Positions 1 through 64,000 of a stretch of DNA of 64,000 bases are shown here, in pieces. The notes beneath the pieces were generated by a model. That model was not told the origin of the DNA and did no database searches. It worked only from the letters and a program-made list of their open reading frames with translations. How positions within the stretch are numbered: the first letter of the stretch is position 1; each line of letters opens with the position of its first letter. The stretch is from Prochlorothrix hollandica PCC 9006 = CALU 1027 (lineage in GTDB: Bacteria > Cyanobacteriota > Cyanobacteriia > Prochlorotrichales > Prochlorotrichaceae), in contig NZ_KB235935.1 of assembly GCF_000332315.1 (NCBI RefSeq), positions 1-64,000 on the forward strand, given 5' to 3'. The translations under genes were made by a program, and so were the position numbers.

Positions 1-699
1 CGTGCCCATTTGGAAGTGGTGGCCCAGGAATTGACGGATTGGGTTGTTGAGGATGAAGTTATTACACCGATGACTCGCCTTGCTTGGCTTGCACAGGGTC
101 AAAATCGCTGGTCTGAAGCAGAACGGTGGTATGGCCAATGCCTTGACCTCACGGAAACCCGTTTTGGCCTCTCCCATCCCGACACCGCCACCAGTTTGAA
201 CAATTTGGCGGAATTGTATCGATCCATGGGCCGCTACGAGGAGGCGTTACCCCTGTTGGAGCGATCGTTGGCAATTGATAAGGGGGTCTATGGTGAGAAT
301 CATCCCGAAATTGCCACCGATTTGAACAATTTGGCGCTCTTGTACTATTCCATGGGCCGCTACGAGGAGGCGTTACCCCTGTACCGGCGATCGTTGGCGA
401 TTTGTGAGCAGGAATTGGGGGCAAACCATCCCGACACCGCCACCAGTTTGAACAATTTGGCGGGATTGTACAAGTCCATGGGCCGCTACGAGGAGGCTGA
501 GCCATATTATCTCCAAGCTGTGTCAGTTTTCGCCCAAACTCTCGGTTCAGAGCACCCCAACACCAACACAGTCTTCAACAACTTTGCAACCTTCCTCCAA
601 ACCGTCATCACCGAAAACCAAACCGCCCAACTCTCCGACCACCCCCTCACCCAACACCTCCTCCAAGCCCTCCAAAGCTCTACTTCCGAAACCCGATGA
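1..699 (+). CDS. TPR (kinesin light chain-like) protein, 3' part only
   Basis: The frame is open to the left edge of the window (Arg-Ala-His precede the first TTG at 10), so this is the C-terminal part of a longer protein. It holds about three 42-residue TPR units of the kinesin-light-chain type, with the recurring phrases HPDTATSLNNLA, YxSMGRYEEALPLY and LG.NHP. Such TPR scaffolds usually mediate protein-protein contacts and in cyanobacteria often sit behind NB-ARC, CHAT or peptidase domains, none of which is visible here. The stop codon overlaps the ATG of the next gene (ATGA at 696-699), so the two are probably translationally coupled. The units are nearly identical at DNA level, which favours expansion or loss by recombination; a stray copy lies at 1699-1965. 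Function of the whole protein unknown. Confidence 0.85.
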   Translation, partial: RAHLEVVAQELTDWVVEDEVITPMTRLAWLAQGQNRWSEAERWYGQCLDLTETRFGLSHPDTATSLNNLAELYRSMGRYEEALPLLERSLAIDKGVYGENHPEIATDLNNLALLYYSMGRYEEALPLYRRSLAICEQELGANHPDTATSLNNLAGLYKSMGRYEEAEPYYLQAVSVFAQTLGSEHPNTNTVFNNFATFLQTVITENQTAQLSDHPLTQHLLQALQSSTSETR

Positions 700-1025
700 A
701 GTTACCCAACGGCCATCAAGCCATCATTCCTCGCCAAAAATTAACTCTATACTGCCTAAACCCCGAACACTCTTCTGGCAAACATAAAGCCAGAGTTTTC
801 AAAGCAATCTTGGGAATCACAGCCCAAAATGTAGAAACGCTAGAAACACTGATTCAACAAGCTGCCCTTGAAGGAGCAGTTGCCCAACAATCCCAAACCC
901 CCTTTGGTTCTCAGTTCAAAGTCGATTGGCCAGTGCCGGGATATGAAAACGTGATTCTCAGAACCTTATGGGAAATCACTGAAATTCAACCCCAACCTCG
1001 TTTAATCTCTGCCTTTATCAAGTAA
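696..1025 (+). CDS. DUF6883-family small protein
   Basis: A 109-residue protein beginning MKLPNGHQAII and containing the family signature YCLNPEHSSGKHKARVF near residues 19-35. This matches my recollection of the DUF6883 family: small proteins of unknown function often encoded beside DUF4926 proteins and occasionally fused to toxin-like proteins. The ATG overlaps the TPR gene stop by 4 bp, and the DUF4926 gene follows after 13 bp, so the three form a tight unit. No signal peptide or membrane segment. A role in a toxin-immunity or stress module is inference from neighbourhood only. Confidence 0.75.
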   Translation: MKLPNGHQAIIPRQKLTLYCLNPEHSSGKHKARVFKAILGITAQNVETLETLIQQAALEGAVAQQSQTPFGSQFKVDWPVPGYENVILRTLWEITEIQPQPRLISAFIK

Positions 1026-1038
1026 GACTACAAAAACG

Positions 1039-1299
1039 ATGATAACTCCTCAACTTTTTGACACGATCGCCACCCTCCAACCCATCTCCCTCGATCGCCT
1101 ACACCTGAGCGAACCGGAGATCGATCGTATTGGCCAACTGCCGATCGGCCAAGTCGGCACGATCGTCGAAATCTACACCACCCAACCCGAACCCCACTAC
1201 CTGATCGAATTTGCCGATCCACAAGGCCGCGCCTACGCCCTAGCCACCCTCCAAGCCCAAGACTTTCTCCTCCTCCACTACGAACTTGTCGCCGCCTAG
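1039..1299 (+). CDS. DUF4926-family small protein
   Basis: An 86-residue protein with the SH3-like DUF4926 pattern: LPIGQVGTIVEIY followed by YLIEFADPQGRAYALATL. The family is small, widely scattered in bacteria and of unknown biochemical function; members are commonly adjacent to DUF6883 genes or toxin-like genes. It lies 13 bp after the DUF6883 gene in the same orientation and is probably co-transcribed with it. Directly after the stop codon begins a 295-bp segment (1298-1592) that is duplicated at 2726-3020. Start chosen at the ATG at 1039, the first in the frame. Confidence 0.75.
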   Translation: MITPQLFDTIATLQPISLDRLHLSEPEIDRIGQLPIGQVGTIVEIYTTQPEPHYLIEFADPQGRAYALATLQAQDFLLLHYELVAA

Positions 1300-1592
1300 T
1301 AAATGTAGGGTGTGTTAGCGTCAGCGTAACGCACGGGTTTTGAACTTTAGATCAGGTGCGTTACATTTCATTAACGCACCCTACGATCTACTGTTATTGG
1401 ATGAGGGCATCGATCGTCGTTTTGCCAAAGAACTGATCAAGCATGAAGTCAGAACTGCCCCTCAAATGGGCTGGGCGGGCATCAAAAACGGTGAACGTTT
1501 AACCCGTGCATCTGTAGAGTTTGATGTTTTTATAACCGTCGATCGCAACCTACAATTTCAGCAAAACCTCTCTCAATTTAACATGGTGATTA
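1298..1592 (+). repeat. 295-bp direct repeat, copy A (palindrome plus DUF5615 5' part)
   Basis: Matches 2726-3020 with only about four mismatches at a constant offset of 1428 bp. The first ~85 bp is a palindromic element (GTAGGGTGTGTTAGCG... pairing with ...TTAACGCACCCTAC, roughly 1304-1384) of a type common in cyanobacteria. The rest is the 5' two thirds of a DUF5615 gene. Copy A begins at the last bases of the DUF4926 gene. Confidence 0.85.
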
Positions 1593-1702
1593 TTGTATTA
1601 AAAGCATCTACAAATCGCTTAATTGATTTAAAGCCATTAGCTCCCAAAATCCTGTCAATTTTAGACACAGCGAATCGAGGACAAGCCACGATCGTTTCAT
1701 GA
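1340..1702 (+). pseudogene. DUF5615 PIN-like protein, 5' end replaced by a palindromic repeat
   Basis: From LLLDEGIDRRFA to the stop this is a normal DUF5615 (PIN-like, Mut7-C related) protein: LLLDE carries the first acidic residue, followed by GWAGIKNGE, FDVFITVDRNLQFQQNL and a C-terminal LKPLAPKIL helix. Normal members start Met-(K/R)-(I/L)-LLDE. Here the codons before LLLDE come from the palindromic repeat at about 1304-1384, and only TTG codons (1340, 1396) are available as starts. The gene is therefore 5'-disrupted, although a TTG start could still give a nearly full-length product. DUF5615 proteins are usually toxin partners of a DUF433 antitoxin, which is absent here, so it is an orphan. 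A shorter copy is at 2825-3049. Confidence 0.7.
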
Positions 1703-1965
1703 TGTTAATGTGTGAGCCGGCATTGGGCGCAAACCATCCCTCCACCGCCTCCAGTTTGAACGGTTTGGCGAACTTGTACCAGTCCATGGGCCGCTACGAG
1801 GAGGCGTTACCTCTGTACGGGCGTTCTGTTGAAATTTGCGCTCAAGTTCTTGGTCCCAACCATCCCAACACCCAAACCGTCCAAAAAAACCTCCAAAACT
1901 GCCAAAATCAAATGACCCGATCCCCGCCGCCATCTCCCAGTACGGGCGAAGCAAATGTAGATTAG
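1699..1965 (+). pseudogene. TPR protein C-terminal remnant
   Basis: Encodes about one and a half kinesin-light-chain-type TPR units (ALGANHPSTASSLNGLA, YQSMGRYEEALPLYGR, LGPNHPNTQTVQKNL) closely matching the TPR gene at 1-699 at the DNA level, followed by a short Pro/Ser-rich tail. There is no N-terminal part and no credible own ribosome site; the ATG at 1699 overlaps the stop of the preceding DUF5615 frame. Best read as the tail of a second TPR gene left behind by recombination between near-identical TPR units. A short expressed TPR peptide cannot be excluded. Confidence 0.65.
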
Positions 1966-2022
1966 ATGGCTCTTTCGCCAATTCAACTTCTTTAGGCGCA
2001 GACAGTGATCCTAGCCACCATC

Positions 2023-2466
2023 ATGAAAATCTACCTCGATACCAGCACCCTCAATCGCATCTTTGACGACCAAAGCCAGATTCGCATTGCCCTAGAAGCC
2101 AAAGCTGTTCAGTCCATTCTTCTGCTCCTTGAATCCCATACTGTTGATCTCTACAGTTCCGAAGCCCTCACCTATGAAATTTCCCGTAATCCCTACCCAG
2201 AACGACAAACCTTCTGTACCCAAGTTTTGCAAGCAGCTCAACACACCCAAGCCCTCAACCCTACAATTCTAGAAAGAGGACAGTTTTTGGAAACTCATCA
2301 TAATCTAGGCGCGATCGATGCTCTTCACGTTGCCTGTGCCGAGCAAATGGGCGTAGATTATTTGATTACCTGCGATGATCGCTTGATTAAACGCTATCTC
2401 GGCTCTCTTACTCTCTGTAACCCCGTCCAGTTCATTCTCACCATCACCTCCCCCCATCAACCATGA
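2023..2466 (+). CDS. PIN-domain ribonuclease (VapC-like toxin candidate)
   Basis: A 147-residue protein starting MKIYLDTSTLNRIFDD. The N-terminal Asp in YLDTS, the central Glu in SEALTYEISRNP, and the C-terminal AIDALHVACAEQ and LITCDDRL motifs supply the acidic residues expected of a PIN nuclease. PIN proteins of this kind cleave RNA as the toxin of type II toxin-antitoxin pairs. The ATG at 2023 was preferred over an upstream codon at 2005 because the PIN fold begins right there. Its stop overlaps the start of the 79-aa gene at 2463 by 4 bp, a strong sign of a coupled pair in which the small protein may be the regulator or antitoxin. Confidence 0.8.
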   Translation: MKIYLDTSTLNRIFDDQSQIRIALEAKAVQSILLLLESHTVDLYSSEALTYEISRNPYPERQTFCTQVLQAAQHTQALNPTILERGQFLETHHNLGAIDALHVACAEQMGVDYLITCDDRLIKRYLGSLTLCNPVQFILTITSPHQP

Positions 2467-2702
2467 CCTACACCCCTCTCCCACCCTTGCCAAACTCCCA
2501 AAAAATCCGTCAGCAAGCCATCCATACCCTCATCAGCCAACTGGGCATCGCCAAAGCCAGTATCTTCCTTGGAGAACTCCTCTGGCAACCCACCGACTCC
2601 CTACAACTTAAAGACCAACTCTTCGCCACCGAAACGGTCACCAGCCTCTACGAAACTATCCTTGCCCAACGTAACGCCAAAGATCCCCAGCAAATAACTT
2701 GA
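2463..2702 (+). CDS. Small protein coupled to the PIN gene (putative antitoxin)
   Basis: A 79-residue, soluble-looking protein (RQQAIHTLISQLGIAKASIFLGELLWQ) whose ATG overlaps the PIN stop (ATGA). I do not recognise a named family. Predicted mainly helical, with no clear ribbon-helix-helix or AbrB motif. The tight overlap and the toxin-like neighbour suggest an antitoxin or accessory role, although the toxin-first order is the reverse of most vapBC loci; this is inference. It is followed after about 24 bp by the second copy of the 295-bp duplicated segment. Confidence 0.6.
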   Translation: MTYTPLPPLPNSQKIRQQAIHTLISQLGIAKASIFLGELLWQPTDSLQLKDQLFATETVTSLYETILAQRNAKDPQQIT

Positions 2703-2725
2703 TTCCCTGGCTTCTTCTCCGCCCC

Positions 2726-3020
2726 AGTAAATGTAGGGTGTGTTAGCGTCAGCGTAACGCACGGGTTTTGAACTTTAGATAAGGTGCGTTACATTTCATT
2801 AACGCACCCTACGATCTACTGTTATTGGATGAGGGCATCGATCGTCGTTTTGCCCAAGAACTGATCAAGCATGAAGTCGGAACTGCCCCTCAAATGGGCT
2901 GGGCGGGCATCAAAAACGGTGAACGTTTAACCCGTGCATCTGTAGAATTTGATGTTTTTATAACCGTCGATCGCAACCTACAATTTCAGCAAAACCTCTC
3001 TCAATTTAACATGGTGATTA
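2726..3020 (+). repeat. 295-bp direct repeat, copy B
   Basis: Second copy of 1298-1592. Similarity stops abruptly at 3020, where the sequence switches to TCTTTAGGCGCAGGCGG-like DNA. A related string (TCTTTAGGCGCAGACAG) occurs at about 1990-2006 just upstream of the PIN gene, suggesting that short homology guided the junction. Confidence 0.8.
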
Positions 3021-3049
3021 GCGTCTTTAGGCGCAGGCGGCGATCCTAG
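2825..3049 (+). pseudogene. Truncated DUF5615 copy
   Basis: Duplicate of the DUF5615 gene at 1340-1702, identical apart from a few substitutions up to NLSQFNMVI, then running into an unrelated arginine-rich tail and a stop. It lacks both the native start and the C-terminal helix, so it is almost certainly non-functional. It lies within the direct repeat at 2726-3020. Confidence 0.75.
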
Positions 3050-3084
3050 TCCTCCACCGCTACCTCTAAGCGAAGGCAAACCAT

Positions 3085-3370
3085 CCACCGGGTAGGGGCG
3101 AAGCATTTGCGCCGTGATCTCTCTGGAAAATGCAAAAAACTATGCCGCAAATGCTTCGCCCAGCGTTGCGCCCCCGGCATTTCCCACAAACCCCAGAAAT
3201 TTTCGCTGCAAATCATCCATGGGCCACGGGCAAAGCATTTCCACCCCCATTTCCCGCAAATTTCAAAGATTTTCGCGGCAAATCATGGATGGGGCATGGG
3301 CGAAGCATTTGCACCCGCATTTTTTGCACAATCCCACAGGTTTTCGCGGCAAATGCTTCGCCCCTACGAT
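3085..3370. repeat. Degenerate GCGAAGCATTTGC / GCAAATGCTTCGCCC repeat cluster
   Basis: The motif GGGCGAAGCATTTGC and its reverse complement GCAAATGCTTCGCCC recur around 3091, 3148, 3227, 3297 and 3348, interspersed with TTTCGCGGCAAAT strings. They can pair as hairpins. Overlapping frames on both strands here are low-complexity by-products of the repeats and are not called as genes. This fills most of the gap between the DUF5615 remnant and the cysteine desulfurase gene. Confidence 0.6.
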
Positions 3371-3503
3371 GCGCCCCCCAATTCCGGGACAGAAACCGGA
3401 GATCTCTGCCCCCGCCGCCATTCCCCTGCCGCAATCTCTCCGCTGCGCCCCAGTAACCGACACAACAGCCGTCAGACCCGATCGAGCCATGGCCGGGAAC
3501 CAG

Positions 3504-4652
3504 TCACCATTGGCTCAAGCGGTGAATGACTTGACGGAGCACCAGAGCCGTCCAATCGATATCCGCCGCCGTGGTACTGCTGCCCAGGGTTAAGCGGATC
3601 CCCCCCAACGCATGGACCGAATCATAGCCCATGGCCAACAGCACAGGACTCGCCATGGTTTTGCCACTATTGCAGGCAGAACCGGCACTAATGCCAATAC
3701 CAGCCAAATTGAGGTGATGCACCAGGGTTTTCCCCGTCAGGCGGGGGGGATCGGGGCTGTGCCAACAGAAACTGACATGGTGGGGCAAGCGGTGGTGGCG
3801 ATCGCCCGTGGGCCGCAAACTGGGTTCATCCGCCAACAATTGGAACAGGCGATCGCGCAACGCGGCTAGCCGTCCTTGTTCCCCCGACAACCCCACCGCC
3901 GCCACCGCCGCCGCCGCCCCAAACCCCGCCAGAGTCGCCACCGCCTGGGTTCCCGATCGCAGTCCCCGTTCCTGGCCCCCGCCCCGCAGTCCCGGCTGCA
4001 AGGTCAGACCCGATCGCACATACAACGCCCCCGCCCCCTGGGGACCATAGATCTTATGGCTAGACAGGGACAGCAGATCCACCGGCAGAGTCTGGAGATC
4101 CAGGGGTAACCGTCCGGCCACCTGCACCGCGTCGGTGTGAAACGGAACCCCCGCCGATCGGGCGATCGCTCCCAGTTCCGCAATGGGCTGCACCGTCCCC
4201 ACCTCACTTTGGCCATAAATCACCGAAATCAACGCCGTATTGGGCTGTATCGCCCCCTGGAGATCCGAGGGATTGACCCGCCCCAGGCCATCCACCCCCA
4301 GCCAAGTGACCTGCCAGCCCTGGGACTCTAGCCACCGGGCCGGTTCCGCCACCGCCGAATGCTCCACAGCGGACACAATCAAATGCTGGGGCTGATCATA
4401 GCCCTGGGCAATGCCCAAAATAGCCAGGTTATCCGCCTCCGTCCCCCCCGCCGTAAACACAATTTCCGTAGGTTCCGCCCCCACCAAGGTGGCCACCTGT
4501 TGCCGCGCCGTTTCCAGAATCAGGGCCGATCGCTGACCCCAGTGGTGCAGGCTGGAGGGATTGCCCCACTGGTCCCGCAACACGGACTGGAGGCCGTCGA
4601 TCGCGGCCCCACAGGGCGGGGTGGTGGCGCTGTAATCTAGGTAAATTTGCAT
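3504..4652 (-). CDS. Cysteine desulfurase (NifS/IscS-like)
   Basis: A 382-residue PLP enzyme of the class V aminotransferase fold that releases sulfur from L-cysteine for Fe-S cluster and thiocofactor synthesis. Visible motifs: YLDYSATTP at the N-terminus, GNPSSLHHWG (30-39), FTAGGTEADN (66-75), the PLP-stacking His98 in VEHSAV, the PLP-binding Lys200 in SSHKIYGPQGAGALY, RGGGQERGLRSGT, and the active-site Cys in SAGSACNSG on the mobile loop. YGQSEVG replaces the NNE-type motif of classical IscS, a variant I associate with cyanobacterial paralogues. Length is normal (~380-400). It stands alone; no iscU, sufE or nifU neighbour, so nitrogenase-specific use is not supported. Start at the ATG giving MQIYLDYSATTP. 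Confidence 0.93.
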   Translation of the reverse strand: MQIYLDYSATTPPCGAAIDGLQSVLRDQWGNPSSLHHWGQRSALILETARQQVATLVGAEPTEIVFTAGGTEADNLAILGIAQGYDQPQHLIVSAVEHSAVAEPARWLESQGWQVTWLGVDGLGRVNPSDLQGAIQPNTALISVIYGQSEVGTVQPIAELGAIARSAGVPFHTDAVQVAGRLPLDLQTLPVDLLSLSSHKIYGPQGAGALYVRSGLTLQPGLRGGGQERGLRSGTQAVATLAGFGAAAAVAAVGLSGEQGRLAALRDRLFQLLADEPSLRPTGDRHHRLPHHVSFCWHSPDPPRLTGKTLVHHLNLAGIGISAGSACNSGKTMASPVLLAMGYDSVHALGGIRLTLGSSTTAADIDWTALVLRQVIHRLSQW

Positions 4653-4818
4653 GGGGTCTCAAACAGGCGGGGTTGTTCCAGTCTACTAGGCTCGTGCAGC
4701 CCCGATCCCGTCTACTCGTCTCGTGCAGCCCAGATCCCCGGTTCTTCTGTGCTGCCAGTCGCAATCTTTAAACCTTGGGACAAAAACCGGGGATTTCAGC
4801 CCCCAGGGACACGATCAC

Positions 4819-7149
4819 CTAGTTCACCAAGGCTTGGATCGCGGGGGCAACCTCCAGGGTGTAGCGATCGCCCAGCGTCTCAGTTCCCAAAGGCAACTGA
4901 TCGTAGGGAATGCCCTGGAGCAGGGGGGGCGGAATGACCACCACCGTAGTGCTGCCCGCCTCCGCCAAGGTTTGCTCGATCGGAGCCAGCAAGAGAGCCG
5001 CCAAGGGAGTCAAAGCCGCGCTAGCCCCCTCCCCTTGGCTGGACTCAATCAGCTCCAACAGGGTATCGGGATTAGCCACCGCCTCCCCAAACAGGGGTTG
5101 CTCGGTAAAAACAATTTCCCCCGTGGGCAACACCGTCCAGATCCGCAGTTGGGGGGCTAGCTCCCCAGACACCTCGGCCACATTGGCCGGTAAGCGGGTG
5201 CCGATGTCATAGAACACGAGGGTGGCGTTATTGCCCTGGGCAATTTGGCGAATGGAGTCCAAGGTTAAGGGCGAGGGAGGCAGGGCTTGGATGCCCTGTT
5301 GCCACCCCTGTTGCAGCCGATAGGGCAGCGATCGCTGTTGTTCCGCCCCCAACAATGCCCCCTCCGGTTGATTCGCCGCCACTAAAGCCGATTGCAGGAG
5401 TTGATAGGCTTCCACCAGGGGATCGAGGAGGCTACCGCTGCGGAAGGAAATAAACTCCCAAATCTCAATGGCGTTTAATAAGGGGTTGGCCGCCTCTCCC
5501 GGTTTGCCTTGGATCAGGGACAGCACCGCCATATTGCGCAACGTATCCCCCTGGCCCACCAAATTCTGGCCCTGTTGCTGGGCCTCCATGGCTTCTTGGT
5601 AGGTGGTCAGGGCGCGATCGTACTCTCCCTGATCTTGATAAAGGGCACCCAGCAAATTGAGGGTTAACCCCAGTTCCTGCTGTTGGGCGCGGCGATCGCT
5701 CTCCTCCGTGATGCTGACTTGCCGCTGTCGTTCTAGGGCTTGCTCCAGATAGGTCAACGCCTGATCCAAGTTGCCTTGCTCCAAGGCCACCGCCCCTAAG
5801 CCCCGCAGCAATTGCCCCTCCGCCAAGGGCACATCCAAGGGTTGAACCAAGATCAAGGCGCGATCGTAGGTTTGCTGTGCAGCCTCCAGTTGCCCATCCT
5901 CGTAATACAGGGCTGCGATTTGGATCAATAATTGCCCCTGATCTAGGGCAGTGTCCCCAAATTCGGGGCTGGCATTTTGCACCAGGTCGAGGGCTTTTTG
6001 GTATTGGCTAATAGCCCCCGATCGATCCCCCCCATCGGCCTGCACTGCTGCCCACTGGGTCAGCACCTGAAAGGCCAGGGCCACTGCCTCAGCGGATTGG
6101 GCGGCGGCAAAGGCCCGCTCGTAGGCGGCGATCGCTGCTGGGGGCTGGCCCGCCAGGGTTTGCAATTCCCCCAAACGGCTCAAAAAAGCCGCCGCCGTAG
6201 CGGGATCCTCAGCCTCCTGGGCCACCGTCACCCCCTGCTCCAGGATACGCACCGCCTCCGGCACTGCTCCGGTTTGGGCATACAGGGTACTGAGGCGATC
6301 GAGGGTGACAATCACCTGATCCACGTTGCCCTGTTGTTTGTGGAGCGCCAGGGCTTGCTGAAAGGCTTGAATCCCGTCGGCAGGGCGGTTCATGATCCCA
6401 TAGAGCGCTCCTGCATTGCTGAGGGTAATGGCTTCCTCCTCCACCTTCCCCAGTTCCCGGAACAAGACCAGGGCACGCTCCAGAAACCCCAAGGCCGCTG
6501 TGGGCTGCTCCAGACTGGTATATACCCCCCCCATGTTATTCAAGGTGCGGGCTTCCCCCAATTTGCCCTGCTCCGGGTCGGTCAAATTGAGTTGGGTGTA
6601 GGTTTCCAGGGCACTTTGGTAGGCCAGCAGGGCCGCATCCCACTCTTCCAGCCGTTCCTGCACCAAACCCACCCCATTCCAGGCTTCCCCCAACTGCACC
6701 CAATCCTGTTGGGTTTGGTAGGTGGTCACCAACTGTTCTAGGGTGGTCAACGCTCCCGCAAAGTCCCCGTCTAAATATTGCTGGGACACCCGATCGCTCA
6801 GACCCCCATTGCCATCAAAGGGATCGTCAGTTGGGGAGAGTTCCAGCCCCGGATCAGGGCGATCGTCAGCTTCCCCACCAGTCTCGCCACCAGTCTCGCC
6901 ACCAGCTTCCCCACCAGCCTCGCCACCAGCCTCCCCTACGTCCTGCGTTCCTTGGGCTACAACCTCTGAAGCCAACGCCGCTTCAACCCAGGACGCTTGG
7001 GCAACCACGGGCACCGCAACCAGAAGACCCACACTGGGCACCAGGGCGCTGGCTACACCGACAACAAACTGGCTCCGGGTTCGGAGCCAGCGCAGAGACG
7101 TAACGGAGAAGAAGGGGGGGAGGAAAGAAGGGACCATGGGTAAAAACAA
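4819..7149 (-). CDS. Secreted TPR protein with truncated CHAT domain
   Basis: 776 residues. The N-terminus carries a signal-like hydrophobic stretch (about residues 25-50, ending AVPVVAQA) preceded by Arg residues. Next comes a low-complexity GGEAGGE/GGET segment (~75-95), then roughly ten TPR units (about 125-570) such as NNMGGVYTSLEQPTAALGFLERAL and LNLLGALYQDQGEYDRALTTYQEAM. The C-terminal ~140 residues look like the beginning of a CHAT caspase-like domain (LAALLLAPIEQTLAEAG, TTVVVIPPPLLQGIPYDQLPL, LGDRYTLEVAPAIQALVN), but the protein ends where CHAT proteins normally continue to the catalytic His and Cys. It is thus either a peptidase-dead scaffold or a truncated gene. Nothing resembling the missing half was seen in the 165 bp downstream. 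Probably periplasmic or membrane-anchored. Confidence 0.85.
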   Translation of the reverse strand: MFLPMVPSFLPPFFSVTSLRWLRTRSQFVVGVASALVPSVGLLVAVPVVAQASWVEAALASEVVAQGTQDVGEAGGEAGGEAGGETGGETGGEADDRPDPGLELSPTDDPFDGNGGLSDRVSQQYLDGDFAGALTTLEQLVTTYQTQQDWVQLGEAWNGVGLVQERLEEWDAALLAYQSALETYTQLNLTDPEQGKLGEARTLNNMGGVYTSLEQPTAALGFLERALVLFRELGKVEEEAITLSNAGALYGIMNRPADGIQAFQQALALHKQQGNVDQVIVTLDRLSTLYAQTGAVPEAVRILEQGVTVAQEAEDPATAAAFLSRLGELQTLAGQPPAAIAAYERAFAAAQSAEAVALAFQVLTQWAAVQADGGDRSGAISQYQKALDLVQNASPEFGDTALDQGQLLIQIAALYYEDGQLEAAQQTYDRALILVQPLDVPLAEGQLLRGLGAVALEQGNLDQALTYLEQALERQRQVSITEESDRRAQQQELGLTLNLLGALYQDQGEYDRALTTYQEAMEAQQQGQNLVGQGDTLRNMAVLSLIQGKPGEAANPLLNAIEIWEFISFRSGSLLDPLVEAYQLLQSALVAANQPEGALLGAEQQRSLPYRLQQGWQQGIQALPPSPLTLDSIRQIAQGNNATLVFYDIGTRLPANVAEVSGELAPQLRIWTVLPTGEIVFTEQPLFGEAVANPDTLLELIESSQGEGASAALTPLAALLLAPIEQTLAEAGSTTVVVIPPPLLQGIPYDQLPLGTETLGDRYTLEVAPAIQALVN

Positions 7150-7678
7150 GGGCAGGGGACATGCAGCAAAACAGTGAAACCAGGAGCATGGGTGACTTTA
7201 ACGCGAAATCTGATGAAGGTTGGATCAAGTTCCCAAACCTCACGCCAGATCGAGCAAAATGTCAGGTCACCAGTCGATCAGGATAATAAAGCAAAAGAAC
7301 CGATCAAAGCCGAGTCAGTTCATTCTCAATACTTCGCCATCAGGGCTTCTTAAGTTTGTGGTAACGCGATGGGCAACCCTCATCCCCCAGCTCCTTCTCC
7401 CACGAGCTACCGTGTACACATAACTCGGAGTATTGCTAATCCTCTGCTGCGATCGCCAGGTTAAACCACCCCTACCCCTCCAAAGGAGGGGAATCAGATG
7501 GCATTTCTTCCCGAAATTGGGGGGCGAGGGGCGCTAGCATCAGGGGTTTGAGGTTTAGATCTATTTGTGTGTACACAGTAGCTCCCACGAGGGGAGAAGG
7601 GGAGCAAGACTTCTTCAAAGTCCCTCTCCCGTCCTGGGAGAGGGATTTAGGGTGAGGGTCTTCGGGAAAGCCACACCA
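7150..7678. other. Intergenic stretch with an imperfect long inverted repeat
   Basis: No gene seen. Two inverted segments face each other: around 7377-7422 (CCCCAGCTCCTTCTCCCACG ... GTGTACACA) and around 7565-7607 (TGTGTACACAGTAGCTCCC ... GAGAAGGGGAGC), enclosing about 145 bp. This is MITE-like or a decayed insertion. Immediately after it, 7620-7665 holds CCTCTCCC...GGGAGAGGG, a short palindrome common in cyanobacterial intergenic DNA. Confidence 0.5.
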
Positions 7679-8542
7679 CTATTGCCCACGACAGTGGCCC
7701 TCCCCCACATGGGCCAAGTTGGGCAAAATAGCATCGATCTGGGCGACCTGGGGGGGCGTGAGTTGCTGCCGCAGGGCCGTTTCATTGAGATCCAGTTGAT
7801 TCGTTTGGGCGATCGCCCCCAGGGGTTCAAACCCCAACGCCCCCTGGTTAATCTCCTCCTCTGGCGGCAACGTACCATCCCCAAACAGATGATCAAAATG
7901 GAGCGTCATTTCCAAATCCGCCGTTTGACCCGGCCTGACCAACCCCTTGCGATCGTCCCCCACATAATCCCCACAGATAAAGTCAAAGGTCTGTTCAAAC
8001 TGGAGATTAAACGCCACCTGGCGATCGCCCTTAGTCGCCGTCCCCCGTAACACCAGGGGATAGGGATCCGGTGCCCCTGGCGGAGGTGGCATCACGGACC
8101 AAGCCAAGGCATTAAAGTGACCCTCTGGGGCGGCGATCGATCCCACCAGAATCGGATCAGCCAGAGTATCCCCCGCCGCCAAATCCACCGGGGGCGGATC
8201 CGGAAACGAGACCTGTTGCTGAATCTGGGGCGGATTGGCCTGGTGGGCTTCAAAGGGGGGATCGGTTTGATACGCCGTGATCCGACCCAAGGTCACCACC
8301 ACCTGATCAAAGTCCACCTGCCAACCATCAGCGCTCAGCAGTCCTTGGCGCACGAAATCCTCCCCATTGGCCCGAACCTCCAGGGTGCCTAGGGCTAAGG
8401 GGGTCTCAGGGGAAGCTGGATCGATCGTGGGCTGGGCATCGGGCACTGAAGCCTGAAAACCTTGGCAACTGGTGGCTAAAGACCAGAGCATCAGCCCTCC
8501 CATCGTCCACACCCCTTGGGGAAACCATTGGTCGTTAATCAT
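7679..8542 (-). CDS. Uncharacterised putative lipoprotein
   Basis: 287 residues. A short N-terminal hydrophobic segment (VWTMGGLMLWSLATSC) ends in a lipobox-like SLATSC with Cys26, suggesting lipid anchoring. The body contains the conserved-looking stretch ADGWQVDFDQVVVTLGRITAYQTDPP (about 70-95, central part shown) and FICGDYVGDDRKG, which suggest a beta-rich extracytoplasmic domain. I do not recognise a named family and assign no function. It is monocistronic, with the MITE-laden region upstream (8543-8990) and repeats downstream. Start is the first ATG in the frame; a second in-frame Met (WTMGG) cannot be excluded. Confidence 0.7.
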   Translation of the reverse strand: MINDQWFPQGVWTMGGLMLWSLATSCQGFQASVPDAQPTIDPASPETPLALGTLEVRANGEDFVRQGLLSADGWQVDFDQVVVTLGRITAYQTDPPFEAHQANPPQIQQQVSFPDPPPVDLAAGDTLADPILVGSIAAPEGHFNALAWSVMPPPPGAPDPYPLVLRGTATKGDRQVAFNLQFEQTFDFICGDYVGDDRKGLVRPGQTADLEMTLHFDHLFGDGTLPPEEEINQGALGFEPLGAIAQTNQLDLNETALRQQLTPPQVAQIDAILPNLAHVGEGHCRGQ

Positions 8543-8609
8543 AATATCTACGGCAAATGTCTACGGGAAATATCTACGGCAAATGTCTACGGGAAATATC
8601 TACGGGAAA
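8543..8609. repeat. 13-bp tandem array (ATATCTACGGGAA / ATGTCTACGGCAA)
   Basis: About five alternating 13-bp units lie in the 5' flank of the lipoprotein gene. The array resumes after each of two inserted MITEs (8713-8732 and 8830-8850), so both elements landed inside an existing array. This makes their target duplications readable (see the two MITE entries that follow). Confidence 0.75.
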
Positions 8610-8611
8610 TA

Positions 8612-8710
8612 CAGCAACCCTAAATCAGTTGTAAGGATCTCGACGGCTGAAACCCTTGGTGTGGTGTGCCCCCGGAGGGGGCACACCACACGACCCATTT
8701 AGGACTGCTG
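8612..8710. mobile_element. MITE family 1 (~99 bp, TA target duplication)
   Basis: Inserted in the 13-bp array with TA on both sides (8610-8611 and 8711-8712). Ends are CAGCAACCCTAAATCAG and CATTTAGGACTGCTG, imperfect terminal inverted repeats when read with the TA. The middle is a GGTGTGGTGTGCCCCCGGAG palindrome. TA duplication suggests mobilisation by an IS630/Tc1-mariner-type transposase, none of which is in the window. Other copies: 18332, 30429 (inverted), 30940, 36969 (decayed) and 63754. Confidence 0.85.
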
Positions 8711-8732
8711 TATCTACGGGAAATATCTACGG

Positions 8733-8829
8733 AGCACCTCGATTAATTGGGTTGGGCGGCGAAGCCGCCCGCCACAACCCCTATTCTTGCGTTGGTACAG
8801 GGGCGAGAATTTGGATTTTTCGAGGTGCC
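8733..8829. mobile_element. MITE family 2 (~97 bp, 6-bp target duplication)
   Basis: Inverted copy. Ends AGCACCTCGA and TCGAGGTGCC; flanked by CTACGG on both sides (8727-8732 and 8830-8835), which in the surrounding array occurs once per unit. The interior includes GGGCGGCGAAGCCGCCCGCC, a strong hairpin. Other copies at 11705, 12688 and 41051, and a lone end at 54061. Confidence 0.85.
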
Positions 8830-8999
8830 CTACGGCAAATGTCTACGGATAGCAAAATCTGGGTAGTGATCTAAACGTAGTGAAGTCGTCACGATACGAC
8901 AAGGGTTACAGCCCATCTTATCTTCTCACTACCTAAACAGCACTACCAAAATCTGAACGCTACCTCACAATTAATCGAGGTCCCCCCCCACAAATCAGT

Positions 9000-9386
9000 T
9001 TAGCCAAAACAGGAAATCTGGGACTTGGACGCTTGCCAGACCTTATGAATCAGAAATTCAGTGCGATCGCTAAAAACCGTGAAAAATAGACCTTCATCCG
9101 CCGTGGCTGTCGCCGCCAACCAGGTTCCCGTCACCGTTAATTCCACCAACCCCTCATCCACCGACGCAATGGTTAAACGCTGGCTTTCCTCCAGGGGTAA
9201 GGACAGTTCCAAATTCAACAGCTCTTCGGTGTGGGCCGGGATCAGAAACGACGCTTTCCCCGGTTCCAAGTGCAGGGTTTGGCCAAACCGCAACGCCAAG
9301 GCCACCCGCTGAGTCACCAAAACTTCCAGGGGAGCCGCCACCCGTTCCAGGTGGAATCCCGTTTCCGTGTAAATCAATTTCAACAT
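9000..9386 (-). CDS. Conserved cyanobacterial hypothetical protein
   Basis: 128 residues starting MLKLIYTETGFHLERV. The opening resembles a small protein family I recall from many cyanobacteria (MLKLTYTExxFHLE... W.T.RV.LALR.G); no function is known to me. No signal peptide or membrane span; beta-rich with SLPLEESQRLTIASVDEGLVEL-type alternation. The downstream side (8850-8999) carries no gene; the upstream 400 bp carries short tandem repeats. Single gene, no operon partner visible. Confidence 0.7.
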   Translation of the reverse strand: MLKLIYTETGFHLERVAAPLEVLVTQRVALALRFGQTLHLEPGKASFLIPAHTEELLNLELSLPLEESQRLTIASVDEGLVELTVTGTWLAATATADEGLFFTVFSDRTEFLIHKVWQASKSQISCFG

Positions 9387-10150
9387 GACCTGGAAAACTC
9401 CTCCAAAAAATAACCCCCACTACCCAAGGGCAGCGGGGGCGACGCTGACAACCTGCCACTGGGGACAGGCTCAGCCTTGCCTAGGTCAGTCCGGGAGACT
9501 CCCTAAACCGCCCGCCGAGATGGGATCGATGTGGACCCATAGCCATCCCCCAGTGATTTAACCAGTGATTTAACCAGTGATTTAACCAGTGATTTAACAA
9601 CACCATCCCGTGAACGCCCATGACCAAACTACGGCCTGAACGGGGGTGCTCCACGGGCAGCAACGGGGACAGGAAGTCCTGCTTAATCATGGTAAGCCAG
9701 ACCCCCTGAAATCGTCCTGAGAAAGAATAGACTGGGGGAGCGATCGGGGTCTTCAAAGACAGAAATGCAGGGAGTCACCATGAGTACCAGGGGAATAAAT
9801 GACCAAACGCAACGAAACTGCTCAAGGCGATCAACCTCAGCCGGGACAGTGGGGCACTCCGCACCCCACCCTGCCGTTAATCTTGTTCTGCTGTCAGCGG
9901 TAAGCCCGACTAAAACCCGAAACCAAAAGACCGCAGCGATGAACCGCTATCAAAATCAGATGGAGTCATATTACATAGTGTAGTATAGGTTTGTCTAGAT
10001 TTTGTCTAGATCAAGGCTGCGATCGCTCACCACGACTCAGCCAGCATTAGCCCTCGATCGGCAGTAAATGCAGCCGTAAATGCAGCCGTAAATGCAGCAG
10101 CCGATCGCCGCCAGATCAGACTAGCCCATGTCATCCTTCAGGAGATCCCC
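9387..10150. other. Repeat-bearing intergenic region
   Basis: No convincing gene. It contains a 12-bp tandem array CAGTGATTTAAC x4 (about 9550-9600), a diverged copy of the ATCAACTTAAG/CCGGGACAGTGGGG palindrome (about 9829-9906), and AGCCGTAAATGC repeats (10063-10103) just ahead of the RHH-like gene. A frame at 9765-9983 overlaps the palindrome and is judged spurious. Confidence 0.55.
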
Positions 10151-10522
10151 ATGAACACCCCTAAACGCCTTTCCACCTCAGAAATGCAGGTCACCAGCAT
10201 CCGCCTGGAATCGGAACTGAAAGAGCGCCTCAGAGACCTGTCCGGCGACCAAGGGTATCAAATTCTGATCCGCAAGGTGCTGTGGGATTATGTGGAACGT
10301 CACGGGGACGATCGCTTTCGCCGTTGTCTCCCCTCAGAAATTCGCCTCACTACCCCGGCCACAGCCCAGCGGGAAGAGTCCTGCGCCATCACCGGCCAAA
10401 CCATAGCCCCCCAGGAATCGATGCTTTTGGGCTGGACTAATTTAGGGGAATGGGTTCCCCTCAGCCTCCATAGTCTGTCAGCCCCTGCCCTTTCCCGTTG
10501 CTCGGAAGCCTTGGAGGTCTAA
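10151..10522 (+). CDS. RHH-like putative DNA-binding protein
   Basis: 123 residues. Residues about 10-55 (MQVTSIRLESELKERLRDL, then QGYQILIRKVLWDYVERH) have the beta-strand/helix/helix pattern of ribbon-helix-helix (CopG/MetJ-type) regulators: alternating T-I-L residues followed by two helices. The C-terminal half contains two Cys (EESCAITGQTIAPQES and SRCSEALEV) but no full zinc motif. I recall similar conserved cyanobacterial proteins of unknown target. ATG preceded by AGGAGATCCCC, a good ribosome binding site. Followed by the methyltransferase gene 118 bp downstream in the same direction. Confidence 0.65.
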   Translation: MNTPKRLSTSEMQVTSIRLESELKERLRDLSGDQGYQILIRKVLWDYVERHGDDRFRRCLPSEIRLTTPATAQREESCAITGQTIAPQESMLLGWTNLGEWVPLSLHSLSAPALSRCSEALEV

Positions 10523-10640
10523 AACCTCAGCCAGACCGGGGAAACAGAAACCTAGGGCGTAACGCCTACGGTTCAATATAATGGCCGGTCTATTCCCTGT
10601 CGGTCTTTCAGAACTCTTTTTGTCATTTCTCTCCTTAGGC

Positions 10641-11618
10641 ATGGTTAAATCTACCCCCGTTGTACCCCCTCCCAAACAAAAGCCGGACTGGGCCGGAGAA
10701 GACTGGCTCTCCCGTGGTGTCAATCTTCTGATCCAAACCAAACCCCTCTATAACCTGATGAAGCACCAGGCCCGCCAGGTTTTGATTAAAACCGCTGAAA
10801 AAAAAGGCGTGCCCTGGCGAGAAAAGGCCCAGACCTTAGCGAAGTCTGGGGTGCTCGATCGCCTAGAAGCCATGACTAACCCCGCGATCGTCTATCCCGA
10901 CTATTACAAGGTGCCCTTCCATGCCTACGATGAGGGCAACCTGTGCTGGCCTGCGGCCTTTGAAGCAGAATCCGCCACCTATGCCATGGGTCTGCGGGTC
11001 TGGACCCAAACCGATCTCTCCGCAGCAGAAGCCCAACACCGCCTGCGCCACAGCTTCCACCAAGCCCTGGAACCCCATTTGCCGGAGGTGGTGCGGGATG
11101 TCTTAGATGTGGGCTGCTCCGTGGGGTTATCGACCCGAACCCTCCACCAGTATTGCCAGGAACGCCAAAGCCAGACGGTGCGCACCGTGGGTCTCGACTT
11201 ATCCCCCTATATGCTGACGGTGGCCCAGGAGCTAGACACCGAGAACAGCATTGACCAGTGGATCCATGGCCTTGCTGAACAGACCGGGCTACCGGATCAG
11301 TCCTTTGATGTGGTGACGCTACAGTTTGTGATCCATGAATTACCGCGCGAGGCCAGCACCGCCATTTTCCAAGAATGTTGGCGACTCCTACGGCCCGGTG
11401 GCTGCTTGGCCCTGGTGGACAATAACCCCAAGTCGGCAGTGATCCAAAATCTGCCCCCGGTGCTGTTCACCCTCATGAAAAGTACGGAACCCTGGAGTGA
11501 TGACTATTACACCTTTGATGTGGAGGAGGCGCTGCAAACGGTGGGATTTACGGAACCGGTGACGGTGCCCAGTGATCCCCGCCACCGAACGATCACAGCC
11601 CTAAAACCCCAGGCTTAA
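10641..11618 (+). CDS. Class I SAM-dependent methyltransferase
   Basis: 325 residues. Motif I is VLDVGCSVGLSTR (about 150-162), followed by VGLDLSPYML (acidic residue binding the SAM ribose), FDVVTLQFVIHELP (motif IV region) and LRPGGCLALVDNNP, a typical Methyltransf_11/25 core. The N-terminal ~120 residues (PLYNLMKHQARQVLIKTAEKKG, YPDYYKVPFHAYDEGNLCW) form a conserved extension seen in cyanobacterial and plastid methyltransferases of unknown substrate. The ATG at 10641 was chosen over an upstream in-frame codon at 10581. The 3' end is part of a perfect 14-bp duplication (11602-11615 and 11616-11629) that contains the TAA stop. Confidence 0.85.
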   Translation: MVKSTPVVPPPKQKPDWAGEDWLSRGVNLLIQTKPLYNLMKHQARQVLIKTAEKKGVPWREKAQTLAKSGVLDRLEAMTNPAIVYPDYYKVPFHAYDEGNLCWPAAFEAESATYAMGLRVWTQTDLSAAEAQHRLRHSFHQALEPHLPEVVRDVLDVGCSVGLSTRTLHQYCQERQSQTVRTVGLDLSPYMLTVAQELDTENSIDQWIHGLAEQTGLPDQSFDVVTLQFVIHELPREASTAIFQECWRLLRPGGCLALVDNNPKSAVIQNLPPVLFTLMKSTEPWSDDYYTFDVEEALQTVGFTEPVTVPSDPRHRTITALKPQA

Positions 11619-11632
11619 AACCCCAGGCTCTC

Positions 11633-11691
11633 CTGAGTTGATGGTGGGGGCGCGGATCGCCCCACTGTCCCGGCTTAAGTTGATACCCAAC
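11633..11691. repeat. Palindromic repeat family 3, partial copy
   Basis: GGGGGCGCGGATCGCCCCACTGTCCCGGCTTAAGTTGATACCC-like end of the ~80-bp palindromic family (see 12887-12968). It lies between the methyltransferase stop and MITE family 2. Confidence 0.7.
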
Positions 11692-11704
11692 AAGACCCCT
11701 AAAG

Positions 11705-11798
11705 GGCACCTCGAAAAATCCAAATTCTCGCCCCTGTGCCAACGCAAGAATAGGGGTTGTGGCGGGCGGCTCCGCCCAACCCAATTAATCGAGGTTCC
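11705..11798. mobile_element. MITE family 2 copy abutting the tyrA stop codon
   Basis: Ends GGCACCTCGA and TCGAGGTTCC. Flanks are CTAAAG at 11699-11704 and CTAAAG at 11799-11804, a 6-bp target duplication. The CTA of the right-hand copy is the tyrA TAG stop read on the minus strand, so the element sits directly after the gene. Confidence 0.85.
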
Positions 11799-12635
11799 CT
11801 AAAGAAACTGGGGGCGGGAGGATTGGGTTTGCTGGAGAAATGCGGCCAACGCCGCCCAGTCTTCCTGCTCCACCCAGGTTTTGACCTGGCCGAGGGTGTC
11901 TTGGTAGCGATCGAGGCTCGCCAGCACAGCCTGCCGATTATAGCGAGCCATCAACACCCCCAAATCGGGACTGCCTCCCCCCACGCGGCTGGTGTCCCGA
12001 AACCCTGAACTAGCTAAATGGTGGGCCAAGGTTTGCACCTGGGGATCCGGTTCCTGCAAACAGGATCCAATTAAACTGGCGCTCACCAGCACCGGCACAT
12101 GGGAAATCCAAGCCACCGCGCGATCGTGGGCCGCAGCGGGGCAGGTATAGAGATCCGCTTGCAGTGCCTTCACCAGGGTGGTCATTTGGAACAATGCCCC
12201 ATTAGTGGTGGCGGCGGTGGGGGTCAGCACATAGGGATTACCCGTAAATAACCCCCGCTGGGCCACCTCCAAGCCACGTTCCGCCTTACCGGCCATGGGG
12301 TGTCCCCCGATGAAATTAGGCCACAGCGGCTCTAGGGCAGCGACAATCTCTGCCTTGGCGGATCCCACGTCGGTTAAAACAGCCTGGGGCGAGAGATGGG
12401 GAATTAAGGCTTGGGCCACGGGCACCAGATGGTCCAAGGGCGTACACAAGAAAACCACCTCAGCCTGGGCTAAGGACTCCAAAGACACACTGGCGGTTTG
12501 CACAATTCCCAGGGCCACAGCCCGATCGCAGGTGTCCTGTCGCCGACTGACCCCCACCACCCCATGGCCTAGAGCCTGCAAGTCTAACCCCAAGGATCCC
12601 CCAATCAGACCCAAGCCCACAATGCCAATATTCAT
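11799..12635 (-). CDS. tyrA: Arogenate/prephenate dehydrogenase TyrA
   Basis: 278 residues, the usual length of cyanobacterial TyrA, which mostly act as NADP-dependent arogenate dehydrogenases making tyrosine. Seen: Rossmann loop GLGLIGGSLG (7-16), SRR after beta-2 (consistent with NADP preference), LCTPLDHL, LTDVGSAKAEI, the catalytic-type His in GGHPMAGKAERG, then the helical dimer domain with DRAVAWISHVPVLVSASL, SSGFRDTSRVGGGSP and MARYNRQAV. Substrate choice (arogenate or prephenate) is inferred from the clade, not from residues. The stop TAG coincides with a MITE target site. Upstream lies a 15-bp tandem array and another MITE copy. Confidence 0.93.
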   Translation of the reverse strand: MNIGIVGLGLIGGSLGLDLQALGHGVVGVSRRQDTCDRAVALGIVQTASVSLESLAQAEVVFLCTPLDHLVPVAQALIPHLSPQAVLTDVGSAKAEIVAALEPLWPNFIGGHPMAGKAERGLEVAQRGLFTGNPYVLTPTAATTNGALFQMTTLVKALQADLYTCPAAAHDRAVAWISHVPVLVSASLIGSCLQEPDPQVQTLAHHLASSGFRDTSRVGGGSPDLGVLMARYNRQAVLASLDRYQDTLGQVKTWVEQEDWAALAAFLQQTQSSRPQFL

Positions 12636-12666
12636 GGTGCGATCGCGCTCCTACCCATTACAGATA

Positions 12667-12876
12667 CTCTCTAAACACATACTCTTGGACACCTCGAAAA
12701 ATCCAAATTATCGCCCCTGTAGCAACGCAAGACTAGGGGGTGTGGCGGGCGGCTTCGCCGCCCGCCCCGATTAATCGAGGTGCCCTCTCTAAACACATAC
12801 TCTCTAAACACATACTCTCTAAACACATACTCTCTAAACACATACTCTCTAAACACATACTCTCTAAACTACTCTG
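12667..12876. repeat. 15-bp tandem array split by a MITE
   Basis: Unit TCTCTAAACACATAC. One copy lies at 12667-12686 and about six more run from 12786 to 12876; family-2 MITE 12688-12784 separates them. It lies in the 5' flank of tyrA (minus strand). Confidence 0.85.
12688..12784. mobile_element. MITE family 2 copy inside a tandem array
   Basis: Ends GACACCTCGA and TCGAGGTGCC. Left flank CTCTTG, right flank CTCTCT: the expected 6-bp duplication with two later substitutions, as shown by the array consensus CTCTCT. The interior hairpin GGCGGGCGGCTTCGCCGCCC is intact. Confidence 0.8.
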
Positions 12877-12886
12877 CCTGAGAACC

Positions 12887-12968
12887 GGGTATCAACTTAA
12901 GCCGGGACAGTGGGGCGCGGAGCGCCCCACTGTCCCGTTAATCTTGTCCCGCTTTAAGCGGGAACCCT
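12887..12968. repeat. Palindromic repeat family 3, complete copy
   Basis: Runs from GGGTATCAACTTAAGCCGGG to CGCTTTAAGCGGGAACCC. The core GGGACAGTGGGGCGC/GCGCCCCACTGTCCC forms a near-perfect stem and a second stem CCCGCTTTAAGCGGG follows. Other copies: ~9829 (diverged), 11633 (partial), 15335, 26187 and 40949. It can fold in RNA on either strand and could act as a bidirectional terminator; function unproven. Confidence 0.85.
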
Positions 12969-13179
12969 GAGAACCGTTACCCGAACCAAACCATACCCAA
13001 CAACACCCACGCCTCCTCCCAGCACCCCCCAACCCTGAGGCCAGACTCCGGGGACAAGCACCGGCAACACACCGGCAACGCACCAGCCGCCCGAAACGTA
13101 AAGGGCTGTATTACGCTGGAGAAGACTGGGGTTCGCCCCGCCGCCCTCCTCCATCTTGCCCCTTACCCCTGCCCCCCCT

Positions 13180-14730
13180 GTGCTTGAAGTTGAAGTCCAC
13201 CAACACCTCCGGGCCTTTTTGCGAGATCAAGGGGGACAACCCTGGCCCCACCATTTGACCTTGGCCCGGTTAGTGGCCCGTGCCTTGCGGTTGGGGCGCA
13301 GTTCCCTGATTCAATTGGGAACCGTGGGGGGCAATTCGTCCTATCGCGTGAGTTATTTAATGGCGGCCTTATTGTGGCCTAAAGGGGCGGTGGTAGTGGC
13401 CCCGGAAGCCACCCTACAGCAGATTATGGCCACGGACTTACCGCCCCTGCAACAGTGGCTCCCCCACCAGAAACCAGTCCACCGGGGCGATCGCTGGCCC
13501 GATCCCCAGTTCACCGGCCTGCTCCTGACCACCCCCGCCGCCTGGTTAGCCCCCCCAGACCCTGGGAACCCAGCTTTTCCGCCCCAAATCCCCACCTTCA
13601 TCGAAGGGGCCGATGACCTAGAGCAATGGTTTATTGACTACCACACCCTGGGGCTGCAGCCCCAGGACTGGCTGCTGTTGACCTTAGCCTATCCCCAATG
13701 GGCCGATCGGGTGCGGGATGTGCAAGTGCGCCTCACCCATACCCTGTTCCACCGCCCCCCTAATCTCTATGGCTGCTGTCTCCTGGATGCCTATGAACGG
13801 GTTGTATTGCAGGAACTGTTGGGCCATCTGCAACTGTCCAGCCCCACCCTGACCCTGCCGGAACCCTGGCACCGCTTCCAAACAGCCCTCAGCCAAGGCC
13901 AAGGCATGGCTCTGGCCCACCTCGATCGCGCCCAAGGCAGCTTTCGCCTGGAATGGTCTCCCCTCAACATTGCCGACAGCCTTGGCGATCGCTGGAACCA
14001 ACAGCCCGTGGTGCTGCTGCGGGAGACCGTGGCCAATGTCACCCAAACCGCCATCAGCAAAGGCCGTCTGGGGCTGAATGATGTCACCATTGTTAAATTT
14101 GGCCTCGATCGCCACACTGAACAGGTCCGGCTCTATCTCCCAGACCACCTGCCCCTGCCCAACACCTCCTACTTTTACCCCGCCCTCTTGGTGGAATTGC
14201 GCCGCCTCCTGACCCTCAGCGCCACATCCCCCGGCTTCGCTGTGGTTTTGATCAACGATCGCCCCCTCCAAAGCCAAGTGGGAGCAACCCTCGCCGCTGA
14301 GTTTGGCTCACGGGTGCAAATCGAACGCCTGAACCACCCCAACCCCCCTGGATCCGACCCTAACCCCGGTATCCTGGTCAGTGGTTGGGACTTCTGGCGA
14401 CAACACCAGCAGCAACTGCCCAACCCCCAGCTTTTGGTCATGGCCACCTTGCCGTTGCCCTCCCTGGAGGATCCAAGGGTGGCAGGACGGGTGGCCTACC
14501 ACAAACAACGGGGCCAAGATTGGTTCCACTGCTACCTGTTGCCCCATGCCTTAGTGGAAATTCAGCGGGCGATCGCCCCAGTTCGCCGATCCCAAGGTGT
14601 TTTGGCCCTCTTAGATCTACGGGTTTTGCACCGCAGTTATGGTCAACAGATCTTAACAACCCTCAGTCCCATGGCCCGCCTCGGTTATCTGGATCCTAGT
14701 CTATTTACCCCGCAAAACTGTTTAGTTTAA
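13180..14730 (+). CDS. Cyanobacterial helicase-like protein (DinG/Rad3-type C-terminal domain)
   Basis: About 516 residues. The opening VEVHQHLRAFLRDQGGQPWPHHLTLARLVARALRLGRS, together with FIEGADDLEQWF (central) and the C-terminal ILVSGWDFWRQHQ ... MATLPLPSLEDPRVAGRVAY ... YLLPHALVEIQRAIAPVRRSQGVLALLDLRV, matches proteins annotated in cyanobacteria as helicase C-terminal domain proteins. The C-terminal part resembles the second RecA domain of Rad3/DinG helicases (the QR..G..IR-like segment is AIAPVRRSQG). The Walker A region is degenerate (QLGTVGGNSSYR has no GKT/S), so ATPase activity is doubtful. The GTG at 13180 was preferred to a TTG at 13156 because the conserved N-terminus starts there. 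No operon partner. Confidence 0.65.
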   Translation: MLEVEVHQHLRAFLRDQGGQPWPHHLTLARLVARALRLGRSSLIQLGTVGGNSSYRVSYLMAALLWPKGAVVVAPEATLQQIMATDLPPLQQWLPHQKPVHRGDRWPDPQFTGLLLTTPAAWLAPPDPGNPAFPPQIPTFIEGADDLEQWFIDYHTLGLQPQDWLLLTLAYPQWADRVRDVQVRLTHTLFHRPPNLYGCCLLDAYERVVLQELLGHLQLSSPTLTLPEPWHRFQTALSQGQGMALAHLDRAQGSFRLEWSPLNIADSLGDRWNQQPVVLLRETVANVTQTAISKGRLGLNDVTIVKFGLDRHTEQVRLYLPDHLPLPNTSYFYPALLVELRRLLTLSATSPGFAVVLINDRPLQSQVGATLAAEFGSRVQIERLNHPNPPGSDPNPGILVSGWDFWRQHQQQLPNPQLLVMATLPLPSLEDPRVAGRVAYHKQRGQDWFHCYLLPHALVEIQRAIAPVRRSQGVLALLDLRVLHRSYGQQILTTLSPMARLGYLDPSLFTPQNCLV

Positions 14731-14997
14731 TCCCATTTATCGCTGATCCCCGTCGTAGACCTGGGATCGATCGTCGCCATGATTTTCATGAAGAAGCGCG
14801 ACGACTTCAGGGAACGAACCCATTCCCTCAGTACCATACTGTAGCTAGTATCCTGGGCTAAACCGTACCCTCGGCTGAACCCAGAGATGCGCGATCGCGG
14901 CCACTGGCAAAAACTTCAGGCTCGATCGATGCACCGTCTCTGGTTGTGGGATAAGCTCTAACCTTAATCTCTTCGTTTTATAACCAAGGAGAATGCC

Positions 14998-15213
14998 ATG
15001 GGCGAAGCCAAACGTCGTAAGGAAACCCCAGAGGGGCGATCTGGTCAAGAATCCTATATCTTACCCTGGGTTCCCATCACCAAATCCCAATCAGAGCAGT
15101 TCATCAAAATCACCACCCGTGGCGCTTGGATTGGCATTGGTCTCTTATTAGCGACCTGGGTTACGATTCGGTTCATCGGTCCCAGCTTCGGCTGGTGGGA
15201 AATCGTGGGCTAG
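14998..15213 (+). CDS. DUF2839 small membrane protein
   Basis: 71 residues starting MGEAKRRKETPEG, with ILPWVPITKSQSEQF and one transmembrane segment (AWIGIGLLLATWVTIRFIG, about 43-62), then FGWWEIVG. This is the cyanobacterial DUF2839 family; function unknown. A clear ribosome site, AAGGAGA, lies 7 bp before the ATG. The last codons plus stop (GTGGGCTAG) are the first copy of a 14-bp tandem duplication, GTGGGCTAGACAGC, running from 15205 to about 15256. Confidence 0.88.
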   Translation: MGEAKRRKETPEGRSGQESYILPWVPITKSQSEQFIKITTRGAWIGIGLLLATWVTIRFIGPSFGWWEIVG

Positions 15214-15757
15214 ACAGCGTGGGCTAGACAGCGTGGGCTAAACAGCGTGGATTAGAGCTTGCCGGAACCAATCTTGCCGGAACCAATCTTGCCGGAACCA
15301 ATAACAATACCCCTGGCAACCCTAGTTCTGGGCTTACCGCTGCTAGCGGGACAAGATTAACGGGACAGTGGGGCACGGATCGCCCCCCTGTCCCGGCTTA
15401 AGTTGATACCCTAGTTCTGGGTTAGCGGGTTCGTTGCTAAAAGCCGGTTTATCCATAAACTGGGTATAATTACTCATTATGAATAAACCACAATACCTTG
15501 TCACCATCCCTCAGCCCCTGCCCCTGCCCCGTCCAACCCGTCCTTAACGCCACGGATCCCCAGCATCTATCCCCCAGCCCCCATGGGACGGTCTATCCCC
15601 AATGCTGGCTGTCCAGGTTCCGGGTCTTCCAGGCACGCTAGAGGGGAAACAGGCGCGACATCTTGATATCTGAGGGCAAGACCCCAGGTCTACCGATGGA
15701 TATTCCAAGAAAGACCCTTAAGAAAATGTAAAATAACTGGGTTACTGGAGAATTGTT
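15214..15757. other. Intergenic region with short tandem repeats and family-3 palindrome
   Basis: No gene seen. It contains the tail of the 14-bp duplication (to ~15256), three 15-bp units CTTGCCGGAACCAAT (15259-15302), and an inverted family-3 palindrome (about 15335-15411, GCGGGACAAGATTAACGGGA ... AAGTTGATACCC). 15412-15750 is unremarkable, apart from leading into the GTG of the DUF1815 gene. Confidence 0.6.
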
Positions 15758-16093
15758 GTGTTTGTTCGACTCGCAGATCAGCATCGTAGGTTTGTCCAAG
15801 ATTTGGTCATGAACCTGCAAGCCCTTGCCATTACCCTGGAGAACCAGGGCTATATGGCCTCCTGCTACACCTGTGGCGGGCAAATGAGTAGCGCCTCTTT
15901 CATGGTTAGCTTAGGTCAGGATCACCTGATCCGCTTTTTGGTATCGGATTATGGGGTGACCTGGACCGAGATGCGCGACGATCGAGAACTGATGAAACTG
16001 GAAGGGGACGAAGCCATTAGTCAGCTTCAGGAACTGGCCAATTTGGTCAAATACCAGGTCAAGCCAGCGGATTGTAACTTAGTGGCTGTTTAA
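15758..16093 (+). CDS. DUF1815 family protein
   Basis: 111 residues. It matches the cyanobacterial DUF1815 family nearly throughout: FVRLADQHRRFVQDLVMNLQ, ASCYTCGGQMSSASFMVSLG, LIRFLVSDYGVTWTEMRDDR and GDEAISQLQELANLVKYQ. Function unknown; small, soluble, with a CYTCG pair of cysteines. The start is a GTG at 15758 placed exactly where family members begin; no ATG is available there. Monocistronic. Confidence 0.9.
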   Translation: MFVRLADQHRRFVQDLVMNLQALAITLENQGYMASCYTCGGQMSSASFMVSLGQDHLIRFLVSDYGVTWTEMRDDRELMKLEGDEAISQLQELANLVKYQVKPADCNLVAV

Positions 16094-16119
16094 GCGATCG
16101 ACGGTTCAAACTACGGTTC

Positions 16120-16377
16120 AAACGTAACTATTCAGGGGGGGACGAAGTTAGTAGGGTTTCAGCTTACTGGGGAACCCTCGACCTCGGGTAGGGGTCGCGC
16201 CCCCGTGCCGACCCTCTTGGCGACCCACAACCGGGGCAACCACGGGGGGATTGCCCCTACCAAAATCGGTGAACCCACCCCAGTGAGATGGACCCTCTCA
16301 CATCGCCTAAGGTCTGTTGTCTAGAGCCTGAAACCCTCATTCTCCCGTGGCCCCCTGAATAATTACGGTTCAAACTA
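16120..16377 (-). repeat. Dispersed ~280-bp element (family 4), inverted copy
   Basis: Reverse complement of the element at 30553-30835: it reads GAACCCTCGACCTCGGGTAG, CCGACCCTCTTGGCGACCC, GGGGGGATTGCCCCTACC, then AGGTCTGTTGTCTAGAGCC and CCCCCTGAATAATTAC. One internal 58-bp unit only. Flanked on its right by ACGGTTCAAACT units (16370-16400). No credible protein. Confidence 0.8.
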
Positions 16378-16778
16378 CGGTTCAAACTACGGTTCAAACT
16401 AGGGATTCAATCCCAGGGTTTCGTTGATCATTGGGAGCCTTCAGCGTAGTGCAACGTTAGACTGAGGTGACGATCTCCCCCTAAAACCATAGCCTAGCCC
16501 TCAGCAGCCTAGACCTCAGGACAAAAATGGCCTGAGATCGCGCCTTGTCAGAATCCCCCCCTTTGGGGAACACTAAACGAGGGAACCCAGGTGGATGCGT
16601 CCTCGGATCCCAAGCTGAACCCTGTCCCAAAGGAACACCCTTGAGTATCCCCGCACCGCAACCCACGCCATCCGGACTCCTCGACCCTGCTTCCAACCCG
16701 TTAAACCCCTTAGCGCCCGACTCCTCAGCCACCGCTGTTGCAGCCGTGCCAACCCTCTCCCCTACCTCCCCAGCGGGC

Positions 16779-17711
16779 ATGGTACCGTGGCAACATCAAT
16801 ACATTGCCACCAATCAAATCAAGTTACATTGCGTCGTGCAGGGCCAAGGTCCCCTGGTGATCCTGCTCCACGACTTTTTAGAATTTTGGTACTCGTGGCG
16901 ACATCAAATTCCATCCCTGGCCCAGTCTTTCAAGGTGGTGGTGCCGGATCTCAGGGGCTATAACGATTCAGACAAGCCCCTGGATGGCTACGACCTGGAA
17001 ACCTTAAGCCAAGATATTAAAGGGCTAATTGACACCTTGGGCTATCAGCAAGCCATTGTCATTGGCCATGGTTGGGGGGGCACGATCGCATGGCGGATGG
17101 CCCAGCGTTTTCCCCAACGTCTCCGTTCCTTGGTGCTACTGGCCTCTCCCCACCCCCAGCGCTTTATCCAGGATCTGACCGGCAACCTCGATCAAGTCCG
17201 CCGCAGTTGGTATCTGCTGGCTGCCCAACTGCCGGCCCTGCCAGAGTGGATCCTGACCCAGAACCTGACAGCGGTGGTTAAGTCGTTATTCCAAAACCAG
17301 GCCATTCGTAAAGGGGCATTTTCCAAGGAAGATGCTCAGATTTACCAAGCTGCCCTGGCTAAACCAGGGGTACTGACCGCTGCCCTCCAGTACTACCGTC
17401 AATTCTTTTCCCCCGTCAGTCTCTGGCGCACCCTCAGCCATCCCCTGGAACCCATCAAACTGCCCACCTTGGTGCTGTGGGGCGATCAAGATACCCTGTT
17501 CAGCCCCGTTTTATCCCAAGGTCTGGAAAAGCTGGTGCAGGCTCCTATGCAGTGCATTTCCATTCGCCAATGTGGCCATTGGTTGCAGCAAGAAGCCCCC
17601 CAAACCGTCAACCGAGAGTTACTGCGATTCCTGCGATCGCTCCAAACCACCCTGCCCACGCCCCTGGTTCCGGAGCCGGTGACCGTGGCCATCCCTGAGG
17701 CTGGGATTTAG
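16779..17711 (+). CDS. Epoxide-hydrolase-like alpha/beta hydrolase with altered active site
   Basis: 310 residues from the ATG at 16779 (MVPWQHQYIATN); the frame stays open upstream to 16545, but that part is Pro/Ala/Ser-rich and unlike the family. The fold is that of soluble epoxide hydrolases: FWYSWRHQIPSLA, VVVPDLRGYNDSDKP, FPQRLRSLVLL, cap domain, LPTLVLWGDQDTLF (acid) and CGHWLQQEAP (His). The two diagnostic motifs are changed: HGFPE reads HDFLE (Asp32, Leu34), and the nucleophile elbow GHDWGG reads GHGWGG (Gly98 in place of the Asp nucleophile). Without the Asp, epoxide hydrolysis by the usual covalent route should be impossible, so the protein may be inactive, non-enzymatic or differently acting. 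Confidence 0.85.
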   Translation: MVPWQHQYIATNQIKLHCVVQGQGPLVILLHDFLEFWYSWRHQIPSLAQSFKVVVPDLRGYNDSDKPLDGYDLETLSQDIKGLIDTLGYQQAIVIGHGWGGTIAWRMAQRFPQRLRSLVLLASPHPQRFIQDLTGNLDQVRRSWYLLAAQLPALPEWILTQNLTAVVKSLFQNQAIRKGAFSKEDAQIYQAALAKPGVLTAALQYYRQFFSPVSLWRTLSHPLEPIKLPTLVLWGDQDTLFSPVLSQGLEKLVQAPMQCISIRQCGHWLQQEAPQTVNRELLRFLRSLQTTLPTPLVPEPVTVAIPEAGI

Positions 17712-17712
17712 C

Positions 17713-17764
17713 TGTAGCGAAAGAACCGTAGCGAAAGAACCGTAGCGAAAGAACCGTAGGGCAC
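17713..17764. repeat. 14-bp tandem repeat after the hydrolase gene
   Basis: Unit GTAGCGAAAGAACC, three to four copies starting 2 bp after the hydrolase stop codon; one of several short arrays at gene 3' ends in this window. Confidence 0.75.
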
Positions 17765-17884
17765 CGTGAAGAATTCCCAGGGTTATCCCGGTGCCAACGT
17801 CAGAATCAGGGCTGTAGCGGGCGGCGGCGCAGCCTTCCCTCCCCCAGGGATCCCAGCCTAGGAAGCCGCCAACCCTCGCCCGCC

Positions 17885-18187
17885 CTAGGAATCCTGGGGT
17901 TCCTCAGGGTCTGCCATGAGGTGGTAGGCATCATTCTTTTTCAGCATAATCACGGCTTCGTCGTTCTCCCCCGTATAGGAGTCGGGATAAACACAAATGA
18001 CGCTTTCATTCAAGGCGTGGGGATCTAAGGGGTTCGCCTTCACCGGACGGGTGGGGGGTTCCAGCGATCGCAGGCGCAGGGTTTCGTAGAAGGGCAGGCG
18101 ATCGCCCTGGGGAGTACCGTCATAGACACATTGCAGCGATGAACCCCGTCACCCTAAATATACCCGGATCAGCCGCGATCGCCCCCC
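17885..18187 (-). pseudogene. Broken conserved gene with in-frame TGA and no start
   Basis: Reading the minus strand gives RSRLIRVYLG, then TGA, then RGSSLQCVYDGTPQGDRLPFYETLRLRSLEPP and, in the same frame, PHALNESVICVYPDSYTGEND and EAVIMLKKNDAYHLM to a TAG (stretches abbreviated). The composition and the uninterrupted ~80-codon 3' part look like real coding sequence, but there is no ATG, GTG or TTG ahead of the conserved block and a stop cuts the 5' part. I take it as a decayed small conserved cyanobacterial gene; family not named. Confidence 0.6.
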
Positions 18188-18331
18188 CTGGGGGGGGTTG
18201 CATCGGGAATATCTCAGTAACAACGAAACCACCACGAAGCGATGGAGTCAGGATTGCTTCACCGGCTTCCCTAGCCCTACCACCCTAAACCAGTGGTCAG
18301 GGTCATAATAAATCCAGTCATCAACCCTCTA

Positions 18332-18430
18332 CAGCAACCCTAAATCAGTTGTAAGTCTCGCGATCGCTGAAACCCCTTGGGTGGTGTGCGCCCGGAGGGC
18401 GCACACCACACGACCCATTTAGGACTGCTG
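18332..18430. mobile_element. MITE family 1 copy
   Basis: CAGCAACCCTAAATCAG ... CATTTAGGACTGCTG flanked by TA (18330-18331, 18431-18432). Central palindrome GTGTGCGCCCGGAGGGCGCAC. Confidence 0.85.
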
Positions 18431-18431
18431 T

Positions 18432-18620
18432 AGTAGCGACTTCAGTCGCTCTGGTTTGGAGTAGCGACTGAAGTCGCTCTGGTTTGGAGTAGCGACTTCA
18501 GTCGCTCTGGTTTGTAGTAGCGACTTCAGTCGCTCTGATCCATAGCTTCCTGGAGGGGAACGACTGAAGTCGTTATTACGAACGTAGCTGTGAAAGGTGA
18601 AGACTGAAGTCACTATTTAG
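18432..18620. repeat. AGCGACTTCAGTCGCT stem-loop cluster (family 6)
   Basis: Four to six copies of a 16-bp perfect palindrome, AGCGACTTCAGTCGCT or its variants (AACGACTTCAGTCGTT type), spaced by TCTGGTTTGTAGT. Related clusters at 37583-37680 and 50757-50785. The region up to the GH9 gene start (18620-18800) holds what looks like a shortened family-4 element (GTTTCAGACTCC ... GGGGCTGAAACG-like ends) and no gene. Confidence 0.75.
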
Positions 18621-18800
18621 GGATCAACGGGCGAACGCGGGTTTCAGACTCCGAAAATTTAGGATCGTTGCACTTCGGGCCATTGTGACCCTCGATCGAA
18701 GGGCTGAAACGCACTAACTTCGTCCCCCCCCTGAATGGTTACGGTTAGGCTAGGGTCAAAATTCGGAATTTGTTTAAGAAATCCTACAAGAAATATCATC

Positions 18801-19823
18801 ATGAGTCCCAATTCCCTGATTCCGGAAATTTATGATTTGACAGTGGAAGATGCCCCGGTTGCCCATCTAAGTGCGCTGCTAGGAGCGACAACCCTAGACG
18901 AAACGACGGCCAACCACAGTCCCCGCGCCCTCCGGGATCGCTACTCGGTACAAGAGGATCAGCCCTTCACCTTTAGGGTGGCAGACCTGCTGGCCAACGA
19001 TCGCGACAGGGATGGGGACAGCTTACGGGTCTTGGATCTGGGTCAGCCCAGCAAGGGGATCCTGGTGGACAACGGCAATGGCACCGTCACCTATACCCCC
19101 AATGCCAATGTTCAGGGGCGCGATCGCCTCACCTACACCATCACCGACGATCGCGGCGGCCAGAGCAGCAGCACCGTTTATTTTGAGATTGCGGCCCTGA
19201 ATGATAGCCCTGCGGCGGGGGATGACACCTACGAGGTTCAGCCCCATCAAGGCTCGGTGTTGCGCATTAACCGACTCTTGGCCAATGATAGCGATCTGGA
19301 TGGGGATCCCCTCACCCTGACCAATTGGAGTAGTCCCCAGTCTGGCAGCATCACCCGGTCGGGGGACACCCTGATCTATACCCCCATCAGTTTTCAAGAC
19401 ACCGACCACTTTACCTATAGTGTCAGTGATGGCCAGGGGGGAAGCGACACCGCCACCGTCTATCTCACCCGTGCGAGCCAGAACAGCGCACCCAAAGCCG
19501 ATCGGGATCAATTTGTTTTAGAGGAAGACCAAACCCTCACCATCCAGAAATCGGAACTGCTGGCTAACGATCGAGATGGGGACGGGGATGCCCTGACGGT
19601 GATCAGTTTTGCCAATCCCCAGCGGGGGGGGCGGCTCACCGACAACGGTAATGGCACCGTCACCTATCGCCCTGGGTCTAATTTCTTTGGGCGAGATTAT
19701 GTGGTCTATACCGTCAGCGACGGGCGAGGGGGGACTGATACGGCGACCATTCGGTTCACCGTCAATCCCGTTAATGATTTGCCCCAGGCAGCGGACGATC
19801 GTTACCAACTCCCAGCCAACTAA
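18801..19823 (+). CDS. Cadherin-like repeat protein, N-terminal part before a premature TAA
   Basis: 340 codons from the ATG at 18801 (MSPNSLIPEIYDL) to a TAA at 19821. It contains three ~90-residue cadherin-like (tandem-95/VCBS-type) repeats with the recurring phrases DxYxVxEDQPxTF, LLANDxDxDGDxL, NGTVTYTP and DxLTYTxxDxxGG. No signal peptide is seen, which is common in type I-secreted or atypically exported adhesins. After the TAA the same frame continues without a gap (AFTFSRFDLLANDRD...) into the 19869-24398 part, so this is the first fifth of one large gene. Alone it could yield a short repeat-only protein. Confidence 0.75.
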   Translation: MSPNSLIPEIYDLTVEDAPVAHLSALLGATTLDETTANHSPRALRDRYSVQEDQPFTFRVADLLANDRDRDGDSLRVLDLGQPSKGILVDNGNGTVTYTPNANVQGRDRLTYTITDDRGGQSSSTVYFEIAALNDSPAAGDDTYEVQPHQGSVLRINRLLANDSDLDGDPLTLTNWSSPQSGSITRSGDTLIYTPISFQDTDHFTYSVSDGQGGSDTATVYLTRASQNSAPKADRDQFVLEEDQTLTIQKSELLANDRDGDGDALTVISFANPQRGGRLTDNGNGTVTYRPGSNFFGRDYVVYTVSDGRGGTDTATIRFTVNPVNDLPQAADDRYQLPAN

Positions 19824-19868
19824 GCCTTCACCTTTAGCCGCTTTGATCTCCTGGCCAATGATAGGGAC

Positions 19869-22800
19869 GTGGAAACGGCCAATTTACGGTTCGAGACCTG
19901 GACCCAGCCCACCGCTGGCAGTCTCATCGACATTGGCAACAATCGCTTTACCTATCAGCCCCATTTAAATTTCAGCGGCAGCGATCGGTTTACCTATACC
20001 GTCAGCGATCGCCAGGGGGGCACCGCCAGCGCCAGCGTCATTTTCACCGTCGAAGCCCCTGATTTGCCCCCCAACCAAGCCCCCGTCGCCGGGGATGATG
20101 CCTACACCCTGCTGGAGGATCAGCCCCTGAGCTTGACCGTGGCCGATCTTTTGGCCAATGACAGCGACCCCAACGGGGATAGCCTCAGCCTCAGTCTCGG
20201 CAGTCCGGCCCAGTTCGGCACGGTGACCCTGGGCAATAATGGCACCCTTATTTATACGCCCCAGTCCAATTTCGTTGGCTCCGATCGCTTCACCTATATC
20301 CTGACGGACGGACGAGGGGGAACCGATACGGGAGAGGTTACCCTAGGGGTGGGGGCTGTCAACGATCGCCCCACCGCCCTCGACGACCTTTATACCCTCA
20401 ACAGCCATGACCCGTTTTCCCTGGACTTTTCTGCCCTCTTGGCTAACGACACGGATCCAGATGGGGATAGCCTCAGCGTCAGCAGTTGGACTCAACCGCA
20501 GTACGGCACCTTGGTTGCTACTGGGGACGGTGGGCTTACTTATACTCCCCCGGCTGATTTTGCCGGGAAAGACCAATTTAGCTATAGCGTTAGCGATGGC
20601 CAGGGGGGAAGCCACAGCGCCAGCGTTAGCCTAGAGGTACCTCCGGTCGTAACGCCCGCGTCTCCGGTGCGGATTTTTGCCGTGACCGATCGCATGATTG
20701 CCCTCAACTTTGAGGTCAACGACATTCAACGCCAGGGCCAAATTCCCTATGAGTTCGCAGCAGGGGATGCGATCGATGCCCAGGGCTGGTTACGGCGCAA
20801 TAACCAAACCATTGGCCGGGTGGTGGGCCGCAACCAAGAGACCCTCTACCTCCTGGATCAATTCACCGCCTACGATCTGGATGTGGCTTGGGCTAGCCAA
20901 ACCGGTAGTTATCGCCTCTCCTCCACGGACGATGCCAGCTTCCAGGGGGGACGGAGTCCCGTGGGGGTGTCCCGGAAAACCAAGATCACCGATTCTGCCC
21001 GCATTGGGTCTTGGGCCTTTGGCTTTCGGAAGGATCACACCCTCTTTTTAGAACTGGATCAACCCCTGACCGAGGGCCAGTCCTATCGCCTCGATCTGCA
21101 AAATGGCAGCATTACCTTTCCCGAGCAAACCTACACCCAACTGGACTTCACCTATGACCCGGCCACGGTGCGCAGTGATGCGGTCCATGTCACCCATTTA
21201 GGCTTTGATCCCGACGATGCCACCAAATATGGCTATCTCTCCATGGGGACAGGGGTCGGCAACGGAGATGCCAATGGCTATGGTCAGTGGCGATCGGAGA
21301 TTCTGGAGATTACGGCCCAGGGTTCCTATGGACAGGCCCAGATTGTCCAAGAGGATGGGGTCGATATCATTGCCTATCGCCTCGATCGATCGGCCTTTGA
21401 AGCCGCCCAACCCAGTCGCATCGGCAGCGATACCCTGACCTACACCATTCAAAACCGCCAAGGGGAGACCTTCAGCGGCACCTTAACCCTTGACATTAAT
21501 TTATTTCAGCAAGCGTTTCAGCCGCTGAAACCCCAGGGGGGCGACTTCAGCACCTGGCAAGAGGAGGGTAAAAACGTCCTCAAGTTCCGGGAAAAAGACC
21601 TGATTAACTACTCAGCCCAGGTGCTGGATTTACCAGTTACCCCCGGCTTTTCCCTGGTGGATGGCATCACCGGAGAAACCGTGTACAGCGGTCGCCTCAC
21701 CCAAGAACAATTACTGGAAGATCCCAACCGTTTTGGACCCAATCGCAATGGCTCTGATGTCTATCGCATGGACTTCAGTGACTTCAATACCCCCGGTACC
21801 TATGCCCTGGTGGTGGAGGGGGTGGGGCGTTCCTATGACTTCACGATCGGGGAAACCGTGTGGGATCAGGCATTCTACACCGCTACGCGAGGGCTGTATC
21901 ACCAACGCAGTGGCATCGCCCTAGAGCAGCCCTATACAGACTGGGAACGTCCGCGATCGCTGCACCCCGATGACGGACTCCAGATCTATGAATCCACGGC
22001 CATGTTGGTCAACACCGGCGAAGGGCTGCTGGGGGGAGAAGATTTTGCCACGGCCCTAACCCAGGGCAACACCGGTATCCCAACCACCCAAGCCTGGGGA
22101 GGCTGGCATGACGCGGGGGACTGGGATCGGCGGATCCAACACACCCAGTCGGTGCGGGAGCTTCTGGAACTGGTGGAACTCAATGCCACCTACTTTGCAG
22201 CAGCGGATCTGAACCTGCCGGAGTCGGACAACCATCTGCCGGATGTCATCGATGAAGCCCTCTGGGGTTTGGACGTGTTCCGGCGCTTACAGCGGGCCGA
22301 TGGAGCCGTGTCGGGGGGAGTGGAAGGGAGCGGTAGCCCCGACTTTGGGGAAGGCAGTTGGCATGAGGATGATCCCTGGTTCACCTATGCCCCCGATCCC
22401 TGGAGTAGCTATGAATATGCCAGTGCGGCGGCCAAGGCGGCCTATGTGCTTCAGACCTATGATCCCACCCTGGCGGCGGTCTACCGGGACAGTGCCCTGA
22501 GGGCCATGGTTTGGGCCGAGGCCAACCCCCTGGCGGTGGGTCAGGATCAGCTCACCGACTCTCGCAACCTGGCGGCGGCTGAACTCTATCGCCTCACGGG
22601 AGATAGTCAGTGGCATGACGTTTTTCTGGAGTCTAGTCTCTACACGGCACCCCGGAGCAACATCAATGACCACCAATATGATGCGGCCTTTGTTTACCTG
22701 ACGACCAATCGCGATCGCAATGGGGACGTGATGGACCAAGCCTATAGCGATCTCCAACGTAACGCCAATCTCTTGGTCAGTGAAAGTAGTCGCTTCGCCT

Positions 22801-24398
22801 TTGGGGAACTGACCGATCGCTGGACTCCCATCGGCTGGGGCGGGGGAGGGATTACCCCCGCTCGTGGCATTAACTTAGCCCGGTTCCATTACCTGAGCGG
22901 AGATCAGGTCTACCGCGATCGTCTCCTGGAAGGGAGCTTATTTGGCCTGGGGTCCAACCCGGATAACCTGACCTTTATGACCGGTTTGGGCCATCAAAGC
23001 CCCAATGATCCCCTGATTGAAGATGTGCGGGCACTGGGGAGCACCCCGCCCCCCGGCATTGGGGTCTATGGCCAATATGACCTCAGCCGCTATGGTTATT
23101 TCTTTGGCATAGGTCTCCACCCCAGCGACATTACGGCCCAGGGCAGTTTACCGGTCAATGAGTCCTACCAAGACTTTTTCTACGATATTCCCCTGACGGA
23201 ATTCACCATTCAACAGAGCGTGACCCCCAATGCCTATGTGTGGGGGTATCTGGCGGCGACGGATGCCAATGCCACCGCTGCCGTGGTGCAGAAACCGACG
23301 GCGATCGTCGATCGCTACAGCATCCAGGAAGACCAACCCCTCCAGATCCGCCCCCAGGATCTCCTGGCCAACGATCGGGATCCCCAGGGGGACAGCCTCA
23401 GCGTCGGGTCCCTGCAACTGGCGGCTTCCTCCCGGGGCCAGCTCAGCGCCGGAGCCGATGGCAGCTACACCTATACCCCCGCTGCTGGTTTCCATGGGGA
23501 GGATTATTTGATCTACAGTGTCAGCGATGGCCAAGGCAATACCGACTACGCCAGGGTTTTGCTGGACATTGCTACGGTGGCCGATGCTCCGGTGGTGGGG
23601 GATGATGCCTTTGCAGTGGTGGGCGATCGGCCCATTAGTTTTGTCCACCTCGCCGATCTCCTGGCCAATGACAGCGACCAAGACGGCGACCCCCTGACCA
23701 TCTTAAGGTTGGGGGATCCCAGCCATGGCAGCCTCAGCCAATCGGCCAGCGGCTTATTGCAATACCAGGCCACAGAAGGGTTTGGGGGCACCGACACCTT
23801 CACCTACACCGTGGGGGACGGCCAGGGCAATGAAACCCAGGGCACCGTTAGCCTCCATGTTACCGATGCCAGCCCCGGTCTCACCTATGGCTACTATCCC
23901 GGTTCCTACAGTGTATTGCCGGACTTCGAGACGATCACACCCCTGACCACAGGGTTCACCCCTGACTTTAGTCTCAGCCCCCGTGAGCAACTCTACCAAT
24001 ACGCCCTACGGTTCCAAGGTTTTGTGGACATTGCCCAAGCTGATACCTATCGCTTTTATACCCGCTCTGATGAGGGCAGCGCCCTGTATATCAACGGTGA
24101 AAAGGTGGTGGATAATGACGGCACCCACACGGTGCAGGAACGCAGCGGCAGTGTCTTTTTAAGCCAGGGGCTGCATCAAATTGTGGTGGACTATTTTCAG
24201 CGCTGGGGCAGTTCGTTGCTGGAGGTGGCCTATGACAGTGGCAGTTTGTCGAAACAAGCCATTCCCACCACGGCCCTTTTCACCCTAGCCCACAGCACCC
24301 TAGCCGACAGCACCCTAGCCACCCTCCCCAACCCCAGTGCCGCCGATCCCCTGGCCTTAGCAGCACCGGAGGTCCTACCCTTGGGATCGGGGATATAG
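19869..24398 (+). CDS. Cadherin-like repeats + GH9 cellulase + PA14 protein (main part of the interrupted gene)
   Basis: 1509 codons in the same frame as 18801-19823. Domains in order: remaining cadherin-like repeats (~residues 1-260); a linker domain (RIFAVTDRMIALNFEVND, ~265-540) as found ahead of some cyanobacterial GH9 enzymes; a CelD-type Ig-like domain (~555-660, TYALVVEGVGRSYDFTI); a GH9 catalytic domain (~665-1130) with the catalytic-base motif GGWHDAGDWDRRI, the substrate-cleft FMTGLGHQSPNDP, and LTEFTIQQSVTPNAYVWGYLA containing the likely general acid Glu; two more cadherin-like repeats (~1140-1330); and a PA14 carbohydrate-binding module (~1340-1460, RFYTRSDEGSALYINGEKV). A role in binding and cutting beta-glucan or cellulose at the cell surface is inferred. 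The only start for this part alone is GTG 19869 within a repeat, with no ribosome site seen. Confidence 0.85.
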   Translation: METANLRFETWTQPTAGSLIDIGNNRFTYQPHLNFSGSDRFTYTVSDRQGGTASASVIFTVEAPDLPPNQAPVAGDDAYTLLEDQPLSLTVADLLANDSDPNGDSLSLSLGSPAQFGTVTLGNNGTLIYTPQSNFVGSDRFTYILTDGRGGTDTGEVTLGVGAVNDRPTALDDLYTLNSHDPFSLDFSALLANDTDPDGDSLSVSSWTQPQYGTLVATGDGGLTYTPPADFAGKDQFSYSVSDGQGGSHSASVSLEVPPVVTPASPVRIFAVTDRMIALNFEVNDIQRQGQIPYEFAAGDAIDAQGWLRRNNQTIGRVVGRNQETLYLLDQFTAYDLDVAWASQTGSYRLSSTDDASFQGGRSPVGVSRKTKITDSARIGSWAFGFRKDHTLFLELDQPLTEGQSYRLDLQNGSITFPEQTYTQLDFTYDPATVRSDAVHVTHLGFDPDDATKYGYLSMGTGVGNGDANGYGQWRSEILEITAQGSYGQAQIVQEDGVDIIAYRLDRSAFEAAQPSRIGSDTLTYTIQNRQGETFSGTLTLDINLFQQAFQPLKPQGGDFSTWQEEGKNVLKFREKDLINYSAQVLDLPVTPGFSLVDGITGETVYSGRLTQEQLLEDPNRFGPNRNGSDVYRMDFSDFNTPGTYALVVEGVGRSYDFTIGETVWDQAFYTATRGLYHQRSGIALEQPYTDWERPRSLHPDDGLQIYESTAMLVNTGEGLLGGEDFATALTQGNTGIPTTQAWGGWHDAGDWDRRIQHTQSVRELLELVELNATYFAAADLNLPESDNHLPDVIDEALWGLDVFRRLQRADGAVSGGVEGSGSPDFGEGSWHEDDPWFTYAPDPWSSYEYASAAAKAAYVLQTYDPTLAAVYRDSALRAMVWAEANPLAVGQDQLTDSRNLAAAELYRLTGDSQWHDVFLESSLYTAPRSNINDHQYDAAFVYLTTNRDRNGDVMDQAYSDLQRNANLLVSESSRFAFGELTDRWTPIGWGGGGITPARGINLARFHYLSGDQVYRDRLLEGSLFGLGSNPDNLTFMTGLGHQSPNDPLIEDVRALGSTPPPGIGVYGQYDLSRYGYFFGIGLHPSDITAQGSLPVNESYQDFFYDIPLTEFTIQQSVTPNAYVWGYLAATDANATAAVVQKPTAIVDRYSIQEDQPLQIRPQDLLANDRDPQGDSLSVGSLQLAASSRGQLSAGADGSYTYTPAAGFHGEDYLIYSVSDGQGNTDYARVLLDIATVADAPVVGDDAFAVVGDRPISFVHLADLLANDSDQDGDPLTILRLGDPSHGSLSQSASGLLQYQATEGFGGTDTFTYTVGDGQGNETQGTVSLHVTDASPGLTYGYYPGSYSVLPDFETITPLTTGFTPDFSLSPREQLYQYALRFQGFVDIAQADTYRFYTRSDEGSALYINGEKVVDNDGTHTVQERSGSVFLSQGLHQIVVDYFQRWGSSLLEVAYDSGSLSKQAIPTTALFTLAHSTLADSTLATLPNPSAADPLALAAPEVLPLGSGI

Positions 24399-24420
24399 TT
24401 GCCAACCCACTAGCCGCAGA

Positions 24421-24814
24421 TTGTAGGTTGGGTAGAGGAACGAAACCCAACGAGCAACCTTTGCCTCTCTGAGCCAATCCCCCGATCGAACAGTTGCCCG
24501 ATCGGCCAACCCAATCCCAGGACAACTCGACCATCCTCCTGGGAGAGCCGACTTGTAGTCGGCTTTGGGTCGAGTACAACTCGACCATCCCAGCAGTTGT
24601 AGGTTGGGTAGAGGAACGAAACCCAACGAGCCACCTTTACCTCTCTGAGCCAATCCCCCGATCGAACAGTTGCCCGATCGGCCAACCCAATCCCAGGACA
24701 ACTCGACCATCCTCCTGGGAGAGCCGACTTGTAGTCGGCTTTGGGTCGAGTACAACTCGACCATCCCAGCAGTTGTAGGTTGGGTAGAGGAACGAAACCC
24801 AACGAGCAACCTTT
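24421..24814. repeat. 176-bp tandem repeat (2.2 copies)
   Basis: TTGTAGGTTGGGTAGAGGAA begins units at 24421, 24597 and 24773 (period 176; third partial). Each unit combines a GTAGGTTGGGTAGAGGAACG motif, CAATCCCCCGATCGAACAG and the palindromic block GAGCCGACTTGTAGTCGGCT plus GTCGAGTACAACTCGAC, which is also the core of the 54-bp array at 37191-37514. It lies between the convergent GH9 and cupB genes. Open frames inside are repeats of the same translation and are not genes. Confidence 0.9.
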
Positions 24815-24842
24815 GGATCCCCACGATCGACGACAGGGAGTT

Positions 24843-26135
24843 TTAGCGATAGTCCGCCGTTTGGATGTCCATCAGACGGGCTTCGGGGCGTTTGAAGCGA
24901 TCGAGTTGTTGCTCGAAAAAGCGACGATTGGCCTGCAAATGCTCCGGATCCGGGTCATCCAAGGGATAACAGGTGGCTTGGCGCAGGGCTTGGATGACGG
25001 CGGAGGTGACACAGTACATCGATCGCTGGAACGTAATGCCCAACTGGATCAACATGTCATCTTCCCCGCGACAATGGTTTTGGTAATACTCCACCAGGTA
25101 GGGGGGCAGAAAATGGAGCATATCCTGCATCAACAGGGTGGGGGGAATGCCCGCAGAACCGACGGGAAAAACATCGGCATAGAGAATGCCATAGTGAAAG
25201 TCTTCCTGGCGATCGGGGATTTGCTTGGCCTGGGCATTGTAGGACTTAGTTCCCCGGAAGGGAATGGTGCGGTAAAAAACCGCTTCCACATAGGGCAAGG
25301 CTGCTTCATTGAGCCAGTTAAAGCCCTGGGATTTGGGGATGATGTCATAACAGGTTTCGCCGATATAAACCTGGTGATAAATGGGGCGACTGGCCACGGC
25401 AAAAATACCGTTGTAGAGGAAATCCATGGCCTGGGGGACACTGGTTAATTTGCCCTCATCATATAGATCGCTCATCTCAAAAAAGACCGGAGCCATCACC
25501 TCCCAAAACAGTCCCAGATTGGAATAATAGGAAAGCTGTTTAACCTGTTCAAGGAACATATCAGGGAACAGTTTATAGAGACCCAACATCACAGGATTGG
25601 ACTTAAAGTAGGCTTGAATCGCTCGATCGGCATTGGCCCGGTATTCTTCACTGTCTAAATAGGCATTAAAACCACCGCCCATATTTTGGTGCCACAGCAT
25701 GGCCCGCATACAGGCTTCAGCAAACTCCATATTGATGCGATCGTGCCACAGATGATGGAACAGCTTAGGCCAGTTCTTTTTGGTTTCCCCTTGGGCCATA
25801 AAGGCCAATAATTCCGGGTGAGCGCTGGACTCTCCCCGCCAAACCCGGAGATCAGATTGATCCCCGGCATAGGAATTGGGGCGATCTAAATAGTCCTGGG
25901 GTAAAAAATACTTGAAGAAGGGTAAAGGATCGAGGAAAACTCGTTCGGCAATATATAACAAGTCCCGCCAATAAAAGTCCATGGGGACGGCATAGGCTTT
26001 GTAAATACCGATGATTTGCTTCAGGTTTTCGGGAGTATCGGGAAGCATGGCTCCCCCCGCTTCAAGGCGATGAATAATCTCAGAAAATTGATGGGTTGAC
26101 GGAGGCAGTTGGGTTTGGGGAGCAGCGGTGATCAT
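24843..26135 (-). CDS. cupB: CO2 hydration protein (ChpX/CupB-type) of NDH-1MS
   Basis: 430 residues, full length. It acts as the carbonic-anhydrase-like subunit of the specialised thylakoid NDH-1 complexes that turn CO2 into bicarbonate. Recognised by LPPSTHQFSEIIHRLEAGG, MLPDTPENLKQIIGIYKAYAVPMDFYWRDLLYIAE (abbreviated region 30-64), LFHHLWHDRINMEFAE and the C-terminal RFKRPEARLMDIQTADYR. His128 and Arg133 have the H-x4-R spacing I recall for zinc ligands in CupA; this should be checked structurally. It follows ndhF and ndhD on the same strand. The absence of a cupS gene nearby favours the constitutive NDH-1MS' (CupB) type over the inducible CupA type. Confidence 0.88.
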   Translation of the reverse strand: MITAAPQTQLPPSTHQFSEIIHRLEAGGAMLPDTPENLKQIIGIYKAYAVPMDFYWRDLLYIAERVFLDPLPFFKYFLPQDYLDRPNSYAGDQSDLRVWRGESSAHPELLAFMAQGETKKNWPKLFHHLWHDRINMEFAEACMRAMLWHQNMGGGFNAYLDSEEYRANADRAIQAYFKSNPVMLGLYKLFPDMFLEQVKQLSYYSNLGLFWEVMAPVFFEMSDLYDEGKLTSVPQAMDFLYNGIFAVASRPIYHQVYIGETCYDIIPKSQGFNWLNEAALPYVEAVFYRTIPFRGTKSYNAQAKQIPDRQEDFHYGILYADVFPVGSAGIPPTLLMQDMLHFLPPYLVEYYQNHCRGEDDMLIQLGITFQRSMYCVTSAVIQALRQATCYPLDDPDPEHLQANRRFFEQQLDRFKRPEARLMDIQTADYR

Positions 26136-26186
26136 GGGGGGTAACCTTCGGCTCAGGTAGGGGTATCAGAAGCGGTCAAAAAAGGG

Positions 26187-26269
26187 GGGGTATCAACTTA
26201 ATCCGAGATGGTAGGGCGCGGAGCGCCCCACTGTCCCGTTAATCTTGTCCCGCTTTAAGCGGAAACCCA
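26187..26269. repeat. Palindromic repeat family 3 between ndhD and cupB
   Basis: GGGTATCAACTTAATCCGAG ... GGCGCGGAGCGCCCCACTGT ... CGCTTTAAGCGGAAACCC. It occupies most of the 178-bp gap inside the operon and can form a strong hairpin in the transcript. Confidence 0.85.
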
Positions 26270-26313
26270 AAAAGGGTAGAGGGAGTCGGGTCGCCATAAC
26301 CGGACGGTGAGGG

Positions 26314-27885
26314 TCAATCGGTGCCTAAGGGGGGCGTGACCAGGGCTACGGAGTCGGAGCCGAGGGTAGCCTGTTGCCGATCGCCCTTCAGGGGTGAGAA
26401 TACCCCCGCGATCGTCGTCGGGGTTCGCGTTCCCAACTCGGCAACCAAGGCCGTGGTGGTGGTTTCTGTCCAGCGCAGGAGCCAGTTCGGTTGGAGACCC
26501 AGGGCAAAAATCAACACCGTCAGGATCACGGCGGGAACTTGCTCCCCCAGGGTCACCTTAGGATAGTAGGCCAAATCATTATCCAGACGACCAAAGCAGG
26601 TGCGGTTAATGAGGATGACGAAATACACCGCCGTAAATCCAGACGAGAGAATACAAATAATGGTAGGGATGGGGAAAATCGGAAAACTACCCTGAAAAAC
26701 CAGTAATTCTGCTGCAAATCCCACCAGGCCAGGAATCCCCGCACTGGCCATCCCGGCCAACACCAGGAGGGCACTGGTTAAGGGTAAGCCCCGCACCGGG
26801 TTCATGAGGCCGTTTAACTTATCTAAATCGCGGGTTCCGGCCTTTACTTCGACAATGCCGACTAAATAGAACAGGAGAGCCAGAATCAGACCATGGGCCA
26901 CCATTTGGGCCACGGCCCCCAGGGTACTGAGGGGAGTTCCGGCGGCGGCGGCCACAATGATATAGCCCATGTGACCAATGGAACTGTAGGCCACCATGCG
27001 TTTGATATCTTTTTGGGCGATCGCGCTCATGGACCCATAGATCACGCTGATACTGCCAATAATGGCAATGCCCGGTCCCACTAACGTCCAAACATCGGGG
27101 AAAAGCTGTAAACCAAAGCGAATCAAACCATAGGTACCCAGTTTGGCCAGGACACCTCCCAGGAGCATGGCAACCGCCGGAGACGCAGCCACATAGACAT
27201 CGGGTTGCCAGGTGTGGACTGGAATAATGGGCACCTTAATGCCAAAACCGACCAGAATCAGGGTAAGTAGAATTAATTGGGTGCGTAATCCCAGGCTATC
27301 CACCTCCAGCGCCCCCAGATCGAAGTTTCCTCCTTGACCGGCCCAGCCCAGCCCAAAGAAGGCCACTAGGATTAAAACGCCAGAAACCGCTGTGTACAAC
27401 AGAAACTTAAAGGCGGCATATTGGTTTTTGCCAGTGCCCCAGATCGAGATCAGAAAAAAGAAGGGAATAATCTCTAGCTCGTAAAATAGGAAGAATAGAA
27501 GTAAATTTTGAGCAGCTAGCGCTCCAATCATCCCAGCAGTGGCGAGGAAGATTAAACTGTAGTAGAACTTAGGCCGTTTCTGGTCGGGGGGACTACAGAG
27601 AATGGCAATCCAGGTGAGGAGGGTGGTGAGAACCATTAAGGGCAGGGAAAGACCATCCACCCCCAAGCTATAGCTGAGTCCGATAGCGTCCACCCAGGGC
27701 CAATATTCCTGGAACTGGAAGCTGGGGTTCAGCAGATCAAACTGAGTTAATAACCAGGCACTGTAAGCAAAGATGAGGAAGGCAGCAATACTAGCCACTC
27801 GGCGGGGGGAGATGCCCGGTTGAGCCAGAGCCAGAAAGGCCGGAGTGGCGAGGGGCAGAATCAAGAGCAGGGTCAGCATGGGCAC
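26314..27885 (-). CDS. ndhD4: NDH-1 subunit NdhD (NdhD3/D4-type)
   Basis: 523 residues, about 14 predicted transmembrane helices. An antiporter-like proton-pumping subunit (Proton_antipo_M) of NDH-1. Seen: FFLFYELEIIPFFFLISIWG (conserved Glu in TM5), KVPIIPVHTWQPDVYVAASPAVAMLLGGVLAKLGTYGLIRF (TM7-8 region; part quoted), DIKRMVAYSSIGHMGYI and MVAHGLILALLFYLVG. In the NDH-1MS complexes the D3/D4 paralogue replaces D1. The D4 assignment rests on the context (ndhF-ndhD-cup without cupS) rather than on diagnostic residues. It lies 178 bp before cupB and 397 bp after ndhF, gaps larger than usual because they hold repeats. Confidence 0.9.
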   Translation of the reverse strand: MPMLTLLLILPLATPAFLALAQPGISPRRVASIAAFLIFAYSAWLLTQFDLLNPSFQFQEYWPWVDAIGLSYSLGVDGLSLPLMVLTTLLTWIAILCSPPDQKRPKFYYSLIFLATAGMIGALAAQNLLLFFLFYELEIIPFFFLISIWGTGKNQYAAFKFLLYTAVSGVLILVAFFGLGWAGQGGNFDLGALEVDSLGLRTQLILLTLILVGFGIKVPIIPVHTWQPDVYVAASPAVAMLLGGVLAKLGTYGLIRFGLQLFPDVWTLVGPGIAIIGSISVIYGSMSAIAQKDIKRMVAYSSIGHMGYIIVAAAAGTPLSTLGAVAQMVAHGLILALLFYLVGIVEVKAGTRDLDKLNGLMNPVRGLPLTSALLVLAGMASAGIPGLVGFAAELLVFQGSFPIFPIPTIICILSSGFTAVYFVILINRTCFGRLDNDLAYYPKVTLGEQVPAVILTVLIFALGLQPNWLLRWTETTTTALVAELGTRTPTTIAGVFSPLKGDRQQATLGSDSVALVTPPLGTD

Positions 27886-27941
27886 TTAGCTGGTGAAATG
27901 GAGTGGTTTTAACGGAGTGGTTTTAAAGATCTAGTGCGGTT

Positions 27942-28070
27942 TGATTCGATCGTCTGATCTGATCTCCTGATTCGATCGTCTGATCCGATCGCCTGATTCG
28001 ATCGCCTGATTCGATCGCCTGATTCGATCGCCTGATTCGATCGTCTAATTCGATCGCCTGATCCGATCGA
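27942..28070. repeat. 13-bp tandem array in the ndhF-ndhD gap
   Basis: About ten units of TGATTCGATCGCC with scattered substitutions, rich in CGATCG. The spacer sits inside the presumed ndhF-ndhD-cupB transcript. The rest of 27886-28282 shows only a short AACGGAGTGGTTTT duplication at 27895-27925. Confidence 0.9.
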
Positions 28071-28282
28071 GTAAGAACAGATGAACAGATACTATCCAGT
28101 AGGGGCAACAGCAGAGGCAAGGTGCAAGTCAGGGTCACAGCCCCTGGAGACCTTTGCCGTAGAAACCGTATCGGTCAGTTGATCAGGAACAATTAACTGG
28201 ATTGAGCGGGGCTAAGGCATTGAACAGGGCTAAAACCCTAGCCAAGAACCAAGGATTGAGTTGAGACGCAATCTAGGAAGCC

Positions 28283-30256
28283 CTAGGGGTTGGAAATAAT
28301 GAGCAGTTGTAGCAGGGGCCAGAGGATGAGCAAGCCGATGGTGACCAAGGCCACCACGATCGTCAGGGTGTAGCTTTGGGTGCGGCCCGAAGTGTTGTAT
28401 TTCAGCGTCTGGCCCAGAACCATGGTCACCAGGCCCACGAGGTTGACCAACCCATCGACAATGTAGCGATCGATCAGACTAATGGCCTGGGAGGTAAAGG
28501 CCACGATCGCCACCACCGTATAGCGGTAGAGATCCGCCGCATAGAAGTCCTTGGCAAAGAACTCCTGTACATAGGGCAGGGGCAAGCTCACTGGCTTGGG
28601 AATGGCGGGGGACAGGTAGATGGCGGCTCCCGTGATTAAGCCTAAGCCAGTGGCAACCACTAGTGAAATCGTGGAATTAGCCGAAAAGTCAAGACTAGCG
28701 GGCAGAAGCTGCCATTGATAGAGAATAATGGGGATATGTAGGGCAAGACCCACCATCACCGTCAGAGGGATAATCATGGGCCACAGCACCTCCGGCGATC
28801 GGCAGGTCATTTGGGTGGGTTTTCCGCCCCAAATCTGGACAAACACCCGCATCAGACTCAAAGCTGTCAGGCTGTTAACCGCAATGACCACCAGGGCCAC
28901 CTTGGGATCTTGGATCCAAAGGTTCTGGACTAACTGCGCTAGGGGCCAGAAATTACCGAAAGGAGGCAAGGCCACTAAGCTAACGCTGCCCAGGAGGAAG
29001 GCAAGGCCGGGAATGGGTCGCCTACCCCAAAGACCCCCCAATTGGGTTAAATCCTGGGTAATGTTGTTGTAAATAACGGTACCGATCGCCATCACCAACA
29101 GGGCCATGGCCAGGGCATAGGTCAACAAAAAGAGGTGGGCTAATTCAGTTTGACCCGTACCAATGGCGATGAACACCACCCCCATGAACGCGCTGACGGC
29201 ATAGGACAAGACCCGCTTCACATCCACCTGGGCAATGGCAATCAGAGAGGTCCCCAGGGCCGTGGCCGCACCGATGGTCACCATCACCGTTTGGGCCAAG
29301 GGCACACAGGCCAAGACCGGTTGTAGCTGGATCAAGACCCAAGCACCCGTGGCGACCACAACCGAGTTCCGGAGAATGGTGGCGGGCAACGGTCCTTCCT
29401 GGGCTTCATCCAGCCAGAGATGGAGGGGAAACTGGGCACATTTACCTAAGGGACCCGCAATCAAGGCCAAACTGATGCCGGTTAAGACTTGGGGATTTGC
29501 CGCCCCAGAGGTTGCCCACTGGGCCAGTTCGTCATAGTTCCAGGTACCGGACAAGGGCAACAGGGCCACCACCCCCACCAGTAAGATCAGGTCACCGATC
29601 CGTTTGGTCAGGAAAGCATCCCGTGCCCCGGTGATCACCAGGGACTGGTTATACCAAACACCGATCAGGAGATAAGTACAGAGGGTTAGGATTTCTAAGA
29701 TAAAATAACTAAAGAAAACGGAGTTACAGAGGACTAGGGCACACATTCCCGCCTCAAATAGGCCGACAACGGTGTAGAACCTGGCCCAACCCCAGTCCAT
29801 TTCCAGATACCCCACCCCATAAAGCTGGGCGAGGAGGTTGAGTCCCGTAATCAGCACCATAGCCCCCAGGGTCAGGGCCGAGATCTTGATGTCAATGGTC
29901 ACATTCAGGCCGGCAGCCTGGAGCCAACTCCAAGAGAAAACCTGGGCCGGTTTCCCCCAGACCTGCACCAGGGCAAGGCTACTGTGGCTCAAGGCGATGA
30001 AGGTCATGAGCAGATTCAAGTAACCGGCGGGCCGTGGTCCGGTACGACGAATCCAGCCGGGAGACCAGAGGGCTGCCAGCACTGTACCCATCAGGGCGTA
30101 GCAGGGAATCAGCCACGCTGATTGGACGAGGAAATGACCCAGGGAACTGGCGGTGAGATTGAGGGCGGGGCTGGTGAGTTGACCGAACAGGAGGTCGTCG
30201 CCTAGGGCCGGGACTGTCAGCCAATCGCTGGGATAAGGACAGGGAAATGGAACCAT
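28283..30256 (-). CDS. ndhF4: NDH-1 subunit NdhF (NdhF3/F4-type)
   Basis: 657 residues with about 16 membrane spans; an NDH-1 antiporter-like subunit with the long lateral helix at the C-terminus. Seen: RTGPRPAGYLNLLMTFIALSHS, ITGLNLLAQLYGVGYLEMDWGWARF, RDAFLTKRIGDLILLVGVVAL, and KCAQFPLHLWLDEAQEGPLPATILRNSVVVATGAW, where ILRNSVVV replaces the HAATMVAAG of ordinary NdhF1 and marks the CO2-uptake NdhF3/F4 class. The ATG at 30256 gives an extra ~45 residues before the conserved start, so a downstream start is possible. First gene of the ndhF-ndhD-cupB unit; its upstream region is crowded with MITEs. Confidence 0.9.
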   Translation of the reverse strand: MVPFPCPYPSDWLTVPALGDDLLFGQLTSPALNLTASSLGHFLVQSAWLIPCYALMGTVLAALWSPGWIRRTGPRPAGYLNLLMTFIALSHSSLALVQVWGKPAQVFSWSWLQAAGLNVTIDIKISALTLGAMVLITGLNLLAQLYGVGYLEMDWGWARFYTVVGLFEAGMCALVLCNSVFFSYFILEILTLCTYLLIGVWYNQSLVITGARDAFLTKRIGDLILLVGVVALLPLSGTWNYDELAQWATSGAANPQVLTGISLALIAGPLGKCAQFPLHLWLDEAQEGPLPATILRNSVVVATGAWVLIQLQPVLACVPLAQTVMVTIGAATALGTSLIAIAQVDVKRVLSYAVSAFMGVVFIAIGTGQTELAHLFLLTYALAMALLVMAIGTVIYNNITQDLTQLGGLWGRRPIPGLAFLLGSVSLVALPPFGNFWPLAQLVQNLWIQDPKVALVVIAVNSLTALSLMRVFVQIWGGKPTQMTCRSPEVLWPMIIPLTVMVGLALHIPIILYQWQLLPASLDFSANSTISLVVATGLGLITGAAIYLSPAIPKPVSLPLPYVQEFFAKDFYAADLYRYTVVAIVAFTSQAISLIDRYIVDGLVNLVGLVTMVLGQTLKYNTSGRTQSYTLTIVVALVTIGLLILWPLLQLLIISNP

Positions 30257-30428
30257 TGGGTTAGCCAGTCTAGTCTTGATTCATTGATTGGAGTAAATGC
30301 AATGCCTAGGTTTCATTGATAGCAGTCAATGTATGAATTTATATTAATTTAATGAGTGCCAATTCTATAATCCAGCCTATCCCTGGGAGGACTGTTTTTC
30401 TCAATGTCATGGATAAATAAAATTTATA
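30257..30428. promoter_or_regulatory. AT-rich region upstream of ndhF
   Basis: Noticeably AT-richer than its surroundings (TTTATATTAATTTAATGAG at about 30336-30354; TTCATTGATAGCAGTCAATG), and lying directly ahead of ndhF between it and the first MITE. The likely promoter zone of the CO2-uptake operon by position; no specific -10/-35 or CcmR/CmpR site can be proved by eye. Confidence 0.35.
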
Positions 30429-30540
30429 CAGCAGTCCGAAATGGGTCGTGGGGTGTGCGCCCTCCGGGCGCACACCACCCAAAGGGTTTCAGCCGTCGAG
30501 ATCCTTCGTCGAGATCCTTACAACTGATTTAGGAGTGCTG
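30429..30540. mobile_element. MITE family 1 copy (inverted, with internal 13-bp duplication)
   Basis: CAGCAGTCCGAAATGGGTCG ... CAACTGATTTAGGAGTGCTG between TA dinucleotides (30427-30428, 30541-30542). CGTCGAGATCCTT is present twice in a row, making this copy 112 bp. Confidence 0.8.
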
Positions 30541-30552
30541 TACGTCTACGGA

Positions 30553-30835
30553 GGTAATGATTCAGGGGTCCACAGGGGAATGAGGGTTTCAGGCTCTAGA
30601 CAACAGACCTGAGGCGATTGGAGAGGGTCCATTTCACCTTGGCAGATTCCCCAATTTTGGTAGGGGCAATCCCCCCGTGGTTGCCCCGGCTATGGGTCGC
30701 CAAGAGGGTCGGCACGGGGGCGAGAACCCTACCTGAGGTCGAGGGTTCCCCGGTGAAATGCACCCCGTTGACCCGGCTCTGAGCGGCGATCGTGGGGCTG
30801 AAACCTATTCACTTTCCCCCTGACTAGTTACCCTA
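30553..30835. repeat. Dispersed ~280-bp element (family 4)
   Basis: Runs from TAATGATTCAGGGGTCCACA through GGTTTCAGGCTCTAGACAAC, GTAGGGGCAATCCCCCCGTG, GTCGCCAAGAGGGTCGGCAC and GAGGTCGAGGGTTCCC to GTGGGGCTGAAACCTATTCA and CTGACTAGTTA. Single 58-bp core. Other copies at 16120 (inverted), 47714 (core amplified) and 63669 (with MITE insertion). Confidence 0.8.
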
Positions 30836-30939
30836 TGCCGGAGCATGGGCATGGTGGAAGCAGTAGGCGAACTTGCACCCTGGTGTACTAGACTTTGGGG
30901 CTAGGCTTTGGGGCTAGGCTCTATAAAATAGATAGAGTA

Positions 30940-31038
30940 CAGCAACCCTAAATCAGTTGTAGGCATCTCGATGGCTGAAACCCTTGGTGTGGTGTATCCC
31001 CTCCGGGGGCACACCACACGACCCATTTAGGACTGTTG
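30940..31038. mobile_element. MITE family 1 copy immediately upstream of mazG
   Basis: CAGCAACCCTAAATCAG ... CATTTAGGACTGTTG with TA at 30938-30939 and 31039-31040. The element ends about 50 bp before the likely mazG ATG, so it may have displaced or replaced the promoter. Confidence 0.8.
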
Positions 31039-31089
31039 TATGCCGAGATGCAATACCCTTTTGAACCCTTACCAAGACCCCCGAATTCT

Positions 31090-31911
31090 ATGAATCTTCC
31101 CCCTGTCTCTCCCCCTGTGTTAGCTGCTCTGGAACAGTTAGTGGCGGTGGTGGCTCGTCTACGATCGCCCGACGGCGGCTGTCCCTGGGACTTGGAACAA
31201 ACCCCCCAGAGCCTGATTCCCTATGTGCTGGAAGAAGCCTATGAGGTGGCTGATGCCCTACGGCGGGACGATCGCGGGTCCATTATCGAAGAATTGGGGG
31301 ATTTACTGCTCCAGGTGGTGCTACAGTCCCAAGTAGCCCAGGATCAAGGACAATTTAGCCTGGAAGAAGTGGCCCAAGGCATTGCCGACAAACTGGTGCG
31401 CCGCCATCCCCATGTGTTTGGAACCGTGACCGTGGCCGATACCGACGAAGTGCGCCGCAATTGGGAGGCCATCAAAGCCGCCGAAAAGGGTTCATCGCTG
31501 CCCAGGGGTGCCCTCATCCCCAAGCTCCAGCGCTATGGCCAAACCCTGCCCCCCCTCACCGCTGCCACCAAAATTTCCCGCAAGGCAGCAGCAGCCGGGT
31601 TTGAGTGGGAGACCGTAGACGGGGTTTGGGACAAATTTGCCGAGGAGATCGAGGAATTCCGGGAGGCGATCGCCCAGGGGGATACAGCCCATCAGCAGGC
31701 AGAATTGGGGGATATCCTCTTTACCCTGGTGCAATTGGCCCGGTGGCATGGCCTAGATGCGGCGGAAGCGCTCCATGACACCAATCAGCGGTTTGTGCAA
31801 CGGTTGGCACGGGTGGAAGCCTTAAGCGAGAAACCCTTAGATCAGCAAACTCCGGACGTATTAGACCGCCTCTGGGCACAAGCCAAGCTAGAGTTGCAGC
31901 GCCCGTCTTAG
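31090..31911 (+). CDS. mazG: MazG nucleoside triphosphate pyrophosphohydrolase
   Basis: 273 residues from the ATG at 31090. House-cleaning enzyme hydrolysing (d)NTPs to monophosphates. Two MazG units are visible: the N-terminal one with LRSPDGGCPWDLEQTPQSL, then EEAYEVADAL and EELGDLLLQVVLQ (the EExxE...ExxD metal site), and the C-terminal one with KFAEEIEEFREAI and AELGDILFTLVQLARW. The dual-domain length agrees with the E. coli type. An upstream in-frame extension to 31036 runs into the adjoining MITE and was rejected as the start. No partner gene; MazE/F are absent, so the name does not imply a toxin module here. Confidence 0.92.
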   Translation: MNLPPVSPPVLAALEQLVAVVARLRSPDGGCPWDLEQTPQSLIPYVLEEAYEVADALRRDDRGSIIEELGDLLLQVVLQSQVAQDQGQFSLEEVAQGIADKLVRRHPHVFGTVTVADTDEVRRNWEAIKAAEKGSSLPRGALIPKLQRYGQTLPPLTAATKISRKAAAAGFEWETVDGVWDKFAEEIEEFREAIAQGDTAHQQAELGDILFTLVQLARWHGLDAAEALHDTNQRFVQRLARVEALSEKPLDQQTPDVLDRLWAQAKLELQRPS

Positions 31912-31966
31912 CCTCCAGGATGATCTTCCCAACCTCACCGGTCAACTCCAGCGATCCCTCGACCCA

Positions 31967-32512
31967 ATGTCGATTTTGGCCACCACCGATGGACTCACCC
32001 AAACCCTGACTCGACGACAGTTATTTTTGATGGCCGATCGCGAGTTCCACCGCAGCCAACGCCAGGGGAGGGATCTAGCCGTGCTACTGGTGGATATTGA
32101 TCACTTTAAGGGGGTGAACGATACCTAGGGCCATCTCCAGGGGGATCACGTCTTGCAACAGGTGGCCGCCACGCTCCAGGGCAGCGTGCGGCAGATGGAT
32201 TTGGGGGGACGCTATGGGGGAGCAGAATTTAGGGTGATTTTGCCCGAAACCAGGGAAGATCGAGCCATGACTGTGGCGGAATGGATGCGCCTTCAGATCA
32301 ATCAGCTCGAAACTCCCTTAAGTCAGGGAACCCTCCAGACCAGCGTCAACATTACGGTTTATGAGGACTCAGATTCCTGTTTGGATATGGTGATCGATCG
32401 CGCTGACCAAGCCCTATACCCAGTCAAACCTGGGGTCCGGAACCGCTGCTGTTTCCAAGGCTGCCATGGCTCCACCCTCCATAGTTGCCTCGATCGTGGC
32501 CCAGTCCGCTAA
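31967..32512 (+). pseudogene. GGDEF (diguanylate cyclase) domain gene, dead
   Basis: One frame reads LATTDGLTQTLTRRQLFLMA, FHRSQRQGRDLAVLLVDIDH, FKGVNDT, TAG (32126-32128), GHLQGDHVLQQVA, GGRYGGAEFRVILPET and IDRADQALYPVK. It is a GGDEF domain in which the Tyr codon of NDTYGH has become TAG, the signature GGEEF/GGDEF is GGAEF, and the usual SIG..A strand is damaged (VNITVYE). There are thus at least two independent lesions. No sensor domain precedes it; mazG ends 55 bp upstream. A decayed c-di-GMP synthase. Confidence 0.85.
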
Positions 32513-32544
32513 AACCCTGGCAAACCCTATATTCCTGGCAAACC

Positions 32545-34305
32545 CTATAGCCCTAAATCAGCCTTAGCCGCTAGGGCTGCATCTAGCACCACCTCCGTGG
32601 GCAGAGATTCCCAGTCCACGACCCCCAAATCTGCATAAAAGGCTTCATCGTAGGCGCGGGTTTGTACCACCACCGGCATGGGCACCGCATGGCCCAGCAA
32701 CAGGCATTGTTGTTTAGAATCCAGTTTGGCTAAGACCGATCGCAGGTTTTGCCCCCCCGATACCCCGGTGAAAATGGCATCAATGTCTTTCTCATCGTTG
32801 AGGAGGGCCGTAATCCGACTGCCAATTTGGGACATTACTTCCGGGTCAATACCAGAGGGTCGCTGATCCACCACCAACAGGGTCACAAAGTACTTGCGCA
32901 TTTCGCGGGCAATGGTGCCAAAAATGGTTTGCTTGACGGTATTGGAGTCGAGAAAGCGGTGGGCTTCTTCGATAGTAATCATTAATTGCCGGGGGCGATC
33001 GTCGGGGTTCTTGGTTTGTAAAAACGTCTCAGCTTTGCGCACATAGGCTTGGTGAACTCGGCGGGAAATAGTGTTGGTAGCTAACATATAGGACAACATA
33101 TTGGACTGGGAGCCAAATTCAATGACAATATGTTTACCCGCCTCTAGGGCTTGGATAATTTGAGCCACATAATTATGCTTGCAAGTGTTACGAATATACT
33201 TAAGATCATCAAGGCGAGTCAGTTTCCGTTGCAGGGCCATGATCGAGGCTTTACTGCCCATTTTGACCTCGCAAAATTCCTGAATCTCGGTATTGTTCAT
33301 GGTCAATAACCGATTAATCCAAGCTTTGCCAAATTCATTGCGGAGAATAATGGCATTCTCCAAACTAGCCTCCGACAGGTTCAATTCATCCCGCACCAGC
33401 ATCAAATCTTCCACATCGATTTGGTCATAGCTGATGTAAAGCTCCTGGGCATCCCGCACTCCCCGCCGACGGGTGGACTCCGGATCGAGGGTGTAGATCT
33501 GCACCTCATGGGGAAACAGTTGGCGCAACCCTTTGACGGTGCTCAGTTGTCGCCCTTCCCGGGTGGCTTCCCAGCCATATTCCGAGTGCATATCAAAAAT
33601 AAGATTGACCGCCGCCTGTTTACGAATGGTGCCCGCCAACACCAAGCGAGTCAGGAAGGATTTACCGGTGCCTGACTTGCCAAAAATGCCATTACTGCGC
33701 TCCACAAAGCGATCGAGATCCAGACAAATCGGCACATCCATGTCAACGGGCCGACCAATGGCAAAGTTCCGGCGATGGGGATCATCTTCCCAACCAAACA
33801 CCATCCGAAAATCCCGTTCCCGCGCTTCATAAACCTGACTGAAATGGCTGGGAATGGTTTTCACCGGCAACAGCTCTAGGTTTTCACTGCTTTGGGCCTG
33901 AAACGAACCAAGGGTTAATTGTTGATCCAGTGACTGCCCCCGGCCTAGGCGCTGCCCCTTAGCGATCCGTTTCTGAGCCGATGAGGAATCCTTAAAATTG
34001 CCCTCCGCCTTGGGGGTAAACATCAGCATGGGGGCAAGTTCTACGGTGCCATAGATGTTGCTGCCCGCCAAAACCTCCTGGAGAAAATCATTACCCGGCT
34101 CAGGGGGATTGGCTAAAATGCGAGGGCTAGCACTGCCCAGGGAAACATCGGTGAGCAGACAGAAAAATTGCGATCGCTGCCCCCGCACCACCAGGAATTT
34201 CCCCACTCGCATTTCTTCCACCGAGACATTGGCATGGAGGCGCACCTCTAAGCCTTTGCTGAGGGATCCTTGGATCACAAGACCTAGGGGCGGGTCAGTT
34301 GACAT
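32545..34305 (-). CDS. HerA/DUF87-type ATPase (paralogue 1)
   Basis: 586 residues. N-terminal beta-barrel (HAS-barrel-like, about 1-110), then a RecA-like ATPase with Walker A GIFGKSGTGKSFLTRL (about 208-223), IFDMHSEYGWE, Walker B LMITIEEAHRFLD (about 455) and the sensor/arginine region VVDQRPSGIDPEVMSQIGSRI. HerA-type hexamers translocate DNA, often with NurA nuclease in archaea or SIR2/DUF4297 partners in bacterial defence; no such partner lies beside it. This clade is conserved in cyanobacteria, role unknown. The 3' end carries an 18-bp duplication including the stop codon (32516-32550). Confidence 0.85.
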   Translation of the reverse strand: MSTDPPLGLVIQGSLSKGLEVRLHANVSVEEMRVGKFLVVRGQRSQFFCLLTDVSLGSASPRILANPPEPGNDFLQEVLAGSNIYGTVELAPMLMFTPKAEGNFKDSSSAQKRIAKGQRLGRGQSLDQQLTLGSFQAQSSENLELLPVKTIPSHFSQVYEARERDFRMVFGWEDDPHRRNFAIGRPVDMDVPICLDLDRFVERSNGIFGKSGTGKSFLTRLVLAGTIRKQAAVNLIFDMHSEYGWEATREGRQLSTVKGLRQLFPHEVQIYTLDPESTRRRGVRDAQELYISYDQIDVEDLMLVRDELNLSEASLENAIILRNEFGKAWINRLLTMNNTEIQEFCEVKMGSKASIMALQRKLTRLDDLKYIRNTCKHNYVAQIIQALEAGKHIVIEFGSQSNMLSYMLATNTISRRVHQAYVRKAETFLQTKNPDDRPRQLMITIEEAHRFLDSNTVKQTIFGTIAREMRKYFVTLLVVDQRPSGIDPEVMSQIGSRITALLNDEKDIDAIFTGVSGGQNLRSVLAKLDSKQQCLLLGHAVPMPVVVQTRAYDEAFYADLGVVDWESLPTEVVLDAALAAKADLGL

Positions 34306-34439
34306 AGAAAAACTCGATGGCGATGGAACTCAACGAGGACCTCAATTTTCCACAAACCCAGGTCCCTAATTCCTAAAGCATAGATCGAATTTCCCCAAAC
34401 CCGAACCGAGGCCAAAATTCTAAGGGTTTAGAACCCATT

Positions 34440-34690
34440 GAACGAGCAACCTTTGCCTCCCTGTGTTGGGTTTCGCCCGATAGTTTGGGGCGGTGTACCT
34501 GAAGTATTGGACAGATCAACCCAACCTACGATCGACGGTGAAAACCGTAGAAAACCGTAGGTTGGGTAGAGGCACGAAACCCAACGAGCAACCTTTGCTT
34601 CCCTGTATTGGGTTTTGCCCGCGAGGTTGGGGCGGTGTGCCTGAAGTATTGGACAGATCAACCCAACCTACGGTTTTTACGGTCGATCGG
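34440..34690. repeat. ~122-bp direct repeat (GTAGGTTGGGTAGAGG family)
   Basis: Two consecutive copies of ACGAGCAACCTTTGC ... TTGGGGCGGTGT(A/G)CCTGAAGTA ... GACAGATCAACCCAACCTAC, with the second preceded by GTAGGTTGGGTAGAGGCACG (34557). GTAGGTTGGGT and ACCCAACCTAC form inverted ends. Same GTAGGTTGGGTAGAGG module as in 24421-24814. Confidence 0.75.
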
Positions 34691-34718
34691 TAGGCTGAGT
34701 AGAGCCTTGGGACAGATC

Positions 34719-36767
34719 TCAGGGAGTGGACCAGCGATCGATCGCCGCCTGAGCCACCGCATAATTAGGGGTTTCCGGGGGAACCAGGGCCGCAGCGGCG
34801 ATCGCCTGGGAATACTGCCCCTGCGCAGCCCGTTCCTCCGCCAAATCTAAAATAGCAGTACTCCAGTCCCCCATCAGGCGCTGAGCCTCAAAGAAATAGA
34901 CCTGGCCTTCGGGGATCTGCCGCAGGAGGGTGATGGCATCGTTATAAGAGGACGCAGAATCGAACTGGATCATTAACTGGGCCTCTTCCAGGATCAGAAT
35001 ATTGGTCTCCTTTTGCTGATCCAGCACCGTCCAATAGTCCAAGGCTTTTTGGGCATCGGTCCCCAGGGCGCGATCGGAGGGCACCAACTGCACCGCCGCC
35101 ATGGCTCCTCGATAGTCTCCCCGCTGGGCACGGCCCACCGCCATATCAAAAATAGTCTGGCTCCAGCGATCGACATCCTGTTGGGCTTCGTCGTAAAAGG
35201 GTTGACCGGGCTGGATTTGACGGGCCGCTGCAATGGCATCACTGAACTGGGAGGCTCTGTTCCCTTGGATCAGGGTGCGGGCCTGTTGTAGAATTTTTTG
35301 GTTGCGGATCCGCAGGCGATCGCGATCCACCGTCTCCAGGTCTCCACCGTCCCCAGGGATGGTCATGGGTTGGAGACTAGGGTCAGTTTGCCCCAATTCC
35401 CCCGCCCCCGCCCCATCTGGATCCGGGGTTTGCACCCCCGTTCCTTGGATCAAGACTTGGGAATAAACAGATGCCCCAGGGTCTGGAGAGTCTGGGGTCT
35501 CTGGGTCCGAAGGACGGGACAAAAAGGGAATATCGGCGGTGAGGCGCTGGAACAACTCAGGATTGAGCAGTTGCAAGCCCAGGGGAGCCAGAAACGCCCC
35601 CAGAATCAGCCACAACCACGGAGGCAATCCCCAGGGACGACGGAAGAAACCGGGTTGAGGGGATGGCAAGGTTGCGCCATATCCCCCCAAGCCCGTGCCT
35701 CCCAGGATCACCGTGGACGGTGTCACCCCTGGGGGCTGGGGCAGGGACGGCGATCGCCTCTGGGTTAGAGGAGGATTGGGGGAGGACGGGGCGGCGGGGG
35801 GCGCGAAGGAGGGTAAGGCAGGGCTGATGGGGATTCCCTTAGCCTTAGCCTTAGCCATTAATCCTAGGCCGGCTGCGATCGCCGTGCCAGCGATGGCCGT
35901 GCTTTTCTCCACCAGACCCGTCCCCCCAGGGCCGGGGGGGGGATCCAGAGCCACAGGGCCAGCCTCCAGGGGCAGGGAAGCACCGGGCAGATCCAGGGGG
36001 GCAACGCCATCAGCCGATCCCCTGCCATCGGCAGTGGGATACAGGGAAAACTGGCGGGATCCCACGGTCACCAGGGTTTGGGTCGGTCGCCAGTGGTGAT
36101 TGCATAGTTCCCCTAGGCGAGCCTGAAGATAGTCTTGGAGGGATCCCAGGGTTTCGCAATGCTGAATGCGTAGCCCCTCCATTAGGGCCGTCGTAAACAG
36201 ACCCTGGCGTAGATCGGTGGTTTCGTGGGAAAACTGGTCAGCTTGGGCGGAAAGCAGGGTGGCAATACCAAATTGATCCGCCAGTTCAGCAGTTTGTCGC
36301 CCCGGTAGGCTCCCGGCGTGAACCCCCTGGCTGCGGTTCATATCCAACATCAGCAGGATGGAGGAGGTGGCGGCACCATGCAAAATATGCAGCAGCGATC
36401 GCACGGCAATACCGGTTTCCCCACTACGGCGAGGATCCCCTTCCCAGGGCATGAGGTAATCCTCCCCATCCTGGCAGACCCCATGGCCACTAAAAAAGAC
36501 CCACAGCACATCCTGGGGCTGGAGTTGCTCATTGCAGACCCACTGCAACCAATTCATCAAGGTTTCCCGGTGGGGGAAGGTGGATTTATCCCCAAGGCGG
36601 GGGGCTGTTTCCGCGAGGAGCAAGGCCCGATCGGGGGGTAGCGATCGCTCCTCCACCAGAAACCGTTGCAGGGCTTCTGCGTCCTGCTGCCCATATTGAA
36701 GGGGTTGAAAAAGCTGGTATTGATTGATGCCGATGGCGATCGCCCAGTGCTTGCCCATGGGTCCCAC
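34719..36767 (-). CDS. Caspase-fold (orthocaspase-like) protein lacking the catalytic Cys
   Basis: 682 residues. The N-terminal ~240 residues are a peptidase C14 p20-like domain: HWAIAIGINQY, QYGQQDAEALQRFL, DVLWVFFSGHGVCQDGEDYL with catalytic His95, and SILLMLDMNRSQGVHAG, where active caspases have D-x-C. Here Asn144 stands at the Cys position, as in the inactive pseudo-variants known in cyanobacteria. Next come a Pro-rich linker, a single membrane span (PWLWLILGAFLAPLGLQLL, ~380-400), and a C-terminal helical TPR-like region with three related units (RTLIQGNRASQFSDAIAAAR; RAQRGDYRGAMAAVQLVP; RAAQGQYSQAIAAAALVP). Probably a membrane-tethered scaffold rather than a protease. Start could be the second Met (MGKHWAIA). 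Confidence 0.88.
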   Translation of the reverse strand: MGPMGKHWAIAIGINQYQLFQPLQYGQQDAEALQRFLVEERSLPPDRALLLAETAPRLGDKSTFPHRETLMNWLQWVCNEQLQPQDVLWVFFSGHGVCQDGEDYLMPWEGDPRRSGETGIAVRSLLHILHGAATSSILLMLDMNRSQGVHAGSLPGRQTAELADQFGIATLLSAQADQFSHETTDLRQGLFTTALMEGLRIQHCETLGSLQDYLQARLGELCNHHWRPTQTLVTVGSRQFSLYPTADGRGSADGVAPLDLPGASLPLEAGPVALDPPPGPGGTGLVEKSTAIAGTAIAAGLGLMAKAKAKGIPISPALPSFAPPAAPSSPNPPLTQRRSPSLPQPPGVTPSTVILGGTGLGGYGATLPSPQPGFFRRPWGLPPWLWLILGAFLAPLGLQLLNPELFQRLTADIPFLSRPSDPETPDSPDPGASVYSQVLIQGTGVQTPDPDGAGAGELGQTDPSLQPMTIPGDGGDLETVDRDRLRIRNQKILQQARTLIQGNRASQFSDAIAAARQIQPGQPFYDEAQQDVDRWSQTIFDMAVGRAQRGDYRGAMAAVQLVPSDRALGTDAQKALDYWTVLDQQKETNILILEEAQLMIQFDSASSYNDAITLLRQIPEGQVYFFEAQRLMGDWSTAILDLAEERAAQGQYSQAIAAAALVPPETPNYAVAQAAIDRWSTP

Positions 36768-37190
36768 GTCCTTCCGTCATGAGTCTTAACTTGTAAAGCC
36801 GTTCCAGTGCCAGATCCGCAGGTTCCACGGGCCATCCTCCGCTCCCACACCAGAAAAGTCACCGCTATAATAGCCCCTCCCTTGTCTTTTGGACGGATTC
36901 CAAAAAATTGATCTGTAGAGGCTCCCCATGGATGTTCCAGGGATCTAAATCCATTGGCTCTCCCCAGACAGCAGTCCGAAATAGATCGTGTGGTGTGTGC
37001 GCTCCGGGCGAACACCACCCTAAGGGTTTCAGCCATTGAAGTTCTTGCAACTGAATTTAGGATTGCGAGAGTTTCATTCAAATAATGCTGTTGGTCGATG
37101 GCGATCTCTATCATCTGTTTGTCGAGGTCGTGATGCCCCATCACGCTCATGTACTGATTAAGCAAGTCCCTCCGAAAATCCATCGCCTGG
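36768..37190. other. Intergenic region upstream of the caspase-like gene
   Basis: Contains the decayed MITE below (36969-37068) and otherwise no gene I can support. Long minus-strand frames running from 37426 leftwards are assembled from the 54-bp repeats and are rejected. Confidence 0.5.
36969..37068. mobile_element. MITE family 1 copy, decayed
   Basis: Inverted copy CAGCAGTCCGAAATAGATCG ... GGTTTCAGCCATTGAAG ... CAACTGAATTTAGGATTGCG. The terminal TA and last bases are lost on both sides, and internal bases have diverged: the oldest-looking member of the family. Confidence 0.75.
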
Positions 37191-37514
37191 GATGGTCGAG
37201 TTGTACTCGACCCGAAGCCGACTACAAGTCGGCTCTCCCAGGAGGATGGTCGAGTTGTACTCGACCCAAAGCCGACTACAAGTCGGCTCTCCCAGGAGGA
37301 TGGTCGAGTTGTACTCGACCCTAAGCCGACTACAAGTCGGCTCTCCCAGGAGGATGGTCGAGTTGTACTCAACCCAAAGCCGACTACAAGTCGGCTCTCC
37401 CAGGAGGATGGTCGAGTTGTACTCAACCCTAAGCCGACTACAAGTCGGCTCTCCCAGGAGGATGGTCGAGTTGTACTCGACCCTAAGCCGACTACAAGTC
37501 GGCTCTCCCAGGAG
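37191..37514. repeat. 54-bp tandem array, six copies
   Basis: Units start at 37191, 37245, 37299, 37353, 37407 and 37461. Each contains two palindromes, GTCGAGTTGTACTCGAC and AGCCGACTACAAGTCGGCT, joined by CTCCCAGGAGGATG. Substitutions among units are few, so the expansion is recent. No spacers, so not CRISPR. The same two palindromes occur in the 176-bp repeats at 24421. Confidence 0.93.
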
Positions 37515-37582
37515 GATATAAACGGTTACTTGAGTTCATCATTACTTGAGTGAAACTTTCAGGATTGCTGTAAGAACCCGTT

Positions 37583-37680
37583 CGTAATAACGACTTCAGT
37601 CGTTCCCCTCCCAAAAGCGATCGACCAGAGCGACTGAAGTCGCTACTACAAACCAGAGCGACTGAAGTCGCTACTACTGC
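37583..37680. repeat. ACGACTTCAGTCGT / AGCGACTGAAGTCGCT stem-loops (family 6)
   Basis: Three palindromes: AACGACTTCAGTCGTT followed by two AGCGACTGAAGTCGCT separated by ACTACAAACCAG. Same family as 18432-18620 and 50757-50785. Confidence 0.8.
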
Positions 37681-37923
37681 GCCAATCAACTCTATCCGTG
37701 AATCTACTGGAGACTCCAAGAAAGTCAAGGAAGAAACCCACCGATTGATTGAGGTAATCTCTATGTGGCTCTGGATCATCAGCCAGATCTCAGAGCTAAA
37801 TAGATGAAAAGTCTATGAATTTTCTGGATCTATCTGGTAGGGTACGAATAGATAACCTTATAGTGGAGGCATTGCCCCCTCGGCTCTGCTGTACCCGGTC
37901 TTTCCCTGCGATCGTTTGGAATC

Positions 37924-38403
37924 ATGGCTGTTCCCTTTTCTGATGTCCCCCGTTATTCCCCAAGCCGTGATCAACAGCTTGCCCCAGTCCCCACGGCTGC
38001 CTATGCTTTGCAGTATCAAATTAAGACCCAGGATGCTGGAGTAATTCTGAGGATTTGGGAATCATGTTCGGTAGATCGCCCGGAAACAGACGTTATCTTT
38101 GCAATTCATGTCAAGTTAGCGTCTGCCGCTGCTGCGTTAATCTGGCTGCGGGAATATAGCGCCCAACTCAGTTGGCAGCAGCCCCCGATGGTGCAGGCGT
38201 ATGAAGCGGGAACCATTACCATTGATCCGACTCCCACGGCAAAAGTGCAAACTCACTCCTCCCCCTCCAAGACACTATCAAAGGCGTTGGGCACTGTGGA
38301 TTCCACCGAAAAGATCCGCCTCAGTTTCTTGTCTCGATCGGTCATAAATCAGCATCGGTCTCAAGACGGTTTGCCGGACGCTGTAGCATCCCCTGAGAGC
38401 TAG
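37924..38403 (+). CDS. Hypothetical protein
   Basis: 159 residues from the ATG at 37924. A compact N-terminal part (AYALQYQIKTQDAGVILRIWES, IFAIHVKLASAAAALIWLRE) looks like a small alpha/beta domain; the last ~60 residues are Ser/Thr/Pro-rich and probably disordered. No family recognised, no signal peptide or membrane span. Codon use fits the neighbours. The stop codon TAG lies in a 29-bp sequence (38400-38428) that recurs inverted at 30863-30891 with 26 matches. Function unknown. Confidence 0.55.
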   Translation: MAVPFSDVPRYSPSRDQQLAPVPTAAYALQYQIKTQDAGVILRIWESCSVDRPETDVIFAIHVKLASAAAALIWLREYSAQLSWQQPPMVQAYEAGTITIDPTPTAKVQTHSSPSKTLSKALGTVDSTEKIRLSFLSRSVINQHRSQDGLPDAVASPES

Positions 38404-38732
38404 TACACCAGGGTGTCAGTCCGCCTACCCTGAGAAAATTCCAGCGCATCGGCATCTGGGCTTCAGGGGTTTCTTAGAGGGTAGTGATCGTTAAGCCCCA
38501 GTCTGCTAGGCGGCGCAGGAGCGCCACGGGTGGCATTTCCACGCAGAGCGTGGGGGAGCGTGGGAACAATCGCAAAGATTTCTAGTTCTCCTGTCCATAG
38601 CGTTTGCCATGGGCTTACCCTGTCTTAAAATACTTGCCTTAAAATACTTGCCTTAAAATGCTTGCCTTAAAATGCTTGCCTTAAAATGCCTGTTGACGGG
38701 ACAACTGCTGCGTCCAATCCTAGGAGATTGCT
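38404..38732. repeat. Intergenic region with 15-bp tandem array
   Basis: No gene. TTGCCTTAAAATGC/TTGCCTTAAAATAC-type 15-bp units are repeated about five times at 38622-38690, just upstream of the DUF4349 gene. Palindromic bits GGCGCAGGAGCGCC and CCACGCAGAGCGTGG lie at 38512-38555. Confidence 0.65.
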
Positions 38733-39899
38733 ATGGTTCCTCCTGCGTCTGATCCGTTTTCGTCCGTTAAGGCTGGATCTGCGGTTTTTTTGCCTACCGC
38801 TGCTGTGCCTACCGCTGCTGTGCCTGCCGGTGCCATGCGTATTGATTCCCTGGCTACCGCTGCTGTGCCTGTCGGTTCCCCGTCTGTCCCTGTTGCTGGG
38901 GTGCAGGTTGCCTCTCGTCCTCGTTCCCTTGAGCTGTTGAGCCAGCGTCGTTTGCAGCGATCGCGCCAACCTTGGGTCTGGATTACCTTATTGGGAGTTG
39001 GGGCGATCGCGGCCTGTGGCGCAGCCCCCGAAGCGGGCCTAGACTCCATGGCCAGTAGTCCCAGTCAGGCCAGCCGCGCCGAACTAGCCCCCACCGAAGC
39101 CTTGGCTCCCGGTGCCAGTGATGTCGCAACCGGTAATGTCGCAACCGGTGCTGTGGCGGGCGAAGCCCAACCGCTGACCGCCAAGGGAAGCAGCGCTGAC
39201 ACCAGTCCCCGCGCCGCTCCCCAACTGATCAAAACCGCAGAGCTGAATTTAGAGGTGGCCAATACCCGTGATGCGGTGGCTAGCTTGGTGCAACAGGTGC
39301 GGCAACAGCAGGGGGATGTGCTGCAACTGGAGGATCAGGTACCCCTGCGGGAAAACCTGCCCCACTTCGCCTATGTGCAGGTGCGGGTGCCCCAGGATCG
39401 CCTCGATCGCACCCTGGAGCAACTGAGCAGTTTAGGCGAGGTCACCCAGCAGCGCCTGTCGGTGGAGGATGTGGCCAATCAACTGGTGGACTTTGAGGCC
39501 CGGTTGCGAAACCTGAAGAAAGCCGAGGAAATGACCTTGGGGATTATGGAGCGATCGGGGGATGTGGCCGATATTTTGCAGGTGTCCCAGGAATTGGCCC
39601 GTATTCGGGAGCAAATCGAGCAAATCAACGGTCAATTGCAACGGCTCCAGGTGCAGGTGGCCTATTCCACCATTAACATTTACCTGACGGAACCAGTGGC
39701 CAGTGTGATCCCCCCCAGGGGCGATTGGCGCGGCGATCTGACCTTGGCATGGCGACGATCGACCCGATCCCTGGGGCAGTTCACCCAAGGGCTGGTGGTG
39801 TTGGCCATTTGGCTGGTGGTCTATAGCCCCTACTGGTTGGTTCTGGGGGGTGGATACCTGTGGTTATATCGGGTTCTGCGGCGGCGATCGCAACCCTGA
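38733..39899 (+). CDS. DUF4349 lipoprotein-like membrane protein
   Basis: 388 codons from the ATG at 38733. The conserved DUF4349 part (~165-380) reads LIKTAELNLEVANTRDAVASL, LPHFAYVQVRVPQDRLDRTLEQL, GEVTQQRLSVEDVANQLVDFEARLRNL and a coiled coil, then a C-terminal membrane helix (LVVLAIWLVVYSPYWLVLGGGYLWLY). A lipobox-like IAAC at residue 95 follows a basic stretch and hydrophobic core (WVWITLLGVGAIAAC). The first ~68 codons are Ala/Val/Pro repeats derived from a 15-bp tandem (CCTACCGCTGCTGTG). A TTG at 38937 would give a standard lipoprotein signal peptide and may be the real start. Family function unknown; cell-envelope location likely. Confidence 0.8.
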   Translation: MVPPASDPFSSVKAGSAVFLPTAAVPTAAVPAGAMRIDSLATAAVPVGSPSVPVAGVQVASRPRSLELLSQRRLQRSRQPWVWITLLGVGAIAACGAAPEAGLDSMASSPSQASRAELAPTEALAPGASDVATGNVATGAVAGEAQPLTAKGSSADTSPRAAPQLIKTAELNLEVANTRDAVASLVQQVRQQQGDVLQLEDQVPLRENLPHFAYVQVRVPQDRLDRTLEQLSSLGEVTQQRLSVEDVANQLVDFEARLRNLKKAEEMTLGIMERSGDVADILQVSQELARIREQIEQINGQLQRLQVQVAYSTINIYLTEPVASVIPPRGDWRGDLTLAWRRSTRSLGQFTQGLVVLAIWLVVYSPYWLVLGGGYLWLYRVLRRRSQP

Positions 39900-39931
39900 T
39901 CGGATGCCCGATCCCACAGGCGATCGCACCC

Positions 39932-40834
39932 CTAAGTCTTGGCTCTCCCAGCCCCGGGCAGGCGATCGGGGCTAGTCCCCATCAAATCCGCCAGGGCTTG
40001 GTTGAGGTTTTGGGGATCCATGAACAGCACCTTAGAATTATTGCTTTCCCCAATCTTCTGGCTGGCATCCATATAACGCTGGGCCACCAGAAACTTAATC
40101 ACCTCCTGGAACACCGGGGTATGTTGATCCAGTTGCTCAATGCCCTGTTCCCGCATGGTTTCCGTGATAATACGAATGGCGCTGGCGATCCCCTTGGCCT
40201 CTTCCTCCGCTGCCCGTTGGCGACCTTCCGCCTCTCGCACTGCCGCATCCCGCTTGCCCCTGGCCACTTCCATGGCCGCTTCCCGCTCATTTTCCGCCGC
40301 CTTCGCTTTGGCCATGCTGCTCTTGACATCATCGGGCAGGATAATATCCTTGATTTCCACCCGGGTCACCTTCACGCCCCAATTGGCCGTTGCCTCGTCC
40401 AGTTCCCGCAGTAGGGCGTTATTCATCTCATCCCGCACCGTCAAAATATCCTGAAGGACTCGCTTGCCGATTTCATTGCGCAGGGTGGTCAGCACCGTAC
40501 TTTCGACGGCTAATTTAATATCGTCCACCCCATAGTGAACTAAATAGAGATCGACGATTTTCCAATAGACCAAGCCATCGGCCTGGAGGGGCACATTGTC
40601 GGCGGTGATGGCTTCCTGGGATGGGACATCGAGAATTTGCTCGCGGGTGGTATCGACCACAATGGAATCCACCATGGGAATCGTAAAGTTCAGGCCCGGT
40701 TGTAGGGTGCGACGGTAGCGCCCCAGCCGTTCCACCAGGGCCACATCCCCCTGGTTAATGATTTTGACTGAACCGGAAACATAACCCACGATCGCCAACA
40801 TGGCGGCTAAGGCAGGGGCAAGAAACGCATCCAT
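39932..40834 (-). CDS. SPFH/band-7 (stomatin/paraslipin-like) protein
   Basis: 300 residues. N-terminal membrane anchor (FLAPALAAMLAIVGYVSGSV), then the band-7 domain: IINQGDVALVERLGRYRRTLQPGLNFTIPMVD (start quoted in part), REQILDVPSQEAITADNV, VTRVEIKDIILPDDV, followed by the coiled-coil KAKAAENEREAAMEVARGKR and a C-terminal AQRYMDASQKIGESNNSKV. Homologous to stomatin-like/QmcA proteins that assemble on membranes, regulate FtsH-type proteases and form microdomains. The ATG at 40834 was chosen because GGAGGA lies 10 bp upstream and the anchor begins there; a longer frame to 41005 includes a repeat and is rejected. Single gene. Confidence 0.92.
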   Translation of the reverse strand: MDAFLAPALAAMLAIVGYVSGSVKIINQGDVALVERLGRYRRTLQPGLNFTIPMVDSIVVDTTREQILDVPSQEAITADNVPLQADGLVYWKIVDLYLVHYGVDDIKLAVESTVLTTLRNEIGKRVLQDILTVRDEMNNALLRELDEATANWGVKVTRVEIKDIILPDDVKSSMAKAKAAENEREAAMEVARGKRDAAVREAEGRQRAAEEEAKGIASAIRIITETMREQGIEQLDQHTPVFQEVIKFLVAQRYMDASQKIGESNNSKVLFMDPQNLNQALADLMGTSPDRLPGAGRAKT

Positions 40835-40948
40835 TGTGAACTCTTCCTCCGTGACAAAACGATGACAGCAGTGGTCGTCGCGGGAGACCCAACCCCCTGT
40901 GAATGGTGACAGTTTAACCCCTTGCCCCCTCTTCAGGTAGTTTTTCCG

Positions 40949-41029
40949 GGTTCCCGCTTTAAGCGGGACAAGATTCACGGGACAGTGGGGCGATCCGCGC
41001 TCCACTGTCCCGGCATAAATTGATACCCG
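40949..41029. repeat. Palindromic repeat family 3, inverted copy
   Basis: GGGTTCCCGCTTTAAGCGGG ... CACGGGACAGTGGGGCGATC ... CTCCACTGTCCCGGCATAAA ... TTGATACCC. In the 5' flank of the SPFH gene. Confidence 0.85.
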
Positions 41030-41050
41030 TGTTTCCCCATATCCCTAAAG

Positions 41051-41147
41051 GGCACCTCGAAAAATCCAAATTATCGCCCCTGTACCAACGCAAGAATAGG
41101 GGTTGGGTTGGGTGGCTTCGCCGCCCAACCCAATTAATCGAGGTGCC
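41051..41147. mobile_element. MITE family 2 copy abutting a stop codon
   Basis: Ends GGCACCTCGA and TCGAGGTGCC; left flank CTAAAG (41045-41050), right flank CTAACC (41148-41153). The right-hand CTA is the TAG stop of the neighbouring minus-strand gene. Same orientation relative to the gene as the tyrA copy. Confidence 0.85.
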
Positions 41148-42317
41148 CTAACCCTGGGGACGCACCAAGACCACAGGGGTTTGTTCATCGGCGTTTCCGG
41201 CGGGATTGCTGAGGAGGGCTTCCGTCAAAATGGCATCAGATACCCCAGAGGAGGAGGCCAGGATCTTCACGGCCCGCAGGTCATTGACATCGACAATGGC
41301 ACAGGCCAACCCCGTTTCCCGTTGCACCCGATCGACCACCCCTTGGGGATCCGCTGGCCCTAGGACAATGAACTGGTCATAGGGGGGGAGGGTTCCGGTG
41401 ACATCATCGATGAGGCGGGCTTGCTCCCCTGCCAACTGGTAGAAGCCCCCCCGCTGCCCCACCAGGCGCAACAGCACTCCCCCCAGGAAGGCGGCTACCA
41501 CCCGCACCGGTCCAGACACATCCACCAGGGCTTGCATCCCGCAGGCGGTGGCTAGGCTGGAGGTGGGCAAAAAGTAATAGCACAGGTGACGGGCCACCCA
41601 ACCGGGGCGGATGGTGCTGGGGTGGCGGAACCGGCCCTGCATAATGGCGACGGGGGTTTCCCCCAGGGTCACAATGTCCCCTGGCTGGCATTGGGGCAAA
41701 ACATAGCGCTGGACTACGGCCACAGGGTCATCGATCGCCGTTAATAAATGGGTGGGCACCGGCAGAACCTCCGCCTTACCGTACTGTTTCCAGGTCAGGG
41801 AGGCGTTGGCATCGGGATAATTGAGGGGGATCACCCCATGGTGGGTTTTGGGGATGCGGCCTTCGGGTCCATAGGTGGTGTAGTCCACCCGCATCCAGGC
41901 GCTTTGGAGGCGATCGAGGGCTTCGGCTTCCCCTTCAAGGTCGAGGGTGACCGTGAAGTTGGTGCTTTTGGCCACTTTGACAATGTAGGCAAACCAGTAG
42001 CCATCAGCCCGATTGGGCATATCCTCGTGGTGGGCAACGGTGCTGGTGTGCCAGCGCACCCCGTCTAAACTGCCCTTAGAAAAAATCTTGGTTTTCACCT
42101 CTAGTTCCGGCACCATGATTTCCAGGCGACGGGTACGGTTCACTAGGGCCAAGTGCCCCACGAGGCGGCGGTGGGTGGGGGATAACGATTCCAGTTCCCA
42201 AGTTCCCTGGGTCACCTCCAGGGCATTGCCCGGTCGTTGGCGATATTGCCACTCAAACGCTCCTAGGGCAGCGGCTGCGCCTAAGACTCCCATTCCAACT
42301 GCAATTCCTAAGCCCAC
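41148..42317 (-). CDS. CofE-like (F420-0:gamma-glutamyl ligase-like) membrane protein
   Basis: 389 residues. An N-terminal hydrophobic helix (GIAVGMGVLGAAAALGAF) anchors it. The first half is a beta-rich domain (LVGHLALVNRTRRLEIMVPELEVKTKIF; part quoted), and the second half has the motifs GDIVTLGETPVAIMQGRF, RPGWVARHLCYYFLPTSSLATACGMQ and PPYDQFIVLGPADPQGVVDRV, which match proteins annotated in cyanobacteria as F420-0:gamma-glutamyl ligase. Cyanobacterial substrates are unproven, and F420 synthesis should not be inferred from this gene alone. The stop codon is formed at the edge of a MITE target duplication. Confidence 0.7.
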   Translation of the reverse strand: MGLGIAVGMGVLGAAAALGAFEWQYRQRPGNALEVTQGTWELESLSPTHRRLVGHLALVNRTRRLEIMVPELEVKTKIFSKGSLDGVRWHTSTVAHHEDMPNRADGYWFAYIVKVAKSTNFTVTLDLEGEAEALDRLQSAWMRVDYTTYGPEGRIPKTHHGVIPLNYPDANASLTWKQYGKAEVLPVPTHLLTAIDDPVAVVQRYVLPQCQPGDIVTLGETPVAIMQGRFRHPSTIRPGWVARHLCYYFLPTSSLATACGMQALVDVSGPVRVVAAFLGGVLLRLVGQRGGFYQLAGEQARLIDDVTGTLPPYDQFIVLGPADPQGVVDRVQRETGLACAIVDVNDLRAVKILASSSGVSDAILTEALLSNPAGNADEQTPVVLVRPQG

Positions 42318-42519
42318 ACCAAATATCCTGTGATTATCTGCTTGTTGTTACCGCGATCGCCCAGGGCAGGCGGCTGGCATCAGTCCCCAGCGTCCCAGAC
42401 CCCAGGCCGTCTTGACATTAGCCGTATTAATCTTAGCCGTCTTGATATTACCGGAAAGATGGCTGTGGCCCATGGCATCGGGGGGCGAGATACCCTAGCG
42501 CACTCTATTCAAGCGCACT

Positions 42520-44259
42520 CTATTCAATACTGCGACCCTTGCGGCTGGTGCCCCGTGGGCGGGGGGCGAGGGGGGCTTGTTTGATTTCGCGCTCCTGGAC
42601 TCGGTGGGCCTGGAAATGTTGCTGCCAGAGATCCGGGGCATCCAGGGTGTTGCCCCCGTGCTTGGTCAGGCGCTGGCGAATTTGGCACAGCACCGGCGTA
42701 TTAACACAGGCTCCCGCCACAATCACCTGGCCTTTGGTTAACGACGGCAGTTCCTGCAACAGATCGCGCCCTGCCGCCTCCACTCCATGCTTAAGGCTGT
42801 CCTGATCCACCGGGTTGACAATGCGCATCAAAAATTGGCTCATACACTGGGACAGCACATCGGAATCCAGTTTTCCCGGTCGTTGGGTGATTAGGCCCAC
42901 CCCTAGGCCAAACTTGCGGCCCTCGCTGAGGATAGTGCGGAGGATTTGTTTGCAGCGGGATGGCTCATGGGCCGCTGCAAAACGGTGAGCCTCCTCGATC
43001 AGGGTGAAAATGGGGTAGGGCAGGTAATTTTCACTGTCGGGGGTGAGGATGCCCGTGGCGGTGTTCATGCGAGCTTGGTACACCTGCCGCAGCAGGGCCG
43101 CACAAATCACCTGTTGTTCTTCTTGACTGATTTGGTTCATTTGCAGCACCGTCACCTGGCCCGGTTGCAGCAGGTCGGGGGGGGTGAGGTGGAGGGAGGG
43201 GTGGAAATAGTCCGATCGCGCCAACCGGTCCAGCTTCCACTCCAGGGCCGGAGCCGAGGATCCCGACTTCTCATTGCCTTCTTCATCCACCTGAGTATCG
43301 GCTTCATGAACCGCCGCAATTAAATCATGGACATCCCACTGAAAGTCCCCTTTGCGGTGTTTGTAGATCAAGGCAAAGGCTTTATTGAGGATCGATTGTT
43401 GGCGATCGCTCATATTAGGCAACAGGGTCAACACATCGTAGTAGTCCAGGGAAGAAATCCGAATGCGGATGTCCTTGGGTGCCAGGATTTTGACCTGGGG
43501 CTGATAGCCATCGTCGCCCCGGAAGGCGGGATGACCCCGCAATTCGCTGAGGGTGCCATATTCCCCATGGGGATCAAAAATCAGCACCGCTGCCCGGTTA
43601 TAGGGCCGCATCATTTCTTCAATCAACACCCCCGCCGTATAGGACTTACCGGAGCCAGTGCCCGCTAGGATCGCCATGTGGGTGCTGACCAATTCCTTGA
43701 CATCCAACACCACCGGCACTGCCCCTGGCTCCCGCAGCAGCAAATAGCCCACTTCCGCCGATCCCACACTGGCCACGGTCTTTTTATTGAGGATGCCCTG
43801 TAACTGCTGATCCCCGGCCCAATAAACCTTGGCTCCGGGATCGGGGGCACGGCGGGGGTTGATGAACCCCAGGTTGGGATCAAAGTAGCCCATCACATCC
43901 ACGGTCACTTCGTAGAGTTCCGGGTTGGCATAGGTGAAGCCCACCAGGGCAGCGATGACTTCTGGGCTGGTTTCGGTGTCGGCAAAGATGCGATCGGGAA
44001 AATGTTCCGTCAACCGTCGCCCGGAAATCTTGCCCAAGATTTGTCGTTGGAAGGGGGCGCTACCGTTGCGGCTGGGTTCCTGCCATTGGTAATAGACAAA
44101 TTCCCCAATGCGCACCTGGCGATTTTCTGTGGTGATAAATAAGTATTGGTTGCCATCTTCCCCCGGACCCTTGACGGTGCCAATGATGGGGGTGACGGGG
44201 GAACCCGGAGGGCTGGGGTTCAGGGTGGGGAGGCTGGAGAGGGAATTGGGGGGAACCAT
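42520..44259 (-). CDS. HerA/DUF87-type ATPase (paralogue 2)
   Basis: 579 residues. HAS-barrel region (about 20-130: IGTVKGPGEDGNQYLFITTE, VRIGEFVYYQW), Walker A ILAGTGSGKSYTAGVLIEEM (about 200), LIFDPHGEYGTL, Walker B FTLIEEAHRFAAAHEPSR, GLITQRPGKLDSDVLSQC and the C-terminal basic tail PRPRGTSRKGRSIE. The arrangement is closer to classical HerA (with LIFDPHGEY) than paralogue 1 at 32545-34305. Likely a hexameric DNA-translocating ATPase; no NurA-like nuclease is adjacent. It diverges from the YaaW gene, with a 213-bp intergenic region containing promoters for both. Confidence 0.88.
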   Translation of the reverse strand: MVPPNSLSSLPTLNPSPPGSPVTPIIGTVKGPGEDGNQYLFITTENRQVRIGEFVYYQWQEPSRNGSAPFQRQILGKISGRRLTEHFPDRIFADTETSPEVIAALVGFTYANPELYEVTVDVMGYFDPNLGFINPRRAPDPGAKVYWAGDQQLQGILNKKTVASVGSAEVGYLLLREPGAVPVVLDVKELVSTHMAILAGTGSGKSYTAGVLIEEMMRPYNRAAVLIFDPHGEYGTLSELRGHPAFRGDDGYQPQVKILAPKDIRIRISSLDYYDVLTLLPNMSDRQQSILNKAFALIYKHRKGDFQWDVHDLIAAVHEADTQVDEEGNEKSGSSAPALEWKLDRLARSDYFHPSLHLTPPDLLQPGQVTVLQMNQISQEEQQVICAALLRQVYQARMNTATGILTPDSENYLPYPIFTLIEEAHRFAAAHEPSRCKQILRTILSEGRKFGLGVGLITQRPGKLDSDVLSQCMSQFLMRIVNPVDQDSLKHGVEAAGRDLLQELPSLTKGQVIVAGACVNTPVLCQIRQRLTKHGGNTLDAPDLWQQHFQAHRVQEREIKQAPLAPRPRGTSRKGRSIE

Positions 44260-44415
44260 GGGCAGGGGGGTGACATCAGGACAGAGGCAAGGGAAATACT
44301 GGGGATTCTTTGGGGATTTTACGGTTAAAAAACAACTATAGCCAAAAAAGCAAGATCGATCGCCCCCCGGCCAGTTCCTAGGGAGGTGGGAGCAGGGAGT
44401 ATACTAAGGGGCATT

Positions 44416-44450
44416 CTCTCCCTTTTCTCTCCCTTTTCTCTCCCTTTACC
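44416..44450. repeat. CTCTCCCTTTTC tandem (three units)
   Basis: A 12-bp pyrimidine-rich unit repeated three times, 20-55 bp upstream of the YaaW start, inside its 5' untranslated or promoter region. Confidence 0.7.
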
Positions 44451-44472
44451 GACCTAGCCAGAGAACCCAACC

Positions 44473-45291
44473 ATGGATGAACTGAGGGCTGCCCTGGAGC
44501 TGGCCACCGATGACGAACTCCAGGAACTGACCCAGATTTTGTTTCAGCCCAAGTTTAATCCCTTGGATTATGTGAGAATGCCCCGTCCTGGGGAAGTGCA
44601 GACCTACGATCGCAGCACCTGGCTTTATACCCTAGAACAGCGGTTTCAGTTTCTGGCGGCGGATGGTCTCACCATTTTGCAGGGGCGTACCGAGTCCGTT
44701 AATTATCGCCAGGTCTTGCTTAAGATTTGCCAACAGTTAAAGATTGCAGCGGCCCAAAGCCTCAGTACCTTGGAATTGGAATCAGAGATTTTTCTGACGG
44801 TGTTGGAGCGGGCCTGTAAGCGCCTGCCCCCTGGTGAATACAAGTCCATTAATGCCCGCTTGCAGACCCTCATTGCCCGATCGCCCCATGCCTTGGAACT
44901 GTCAGCGGAGGTGCGCCAGGATCCCCTGCGTCTTGCCTTGACCGGGGGGGGAGCCTTGGCCCTCAGTTCCATGCGCCCTTGGCTGCTGCGGCAGGTGTCC
45001 CAACAGTTGGCCCTCCACCTCGCCCAGCGCGGTGCAGCCCAGCAACTCCTGGCCGGAGGCGGTGGCCTGATGACCCAGATCCAGGGGCGCTGGCTGCTGA
45101 ACAGTGCCAGCCGGGGCATTGCCGTCAATACAGCCCGCTATGGGGTCTTGCGGGGGGCGCTGGCTTTTTTAGGACCAGCCCTGTGGATGTTGTTTGTGGC
45201 AGATTTGGGGTGGCGGGCCATCTCCACCAATTACACCCGCGTGATTCCGGTGGTGTTCACCTTGGCCCAAATTCGCCTGACCCGTACCTAG
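44473..45291 (+). CDS. YaaW family protein
   Basis: 272 residues starting MDELRAALELATDDELQELTQILF, the hallmark opening of the YaaW/UPF0174 family (ubiquinol-cytochrome c chaperone-like fold); continues FNPLDYVRMPRPGEVQ, FLAADGLTILQGRTESVNYRQVL and a hydrophobic C-terminal region (GVLRGALAFLGPALWMLFVADLG). Function poorly known. The last codons and stop (GCCTGACCCGTACCTAG) belong to a 20-bp tandem duplication, 45275-45308. It precedes cysE by 127 bp on the same strand but is not obviously related in function. Confidence 0.82.
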   Translation: MDELRAALELATDDELQELTQILFQPKFNPLDYVRMPRPGEVQTYDRSTWLYTLEQRFQFLAADGLTILQGRTESVNYRQVLLKICQQLKIAAAQSLSTLELESEIFLTVLERACKRLPPGEYKSINARLQTLIARSPHALELSAEVRQDPLRLALTGGGALALSSMRPWLLRQVSQQLALHLAQRGAAQQLLAGGGGLMTQIQGRWLLNSASRGIAVNTARYGVLRGALAFLGPALWMLFVADLGWRAISTNYTRVIPVVFTLAQIRLTRT

Positions 45292-45418
45292 CTAGCCTGA
45301 CCCGTACCCCTTGACCTGTCCTAGGGGGTAGACATCCCCCCAACTTTTTCCCATCAGAACCGCAGCCAACCGTTTAGGATGGTGAGTGGTGTCTCGTGGC
45401 AGCCCATCGCCTTTAGCC

Positions 45419-46204
45419 GTGCTTAATACACTCCTCACAGACTTTCGCATTATTTTCGATCGGGACCCCGCAGCCCGAAATCCGGTAGAAGTCCTCCTCT
45501 GCTATCCCGGTCTCCATGCCCTCTGGCTCCATCGCTTCGCCCATCTGCTTTACAAAGCCCAACTCCCCATTATTCCCAGGGTCATCTCCCATGGGGCACG
45601 GTTCCTCACCGGCATCGAAATCCATCCCGGTGCCTGCATCGGCAAAGGGGTTTTCATTGATCACGGCATGGGGGTTGTCATCGGAGAAACCGCCATTATT
45701 GGGGACTATGCCCTGATTTACCAGGGGGTGACCCTGGGAGGTACGGGCAAAGAAAGCGGCAAACGCCACCCGACCCTGGGGGAAAATGTGGTGGTGGGGG
45801 CTGGGGCCAAGGTCTTGGGCAACCTGACCTTGGGGGATGATGTGCGCATTGGGGCCGGTTCCGTGGTGCTGCGGGATGTGCCTTCCAACTGCACCGTGGT
45901 CGGCATCCCAGGCCGGGTGGTTTATCGATCGGGGGTCAAGGTCAACCCCTTGGAACATGCTAATTTGCCGGATTCTGAGGCAAAGGTCATCCGTACCTTG
46001 CTCGATCGCATTGAAGCCTTGGAAGACCAAGTGAAAACCCTCCAGACCCAACCCCCCCAGGTGGTGGTAGCGGTGGGAGCCAGGACACGGGAGGCGGACG
46101 ACACCCAAGCCGTGGGAACCATTCCCTTGGCCCTGGCCCACTATGAACGCTGCCTGATGGCCGATCGAGAGATTGAAGAATTTTTAGATGGTACCGGTAT
46201 TTAG
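45419..46204 (+). CDS. cysE: Serine O-acetyltransferase CysE
   Basis: About 261 residues. Catalyses acetyl transfer from acetyl-CoA to L-serine, the step before cysteine synthase. N-terminal helical part [41 protein letters not shown] (part quoted), then left-handed beta-helix hexapeptide repeats: [72 protein letters not shown]. His and Asp in FIDHG and the [11 protein letters not shown] loop are the usual substrate residues. The GTG at 45419 matches where homologues start; GTG 45386 and ATG-initiated frames are alternatives. The long C-terminal extension after the helix (~70 aa) is typical of cyanobacterial forms. Confidence 0.93.
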
Positions 46205-46250
46205 GATCTAGGGCTGAATAGTTTATCCAACCTGATGGGCTAATCAACAC

Positions 46251-46340
46251 TTGACATGCTCCCCGACCTAAAGGTGCGGGGATTCTCCGGCTAGGCGAAT
46301 AGTCCAAGCTGTTCGCTGTACGGCTGGCTAGACAAAGCAG
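46251..46340 (-). ncRNA. Predicted omega-RNA 3' region / right end of the TnpB element
   Basis: Position-based call: the 3' end of tnpB plus the CCCCG-ACCT-AA-AGGT-GCGGGG hairpin (46262-46283), ending near TTGACAT. In characterised IS605 elements this region forms the scaffold and the flanking DNA the guide. The flank here is the cysE 3' side. Not verified by structure comparison. Confidence 0.4.
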
Positions 46341-47511
46341 TCGGATTGCCAGACATCCTGGTCTTACGCCCGTTCTTTGTCCATTTAGAGTCTTGGGTTA
46401 GCCCCAACCCAGACTTTTCGATATTTTTGGCGGCATTACCATCTCTATCATGTTCGGTGCCGCAACTCACACAGAGGATGGAACGAACCGATAGAGCAAC
46501 CTTGCCCCAACGAAAGCCACAATCAGAACAGATCTGACTGGTTGGCTCCCACCGACTGATGATCCTGACCTCTCGATCATTAACCATGTTGGCCTTGGCC
46601 TCGCACATGGTTCGTGCGGTGCCCCAACCTTGCTCACTGATGGCTCGTGCCAACTTCCGATTACCAAGCATATTCTTCACCGCCAGATCCTCCAACACCA
46701 CCACTTGATTTTCGTGGATGAGCTGGGTCGTGGTCTTGTGCAGAAAGTCTTTTCGGATATTGGCCGTTTTTAGCTTCAGCTTTGCAAGGCGCAGCCTAGT
46801 CTTTGCGCGACGCTTAGACCCTTTAACTTGGCGGGCCAGCTTACGCTGAAACCGTCGCGTCTTTCGGTCTAACCGATTATATCCAGGGGATTCTACCCGA
46901 TCACCTGTGCTGAGAAAGGCAAAGGTTTTGATGCCTAGATCCACCCCAATCGAGGGCCGTAGTGGCTCAATGTTGATGGGTCCAATCTCCACTACAAAGC
47001 TGGCATGGTATTGCCCAGCCGTGTTACGGATAATGGTCACAGAGCTAGGTTCAGAGGGCAGTGGCCTTGACCACTTCACCTTGAAGCGGCCTAACTTGGC
47101 CAGTTCAAGCTTATTGCCCTTGAGGGAGAATCCCGTCCGAACAAACCGTGCCGACTGTTGGTTCAGCTTCTTTTTGAACCGAGGGAAGCCCACCTTTGGC
47201 CCTTTTCGTTTGCCGCTACGGCTCTCAAAAAAGTTCTTGAAGGCAGCACCTAAAGCCTGAACCGACTGCTGCAAGGGCACGACTGACACATCGGCCAACC
47301 ATTCCCGTTCAGCCGTCTTTTTGGCCTGAGTGATCACCAGCTTTTGCAGTTCAGCATTGCTAGGCCATTTCTCGCCCTGCGGCACTGACCGCACAATCGC
47401 CAGGGCATCGTTGTACACAACTCGGCAACACCCAAAAAGCTGATTCAGCCCTTTGACCTGTTGCGGTGTCGGATAAATTCGGTACTGGTATCGTACTTTC
47501 ATGCTAACCAT
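46291..47511 (-). CDS. tnpB: RNA-guided nuclease TnpB (IS605 OrfB)
   Basis: 406 residues. N-terminal HTH-like region MKVRYQYRIYPTPQQVKGLNQLFGCCR (part), central wedge segment, RuvC-like nuclease with Asp in SIGVDLGIKTFAFLS, Glu in VVVLEDLAVKNM and Asp in EHDRDGNAAKNI, and a zinc finger ICSDCG...ILCVSCG. All three catalytic acids and four Cys are present, so it looks intact. TnpB proteins use an omega-RNA read from the end of the gene and the right end to cut DNA and preserve the element. By that logic the guide would start near 46250 and be directed outward to the left. A second in-frame ATG at 47502 (MKVRYQ) is the likelier start. Confidence 0.92.
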   Translation of the reverse strand: MVSMKVRYQYRIYPTPQQVKGLNQLFGCCRVVYNDALAIVRSVPQGEKWPSNAELQKLVITQAKKTAEREWLADVSVVPLQQSVQALGAAFKNFFESRSGKRKGPKVGFPRFKKKLNQQSARFVRTGFSLKGNKLELAKLGRFKVKWSRPLPSEPSSVTIIRNTAGQYHASFVVEIGPINIEPLRPSIGVDLGIKTFAFLSTGDRVESPGYNRLDRKTRRFQRKLARQVKGSKRRAKTRLRLAKLKLKTANIRKDFLHKTTTQLIHENQVVVLEDLAVKNMLGNRKLARAISEQGWGTARTMCEAKANMVNDREVRIISRWEPTSQICSDCGFRWGKVALSVRSILCVSCGTEHDRDGNAAKNIEKSGLGLTQDSKWTKNGRKTRMSGNPTALSSQPYSEQLGLFA

Positions 47512-47545
47512 GATAGCATAGATGGGTAGACGATGGGTAGGCGCA

Positions 47546-47686
47546 ATGGCGAAAGAAAGGCTCGGTTTAAGGGTGTCGGGCGCTAGGTTGGCAAAGCTTA
47601 GGCGGATTGCGGAACAGAGAGAGAAGACGATGACCCAGCTTGTGGAAGACTCGATAGATCGGTTGCAGGAAGAAAAGCCGTCCTAG
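47546..47686 (+). CDS. Small RHH-like protein divergent from tnpB
   Basis: 46 residues: MAKERLGLRVSGARLAKLRR, then IAEQREKTMTQLVEDSIDRL and QEEKPS. The pattern (short beta-strand GLRVS, then helices LAKLRRIAEQREKT and MTQLVEDSIDRLQ) fits a minimal ribbon-helix-helix DNA binder. An in-frame ATG at 47522 would add eight residues. It reads away from tnpB, starting within 35 bp of its start codon, and its last codons run into the hairpin at 47674-47700. It may repress tnpB or act as a transposition accessory; this is inference. Confidence 0.65.
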   Translation: MAKERLGLRVSGARLAKLRRIAEQREKTMTQLVEDSIDRLQEEKPS

Positions 47687-47700
47687 AAGGACGGGGCTTT
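47674..47700 (+). terminator. Hairpin at the 3' end of the RHH-like gene / element end
   Basis: AAAGCCGTCC-TAGA-AGGAC-GGGGCTTT, a 10-bp stem with tight loop, overlapping the RHH stop. It could serve as a terminator and/or as an IS605 subterminal hairpin. No long T-run follows. Confidence 0.5.
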
Positions 47701-47713
47701 AGACCCAGATTTT

Positions 47714-48214
47714 CGGTAATGATTCAGGGGTCCACAGGAGAATGAGGGTTTCAGGCTCTCGACAACAGACCTTAGGCGATTGGAGAGGGTCCATTTCCCT
47801 GGGGTGGGTTCACCGATTTTGGTAGGGGCAATCCCCCCGTGGTTGCCCCGGTGGTGGGTCGCCAAGAGGACCGATTTTGGTAGGGGCAATCCCCCCGTGG
47901 TTGCCCCGGTTGGGGGTCGCCAAGAGGACCGATTTTGGTAGGGGCAATCCCCCCGTGGTTGCCCCGGTGGTGGGTCGCCAAGAGGACCAATTTTGGTAGG
48001 GGCAATCCCCCCGTGGTTGCCCCGGTGGTGGGTCGCCAAGGGGACCAATTTTGGTAGGGGCAATCCCCCCGTGGTTGCCCCGGTTGGGGGTCGCTAAGAG
48101 GGTCGGTACGGGGGCGAGAACCCTACCCGAAGTCGATGGTTCCCAGGTGAAATGCACCCCGTTGATCCGGCTCTGACCGGCGATCGTGGGGCTGAAACCC
48201 TATCTGGTTCACGC
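47714..48214. repeat. Family 4 element with five 58-bp core units
   Basis: Same ends as 30553-30835 (TAATGATTCAGGGGTCCACA; GTGGGGCTGAAACCCTAT), but the core GATTTTGGTAGGGGCAATCC...GTCGCCAAGAGGACC is repeated at 47815, 47873, 47931, 47989 and 48047 (period 58). The repeats alternate between GGTGGTGGGTCGCC and GGTTGGGGGTCGCC variants. Minus-strand frames here translate only the repeat and are not genes. Confidence 0.92.
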
Positions 48215-48337
48215 CATCTGGTTCACGCCATCTGGTTTAGGGGTAGCAGTCTAGCCGACAACAGCAAGGTTGTCCCATTGCCCCGGATTTGAGGTGAAAT
48301 CTTTAAACTGTGATATCTCCACACCCTGAGCAGCGCC

Positions 48338-50749
48338 ATGACTCTGAAAACCCTGCTGCAACGCCTCCAACCCCACGTTATGCCCCACGTCATCCAGGTG
48401 GAACGTTTTCTGGCCCGAGGGCGGGGAACGGCGGTGGTGTTAGGGGTGGGGGCAGGGGTGACGGCCCTGGTGTCCCTGAACCAAGGGCGCTTGATTCAGC
48501 GACTGGATGCCCAGGTGCAAAGTTTATTTTTCCAACTGCGGGGTCCGGTGGCTGCGCCCCCAGAGGTGGTGATTTTGGCCATTGATGAAACCTCCCTCCA
48601 GCAGGGGGAGTTCTACCGCGCCGATCCCCATCGCTATGGTGCCCTGGATCCCATCCAATCCTGGCCCTGGCGACGGGAAGCCTACGCCTTGGCCCTCGAT
48701 CGCCTCCTGGAGGCAGAGGCCCGCGCTGTCGCCTTGGATGTGCTGTTCCTGCGTCCCAGTAGTTATGGCGATCGCGATGACCGGATCCTGGCAGACAGCC
48801 TCAAGGGTTACGGCGATCGGGTGGTCTTGGCTGCAAAGTACACGTTTCAAGACGAGGCCCAGGGCAGTCTGACCCATCTGGACTTACCCCTAGACACTTT
48901 CCAAGCCAGCGGTGTCCATTTAGGAGCCATTAACTTCACCCAGGCTGCTAATGGTCAGATTTTGAAGTATGGGGAGGGGTTTCTCCAAACCCTATTTGAT
49001 CCCCAGGTCAATCCCTACGCCACCACGATCCTGCCCCAAATTCCCAGTTTTGCCAGTGCCACCCTCCAGGCTGCTGGCATCACCCCACCTGGGGATCCCG
49101 GCCCAGGTATTTTCTTCTACGGTCCCCAATACACCTTTCAGCACATCCCCTTTTGGAAAGTCCTTGATGCCGACACCTGGACCACGGAATTGGATCAGGG
49201 CCGTTTTTTCCGCAACAAAATTGTGGTCATCGGCACTACGGTGCCCCAACACCAAGATTTCCATCCCACCCCCTTTTCCGAAAGTCTGCGCTATCCCGAT
49301 GTGATGGCTGGGGTGGAAGTGCAGGCCAATGCCATTGCCACCCTCGCCCAGGGCCGATCCCTGGGTCCCCTCCTAGACTCTCGCGGAACTCAAGCGCTCC
49401 TGGTCTTTGCCGGGGTTTTGGGGTTGAGTAGTGTTCTGGTGGTGGTGCCCCAGCCCGGTGGGCGGTTTGCCCTCGCCCTGGGTAATGGGCTGTTGTGGCT
49501 CATGCTGGGCTATGGCGTGCAAACCTATGGCCAGGGCTGGATCCCGGTGGCGGTGCCCGTGGTGGGGCTGGTGGGCCTGGGGGGGCTAACGGCAACCCTG
49601 GCCTTGGCGCGGGATTATCGCCGTCATCAGCGCTTGGAATCCGCCATTAATGACAACGCCGATTTACCGTCGGTGGAGGAGCTGCTGGCCTTTGCTAAAC
49701 CCAGCTTTGCCCAACTCCAGGCCCAAACCAATTTGGTGGCGGGTCGGATCCTGGGGGATCGCTATCGGGTGGTGCGGGTGCTGGGCATGGGGGGCTTCAG
49801 CGAAACCTACACTGCCCAAGATCTCCACCGTCCTGGTCAGCCCATTTGTGTCATCAAGCAACTCAAAACCCATCGCCAAGATCCCCAAGTGGTTCATCTG
49901 GTGCGGCGATCGTTCCAGATTGAAGCCACCATGTTGGAAAAACTAGGGGGGCATCAGCAGATTCCTAGACTATTGGCTTATTTCGAGGAAAAAGAAGAAT
50001 TCTTCTTGATCCAGGAGTATGTGCCGGGTATTTCCCTGCTCACGGAATTTGTAACCCAGTCCCAGTTTTCCCCTAGTTTTGTGGTGACGCTGTTGGCGGA
50101 TCTGTTGCCGGTACTGGCCTTTGTTCACCACCACAAAGTCATCCATCGAGACATCAAGCCCAGCAACATCATGCGAGGCGCTGATAATGGTCGCCTCTAT
50201 CTCATCGACTTTGGCATTGCTAAGGCCATGACGGTGCAACTATTAGCGGCAAAAACCGAGAGTCCCATTACCGTGGGTCTGGGAACCCAGGGGTATATGC
50301 CTCGGGAGCAAGCCGCTGGACATCCCGTTTTCAGCAGCGATCTGTATGCCCTGGGGGTGGTGGCGATTCAAGCTTTAACGGGCCTTGCACCCCAGCAGTT
50401 GGGCCGGGATCCCGATGGGGAACTCTATTGGAGGGATCCTGGATTGGGTCTGAGCCAAGAGTTTGAAACCTGGTTAAAGACCATGGTGCGCCAAGACTAT
50501 GGCGATCGCTATCGATCGGCCCCTCTTGCCCTAGAACGCCTGACCCAGGTGCCCGAATTTCTCCAAGTCTCGGAACAGGTGCAGGCAACGGTGGGGGTGG
50601 GTGGCTTTGTCGATAAAGACCTGGTGAACCTACCCACCCCCCATGATCCGGTGGACTGGTCCATGGATATTACAGTCCAGGAGGATCCCATCGTTCAAAC
50701 TCAACCCTGGCCCCAAGACTGGGGGGAACAGGCCAATCGCAGCGACTAA
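48338..50749 (+). CDS. CHASE2-sensor serine/threonine protein kinase
   Basis: 803 residues. N-terminal membrane segment (GTAVVLGVGAGVTALVSL, ~30-47), extracytoplasmic CHASE2 sensor (~60-345: PPEVVILAIDETSLQ, WPWRREAYALALDRL, ALDVLF, FRNKIVVIGTT), three membrane helices (~350-425: ALLVFAGVLGLSSVLVVV, FALALGNGLLWLMLGYGV, WIPVAVPVVGLVGLGGL), then a Hanks-type kinase (~470-750) with G-loop LGMGGFSETY, catalytic Lys in CVIKQL, Glu in EATMLEKL, HRDIKPSNIM near residue 602 and DFGIAKAM near 624. All catalytic residues are present. Senses an unknown periplasmic cue and phosphorylates unknown targets. No phosphatase or operon partner adjacent. Confidence 0.93.
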   Translation: MTLKTLLQRLQPHVMPHVIQVERFLARGRGTAVVLGVGAGVTALVSLNQGRLIQRLDAQVQSLFFQLRGPVAAPPEVVILAIDETSLQQGEFYRADPHRYGALDPIQSWPWRREAYALALDRLLEAEARAVALDVLFLRPSSYGDRDDRILADSLKGYGDRVVLAAKYTFQDEAQGSLTHLDLPLDTFQASGVHLGAINFTQAANGQILKYGEGFLQTLFDPQVNPYATTILPQIPSFASATLQAAGITPPGDPGPGIFFYGPQYTFQHIPFWKVLDADTWTTELDQGRFFRNKIVVIGTTVPQHQDFHPTPFSESLRYPDVMAGVEVQANAIATLAQGRSLGPLLDSRGTQALLVFAGVLGLSSVLVVVPQPGGRFALALGNGLLWLMLGYGVQTYGQGWIPVAVPVVGLVGLGGLTATLALARDYRRHQRLESAINDNADLPSVEELLAFAKPSFAQLQAQTNLVAGRILGDRYRVVRVLGMGGFSETYTAQDLHRPGQPICVIKQLKTHRQDPQVVHLVRRSFQIEATMLEKLGGHQQIPRLLAYFEEKEEFFLIQEYVPGISLLTEFVTQSQFSPSFVVTLLADLLPVLAFVHHHKVIHRDIKPSNIMRGADNGRLYLIDFGIAKAMTVQLLAAKTESPITVGLGTQGYMPREQAAGHPVFSSDLYALGVVAIQALTGLAPQQLGRDPDGELYWRDPGLGLSQEFETWLKTMVRQDYGDRYRSAPLALERLTQVPEFLQVSEQVQATVGVGGFVDKDLVNLPTPHDPVDWSMDITVQEDPIVQTQPWPQDWGEQANRSD

Positions 50750-50756
50750 AGTCCCC

Positions 50757-50785
50757 CGTTCGTAATAACGACTTCAGTCGTTCTC
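50757..50785. repeat. AACGACTTCAGTCGTT stem-loop
   Basis: A 16-bp perfect palindrome of family 6, just after the kinase stop codon; could act as a terminator hairpin although no T-run follows. Confidence 0.65.
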
Positions 50786-50899
50786 CCCCAGCAAGCCATG
50801 GAACCATCCTCCTGGGTCACTAAACACCACCCTTGCCATGCTGAATAAAGGCCCGCTAGCCCCGATCGTGATCAACCGAGCGATGCTGTATGGCTATAT

Positions 50900-51126
50900 T
50901 TAAGCCCACATTCCGCAGGTCTCTGAGCACAAAAAATAATTTCCACGAAGATAGGTTGTTTCAGCGATCACTATTGGCATCATTCTCAATAGCGGCTTTA
51001 CACCTTAGTCTTATTCTGAGTCTCAAATAAGACCTCATTTTCTAGAAATCGCTGAAACCCATTTGGAAGAAGAGTTTTGGCAGGAATTGTCAGTCTCATA
51101 ACATAACCTGCGGAATGTAGGTTTAA
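50900..51126. mobile_element. 227-bp MITE with 21-bp terminal inverted repeats
   Basis: Left end TTAAGCCCACATTCCGCAGGT, right end ACCTGCGGAATGTAGGTTTAA (19 of 21 pair; split here for length). A second inner inverted pair GTTTCAGCGAT (~50950) and ATCGCTGAAAC (~51048) lies inside. Noticeably AT-richer than neighbours, no coding capacity. It lies 80 bp upstream of the FecR-domain gene and looks like a deletion derivative of a DDE-type IS absent from the window. Confidence 0.85.
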
Positions 51127-51207
51127 GGCAAATCAAAGGGACTTTCCCTTAAAGCGGGAACCCATATATTTCTAGCGTCATAGTGTATTGAAGGAGAAAC
51201 AAGAGCC

Positions 51208-52524
51208 ATGGCCTTGCTAATGAAAGTTTTTGAAACCGCATTGTTACAAACTGGGTTATCCCAAACTGGGTTACCCCAAACCGTATCTTGGATAGCAGCA
51301 GCTCGATCGCGACGGAACAGAAGCCTGCTATCCCCAAGGCTGTGGGGGGCGATCGTGGGCGTTGGGGTGGTCGGTCTGGGAACGAGTCCCCCTCCCGCCC
51401 TTGCTGGCCAGCCCCTCACCCAGGCTCAAATTTCCTATGTGCAAAATCAGGTTAGCGTGCTCGATCGCAACCGTAACGCCCGCCCTGCCCAACTGAGGGA
51501 TCTGGTCACCCCCGGCAATGGAGTAGCCACCCGCGCCAAGTCCCTGGTGGAACTGCGGTTTAATGATGGTTCCTTGGCCCGCATTGGGGAGCAGGCGGTT
51601 TTTTGGTTTGTGCCCAACAGCCGCGACCTGCAATTGTCCAACGGCACCGCGTTGATGTTGATTCCCCCCGGTCAGGGCCGAACCCGGGTGCGCACCCCCA
51701 ATGTGGTAGCCGGGATTGAGGGGTCTGGGTTCTTTGTGCGGGTCATTGCCGAAACCCAGCAAACCCTAGTGGGGACCTTAACCGACAGTGGCATTACGGT
51801 ATGTCCGGTGGCCAGTGGTGCCTGTCAAGTCTTGGCGGGGGGGCAACTGGCCCAGATTGACGAGGGGGGACTACGGCTGTATGACCTGGATCTAGAGACC
51901 TTTTATAGTACGAGTTCTTTAGTCCAGGGGCTGAATCTGACGGAGGTGCCCACGGCGGAGGAGTTGGAAACAGATCCCCTGGCGGCGGTGCGTTTGGAAA
52001 CCACAACCACGTTGGAGTTGCAAACCCCCTTAGTGGAGTCCCAGGTGGTGATGAACCCGGCGGCGATGCGTTTACCGGTGGCCGCCCCAGGGGTGATCCC
52101 AGGGGTAATCCCAGGGGTGCTGGATGCTAGCATTGCCCGCCTCCTGTTCCCCGATCGCGCTTCCGGATCTTCATTTCTCGAAGCTCTGGATAGTAACAGC
52201 ACTGATAATGCAACGAGTTTCGGGGGTCGATCGCTGTTGGAAATGGGGGAATTTCAACTGACGGAATTGGATCAAGATGCTGGTGTGGCAGCCATTCGAG
52301 ACCGGATGCAGTTGGAGGTGGGAGAGCTACAGATCCCCGGTTTAACGGAAAGTGGGGGGTCTTCAGCTACTGCAGTCACCACCACCGGGGGAGGTGTTGA
52401 CCTGGGGGATTTGGGAGATCTGGGAAATGATAATGGGCGCGATCAGTGTTCCCCCGGTATTGCGATCGCCCAAGGGAATAACCCCAATAACCCCAATATC
52501 GGCAAAAATTTCAACTGCCCCTAA
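51208..52524 (+). CDS. FecR-domain secreted protein
   Basis: 438 residues, ATG preceded by AAGGAGA. N-terminal signal-like segment (LWGAIVGVGVVGLGTSPPPALAG). FecR domain (~75-190): VSVLDRNRNARPAQLRDLVTPG, ATRAKSLVELRFNDGSLARIG, LSNGTALMLIPPGQGRTRVRTPN and VVAGIEGSGFFVRV. The rest is acidic and low-complexity, with a VIPGVIPGV repeat (~292-300) and a Gly/Asp-rich tail. In Gram-negatives FecR domains relay signals to ECF sigma factors, but cyanobacterial FecR-domain proteins such as this lack the cytoplasmic anti-sigma part. It is followed 144 bp later by an outer-membrane barrel protein, so the two may act together at the cell surface. Confidence 0.85.
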   Translation: MALLMKVFETALLQTGLSQTGLPQTVSWIAAARSRRNRSLLSPRLWGAIVGVGVVGLGTSPPPALAGQPLTQAQISYVQNQVSVLDRNRNARPAQLRDLVTPGNGVATRAKSLVELRFNDGSLARIGEQAVFWFVPNSRDLQLSNGTALMLIPPGQGRTRVRTPNVVAGIEGSGFFVRVIAETQQTLVGTLTDSGITVCPVASGACQVLAGGQLAQIDEGGLRLYDLDLETFYSTSSLVQGLNLTEVPTAEELETDPLAAVRLETTTTLELQTPLVESQVVMNPAAMRLPVAAPGVIPGVIPGVLDASIARLLFPDRASGSSFLEALDSNSTDNATSFGGRSLLEMGEFQLTELDQDAGVAAIRDRMQLEVGELQIPGLTESGGSSATAVTTTGGGVDLGDLGDLGNDNGRDQCSPGIAIAQGNNPNNPNIGKNFNCP

Positions 52525-52555
52525 CTCGGTGCATCCAATTAAATATAAGACCTGA

Positions 52556-52621
52556 GTAGGTTGGCTTGAGGGACGAAACCCAACGCCCCCAGGGGTTACG
52601 GGATCCCTAACCCAGCCTACC
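52556..52621. repeat. Palindrome between the FecR and barrel genes
   Basis: GTAGGTTGGCTTGAGGGACG ... CCCTAACCCAGCCTAC: inverted ends GTAGG(T/C)TGG...; related to the GTAGGTTGGGTAGAGG module at 24421 and 34557. May form a hairpin in the transcript. Confidence 0.65.
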
Positions 52622-52667
52622 TTTGATTCTGCGTCCCTACTTAATCCTTCAGTACCCTCCACTGCCC

Positions 52668-53978
52668 ATGGTCTTTAAGCCCTGCTCTGCCTTTGTCTCC
52701 CCCTCCATCCCCTGGTGGTTGCAGCAGGCCCACCAGCACCGCCCTGGGGGAGTCCCCAAGACTGCTGAAGCTGCGGCCCTGGCTCCGGCTGCGGTTCCAG
52801 CTTGCCAAGGCTGGAGGCTGACCCTGATGGGGTGCAGTGTGGTGGGTTTGATCCTGGTGGGCTGGCCCGGTCAGGGGGGGGTGGGTTCCATGGAACCCCC
52901 AGATCCGCAGGGGAAGGACTCCATGGAACCGGGTTGGGTGGTTCCCCCGTCTCCGGCAGGGGAGATGATTCCCCTTGATACCGGTTCCTTCGATACCGGT
53001 TCCTTTGATACCGGTTCCTTTGATACCGGTTCCTTCGATACCGGTTCCTTCGATACCGGTTCCTTCGATACCGGTTCCTTTGATACCGGCGATCGCCCCC
53101 CGATCCCAGAACCCAATGCTGCCGATCCCTGGACTGAGCCAGACCCCACATCCGAGGTTATCCCAGACCCCAGCAGTGCCCCCGCCCCTTGGGTTGACCC
53201 AGAATTGGGCATTTTGCGGTTACAGGAACAGGAACCCGCCTCCCAGCCTCGCCCTGCTCCGGCCCAGACCTATCCCCGGTTTACCTTCGCCCTCCAGGGG
53301 CAGGTCAACTATGTTTATAGTTCCAATATCTTGGCCAGCCCTGATCCCCTGGGGGAAAACCTGGTGCAGGAGGGCATCAGTTTTAGCGTCGTTCCCCAGC
53401 TTTCCCCCCGCACTGCCATCATTGCCCAGGTGGGTGGTTCCTGGACCCAGTATTCTGACCTCTATGCCCTGGATTATCGCCAATTTCACAGCCAAATTCG
53501 GGTACGCCACCAGTTATCATCTCAAGCCTACGGGGAATTGGCCTGGAAGCACCAGGAGTTTTTTGAAGCTGATGGGGGCGATCGCCTACTGGGAACCAAT
53601 GCCTTCCAAGCCAGTTTGGTTCATCAAAAAGACCTCGGCGATCGCCTCGCCCTCACCAATGTGTACCAAAGTCGCTGGAGCCTCGCCAATCCCCAGAGCC
53701 GTAACCAGGTGGTGCAACAGTTGGGCAGCAGCTTGAACTACCAGGTTCATCCCGATGTGGATTTAGGGGTGAGCTATAACCTGGAGGTGGCGGCGTTTAC
53801 CCAGGTCGATCGTCTCGATTTTTATAATCAAGCGATCGCCCATCTGGCCTGGGAGTTTGCCCCCCGTCAACGATTGCGCATCTTTTCCGGCTATGCCTTT
53901 GGGGACTCCTCCCTAGAGAGCATCCGCTTTAATGGTTTTCTGGTGGGGGTGGGTTTGGAGGCCGGCCTTCGCTTTTAG
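52668..53978 (+). CDS. Outer-membrane beta-barrel protein with DTGSF repeats
   Basis: 436 residues from the ATG at 52668. The N-terminal part has a hydrophobic stretch (TLMGCSVVGLILVGWPGQG, ~50-68), then eight five-residue repeats (D-T-G-S-F) encoded by a 15-bp tandem array (~52976-53090), a Pro-rich linker, and a C-terminal barrel from RFTFALQGQVNYVYSSNIL (~205) with alternating aromatic strands (SYNLEVAAFTQVD, RLRIFSGYAFGD), ending LEAGLRF. The final Phe and strand pattern are the usual BAM-complex signal. No porin SLH/OprB features. Probably an outer-membrane partner of the FecR-domain protein; substrate unknown. Confidence 0.78.
   Translation: MVFKPCSAFVSPSIPWWLQQAHQHRPGGVPKTAEAAALAPAAVPACQGWRLTLMGCSVVGLILVGWPGQGGVGSMEPPDPQGKDSMEPGWVVPPSPAGEMIPLDTGSFDTGSFDTGSFDTGSFDTGSFDTGSFDTGSFDTGDRPPIPEPNAADPWTEPDPTSEVIPDPSSAPAPWVDPELGILRLQEQEPASQPRPAPAQTYPRFTFALQGQVNYVYSSNILASPDPLGENLVQEGISFSVVPQLSPRTAIIAQVGGSWTQYSDLYALDYRQFHSQIRVRHQLSSQAYGELAWKHQEFFEADGGDRLLGTNAFQASLVHQKDLGDRLALTNVYQSRWSLANPQSRNQVVQQLGSSLNYQVHPDVDLGVSYNLEVAAFTQVDRLDFYNQAIAHLAWEFAPRQRLRIFSGYAFGDSSLESIRFNGFLVGVGLEAGLRF
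52976..53090. repeat. 15-bp in-frame tandem array (GATACCGGTTCCTTY)
   Basis: Seven to eight units encoding Asp-Thr-Gly-Ser-Phe in the barrel gene; third-position C/T changes only. Unit length is a multiple of three, so copy number can vary without frameshift. Confidence 0.92.
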
Positions 53979-53999
53979 CCCTCCGTCTATCGATCGCGT

Positions 54000-54070
54000 A
54001 TGAATCAAGCTTGAATCGAGCATAAATCAAGCATGAATCGAGCTTGAATCGCCTATGAACCGAGGTGCCC
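54000..54070. repeat. AATCAAGC/AATCGAGC short repeats and a lone MITE family 2 end
   Basis: TGAATCAAGCTTGAATCGAG and variants repeat about five times (54001-54056); then CGAGGTGCC (54061-54069) matches the right end of MITE family 2 and is followed by CTTAAA, whose TTA is the TAA stop of the minus-strand gene at 54071. No left half of the MITE is present. Confidence 0.6.
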
Positions 54071-54478
54071 TTAAATCCGCAACTCCTCTAACTTAGCCAA
54101 AATAAAGTTCCGCAGGGGAGCATCCAGGGTCAGGCTGGCCACCTGAAACTTAGCCAAGGCGCTGGCATCCAAGAGGGGCGGATCTTGACGCTGGGTTAAA
54201 ACCGTGGTGGCTTTATGTTTCCCATGCCCCCCTTCGCTGTTGAGGCCAAAAGTAGAGAACCCTTCCGCGTGGTTCCAGCGCACCGCCGTTTCGCTATTGA
54301 CCTGGGTATAACAGAGTTCAAACCCTTCCAGGGTGATTTCATCCGGGGTCAGCCAAAGAATAAGATCAAAGCTGGTGTCGTAAAACCAGCGGCGTACCTG
54401 GCCATCAACGGTGTGAATTTTGGTGGCTTCCCTCAGCATGGGTTCTACGGGGTAAGGGGCTAACGAAGGGTCAAACAT
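54071..54478 (-). CDS. Hypothetical protein
   Basis: 135 residues from the ATG at 54478 (MFDPSLAPYPVEPML); a GTG at 54490 would add four residues. Contains VDGQVRRWFYDTSFDLILWL, EGFELCYTQVNSETAVRWNHAEGFSTFGLN (part) and a C-terminal helix LRNFILAKLEELRI. The phrase DLILWLTPDEITLEGFELCY suggests a small alpha/beta protein conserved in bacteria, but I cannot name the family. No membrane span. Monocistronic; its stop codon abuts a lone MITE end, and a TnpB fragment lies upstream. Confidence 0.65.
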   Translation of the reverse strand: MFDPSLAPYPVEPMLREATKIHTVDGQVRRWFYDTSFDLILWLTPDEITLEGFELCYTQVNSETAVRWNHAEGFSTFGLNSEGGHGKHKATTVLTQRQDPPLLDASALAKFQVASLTLDAPLRNFILAKLEELRI

Positions 54479-54489
54479 TGAAATACTCA

Positions 54490-54650
54490 CCGCCCTAAAG
54501 GGACAGTGATTCTTGACGCTTCATAGGGTCTCGCTACCGAAGTAGTCTTACAATCCCTCAGCGTCCATTTAGAGTCGTGGCGATTCCCCATCCCGACTTG
54601 TTCAATATTCTTGGTGGCATTCTCATCCCGATAAAACCCGAGGTAATAAA
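54490..54650 (-). pseudogene. TnpB C-terminal remnant
   Basis: The minus strand encodes RDENATKNIEQVGMGNRHDS then KWTLRDCKTTSVARPYEASR, the tail of an IS605 TnpB (DRDENAA.NI motif with the third RuvC Asp). Everything upstream is lost; upstream lie YRFYNLRFYRLRFYY-type repeats (GAGGTAATAAAACCT units, ~54640-54690). Not the same tail as the intact TnpB at 46291, so it comes from a different element. Confidence 0.7.
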
Positions 54651-54937
54651 ACCTGAGGCGATAAAACCTGAGATTATAAAATCTGTAGCTCCTTGGTCCA
54701 CTCTCAATTAAACCTTGACTCTCTCCGTTGCGCCAGAGGGCACTGAACCCCTTTTCTGTTCCCCGATAACCCTGGCCGTGCCACAACCCATCCTGGGGTA
54801 GACAATGGGACGCACTATTGGATATTACTGGTGTTTCTCCCCGGAAACAGGATGCCCCTTGGGGTTGGGAAGTGCCTCCCTCTGCCAAACCGGCACCTGT
54901 AACCCCTGGATTATGCACCCTTAGGACTGCTAGCTTG

Positions 54938-55945
54938 ATGCGAACCTTGTACTTTCTGCTGCCGGGTACCCGTGAACGTTATGCCTGTGGAGGCTTGTGG
55001 GCAGAGTTGAAAGCCTTTCAGTTAGCCCAACAGGTGACGACAGCGGCGGTGGTGACCTACCAGCAGCGGGAACCGGACACCCTGTTTTTACCGGATCTGC
55101 TCCAGACCTTAGCCCGATCGCCCGACGATCGCGATCGCAGTATCTTTGTGCTGAGTTGGGGGTTCCATGTGCCGCAACTGGCCCAGCGGCTGCGGGGTTA
55201 CCATTGTCTGTACCATGCCCACAGTGCGGGTTACGGCTTCCGGTTGCCCCCCTCGGTGCCCATTATCAGCGTCAGTCGCAATACCCTGGGCTATTGGGGC
55301 CAGCGATCGCCCCATGCCCTACTCTATTACTTACCCAATGAAATTTCCCCCGACTTTTGCGATCGTCAACAACCCCGGGATCTGGATGTGTTGGTGCAGG
55401 CCCGCAAATCTTCCACCTACCTGCTACAGCAACTGGTGCCAGCCCTAGAATCCCAAGGTCGAGTCGAGGTGGTGCGATCCTATGTGGAGGATTTACCGGC
55501 CTTATTTAACCGAGCCAAGGTTTATCTCTATGATTCAGCGGAATATTGGGCCATGCAGCGGGTAACCGAAGGCTTTGGTCTGCAACCCCTGGAGGCGTTG
55601 GCCTGTGGCTGTCAGGTTTTTTCCAGTGTCAATGGGGGGCTGTCGGACTATTTGGATCCGGGCTTCAATAGCCAGAAAATTGCAGGCTATGCCACGGGGT
55701 TTGATGTGGCCCGCATTGGGGCGGCGCTGCGATCGCCCCAGCCCCCCTTGGATCCCGCGCTCCTGGCTCCCCACCGTCCCGCTGCCATCGTCCAGCGCCT
55801 CCGGGTCATCCTGCGGGAGGTGAATCAGTTTTTCGATTACTGCCAAGGGGATCGGTCTTCCGATCTGCCCCCCTGGAGTCGTCGTCGCCTCGCCCTGCTC
55901 TGGTGTCAACAAAAAGCCCAGAAGCTCCGCGATCGCCTGTTTTAG
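54938..55945 (+). CDS. Glycosyltransferase (GT4-like)
   Basis: 335 residues from the ATG at 54938 (MRTLYFLLPGTRERYACGGL). GT-B fold hints: N-terminal YACGGLWAELKAFQLAQQV, central PIISVSRNTLGYWG and LYYLPNEISPDF, and the donor-binding C-terminal motif QRVTEGFGLQPLEALACGCQVFSS (the E-x7-E type of GT4, about 205-228). It ends in a basic helix (WSRRRLALLWCQQKAQKL). Probably adds a sugar to a cell-surface polysaccharide or lipid; acceptor unknown. The longer frame upstream to 54818 crosses IS debris and is rejected. No other polysaccharide genes adjoin. Confidence 0.8.
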   Translation: MRTLYFLLPGTRERYACGGLWAELKAFQLAQQVTTAAVVTYQQREPDTLFLPDLLQTLARSPDDRDRSIFVLSWGFHVPQLAQRLRGYHCLYHAHSAGYGFRLPPSVPIISVSRNTLGYWGQRSPHALLYYLPNEISPDFCDRQQPRDLDVLVQARKSSTYLLQQLVPALESQGRVEVVRSYVEDLPALFNRAKVYLYDSAEYWAMQRVTEGFGLQPLEALACGCQVFSSVNGGLSDYLDPGFNSQKIAGYATGFDVARIGAALRSPQPPLDPALLAPHRPAAIVQRLRVILREVNQFFDYCQGDRSSDLPPWSRRRLALLWCQQKAQKLRDRLF

Positions 55946-56111
55946 TCTACCCACCAAACAAGTTCGCCTACAAAAATCGCCCCAAAAAATCGCCCCTAAC
56001 ATCATGTGTAGGGGTCAGGTTTCCTGACCTTCCTGCTGGGGTTGAATTCTGGCAGATTTTGGCAGTGACTCAGGAGTATATTGAGACCAAGGACACGTTG
56101 AGTCCACAAAG

Positions 56112-56141
56112 CAAAATCGCCTACGGTTTAAGGTAGGCGAT
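56112..56141 (-). terminator. Rho-independent terminator of the RRM gene
   Basis: On the minus strand: ATCGCCTAC, eight-base loop, GTAGGCGAT, then TTTT, about 33-62 bp after the RRM stop codon. A 9-bp perfect stem with a T-run. Confidence 0.75.
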
Positions 56142-56173
56142 CTTACAGGATTCATTATCTATTGAGAATAGCT

Positions 56174-56464
56174 TTAGAAGCGTCGTCCGCCACTGAAGTT
56201 ACCAGAATTTCTATTTCCTCCTTCGCGGGGCTTGGCCTTATTGACCTTAAGGGCACGTCCCATCCATTCTGCACCGTCTAGTTCAGCAATGGCTTTTTCT
56301 TCTTCATCATCACTTCCCATTTCGACGAAGCCGAACCCACGCTTGCGTCCAGTTTCACGGTCGGAAGGAAGCTGGACTCTTTTGACAGATCCGTATTCTG
56401 CAAAAGTAGCGGTGAGATCATCTTCTGTAACCTCATAGGAGAGGTTACCAACGTAAATCGACAT
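56174..56464 (-). CDS. RRM RNA-binding protein (cyanobacterial Rbp type)
   Basis: 96 residues. One RNA recognition motif with RNP2 IYVGNLSYEV at residues 3-12 and RNP1 RKRGFGFVEM at about 42-51; ALKVNKAKPRE closes the domain, followed by a short Gly/Asn-rich tail (GGNRNSGNFSGGRRF). This is the cyanobacterial Rbp family, whose glycine-rich members are often cold-induced and bind U-rich RNA. The ATG at 56464 matches the family start exactly; the upstream extension to 56512 is untranslated leader. A good terminator follows. Regulation by cold is inference from the family. Confidence 0.93.
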   Translation of the reverse strand: MSIYVGNLSYEVTEDDLTATFAEYGSVKRVQLPSDRETGRKRGFGFVEMGSDDEEEKAIAELDGAEWMGRALKVNKAKPREGGNRNSGNFSGGRRF

Positions 56465-56639
56465 AGACAATACCAAAATTAATCTATCCCTAATATACCC
56501 CGGAATTGCCATAACTGTATAGATTACTTTTGGTGGGTTAGGTAGTAATTACCGTACTACTGAAGGGACGGGTTGGGGGACGGTGGGACGGGTACCTGGG
56601 ATCAGGTCAACGGCTGAGGGCTGTATGGGGCGATCGGCC

Positions 56640-56745
56640 AGATGTTCGGCACAGTAAGCAGGCACAGTACCGGCACAGTACAGCAGGCACAGTACCGGCA
56701 CAGTACAGCAGGCACAAAATACCGAACAGGCACAGTACAGCAGGC
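56640..56745. repeat. GGCACAGTAC(C)GGCACAGTACAGCA array
   Basis: About seven copies of a 10-17 bp unit based on GCACAGTACAGCAG/GGCACAGTACCG; the rest of 56513-57088 shows no supported gene apart from the 5' flank of the DUF3747-SLH gene. Confidence 0.75.
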
Positions 56746-57088
56746 CCAACAGGGGGGGGACAGACGTGGAGGCTGACCCTTTGGTGCCCTGGGGTGGGCG
56801 TTTTGTGAACTGAACCAGGGGGCGATCGCCCCCGTCCTAGAATTCGCTACGGTACAACCAGCCCAGAACCCCATCCGTCTTGGGGAGAGACCCTAGGGCG
56901 GCGATCGCCACAGCTAGGGGCTGGGGGGAACAAACCCGGATCCCCTTCGCCCCCTGGGTTGCTGTCCCCCCTGCTGTTGAGTCCTGGCCTATTCATGGTA
57001 AACAGAGGGCAATCTGGGGGTACTATTGGCGATTCCTCAACAGGTTGATTCTCAGCCTATCCTGCTATCAAATTGGAGTGCTACCACA

Positions 57089-58357
57089 ATGAAATCCTCA
57101 GTCTCCCTGCGTTTAGTCACTGGCCTAGTGGCTGGTCTGAGTCTCCTTGCTGTTGCCAAAACTGCTGTGGCCCAAACCTTTGGCCAACAGGAAATTGCCC
57201 AGCAAAACCGTTTAGTGCCGGTAGCGGCCCCGGTGGATGGCGGTAAATCCCATAAACTGGTGATTTTCGAGCAGATATCCGATACCCGAGCCTGTTGGGG
57301 CGAAAGTGGCAGCAACCCAACCATCATCGATCCCCTACTCCTTGGCTTTGACTTTACGGGGATTTGTAGCCGCAGCGTTGACTCCAACGGCTACTCCATT
57401 CGGATGGCAGGGGAAGATCTGGGGTTGATCTATAGCTTGGCCGTGGTTCATAACAATGGGGATATTGTGCTGGTGGGCAAAAACCCCATTAACCGCAGTG
57501 CCCCAGTGGTGGAAATCGGGCGTGCCTATGGCATGAGTAATGGCTATGCCAAGTTGAACCTCTATCCCGGTTGGCGGTTTACTCGCCGCACCTATGAGGG
57601 CAAGCCCCTGGGTCATATTTATGTGACCAATGATCAGTCCCTGGCCCAGGTGTCCGGTCAGCCCTCCCCTACCCAGCCTGTGGTTACCCAGCCTAATCCG
57701 CCGGTGGTGACCACGCCGCCTGGGTCTCAGCCTCCCACGCCCCAGCCGGTGGCTGGGTTCCCCGATATCGCAGGGGATTTGTATCGCAGTGAAATTGAGG
57801 GGGCGATCGCCCGGGGCTTTGTGGGGGGGTTCCCAGAAGACAATACCTTCCGGCCTTTGGCTTCCCTAACGCGGGAACAACTGGTGTCGTTGGTGTTGGA
57901 ATCCCTGGGTAAGATTCCTGGGGTTCAGTTCCCCCTGCGCACCCAGGCCAGTGGCAATCCCTATCCCGATGTGGCCATGAACCGTTGGAGTGCGGCGAAG
58001 ATCCAAATGGCGCGGGATGTCAACATTGTCAGTGGTTATCCCGATGGGCTGTTCCGCCCGAATCAGGTGGTGACCCGCGCTGAGATGATGGCGGTGTTAC
58101 GGCGGGCGGCGGAATATGGCAAGGCGCTGCGGAACCTGAACCCGGTGGTGACGACTCGCCAAGCGCCCTTCGGTTTCAGTGACACGGCTAGCCATTGGTC
58201 TGGTCCGGTGGTGTCCCAAATGTCCGGCTATTGTCGGGTGGCCAGTCCCCTCAATGAACAGGGTGTCTTTTTTGCCCCCGATACCCCGGCTCAGCGCAAT
58301 TATGCGGCGGCGGCCACCCTGCGGATGTTGCAGTGTGTGGAAACGGATCTGTCTTAG
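57089..58357 (+). CDS. DUF3747 + SLH-domain secreted protein
   Basis: 422 residues from the ATG at 57089. Signal peptide: MKSSVSLRLVTGLVAGLSLL then AVAKTAVAQ, cleavage after AVAQ likely. DUF3747 (~30-185): VAAPVDGGKSHKLVIFEQIS, RACWGESG, IDPLLLGFDFTGICSRSVDS, NGYSIRMAGEDLG, KLNLYPGWRFTRRTYEGKPLG. Pro/Thr linker (~195-230), then SLH modules: FPDIAGDLYRSEIEGAIARG/FVGGFPEDNTFRP, YPDVAMNRWSAAKIQMARDV/VSGYPDGLFRPNQVVTRAEM and a degenerate third. SLH domains dock on pyruvylated cell-wall polymer, so this is a cell-envelope protein; biochemical role unknown. Confidence 0.92.
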   Translation: MKSSVSLRLVTGLVAGLSLLAVAKTAVAQTFGQQEIAQQNRLVPVAAPVDGGKSHKLVIFEQISDTRACWGESGSNPTIIDPLLLGFDFTGICSRSVDSNGYSIRMAGEDLGLIYSLAVVHNNGDIVLVGKNPINRSAPVVEIGRAYGMSNGYAKLNLYPGWRFTRRTYEGKPLGHIYVTNDQSLAQVSGQPSPTQPVVTQPNPPVVTTPPGSQPPTPQPVAGFPDIAGDLYRSEIEGAIARGFVGGFPEDNTFRPLASLTREQLVSLVLESLGKIPGVQFPLRTQASGNPYPDVAMNRWSAAKIQMARDVNIVSGYPDGLFRPNQVVTRAEMMAVLRRAAEYGKALRNLNPVVTTRQAPFGFSDTASHWSGPVVSQMSGYCRVASPLNEQGVFFAPDTPAQRNYAAAATLRMLQCVETDLS

Positions 58358-58535
58358 CAGGCGGTCTGTGGGATTGGGTTTCGGCGTTTGTGAACCGGCG
58401 ATCGGTCTTGGATCGGTCTGGGGTCTCGGTTGGGCGATCGGCATTGGAATTTGTTAAACCAAGAACAGGATTAACCAGCGCAGGATTAACCGGCGCAGGA
58501 TTAACCCCCTAGCCCCATTCCCTGGAGTCTTGCCC

Positions 58536-58790
58536 ATGTGTATTTGTGTCAATTGCGAGTATGTGGATCGTTGTACCACCTACCATGCGGTGGAAGAGCA
58601 GCATCAGCAGCCCCATTTGAGCGATCGCCCCGTCTTTGAAGCCATGAACCCCAGCATTAACGTCAATATCCGCACCCCTGACCACAGCAGCGAGGTGGAG
58701 ATGGAGTGGGATGTGGTGGGGTGTGATAGTTTTCAGGCAGACATGGGAAAATGGTCCCGTCTCCGTCCCGGTGAACTCGTTCCCACATGA
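58536..58790 (+). CDS. ycf34: Ycf34 Fe-S protein
   Basis: 84 residues starting MCICVNCEYVDRCTTYHAVE; Cys2, Cys4, Cys7 and Cys13 form the conserved cluster ligands, and a later VVGC is also conserved. MEWDVVGCDSF and MGKWSRLRPGELVPT close the protein exactly as in the Ycf34 family. Ycf34 is reported in Synechocystis to bind an Fe-S cluster and to affect photosynthetic electron transport; also plastid-encoded in red algae. The ATG at 58536 matches the family start. Its stop overlaps the start of tsaB (ATGA, 58787-58790), so both are translationally coupled. Confidence 0.95.
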   Translation: MCICVNCEYVDRCTTYHAVEEQHQQPHLSDRPVFEAMNPSINVNIRTPDHSSEVEMEWDVVGCDSFQADMGKWSRLRPGELVPT

Positions 58791-59665
58791 TGGTTCCTGA
58801 TTCTGTTGCTGTTGGTTCTGCTGTTGGTTCTGCTGCTGGGGATGCCCCAGGGATCCCTACCCTAGCCCTTCAGGTTACAAACCTAAACCTAAACCCAAAC
58901 CCAAACCCAAACCCAAACCCAAACCCGATTCCCCCTCCTGTTATCCCAGCCTATGGGTTAGCCCTCCACACCACCACCCCCCACCTGGGTTTAGCTCTGG
59001 GGGATGGGGCGGGCTATGGTCGTCATCAAACCTGGAATCTGGGGCGGGACTTAGCCTCCCAGTTGCAGCACCATCTGGGGGAGTTTTTGCAGCCCCAAAC
59101 CTGGCAGGATTTGGCGTTTATTGCGGTGGCCCAAGGTCCTGGGGGATTTACGGGAACCCGGCTGGGGATGGTGACCGCCCGAACCCTGGCCCAGTTCCTG
59201 GATATTCCCCTGTTTGCCGTGTCTACCCTGGCGGCCCTCGCGTGGCAAGCTGGGCCAGGGGATGGCTCGGCGATCGCCGTCTGCTTTCCCGCCCGTCGAG
59301 ATCAGGTGTTTGGGGGGATTTACCAGAAAATGGGCGACGATCGCCCTCCCCTCGCTCTGGTGCCCGATAGCGTCTTGACAGCAGACCAATGGCAGACCCA
59401 ACTCCAGACGCAACTCCGGGATCAAGATATCCCGCTACGTTTGTTGGCCCGGTTGCCCTCCCAGGATGGGTCGTCATCGCCAGATTCCTTGGGATCCCAG
59501 GCAGCGGGGGCGATCGTTGCCAACCCACCGGAGGCTGAGGCGGTTACGGCGGTGCTGGCGATCGCCCAGGCAGCTTGGCTTCAGGGCGATCGGCCCCATT
59601 GGTCCACCGCCCTCCCCTTCTACGGTCAATCCCCTGTGGTCACGCCCCCCTCTACCCACCCCTAA
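58787..59665 (+). CDS. tsaB: tRNA t6A biosynthesis protein TsaB
   Basis: 292 codons. With TsaD and TsaE it makes N6-threonylcarbamoyl-adenosine at position 37 of ANN-decoding tRNAs. The ASKHA-type core starts YGLALHTTTPHLGLALGDG and includes FIAVAQGPGGFTGTRLGMVTARTLAQFLDIPLFAVSTLAALA (parts), AIAVCFPARRDQVFGG and FYGQSPVV. The first ~60 residues are unlike the family: they are Gly/Ala/Asn-Pro-rich and partly encoded by a 6- to 12-bp AACCCA tandem (~58885-58925). No start codon lies nearer the conserved YGLALHTTT, so translation must begin at ATG 58787 or 58790 and the tail is probably real. Confidence 0.92.
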   Translation: MMVPDSVAVGSAVGSAAGDAPGIPTLALQVTNLNLNPNPNPNPNPNPIPPPVIPAYGLALHTTTPHLGLALGDGAGYGRHQTWNLGRDLASQLQHHLGEFLQPQTWQDLAFIAVAQGPGGFTGTRLGMVTARTLAQFLDIPLFAVSTLAALAWQAGPGDGSAIAVCFPARRDQVFGGIYQKMGDDRPPLALVPDSVLTADQWQTQLQTQLRDQDIPLRLLARLPSQDGSSSPDSLGSQAAGAIVANPPEAEAVTAVLAIAQAAWLQGDRPHWSTALPFYGQSPVVTPPSTHP

Positions 59666-59747
59666 CCCCGACCCAGGAGGGGAATAAGATCGCAACCCTC
59701 CCCTGATCCGGAAGGGGCTGGGGCGAGGGTTCCCTAGGGTTGCCTAT

Positions 59748-61067
59748 CTACAGATCCAGATACTTGGCCACCGACTGCACATCCTTATCGCCCCGACCGG
59801 AGCAATTGAGCACCAGGCGAGGGTTGCCCTCCAGGGTTGGGCACAGCGTTTCTAAATAGGCAAAAGCGTGGGCCGTTTCCAGGGCTGGAATAATGCCCTC
59901 CAGCCGGGACACCCGTTGAAACGCGGCCAGGGCTTCTGCATCCGTTACCCCGTAATATTCCGCCCGCCCTGTCTGTTGGAGATAGCTATGCTCCGGTCCC
60001 ACGCCGGGATAGTCCAGCCCCGCGCTGATGGAATGGGGTTCAATGACCTGGCCCTCATCATCCTGGAGCAGATAGCTCATGGCCCCATGGAGCACTCCCA
60101 CCCGGCCAGCGGTGAGGGTGGCGGCGTGCTTGCCCGTGCTGACCCCTTCCCCTGCGGCTTCCACCCCAATCAGGCGCACCGTCGGTTCATTAATAAATTC
60201 ATGGAATAGCCCCATGGCATTGGAGCCACCCCCCACACAGGCCACCAAAATATCTGGCAAACCGCCCCAGAGGGCTTGGGCTTGCTGACGGGTTTCCTGG
60301 CCAATGACCCCGTGGAACTCCCGCACCATCATGGGATAGGGGTGGGGACCCGCGACGGATCCCAGGATGTAGTGGGTGGTTTCCACGTTGGTGACCCAAT
60401 CCCGGATGGCTTCGGAGGTGGCATCCTTGAGGGTGCCGGTGCCCGCCTCCACGGGGCGAACCTCTGCCCCCATCAGCCGCATCCGAAAAACATTGAGGGC
60501 TTGGCGTTCCATGTCGTGAACGCCCATGTAAATGACGCAATCCAGGCCAAAACGGGCGCAAACCGTGGCGGTGGCGACTCCATGCTGTCCGGCTCCGGTT
60601 TCGGCGATGACCCGCTGTTTGCCCATGCGCTTGGCTAGGAGCGCTTGGCCGATGGCGTTGTTGATTTTGTGGGCACCGGTGTGGTTGAGGTCTTCCCGCT
60701 TCAGGTAAATTTGGGGACCGCTGCCGTCGGCGTTGCGGTAGTGGTCGGTGAGGCGTTCCGCAAAGTAGAGGGGGTTGGGGCGACCCACGTAGTCCTTGAG
60801 CAGGGCGTGGTATTGGGCCTGAAAGTCAGCATCAGCGAAATATTGGGCAAAGGCCACTTCTAGCTCGGCCAGAGCGGGCATCAGGGTTTCAGGGACATAC
60901 TTGCCGCCAAACTGGCCAAACCGACCCAGGGAGTCGGGGCGATCGCCTAGGGTATTGATGACATCCCGAAGGCTAGGGGCGCTGGGGGGGGTAAGGGGAG
61001 TTACGGTCACGGCTGCTGAGGGTGGTAGGGTACGACAGGGTTGATGGGTTTGACTCACCCCTATCAT
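59748..61067 (-). CDS. trpB: Tryptophan synthase beta chain TrpB
   Basis: 439 residues from the ATG at 61067 ([11 protein letters not shown]); an extra six residues upstream are possible. PLP enzyme joining indole and serine. Seen: [51 protein letters not shown] (part; Lys of HKINN binds PLP), [47 protein letters not shown] and SGRGDKD. Classical TrpB1 type. The ~35-residue N-terminal extension is common in cyanobacteria. trpA is not adjacent, as usual in cyanobacteria. Confidence 0.96.
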
Positions 61068-61308
61068 AATCGTATCCCTGGGCATAAATCTGGCAGAGAT
61101 TGCATCAGAGGAAGATTGTTCCCCCCAGCGGTGACGGCTAGGGTGGCGGCTAGGGTGGCGGCTACTGGTTACAGACCGGGCGATGTTTGCCGCGATCGAG
61201 GGTTGGGAGGGGAACAGGGTGACCGATAATGGAGCAGTCTGGGGACGGGCGGTGCTGTCCCTGGGGTTTGCCCGGTGCCCTGCTAGTTTGAGTTGCTGAT
61301 TGGAATTT

Positions 61309-61815
61309 ATGAATTACCTTGTTGCTGTGCTGCGCGATCGCATTGAAGCTGAATCTGCCTATTCTGACCTGGAGCGGAAGGGAATTCCCCTGAGTCAGAT
61401 GTCTATTTTGGGACGGGGCTATAAAAGTGCCGATGAGTTTGGCCTCTTGGATCCCTATGATTCTGCCTGGAAGCAGATCCGGCTGATGGCCACCTGGTTA
61501 ATCCCCTTTGGCTTTGGGGCGGGGGTGATTTTCAGTATTATCAGCGGTCTCCAGACCTTTGCCTGGGCGGGGGAATGGGGAAACCATGCGGTGGGGGGGG
61601 TGTTGGGGGCGATCGCGGCCTCCATGGGCAGCATTTTTGTGGGGGGCGGGGCCGGGATTATCCTCAGCGGTGATGTGGTGCCCTACCGCAATCGCATTAA
61701 TGCCGGCAAGTATTTGCTGGTGGTGCAGGGCACGGCTCAACTGGTGCGGGAATCCACGACCGTTTTACGCAAGTACACCCCCGAAACCCTCCAAGGCTAT
61801 GAAGAACGGGGCTAG
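61309..61815 (+). CDS. Conserved membrane protein, general-stress-like
   Basis: 168 residues from the ATG at 61309. Starts [37 protein letters not shown] (part), a ferredoxin-like segment seen in DUF1269/general-stress membrane proteins, followed by two membrane segments ([20 protein letters not shown], ~62-81; [23 protein letters not shown], ~96-118) and a C-terminal domain [24 protein letters not shown] conserved cyanobacterial membrane protein whose function is not known to me. Short tandem repeats (GAGCCAGATTAATGGT units) begin 30 bp after the stop codon. Confidence 0.75.
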
Positions 61816-61834
61816 GGTCGGGACTGAGCCAGAT

Positions 61835-62006
61835 TTTGGCTGAACCAGATTTTGGGTGAGCCAGATTAATGGTGAGCCAGATTAATAACGGGTTCAGCCA
61901 CTAAGGGGGTTCAGCGATTAAGGTTCAGCGCCTAAGGTTCAGCGATTAAGGTTCAGCGATTAAGGTTCAGCGATTAAGGTTCAGCGATTAAGGTTCAGCG
62001 CCTAAG
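61835..62006. repeat. Two tandem arrays between convergent genes; the second includes the cheR-like stop
   Basis: 61835-61890: TGAGCCAGATTAATGG/TGAACCAGATTTTGGG, ~16-bp units. 61904-62006: GGTTCAGCGATTAA, 14-bp unit, about seven copies; the last, GGTTCAGCGCCTAA, contains CTA (62002-62004), the minus-strand TAG stop of the CheR-like gene. Confidence 0.88.
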
Positions 62007-63606
62007 ACAGTGACATTTTGCGTTCGAGGAAAAGCTGTAAATCCTGGGCGGTGCGGTGGTGCTCTAGGTCAACGATCGTCTCCGGGGGTAACCGCTTCAC
62101 CAAGTCCCAGGCAGTGGTTTGCACTTTACGGGCACGATCGAGGCTGTGTTCCTGTTCATAGATCAGGCTCAAATTAAAGTAGGCCATGACGGCATCGGGA
62201 TCCAGATAAATCACCCGCTTGAGAAAGACCTTGGCCCCTTCCAAATCCCCGATTTCCTCCGCTAATTGGGCTAACAAGTGATAGGCCAGCACCGAGCAGG
62301 GGTCGATTTGGAGGGCATCCTGGCAGGCTTGACGGGCAGCGTTGCTTTGGCCCAGGTTGGCCTGGGCTTGGGCTAATAAAAGATAGGCTTCTAGGCGTTG
62401 TTGGCGATCGAGGGAACGATCGAGGCTGGCAAAAAACTGCTGGAGGGTCGTGGCCACCTGTTGATAGTTTTGCTGGCGCAACAGTGCCTTAGCCTCCTGT
62501 AGCACAGTGATTTGATCCGTGGACAGGGAGGAGGGCGGTGGGGTGGAATTGGGGACCATGGGGCGGGCGGTGATGGGCGGCGTGAATCTGGGGGGGGACG
62601 GCGCATAGCGTGGGGGCAGAGGCAAGGCGACCCCAGGGGCGATCCAGGATACGGATTGGGGGGGATTGGGAACGGTGGGACTGGGGAACAAGGGGCTAGG
62701 GACGGCGGGAGGTGGGCTAGGGTTGAGGTTGCGCCAATAGACCACAGACTCTGGGAAACTAATGGCCTTGAACTGCTGTAATCCATGGCCCTGGAGTTCA
62801 GCATGGCCCGTGATCAGACAGCCTTGGAGTTTGAGGGTGTTGGCAAATTTCGTTAACACCTGATCGATGGCCGTTGACTCAAAGTAAATAAAGACATTGC
62901 GACACAAAATTAGATCTATATCCCAGAGGTAGCTGCCGGGAATGGGGTAGGGATCGCAAAGAAGATTATTTTGCTGAAAGGTCACTGACTGGCGAATTTT
63001 GGAGTCAATGATCCAGCCTTCAGCATGGGGACGAAAATACTTTTCTTTCAAAACCGGATCGAACTGTCGGAAAGACCAGGAACTAAAGATTCCCGATCGG
63101 GCTTTGGCTAGGGATGCTTCACAAATATCAGTGCCGATAATCAGTAAATCCCATTGGGCTAAGTCGATGATTTCCGATAGTAAAATAGCTAGGGAATAGG
63201 GTTCTTCCCCCGTGGAACAGCCTGCGCTCCAGAGTCGCAATTGGGGTTTGACCTGGCTGAAACTGTTCTGCTGCCGCTCCATGAGTTGGGGAATCAGGAT
63301 AGTTTGCAGCAATTTCAGTTGATTGCGATCGCGGAAAAAATAGCTTTCCCCCACCGTCACTAAACTCACCAATTGCTGCCACTCTTGGGCTACCGAGAAG
63401 GGGTTCTTAAACCAGGTTTTAGAGGATGATGGGACGGGGGGAATTCCCATGAGGCAATTATAGTAACTTTCCAAATCCCTCAGTCCCAATGCCTGTTGCC
63501 GTTGTGTCAGCTTTCTCGTTAAGTTACTGTAGTCCTGTTCCCGGATGCAAATCCCTGTTCTCTGGGTAATCAGACGGGCAATATTGTGTAAGGTCAGTGG
63601 GGTCAT
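62002..63606 (-). CDS. CheR-type methyltransferase with TPR tail
   Basis: 534 residues from the ATG at 63606. N-terminal CheR helical domain (LHNIARLITQRTGICI, NLTRKLTQRQQALGL), then the SAM-binding domain: YFFRDRNQLKLLQTILIP, LRLWSAGCSTGEEPYSLAIL (motif I), GTDICEASLAKARSGIFSSW, LILCRNVFIYFESTAIDQVL. A Pro-rich linker (~300-360) leads to TPRs (YLLLAQAQANLGQSNAARQA, YHLLAQLAEEIGDLEGAKVFL, YFNLSLIYEQEHSLDRARK). CheR methylates glutamates of chemoreceptors; TPR-tailed forms serve alternative chemosensory pathways, for example for motility. No cheB, mcp or cheA is adjacent. The conserved EPY-type motif is intact. Confidence 0.93.
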   Translation of the reverse strand: MTPLTLHNIARLITQRTGICIREQDYSNLTRKLTQRQQALGLRDLESYYNCLMGIPPVPSSSKTWFKNPFSVAQEWQQLVSLVTVGESYFFRDRNQLKLLQTILIPQLMERQQNSFSQVKPQLRLWSAGCSTGEEPYSLAILLSEIIDLAQWDLLIIGTDICEASLAKARSGIFSSWSFRQFDPVLKEKYFRPHAEGWIIDSKIRQSVTFQQNNLLCDPYPIPGSYLWDIDLILCRNVFIYFESTAIDQVLTKFANTLKLQGCLITGHAELQGHGLQQFKAISFPESVVYWRNLNPSPPPAVPSPLFPSPTVPNPPQSVSWIAPGVALPLPPRYAPSPPRFTPPITARPMVPNSTPPPSSLSTDQITVLQEAKALLRQQNYQQVATTLQQFFASLDRSLDRQQRLEAYLLLAQAQANLGQSNAARQACQDALQIDPCSVLAYHLLAQLAEEIGDLEGAKVFLKRVIYLDPDAVMAYFNLSLIYEQEHSLDRARKVQTTAWDLVKRLPPETIVDLEHHRTAQDLQLFLERKMSLS

Positions 63607-63668
63607 GGGCACAGAGTGATGGCAAAGGGAATGGGAGATCAAGGGGGCAGCAGACTGGTTTCAATGGG

Positions 63669-64000
63669 TAATTATTCAGGGGTCCACAGGAAAATGAGAG
63701 TTTCAGGCTCTAGACAACAGACCTTAGGCGATTTGAGAGAGTCCATTGCACTACAGCAACCCTAAATCAGTTGTAAGGATCTCGACGGCTGAAACCCTTG
63801 GTGTGGTGTGCCCCCTCCGGGGGCACACCACACGACCCATTTAGGACTGCTGTAGGGTGGGTTCCCCGATTTTGGTAGGGGCAATCCCCCCGTGGTTGCC
63901 CCGGTTGTGGGTCGCCAAGAGGGTCGCCAAGAGGGTCGCCAAGAGGGTCGGTCCGGGGGCGAGAACCCTACCCGAGGTCGAGGGTTCCAAGGTGCAATGC
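63669..64000. repeat. Family 4 element, interrupted by a MITE and cut by the window edge
   Basis: Starts TAATTATTCAGGGGTCCACA and resumes after the MITE as GGTGGGTTCCCCGATTTTGG. GTCGCCAAGAGG is repeated three times (~63911-63946). Continues past 64000. Confidence 0.85.
63754..63852. mobile_element. MITE family 1 copy nested in family 4
   Basis: CAGCAACCCTAAATCAG ... CATTTAGGACTGCTG flanked by TA (63752-63753, 63853-63854). It separates family-4 sequence that is contiguous at 30553 and 47714, so family 1 was mobile after family 4 spread. Confidence 0.9.

Follow-up and report, generated by a model that had tools for sequence, protein, structure and literature searches.

The interrupted gene and its domains

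The window (the whole 64-kb stretch of DNA analysed) carries a large gene in which tandem-95/cadherin-like repeats are fused to a GH9 domain and a PA14 domain, and whose frame is interrupted once (Table 1). Translation of 18801-24398 covers 1866 codons, residues and stops together, with the terminal stop at 24396-24398 and one internal stop, a TAA that is the sole interruption whether the frame is read from ATG 18801 or from ATG 18735, up to which it stays open; the first part therefore has 340 or 362 residues. The TAA lies inside R4, the fourth of eight repeats, and the domain resumes beyond it in the same frame, followed by 1524 codons without a stop or other damage. The preliminary description, made from the letters and their open reading frames, had claimed a single in-frame TAA in an otherwise open frame, a fourth repeat continuing past it without frameshift, and some 1500 downstream codons with intact domains and GH9 motifs. 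All three are borne out: Pfam detects repeats before and after the stop, together with the CelD N-terminal, GH9 and PA14 domains, reading the stop as X yields eight Pfam repeat stretches as against three plus five without it, and the catalytic Asp and Glu are both present. The NCBIfam tandem-95 profile, with a cut-off of 90 bits, scores 241.5 bits on part 1 and 348.6 bits on part 2. Inspection by eye revealed no evident signal peptide at the N-terminus of part 1.

Table 1. Position of the interrupted gene, its parts and motifs, candidate internal starts, and other single-stop genes of the same genome.
Feature	Position	Strand	Remarks
Whole interrupted gene: R1-R6, CelD_N + GH9, R7-R8, PA14	18735..24398	+	start ATG 18801 or ATG 18735
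Part 1: R1-R3 and start of R4, terminated by TAA	18801..19823	+	340 aa
In-frame TAA	19821..19823	+	repeat alignment: column is Gln in R1, R3, R5, R7
Part 2: remaining R4, then R5, R6, GH9, R7, R8, PA14	19824..24398	+	1524 codons, stop-free
GTG, first start-like codon past the stop; ORF-list start of part 2	19869..19871	+	within R4; anti-SD pairing weak (-1.8 kcal/mol)
TTG in R5 behind GGAGG	20133..20135	+	-9.3 kcal/mol; best nearby internal-start candidate of ~20 start-like codons, possibly chance
CelD_N + GH9 catalytic domain	21645..23012	+	Pfam coordinates
DAGDWD, GH9 catalytic-base motif	22110..22127	+	both DAGD Asp invariant, 44/44 sequences
TEF, predicted GH9 catalytic acid Glu	23196..23204	+	invariant in all 43 sequences with a residue there
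PA14 domain	23976..24221	+	Pfam
GGDEF gene, in-frame TAG 32126-32128	31967-32446	+	Pfam GGDEF spans the stop, 161/161 profile positions
HAMP histidine kinase, TAA just before HisKA domain	L223:8318-9997 (G000:C9:529173)		Gln column in 14/16 other sequences
Ferrochelatase-family gene, one in-frame TAA	L204:11756-13168 (G000:C1:472404)		variable column

The interrupted arrangement is more than a chance occurrence, because only two same-frame pairs of long open segments (each of more than 150 codons) divided by a single stop occur in the 64-kb window, the other being the end of the chpX gene and an open frame that overlaps it. After the TAA, 290 codons remain open without an ATG, the longest such post-stop stretch in the 2.08 Mb of the genome surveyed. 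A paralogue search of the host's own genome found no second copy of the repeat/GH9 gene, a pattern search across the stop gave no match in viral contigs, and literature searches returned nothing specific to this gene.

The catalytic domain scores 79.3 bits against the GH9 profile, for which the curated cut-off is 27.7, and differs from the family at 11 of 90 near-invariant columns. This is more than in most homologues and fewer than in the other tandem-95 fusion; since the latter departs even further, the substitutions point to divergence of the fused form and not to decay. The full gene product would be a large and probably extracellular GH9 enzyme.

The repeat array and the residue replaced by the stop

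Alignment of the repeats with one another places glutamine at the stop column in four of the seven other copies (CAG in R1 and R5, CAA in R3 and R7); R6 has Asp there, and R8 has Arg. The residue is judged from these internal repeats alone, no orthologue carrying the same repeat array having been found among the relatives. It was proposed earlier, as one of three alternatives, that the stop arose by a very recent nonsense mutation, for example from CAA to TAA; such a change of a glutamine codon fits well with the glutamine column, the intact frame downstream and the presence of other single-stop genes in the assembly. From the repeat alignment, repeat 4 most likely had a glutamine codon where the TAA now stands, and a one-step change of CAA would suffice.

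The presence of eight homologous repeats within one gene could also suggest a phase- or strain-variable allele, from which recombination between repeats deletes the stop. The preliminary description had considered the repeats similar enough for such an event, a suggestion that does not hold at the DNA level: the copies are 60-76% identical, and their longest common exact run is 18 nt. A phase-variable allele likewise finds no support, as long identical repeats are lacking, no simple-sequence tract accompanies the TAA and the genome has no other copy of the gene; the probability of this explanation is next to negligible.

Homologues in other cyanobacteria

GH9 matches, weak ones included, were found in 67 of 390 genomes of the class, with a top identity of 51%; all listed relatives share only the class with the host genome. 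Close GH9 homologues are mostly proteins of about 800 residues without repeats. Two large ones are encoded by single intact frames, namely a 1702-residue protein with GH9 and four PA14 domains (genome G357, L130:5062-10170) and a 2929-residue protein with GH9 and many repeats, tandem-95 among them (G081, L132:7345-16134). In these two proteins a signal peptide is not obvious, and they appear to contain the same GH9 enzyme with domain shuffling around it. A TAA in genome G058 (L017) that resembled the break under study was rejected, being the normal end of an 817-residue GH9 gene.

No separate repeat gene was seen 5' of the GH9 gene at the fetched loci, which is a partial test, many of them having only about 1.5 kb of flank. 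The GH9 homologues are single open frames. A conserved two-gene arrangement, named earlier as what would refute the view of one split gene, was sought among them and, within the limits of these partial flanks, did not turn up.

Other single-stop genes, base errors and decoding of the stop

The host genome is a draft of 5.65 Mb in 13 contigs, with three tandem pcb-like genes and only four phycobilin-type genes; taken with its size and base composition, this gene content agrees with Prochlorothrix hollandica (PMC5069947), which is very probably the species concerned. A survey covering 37% of the assembly (2.08 Mb, with about 1040 long coding-like segments) sought open segments divided by a single stop whose two halves both show coding-like codon use. 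Most of the same-frame ORF pairs obtained were rejected as breaks, being ordinary adjacent genes with nearby start codons. Among the genes retained are the HAMP histidine kinase and the ferrochelatase-family gene of Table 1, and an NMT1-like gene at C9:560372 is probably also broken by a TAA. The ferrochelatase-family gene is intact in 13 of 19 relatives at about 70-81% identity. Start-like codons lie 10-11 codons past its TAA, and a split but coupled gene is therefore possible in that case. Within the window, the segment at 31967-32446 is, as read from its sequence, a GGDEF-domain pseudogene, in which a TAG stands where the NDxYGH motif normally has its Tyr and the active-site motif is degenerate (GGAEF). 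The sister assembly of P. hollandica, CALU1027, has been reported to contain 515 pseudogenes among 4294 genes (PMC5069947); together with the single-stop genes of the 2.08 Mb surveyed, this makes a nonsense-broken gene an expected finding in the host genome.

It may be asked whether the TAA is an error of the consensus or of the assembly, the gene itself being intact. The draft contains many 100-N gaps, a lone TAA in a ferrochelatase-family gene that most sampled relatives keep intact would be odd if real, and the repeat/GH9 gene shows no decay downstream of its own TAA. Against this, the 64-kb window itself contains no N, lone stops amount to a handful in the long coding-like segments surveyed, and the GGDEF gene combines its stop with a degenerate active site, as expected of a true pseudogene. 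We regard such an error as unlikely, while giving it more weight than any other alternative to a real mutation.

Alternatively, suppression or programmed recoding could let ribosomes pass the TAA and produce the full 1865-residue protein. Several conserved genes, otherwise intact, do contain a TAA, which in two cases stands in a glutamine column. However, no tRNA with a UUA anticodon was identified among the 39 tRNAs found (a few genes escaped detection, 44 being reported for the sister assembly CALU1027; PMC5069947), and TAA is the commonest stop, terminating 465 of the 1040 long coding-like segments surveyed. Moreover, RNA structure 3' of the TAA is no stronger than in shuffled sequences (z = 1.0), and the single-stop cases have no flanking context common to all. 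Readthrough of this codon is accordingly very improbable. The broader proposal that TAA within several conserved genes, that of the ferrochelatase family included, is usefully decoded, for instance by near-cognate misreading as Gln, so that the full adhesin-cellulase would be made, seems just as far-fetched.

Initiation downstream of the stop

If an internal start such as TTG 20133 allowed part 2 to be translated separately, the locus would yield two functional products. The anti-SD pairing predicted at this codon is strong, and from R5 onward the domains are complete. Nevertheless, with about 20 start-like codons present, chance alone should supply one such site (-7.0 is attained by 5% of random 17-mers), the GGAGG before the TTG codes for ordinary repeat residues, the first start-like codon beyond the stop, GTG 19869, sits within R4, and a two-product arrangement was seen in no homologue. 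Taken together, these observations make a functional internal start improbable. Promoter-like sites and terminators showed no excess over shuffled sequences.

Copies of a short element resembling a palindrome (CGACTGAAGTCG and CGACTTCAGTCG) cluster at positions 18435-18574, 37589-37672 and 50767-50782 of the window, where 12 matches were counted against 0.01 expected; 85 copies are present in the 2.08 Mb of genome. One of the clusters lies directly upstream of the repeat/GH9 gene.

A probable recent nonsense allele and its known relatives

The explanation that we favour, and consider probable, is that of one repeat and GH9 gene carrying a single recent nonsense codon, an ordinary loss-of-function allele. 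Because several other conserved genes of the genome are similarly broken, an ordinary recent nonsense mutation (or a base-call error) is the natural reading. A gene for a large GH9 enzyme built on tandem-95/cadherin-like repeats would have gained a nonsense codon in repeat 4, recently enough for the rest of the frame to show no decay. Translation would then stop in repeat 4 and release a fragment of 340-362 residues without the enzyme, and the enzyme would be lost or made only at a low level through accidental internal initiation or background misreading. The 4572 bases after the stop contain no lesion, which limits neutral divergence since the stop to less than about 0.5% when indels are assumed to arise at one tenth of the rate of substitutions, and to 2% when nonsense changes alone are counted; this lesion-free 4.6 kb is equally compatible with a base error or with a gene still under selection. 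By itself, the likely nonsense allele matters little, unusual though the adhesin-cellulase fusion is. It has some value as a member of a group of several genes broken by single stops in an assembly that is probably the reference for the species, and bears on how real the reported pseudogene load is.

In its catalytic part, the protein resembles known GH9 (PF00759) enzymes with a CelD_N domain (PF02927), sharing the catalytic Asp and Glu and matching in sequence GH9 endoglucanases and cellobiohydrolases of known structure (3x17, 4cj0 and 1clc). Unlike the usual members, it is placed between tandem-95 repeats and PA14, which most cyanobacterial relatives, of about 800 residues, do not have. With the tandem-95 repeat proteins (NF012211; Cadherin_5/Big_9) it shares a repeat unit of about 95 residues, present eight times and bearing the motifs LLANDxDxDGD and YTVSDGxGG, and differs from them in its GH9 domain and in the stop within repeat 4. 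The nonsense-interrupted pseudogenes of draft cyanobacterial genomes (CALU1027, PMC5069947) likewise have one in-frame stop, a conserved frame and further cases in the same genome; in contrast to those, the gene described here keeps a very long intact remainder of 1524 codons, which implies a recent event or an error.

Follow-up and report, generated by a model that had tools for sequence, protein, structure and literature searches.

An IS200/IS605-type element of Prochlorothrix hollandica in which a gene for a probable CopG-like autorepressor takes the place of tnpA

The window, a stretch of 64,000 nucleotides from Prochlorothrix hollandica PCC 9006 (contig NZ_KB235935.1, positions 1 to 64,000), contains an insertion element with two divergent genes, tnpB and a small gene encoding a ribbon-helix-helix (RHH) protein. 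The element is read on the minus strand, from its left end at 47715 to its right end at 46251. The features of the locus are as follows.

46231-46250, minus strand: putative guide, i.e. the host DNA immediately beyond the right end; this flank varies between copies
46251-47715, minus strand: whole element, IS200/IS605 type, 1465 nt, with borders from aligned copies
46251-46418, minus strand: putative omegaRNA scaffold, from the 3' end of tnpB to the right end (RE), the portion that mini-copies retain
46261-46281, minus strand: RE hairpin, preceded by GAAT, from aligned copies
46291-47511, minus strand: tnpB, 406 aa, with an alternative start ATG near 47502
47509-47520, no strand assigned: divergent promoter core CATGATAGCATA (consensus TATNATANCAT), of presumed promoter function
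47521-47542, plus strand: putative operator, direct repeats GATGGGTAG-AC / GATGGGTAG-GC with an 11-bp period
47546-47686, plus strand: RHH gene (product of 46 aa, CopG-like), where sister elements have tnpA
47674-47700, minus strand: left-end (LE) hairpin, into which the RHH gene extends with its 3' end and stop codon
47716-47719, minus strand: TTAC target tetranucleotide, adjoining the left end (47715)

In the aligned copies, the left border reads flank-TTAC followed by CGAAAATC..., and the right border ...GCATGTCAA followed by the flank. Subterminal hairpins near both ends and insertion 3' of a short fixed target, TTAC, are IS200/IS605 traits. In this group the guide tetranucleotides AAAG and GAAT sit at the hairpin feet, and by eye both stand at the expected places. 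The TTAC at 47716-47719 is presumably the TAM expected for TnpB from the TnpB literature, and the putative guide position, 46231-46250, is taken from known TnpB systems. The initial annotation had placed the element at 46251-47700; it does lie there, with the left end clipped, its true extent being 46251-47715. The ORF list holds no Y1 TnpA within 46251-47715, which makes the element a tnpA-less IS200/IS605 derivative; besides RHH and TnpB it holds no other gene, and none of any known toxin family. About 100 bp beyond the left end, a 58-bp unit is repeated in five tandem copies (47812-48101, 95% matches).

TnpB was initially described as intact, with all RuvC acids and zinc cysteines, and this is borne out: D191, E274 and D357, together with cysteines 328/331/347/350, are present in the window protein and likewise in each of the genome's 17 full-length copies, and the Pfam models OrfB_IS605, Cas12f1-like_TNB and HTH_OrfB_IS605, as well as NCBIfam guided_TnpB, exceed their cut-offs. 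Residues 8-370 align with ISDra2 TnpB (8h1j, E 1e-63).

In the genome (5.65 Mb, 13 contigs) TnpB has 133 matches, of which 17 cover the full length, at 97-100% identity. RHH has 57 matches, and 37 of these lack at most one residue of the complete protein. The right end of the element was found in 109 copies at up to 3 mismatches, the reversed pattern in none. Nearly all of the 59 distinct complete copies follow TTAC (58/59) and end in TCAA (58/59), and their right flanks, 56 of which are distinct, place them mostly at different sites. Many near-identical copies, with no tnpA in cis, support the earlier suggestion of an element mobilised in trans. The statement that tnpA is lacking holds for the element itself; elsewhere in the genome there is one IS200/IS605-type Y1 gene, out of five Y1 Pfam matches, the other four scoring lower and resembling, by eye, REP-associated ones. 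The element carrying this lone gene ends by eye in GAAT-hairpin-TCAA, as window-type elements do, and the gene is thus a candidate helper for transposition in trans.

The small gene had been described as an RHH-like gene of 46 aa, head-to-head with tnpB and sharing its start region. The two genes are indeed divergent and close; they do not overlap, 34 bp separating the first ATG of tnpB (47511) from that of RHH (47546). A 54-aa reading from 47522 is disfavoured with respect to the 46-aa one, because that start falls within the direct repeats. By sequence comparison the gene is real and under purifying selection: homologues were found in 29 of 388 genomes of the class, its own included, and dN/dS has a median of 0.15 where TnpB is present (111 pairs; 0.17 over 90 pairs when the scan motif is omitted) and 0.11 for solo loci, without TnpB (0.13 with the motif omitted), all from loci found by protein similarity, a sampling which favours conserved ones. 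Within the genome, 25 copies show 9 non-synonymous and 7 synonymous changes, for an expected 3.5:1, although these are small numbers.

The protein is most likely a CopG-like DNA-binding protein, judging from its predicted structure. In the AlphaFold2 model (mean pLDDT 92.6) helices span residues 12-25 and 29-38; DSSP assigns no strand in the monomer, the strand being formed in the dimer alone, and the model shows the strand-helix-helix fold of the RHH/CopG superfamily. The best Foldseek match is CopG (rmsd 0.9 over 37 columns, prob 0.97, E 0.29), with no match at E 0.001, and VIA-align gives Z of about 6, against the tool's caution level of 8, to StnY, CdbA, PutA, NikR, Arc and CopG. None of the Pfam RHH models passes its cut-off on the window protein (Antitox_RHH, 16.2 vs 27.2 bits).

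The association of RHH with tnpB extends well beyond this genome. Loci were selected by RHH similarity alone, taking the best one from each of the 28 other class genomes with a match: TnpB or a remnant of it lies upstream on the opposite strand in 26 of them (24/28 in a narrower look), so the linkage of the small gene with tnpB, whose lack would have spoken against the initial annotation, is conserved. The TnpBs beside these 26 loci are mostly just 25-36% identical to that of the window. A scan of genome contigs gave TnpB or a remnant upstream at 41 of 80 RHH loci (80 kept out of 142 found; all cyanobacterial by title), and a viral collection at 4 of 8. Over all RHH loci, TnpB or a remnant is found upstream in 71 of 116, counting L115, where the best match is on the other strand and further off. 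Plasmid searches with the two RHH kinds gave one cyanobacterial record each; a Calothrix plasmid record annotates the pair as 'hypothetical protein' and 'transposase, IS605 OrfB family'. By sequence comparison, many cyanobacteria have this pairing, with TnpBs that differ greatly from one another.

In the window, the sequence 5' of the RHH start is GATGGGTAGACGATGGGTAGGC. Self-identity at a shift of 11 averages 0.46 in 27 non-redundant regions, vs 0.27 in shuffled sequences, none of 1000 being as high. A second evaluation took 105 of the 116 loci, dropping the 11 that lack a start codon, and reduced them to 25 + 45 by removal of similar ones. The 45 regions of its held-out set give a self-identity of 0.42 (z 10.9, 0/500 shuffles), with lesser peaks at 13 and 15 bp; the signal is found whether TnpB is present (n=19, z 7.7) or the locus is solo (n=26, z 7.3), and 18 control regions upstream of tnpB without RHH give z -1.8. 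A clear repeat is missing in some RHH loci, e.g. L106, L108, L164 and L173. The tandem operator-like site occurs once in the 64-kb window, and no half-site, allowing one mismatch, was found elsewhere in the element, LE and RE included. Beside the repeats, mostly 36-38 nt 5' of the RHH start codon, the promoter core TATNATANCAT is matched at 8.48 of 11 positions vs 6.48 in shuffles, the consensus being drawn from the same loci.

Operators of different elements are often alike, but also differ between groups, and the repeat sequences roughly track the predicted DNA-reading strand residues of the protein. Operator likeness is 0.481 for pairs with the same strand residues (n=345) vs 0.440 for the others (n=3117), a difference confounded by kinship which vanishes at a helix identity of 0.4-0.5; that operator sequence follows the strand residues is suggestive only.

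Comparison with related elements indicates that RHH has filled the slot of the divergent tnpA. Among 25 relatives of the window-type TnpB, picked by TnpB in other genomes, 10 carry a Y1 TnpA in this slot (partial in L075) and none carries RHH. The closest tnpA-bearing sister elements have a TnpB 61% identical and a near-identical LE hairpin; TnpA and RHH proteins have a C-terminus ...KPS in common, with the stop codon inside the hairpin. RHH as a remnant of tnpA was considered and rejected, because the sister elements have a full Y1 TnpA in the slot and the RHH fold is unrelated. Other window-type TnpBs (49-60%) do stand beside RHH, in L109, L112, L113, L122, L190 and L191. In the viral collection, one contig of 58 kb has both genes (L189; TnpB 94% and RHH 89% identical). 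The tnpA-bearing sister elements (L056, L068, L078, L080) reside in G029, a genome of 2.6 Mb in which TnpB has 33 matches (43-61%).

A second TnpB lineage was sampled as 25 loci from 194 genomes. Window-type RHH is found in 8 and tnpA in 5; by eye, a different RHH is intact in L240 and L242 and lacks its start codon in L239 and L241, remnants are seen in 4 loci and nothing in 2, and 2 truncated loci were left out. In this second RHH family, L242 alone passes Pfam RHH_1 (24.6 vs 20.5 bits); in L240 and L242 the gene occupies the same slot, next to tnpB, and has, by eye, its own repeats spaced 11 bp. RHH and tnpA were never found together in one locus (0/50, both lineages). On a tree of 74 TnpBs, built by a quick method after identical rows and the short L241 had been dropped, the RHH label must change state 10 times, no fewer than 7 of these changes crossing well-supported branches, with long-branch warnings; the RHH proteins of the window and of L082 are 75% identical, their TnpBs 27%. 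The left module, made of LE, RHH and operator, therefore looks exchangeable between distant TnpBs.

No TnpB was detected upstream at 45 of the 116 RHH loci. Thirteen of these, several from Nostocales, were aligned and define an element of about 600 nt with RHH, repeats and a conserved non-coding stretch. Members of the RHH-only family, many of them in Nostocales, are L092, L103 and, where without TnpB, L131-L188. In most solo elements, a search against RHH-TnpB loci found no omegaRNA in common. Two RHH-only elements do share a stretch with another locus, L135 one of 35 nt (91%) with L094, and L165 one with L163; in both cases it is located some 1.27 kb 5' of RHH, close to where tnpB has its 3' end. 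RHH is equally conserved in solo loci, so repression of TnpB in cis cannot be its sole use; in TnpB-less elements it perhaps controls their own RNA or silences others.

Shorter copies are frequent in the genome of the window. A survey of 20 + 30 + 40 loci, out of the larger set of 109 right ends, included the 59 complete elements, 11 of which contain stretches of N and were left out. In the 48 gap-free ones the tnpB 3' region, i.e. the putative omegaRNA, is always retained (48/48); RHH and operator are both present in 20 and both missing in 28. As the same deletions remove the two, their joint loss is not independent evidence of a connection. A recognisable promoter core is kept in 24 of the 28 mini-copies without RHH; common sizes are 302, 276 and 257 nt, the tnpB ATG being altered in the latter two. 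From their sequence, the mini-copies apparently are unregulated promoter-omegaRNA minigenes. In three of them (L200, L216, L234) the promoter part is interrupted by a small element with ends TACAGCA...TGCTGTA and an apparent TA target. By analogy with known systems, one would expect an omegaRNA that comprises RE and the 3' end of tnpB and takes its guide from the flank. The fold of the putative omegaRNA shows no structural excess over shuffled sequences (z -0.69, 47 of 200 shuffles as good), and Rfam gave no match above gathering, just a sub-threshold one to HgcC (E 0.73), taken as chance.

The initial annotation had judged the gene arrangement suited to autoregulation. This proposal gains from the 11-bp tandem repeats at the common promoter, from purifying selection and from conserved linkage, and it seems likely that RHH acts as an autorepressor on the tnpB/omegaRNA promoter. 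The predicted binding site of RHH dimers is the pair of 11-bp direct repeats located between the genes. Once bound, the dimers would block their own promoter, since its -10-like core is closely followed by the repeats, and the tnpB-omegaRNA promoter, as the repeats fall approximately where its -35 region would be expected. Negative feedback would follow: the more copies of the element, the more RHH and the less nuclease per copy. An element entering an RHH-free cell would produce a burst of TnpB. Transposition itself would require a Y1 TnpA supplied in trans.

The occupation of the tnpA slot, the overlap with the LE hairpin and the conservation of RHH in elements without TnpB would also suit an accessory of transposition, taking over part of the TnpA role, e.g. 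by marking the left end for TnpA acting in trans. This is unlikely: 28 gap-free complete mini-copies have spread without RHH, which is thus not needed in cis, the repeat motif is found between the two promoters alone and not at LE or RE, and 46 aa are too few for catalysis. Alternatively, the main effect of RHH could be in trans, where, as a satellite or immunity factor, it would silence incoming or co-resident TnpB elements with the same operator. Such a role would keep RHH selected even in TnpB-less elements, where RHH is indeed intact and conserved and 11-bp repeats are again present, and the operators of different elements are often similar; the differences between groups, however, would limit cross-silencing. 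As the main function it appears rather improbable, and it is compatible with autorepression rather than exclusive.

It is very improbable that the small ORF, which overlaps the LE hairpin, is a passenger kept through DNA-level constraint on the left end, as synonymous changes dominate between loci, the start codon and repeats are conserved, and the 9:7 ratio of changes within the genome, for all its small numbers, is below the expected 3.5:1. The other initial suggestion, a host-domesticated TnpB under a repressor of its own, is in keeping with the lack of tnpA and was rejected on copy number, because 17 full-length copies at 97-100% and 109 right ends with variable flanks, mostly at different sites, leave it hardly any credibility.

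Autorepression might be part of a wider, two-tier circuit, proposed here tentatively. In full copies, nuclease production would be repressed to an extent that depends on copy number, through the LE-RHH-operator module, a swappable unit that has passed between TnpB lineages very far apart. Many guides free of this regulation would come from the dozens of mini-elements, which arose by deletion and join the tnpB promoter core to the omegaRNA; they would form a scattered natural array for one repressed nuclease, and RHH-only elements would be satellites setting the level of repression.

TnpB is a nuclease aimed at its own chromosome, and the question addressed here is how cells and transposons avoid harm. 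If confirmed, an element-encoded repressor which replaces the transposase and follows very different TnpB lineages would be a direct answer; RHH and its operator would supply a natural switch for a nuclease family used in genome editing, and the promoter-omegaRNA mini-elements would represent naturally occurring guide genes at scattered sites. Searches of the CC-licensed PMC literature, including PMC9956272, gave no report of an RHH-TnpB pair, and the papers naming both 'TnpB' and 'ribbon-helix-helix' are, as far as their accessible text goes, unrelated; subscription papers and preprints are largely outside this search, so that novelty in print is not assured. According to the accessible part of PMC10711439, cyanobacterial pro-Fanzor TnpBs bear a DPG RuvC motif, found also in the RHH-paired TnpB of L095; that part makes no mention of an RHH partner.

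Among known systems, type II toxin-antitoxin pairs differ in that the partner of RHH is here TnpB, and not a toxin of known family. CopG and other short RHH repressors resemble the window protein in predicted fold, in size (about 45 aa) and in tandem sites at their own promoter; they differ in having a replication or toxin gene as neighbour, whereas here it is tnpB, and the window protein is below every Pfam RHH cut-off. TldR proteins are nuclease-dead repressors derived from TnpB. They tie TnpB to transcriptional repression, as proposed here, but the window TnpB keeps its catalytic residues, the loss of which defines TldR (D191, E274 and D357 are intact in 17/17 copies), and the repressor is a separate protein. 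IS1341-type, tnpB-only elements have TnpB without TnpA, as here, to which the window element adds a second conserved gene and an operator-like site. IS605-like members of IS200/IS605 are alike in TnpB, in subterminal hairpins at both ends, in insertion next to a tetranucleotide and in the absence of visible inverted terminal repeats, and the ends TTAC / TCAA are those of ISHp608; they carry divergent tnpA and tnpB, whereas RHH occupies the tnpA slot here. The locus is best read as a known kind of element in altered form, of IS200/IS605 type with a probable CopG-like autorepressor replacing TnpA.
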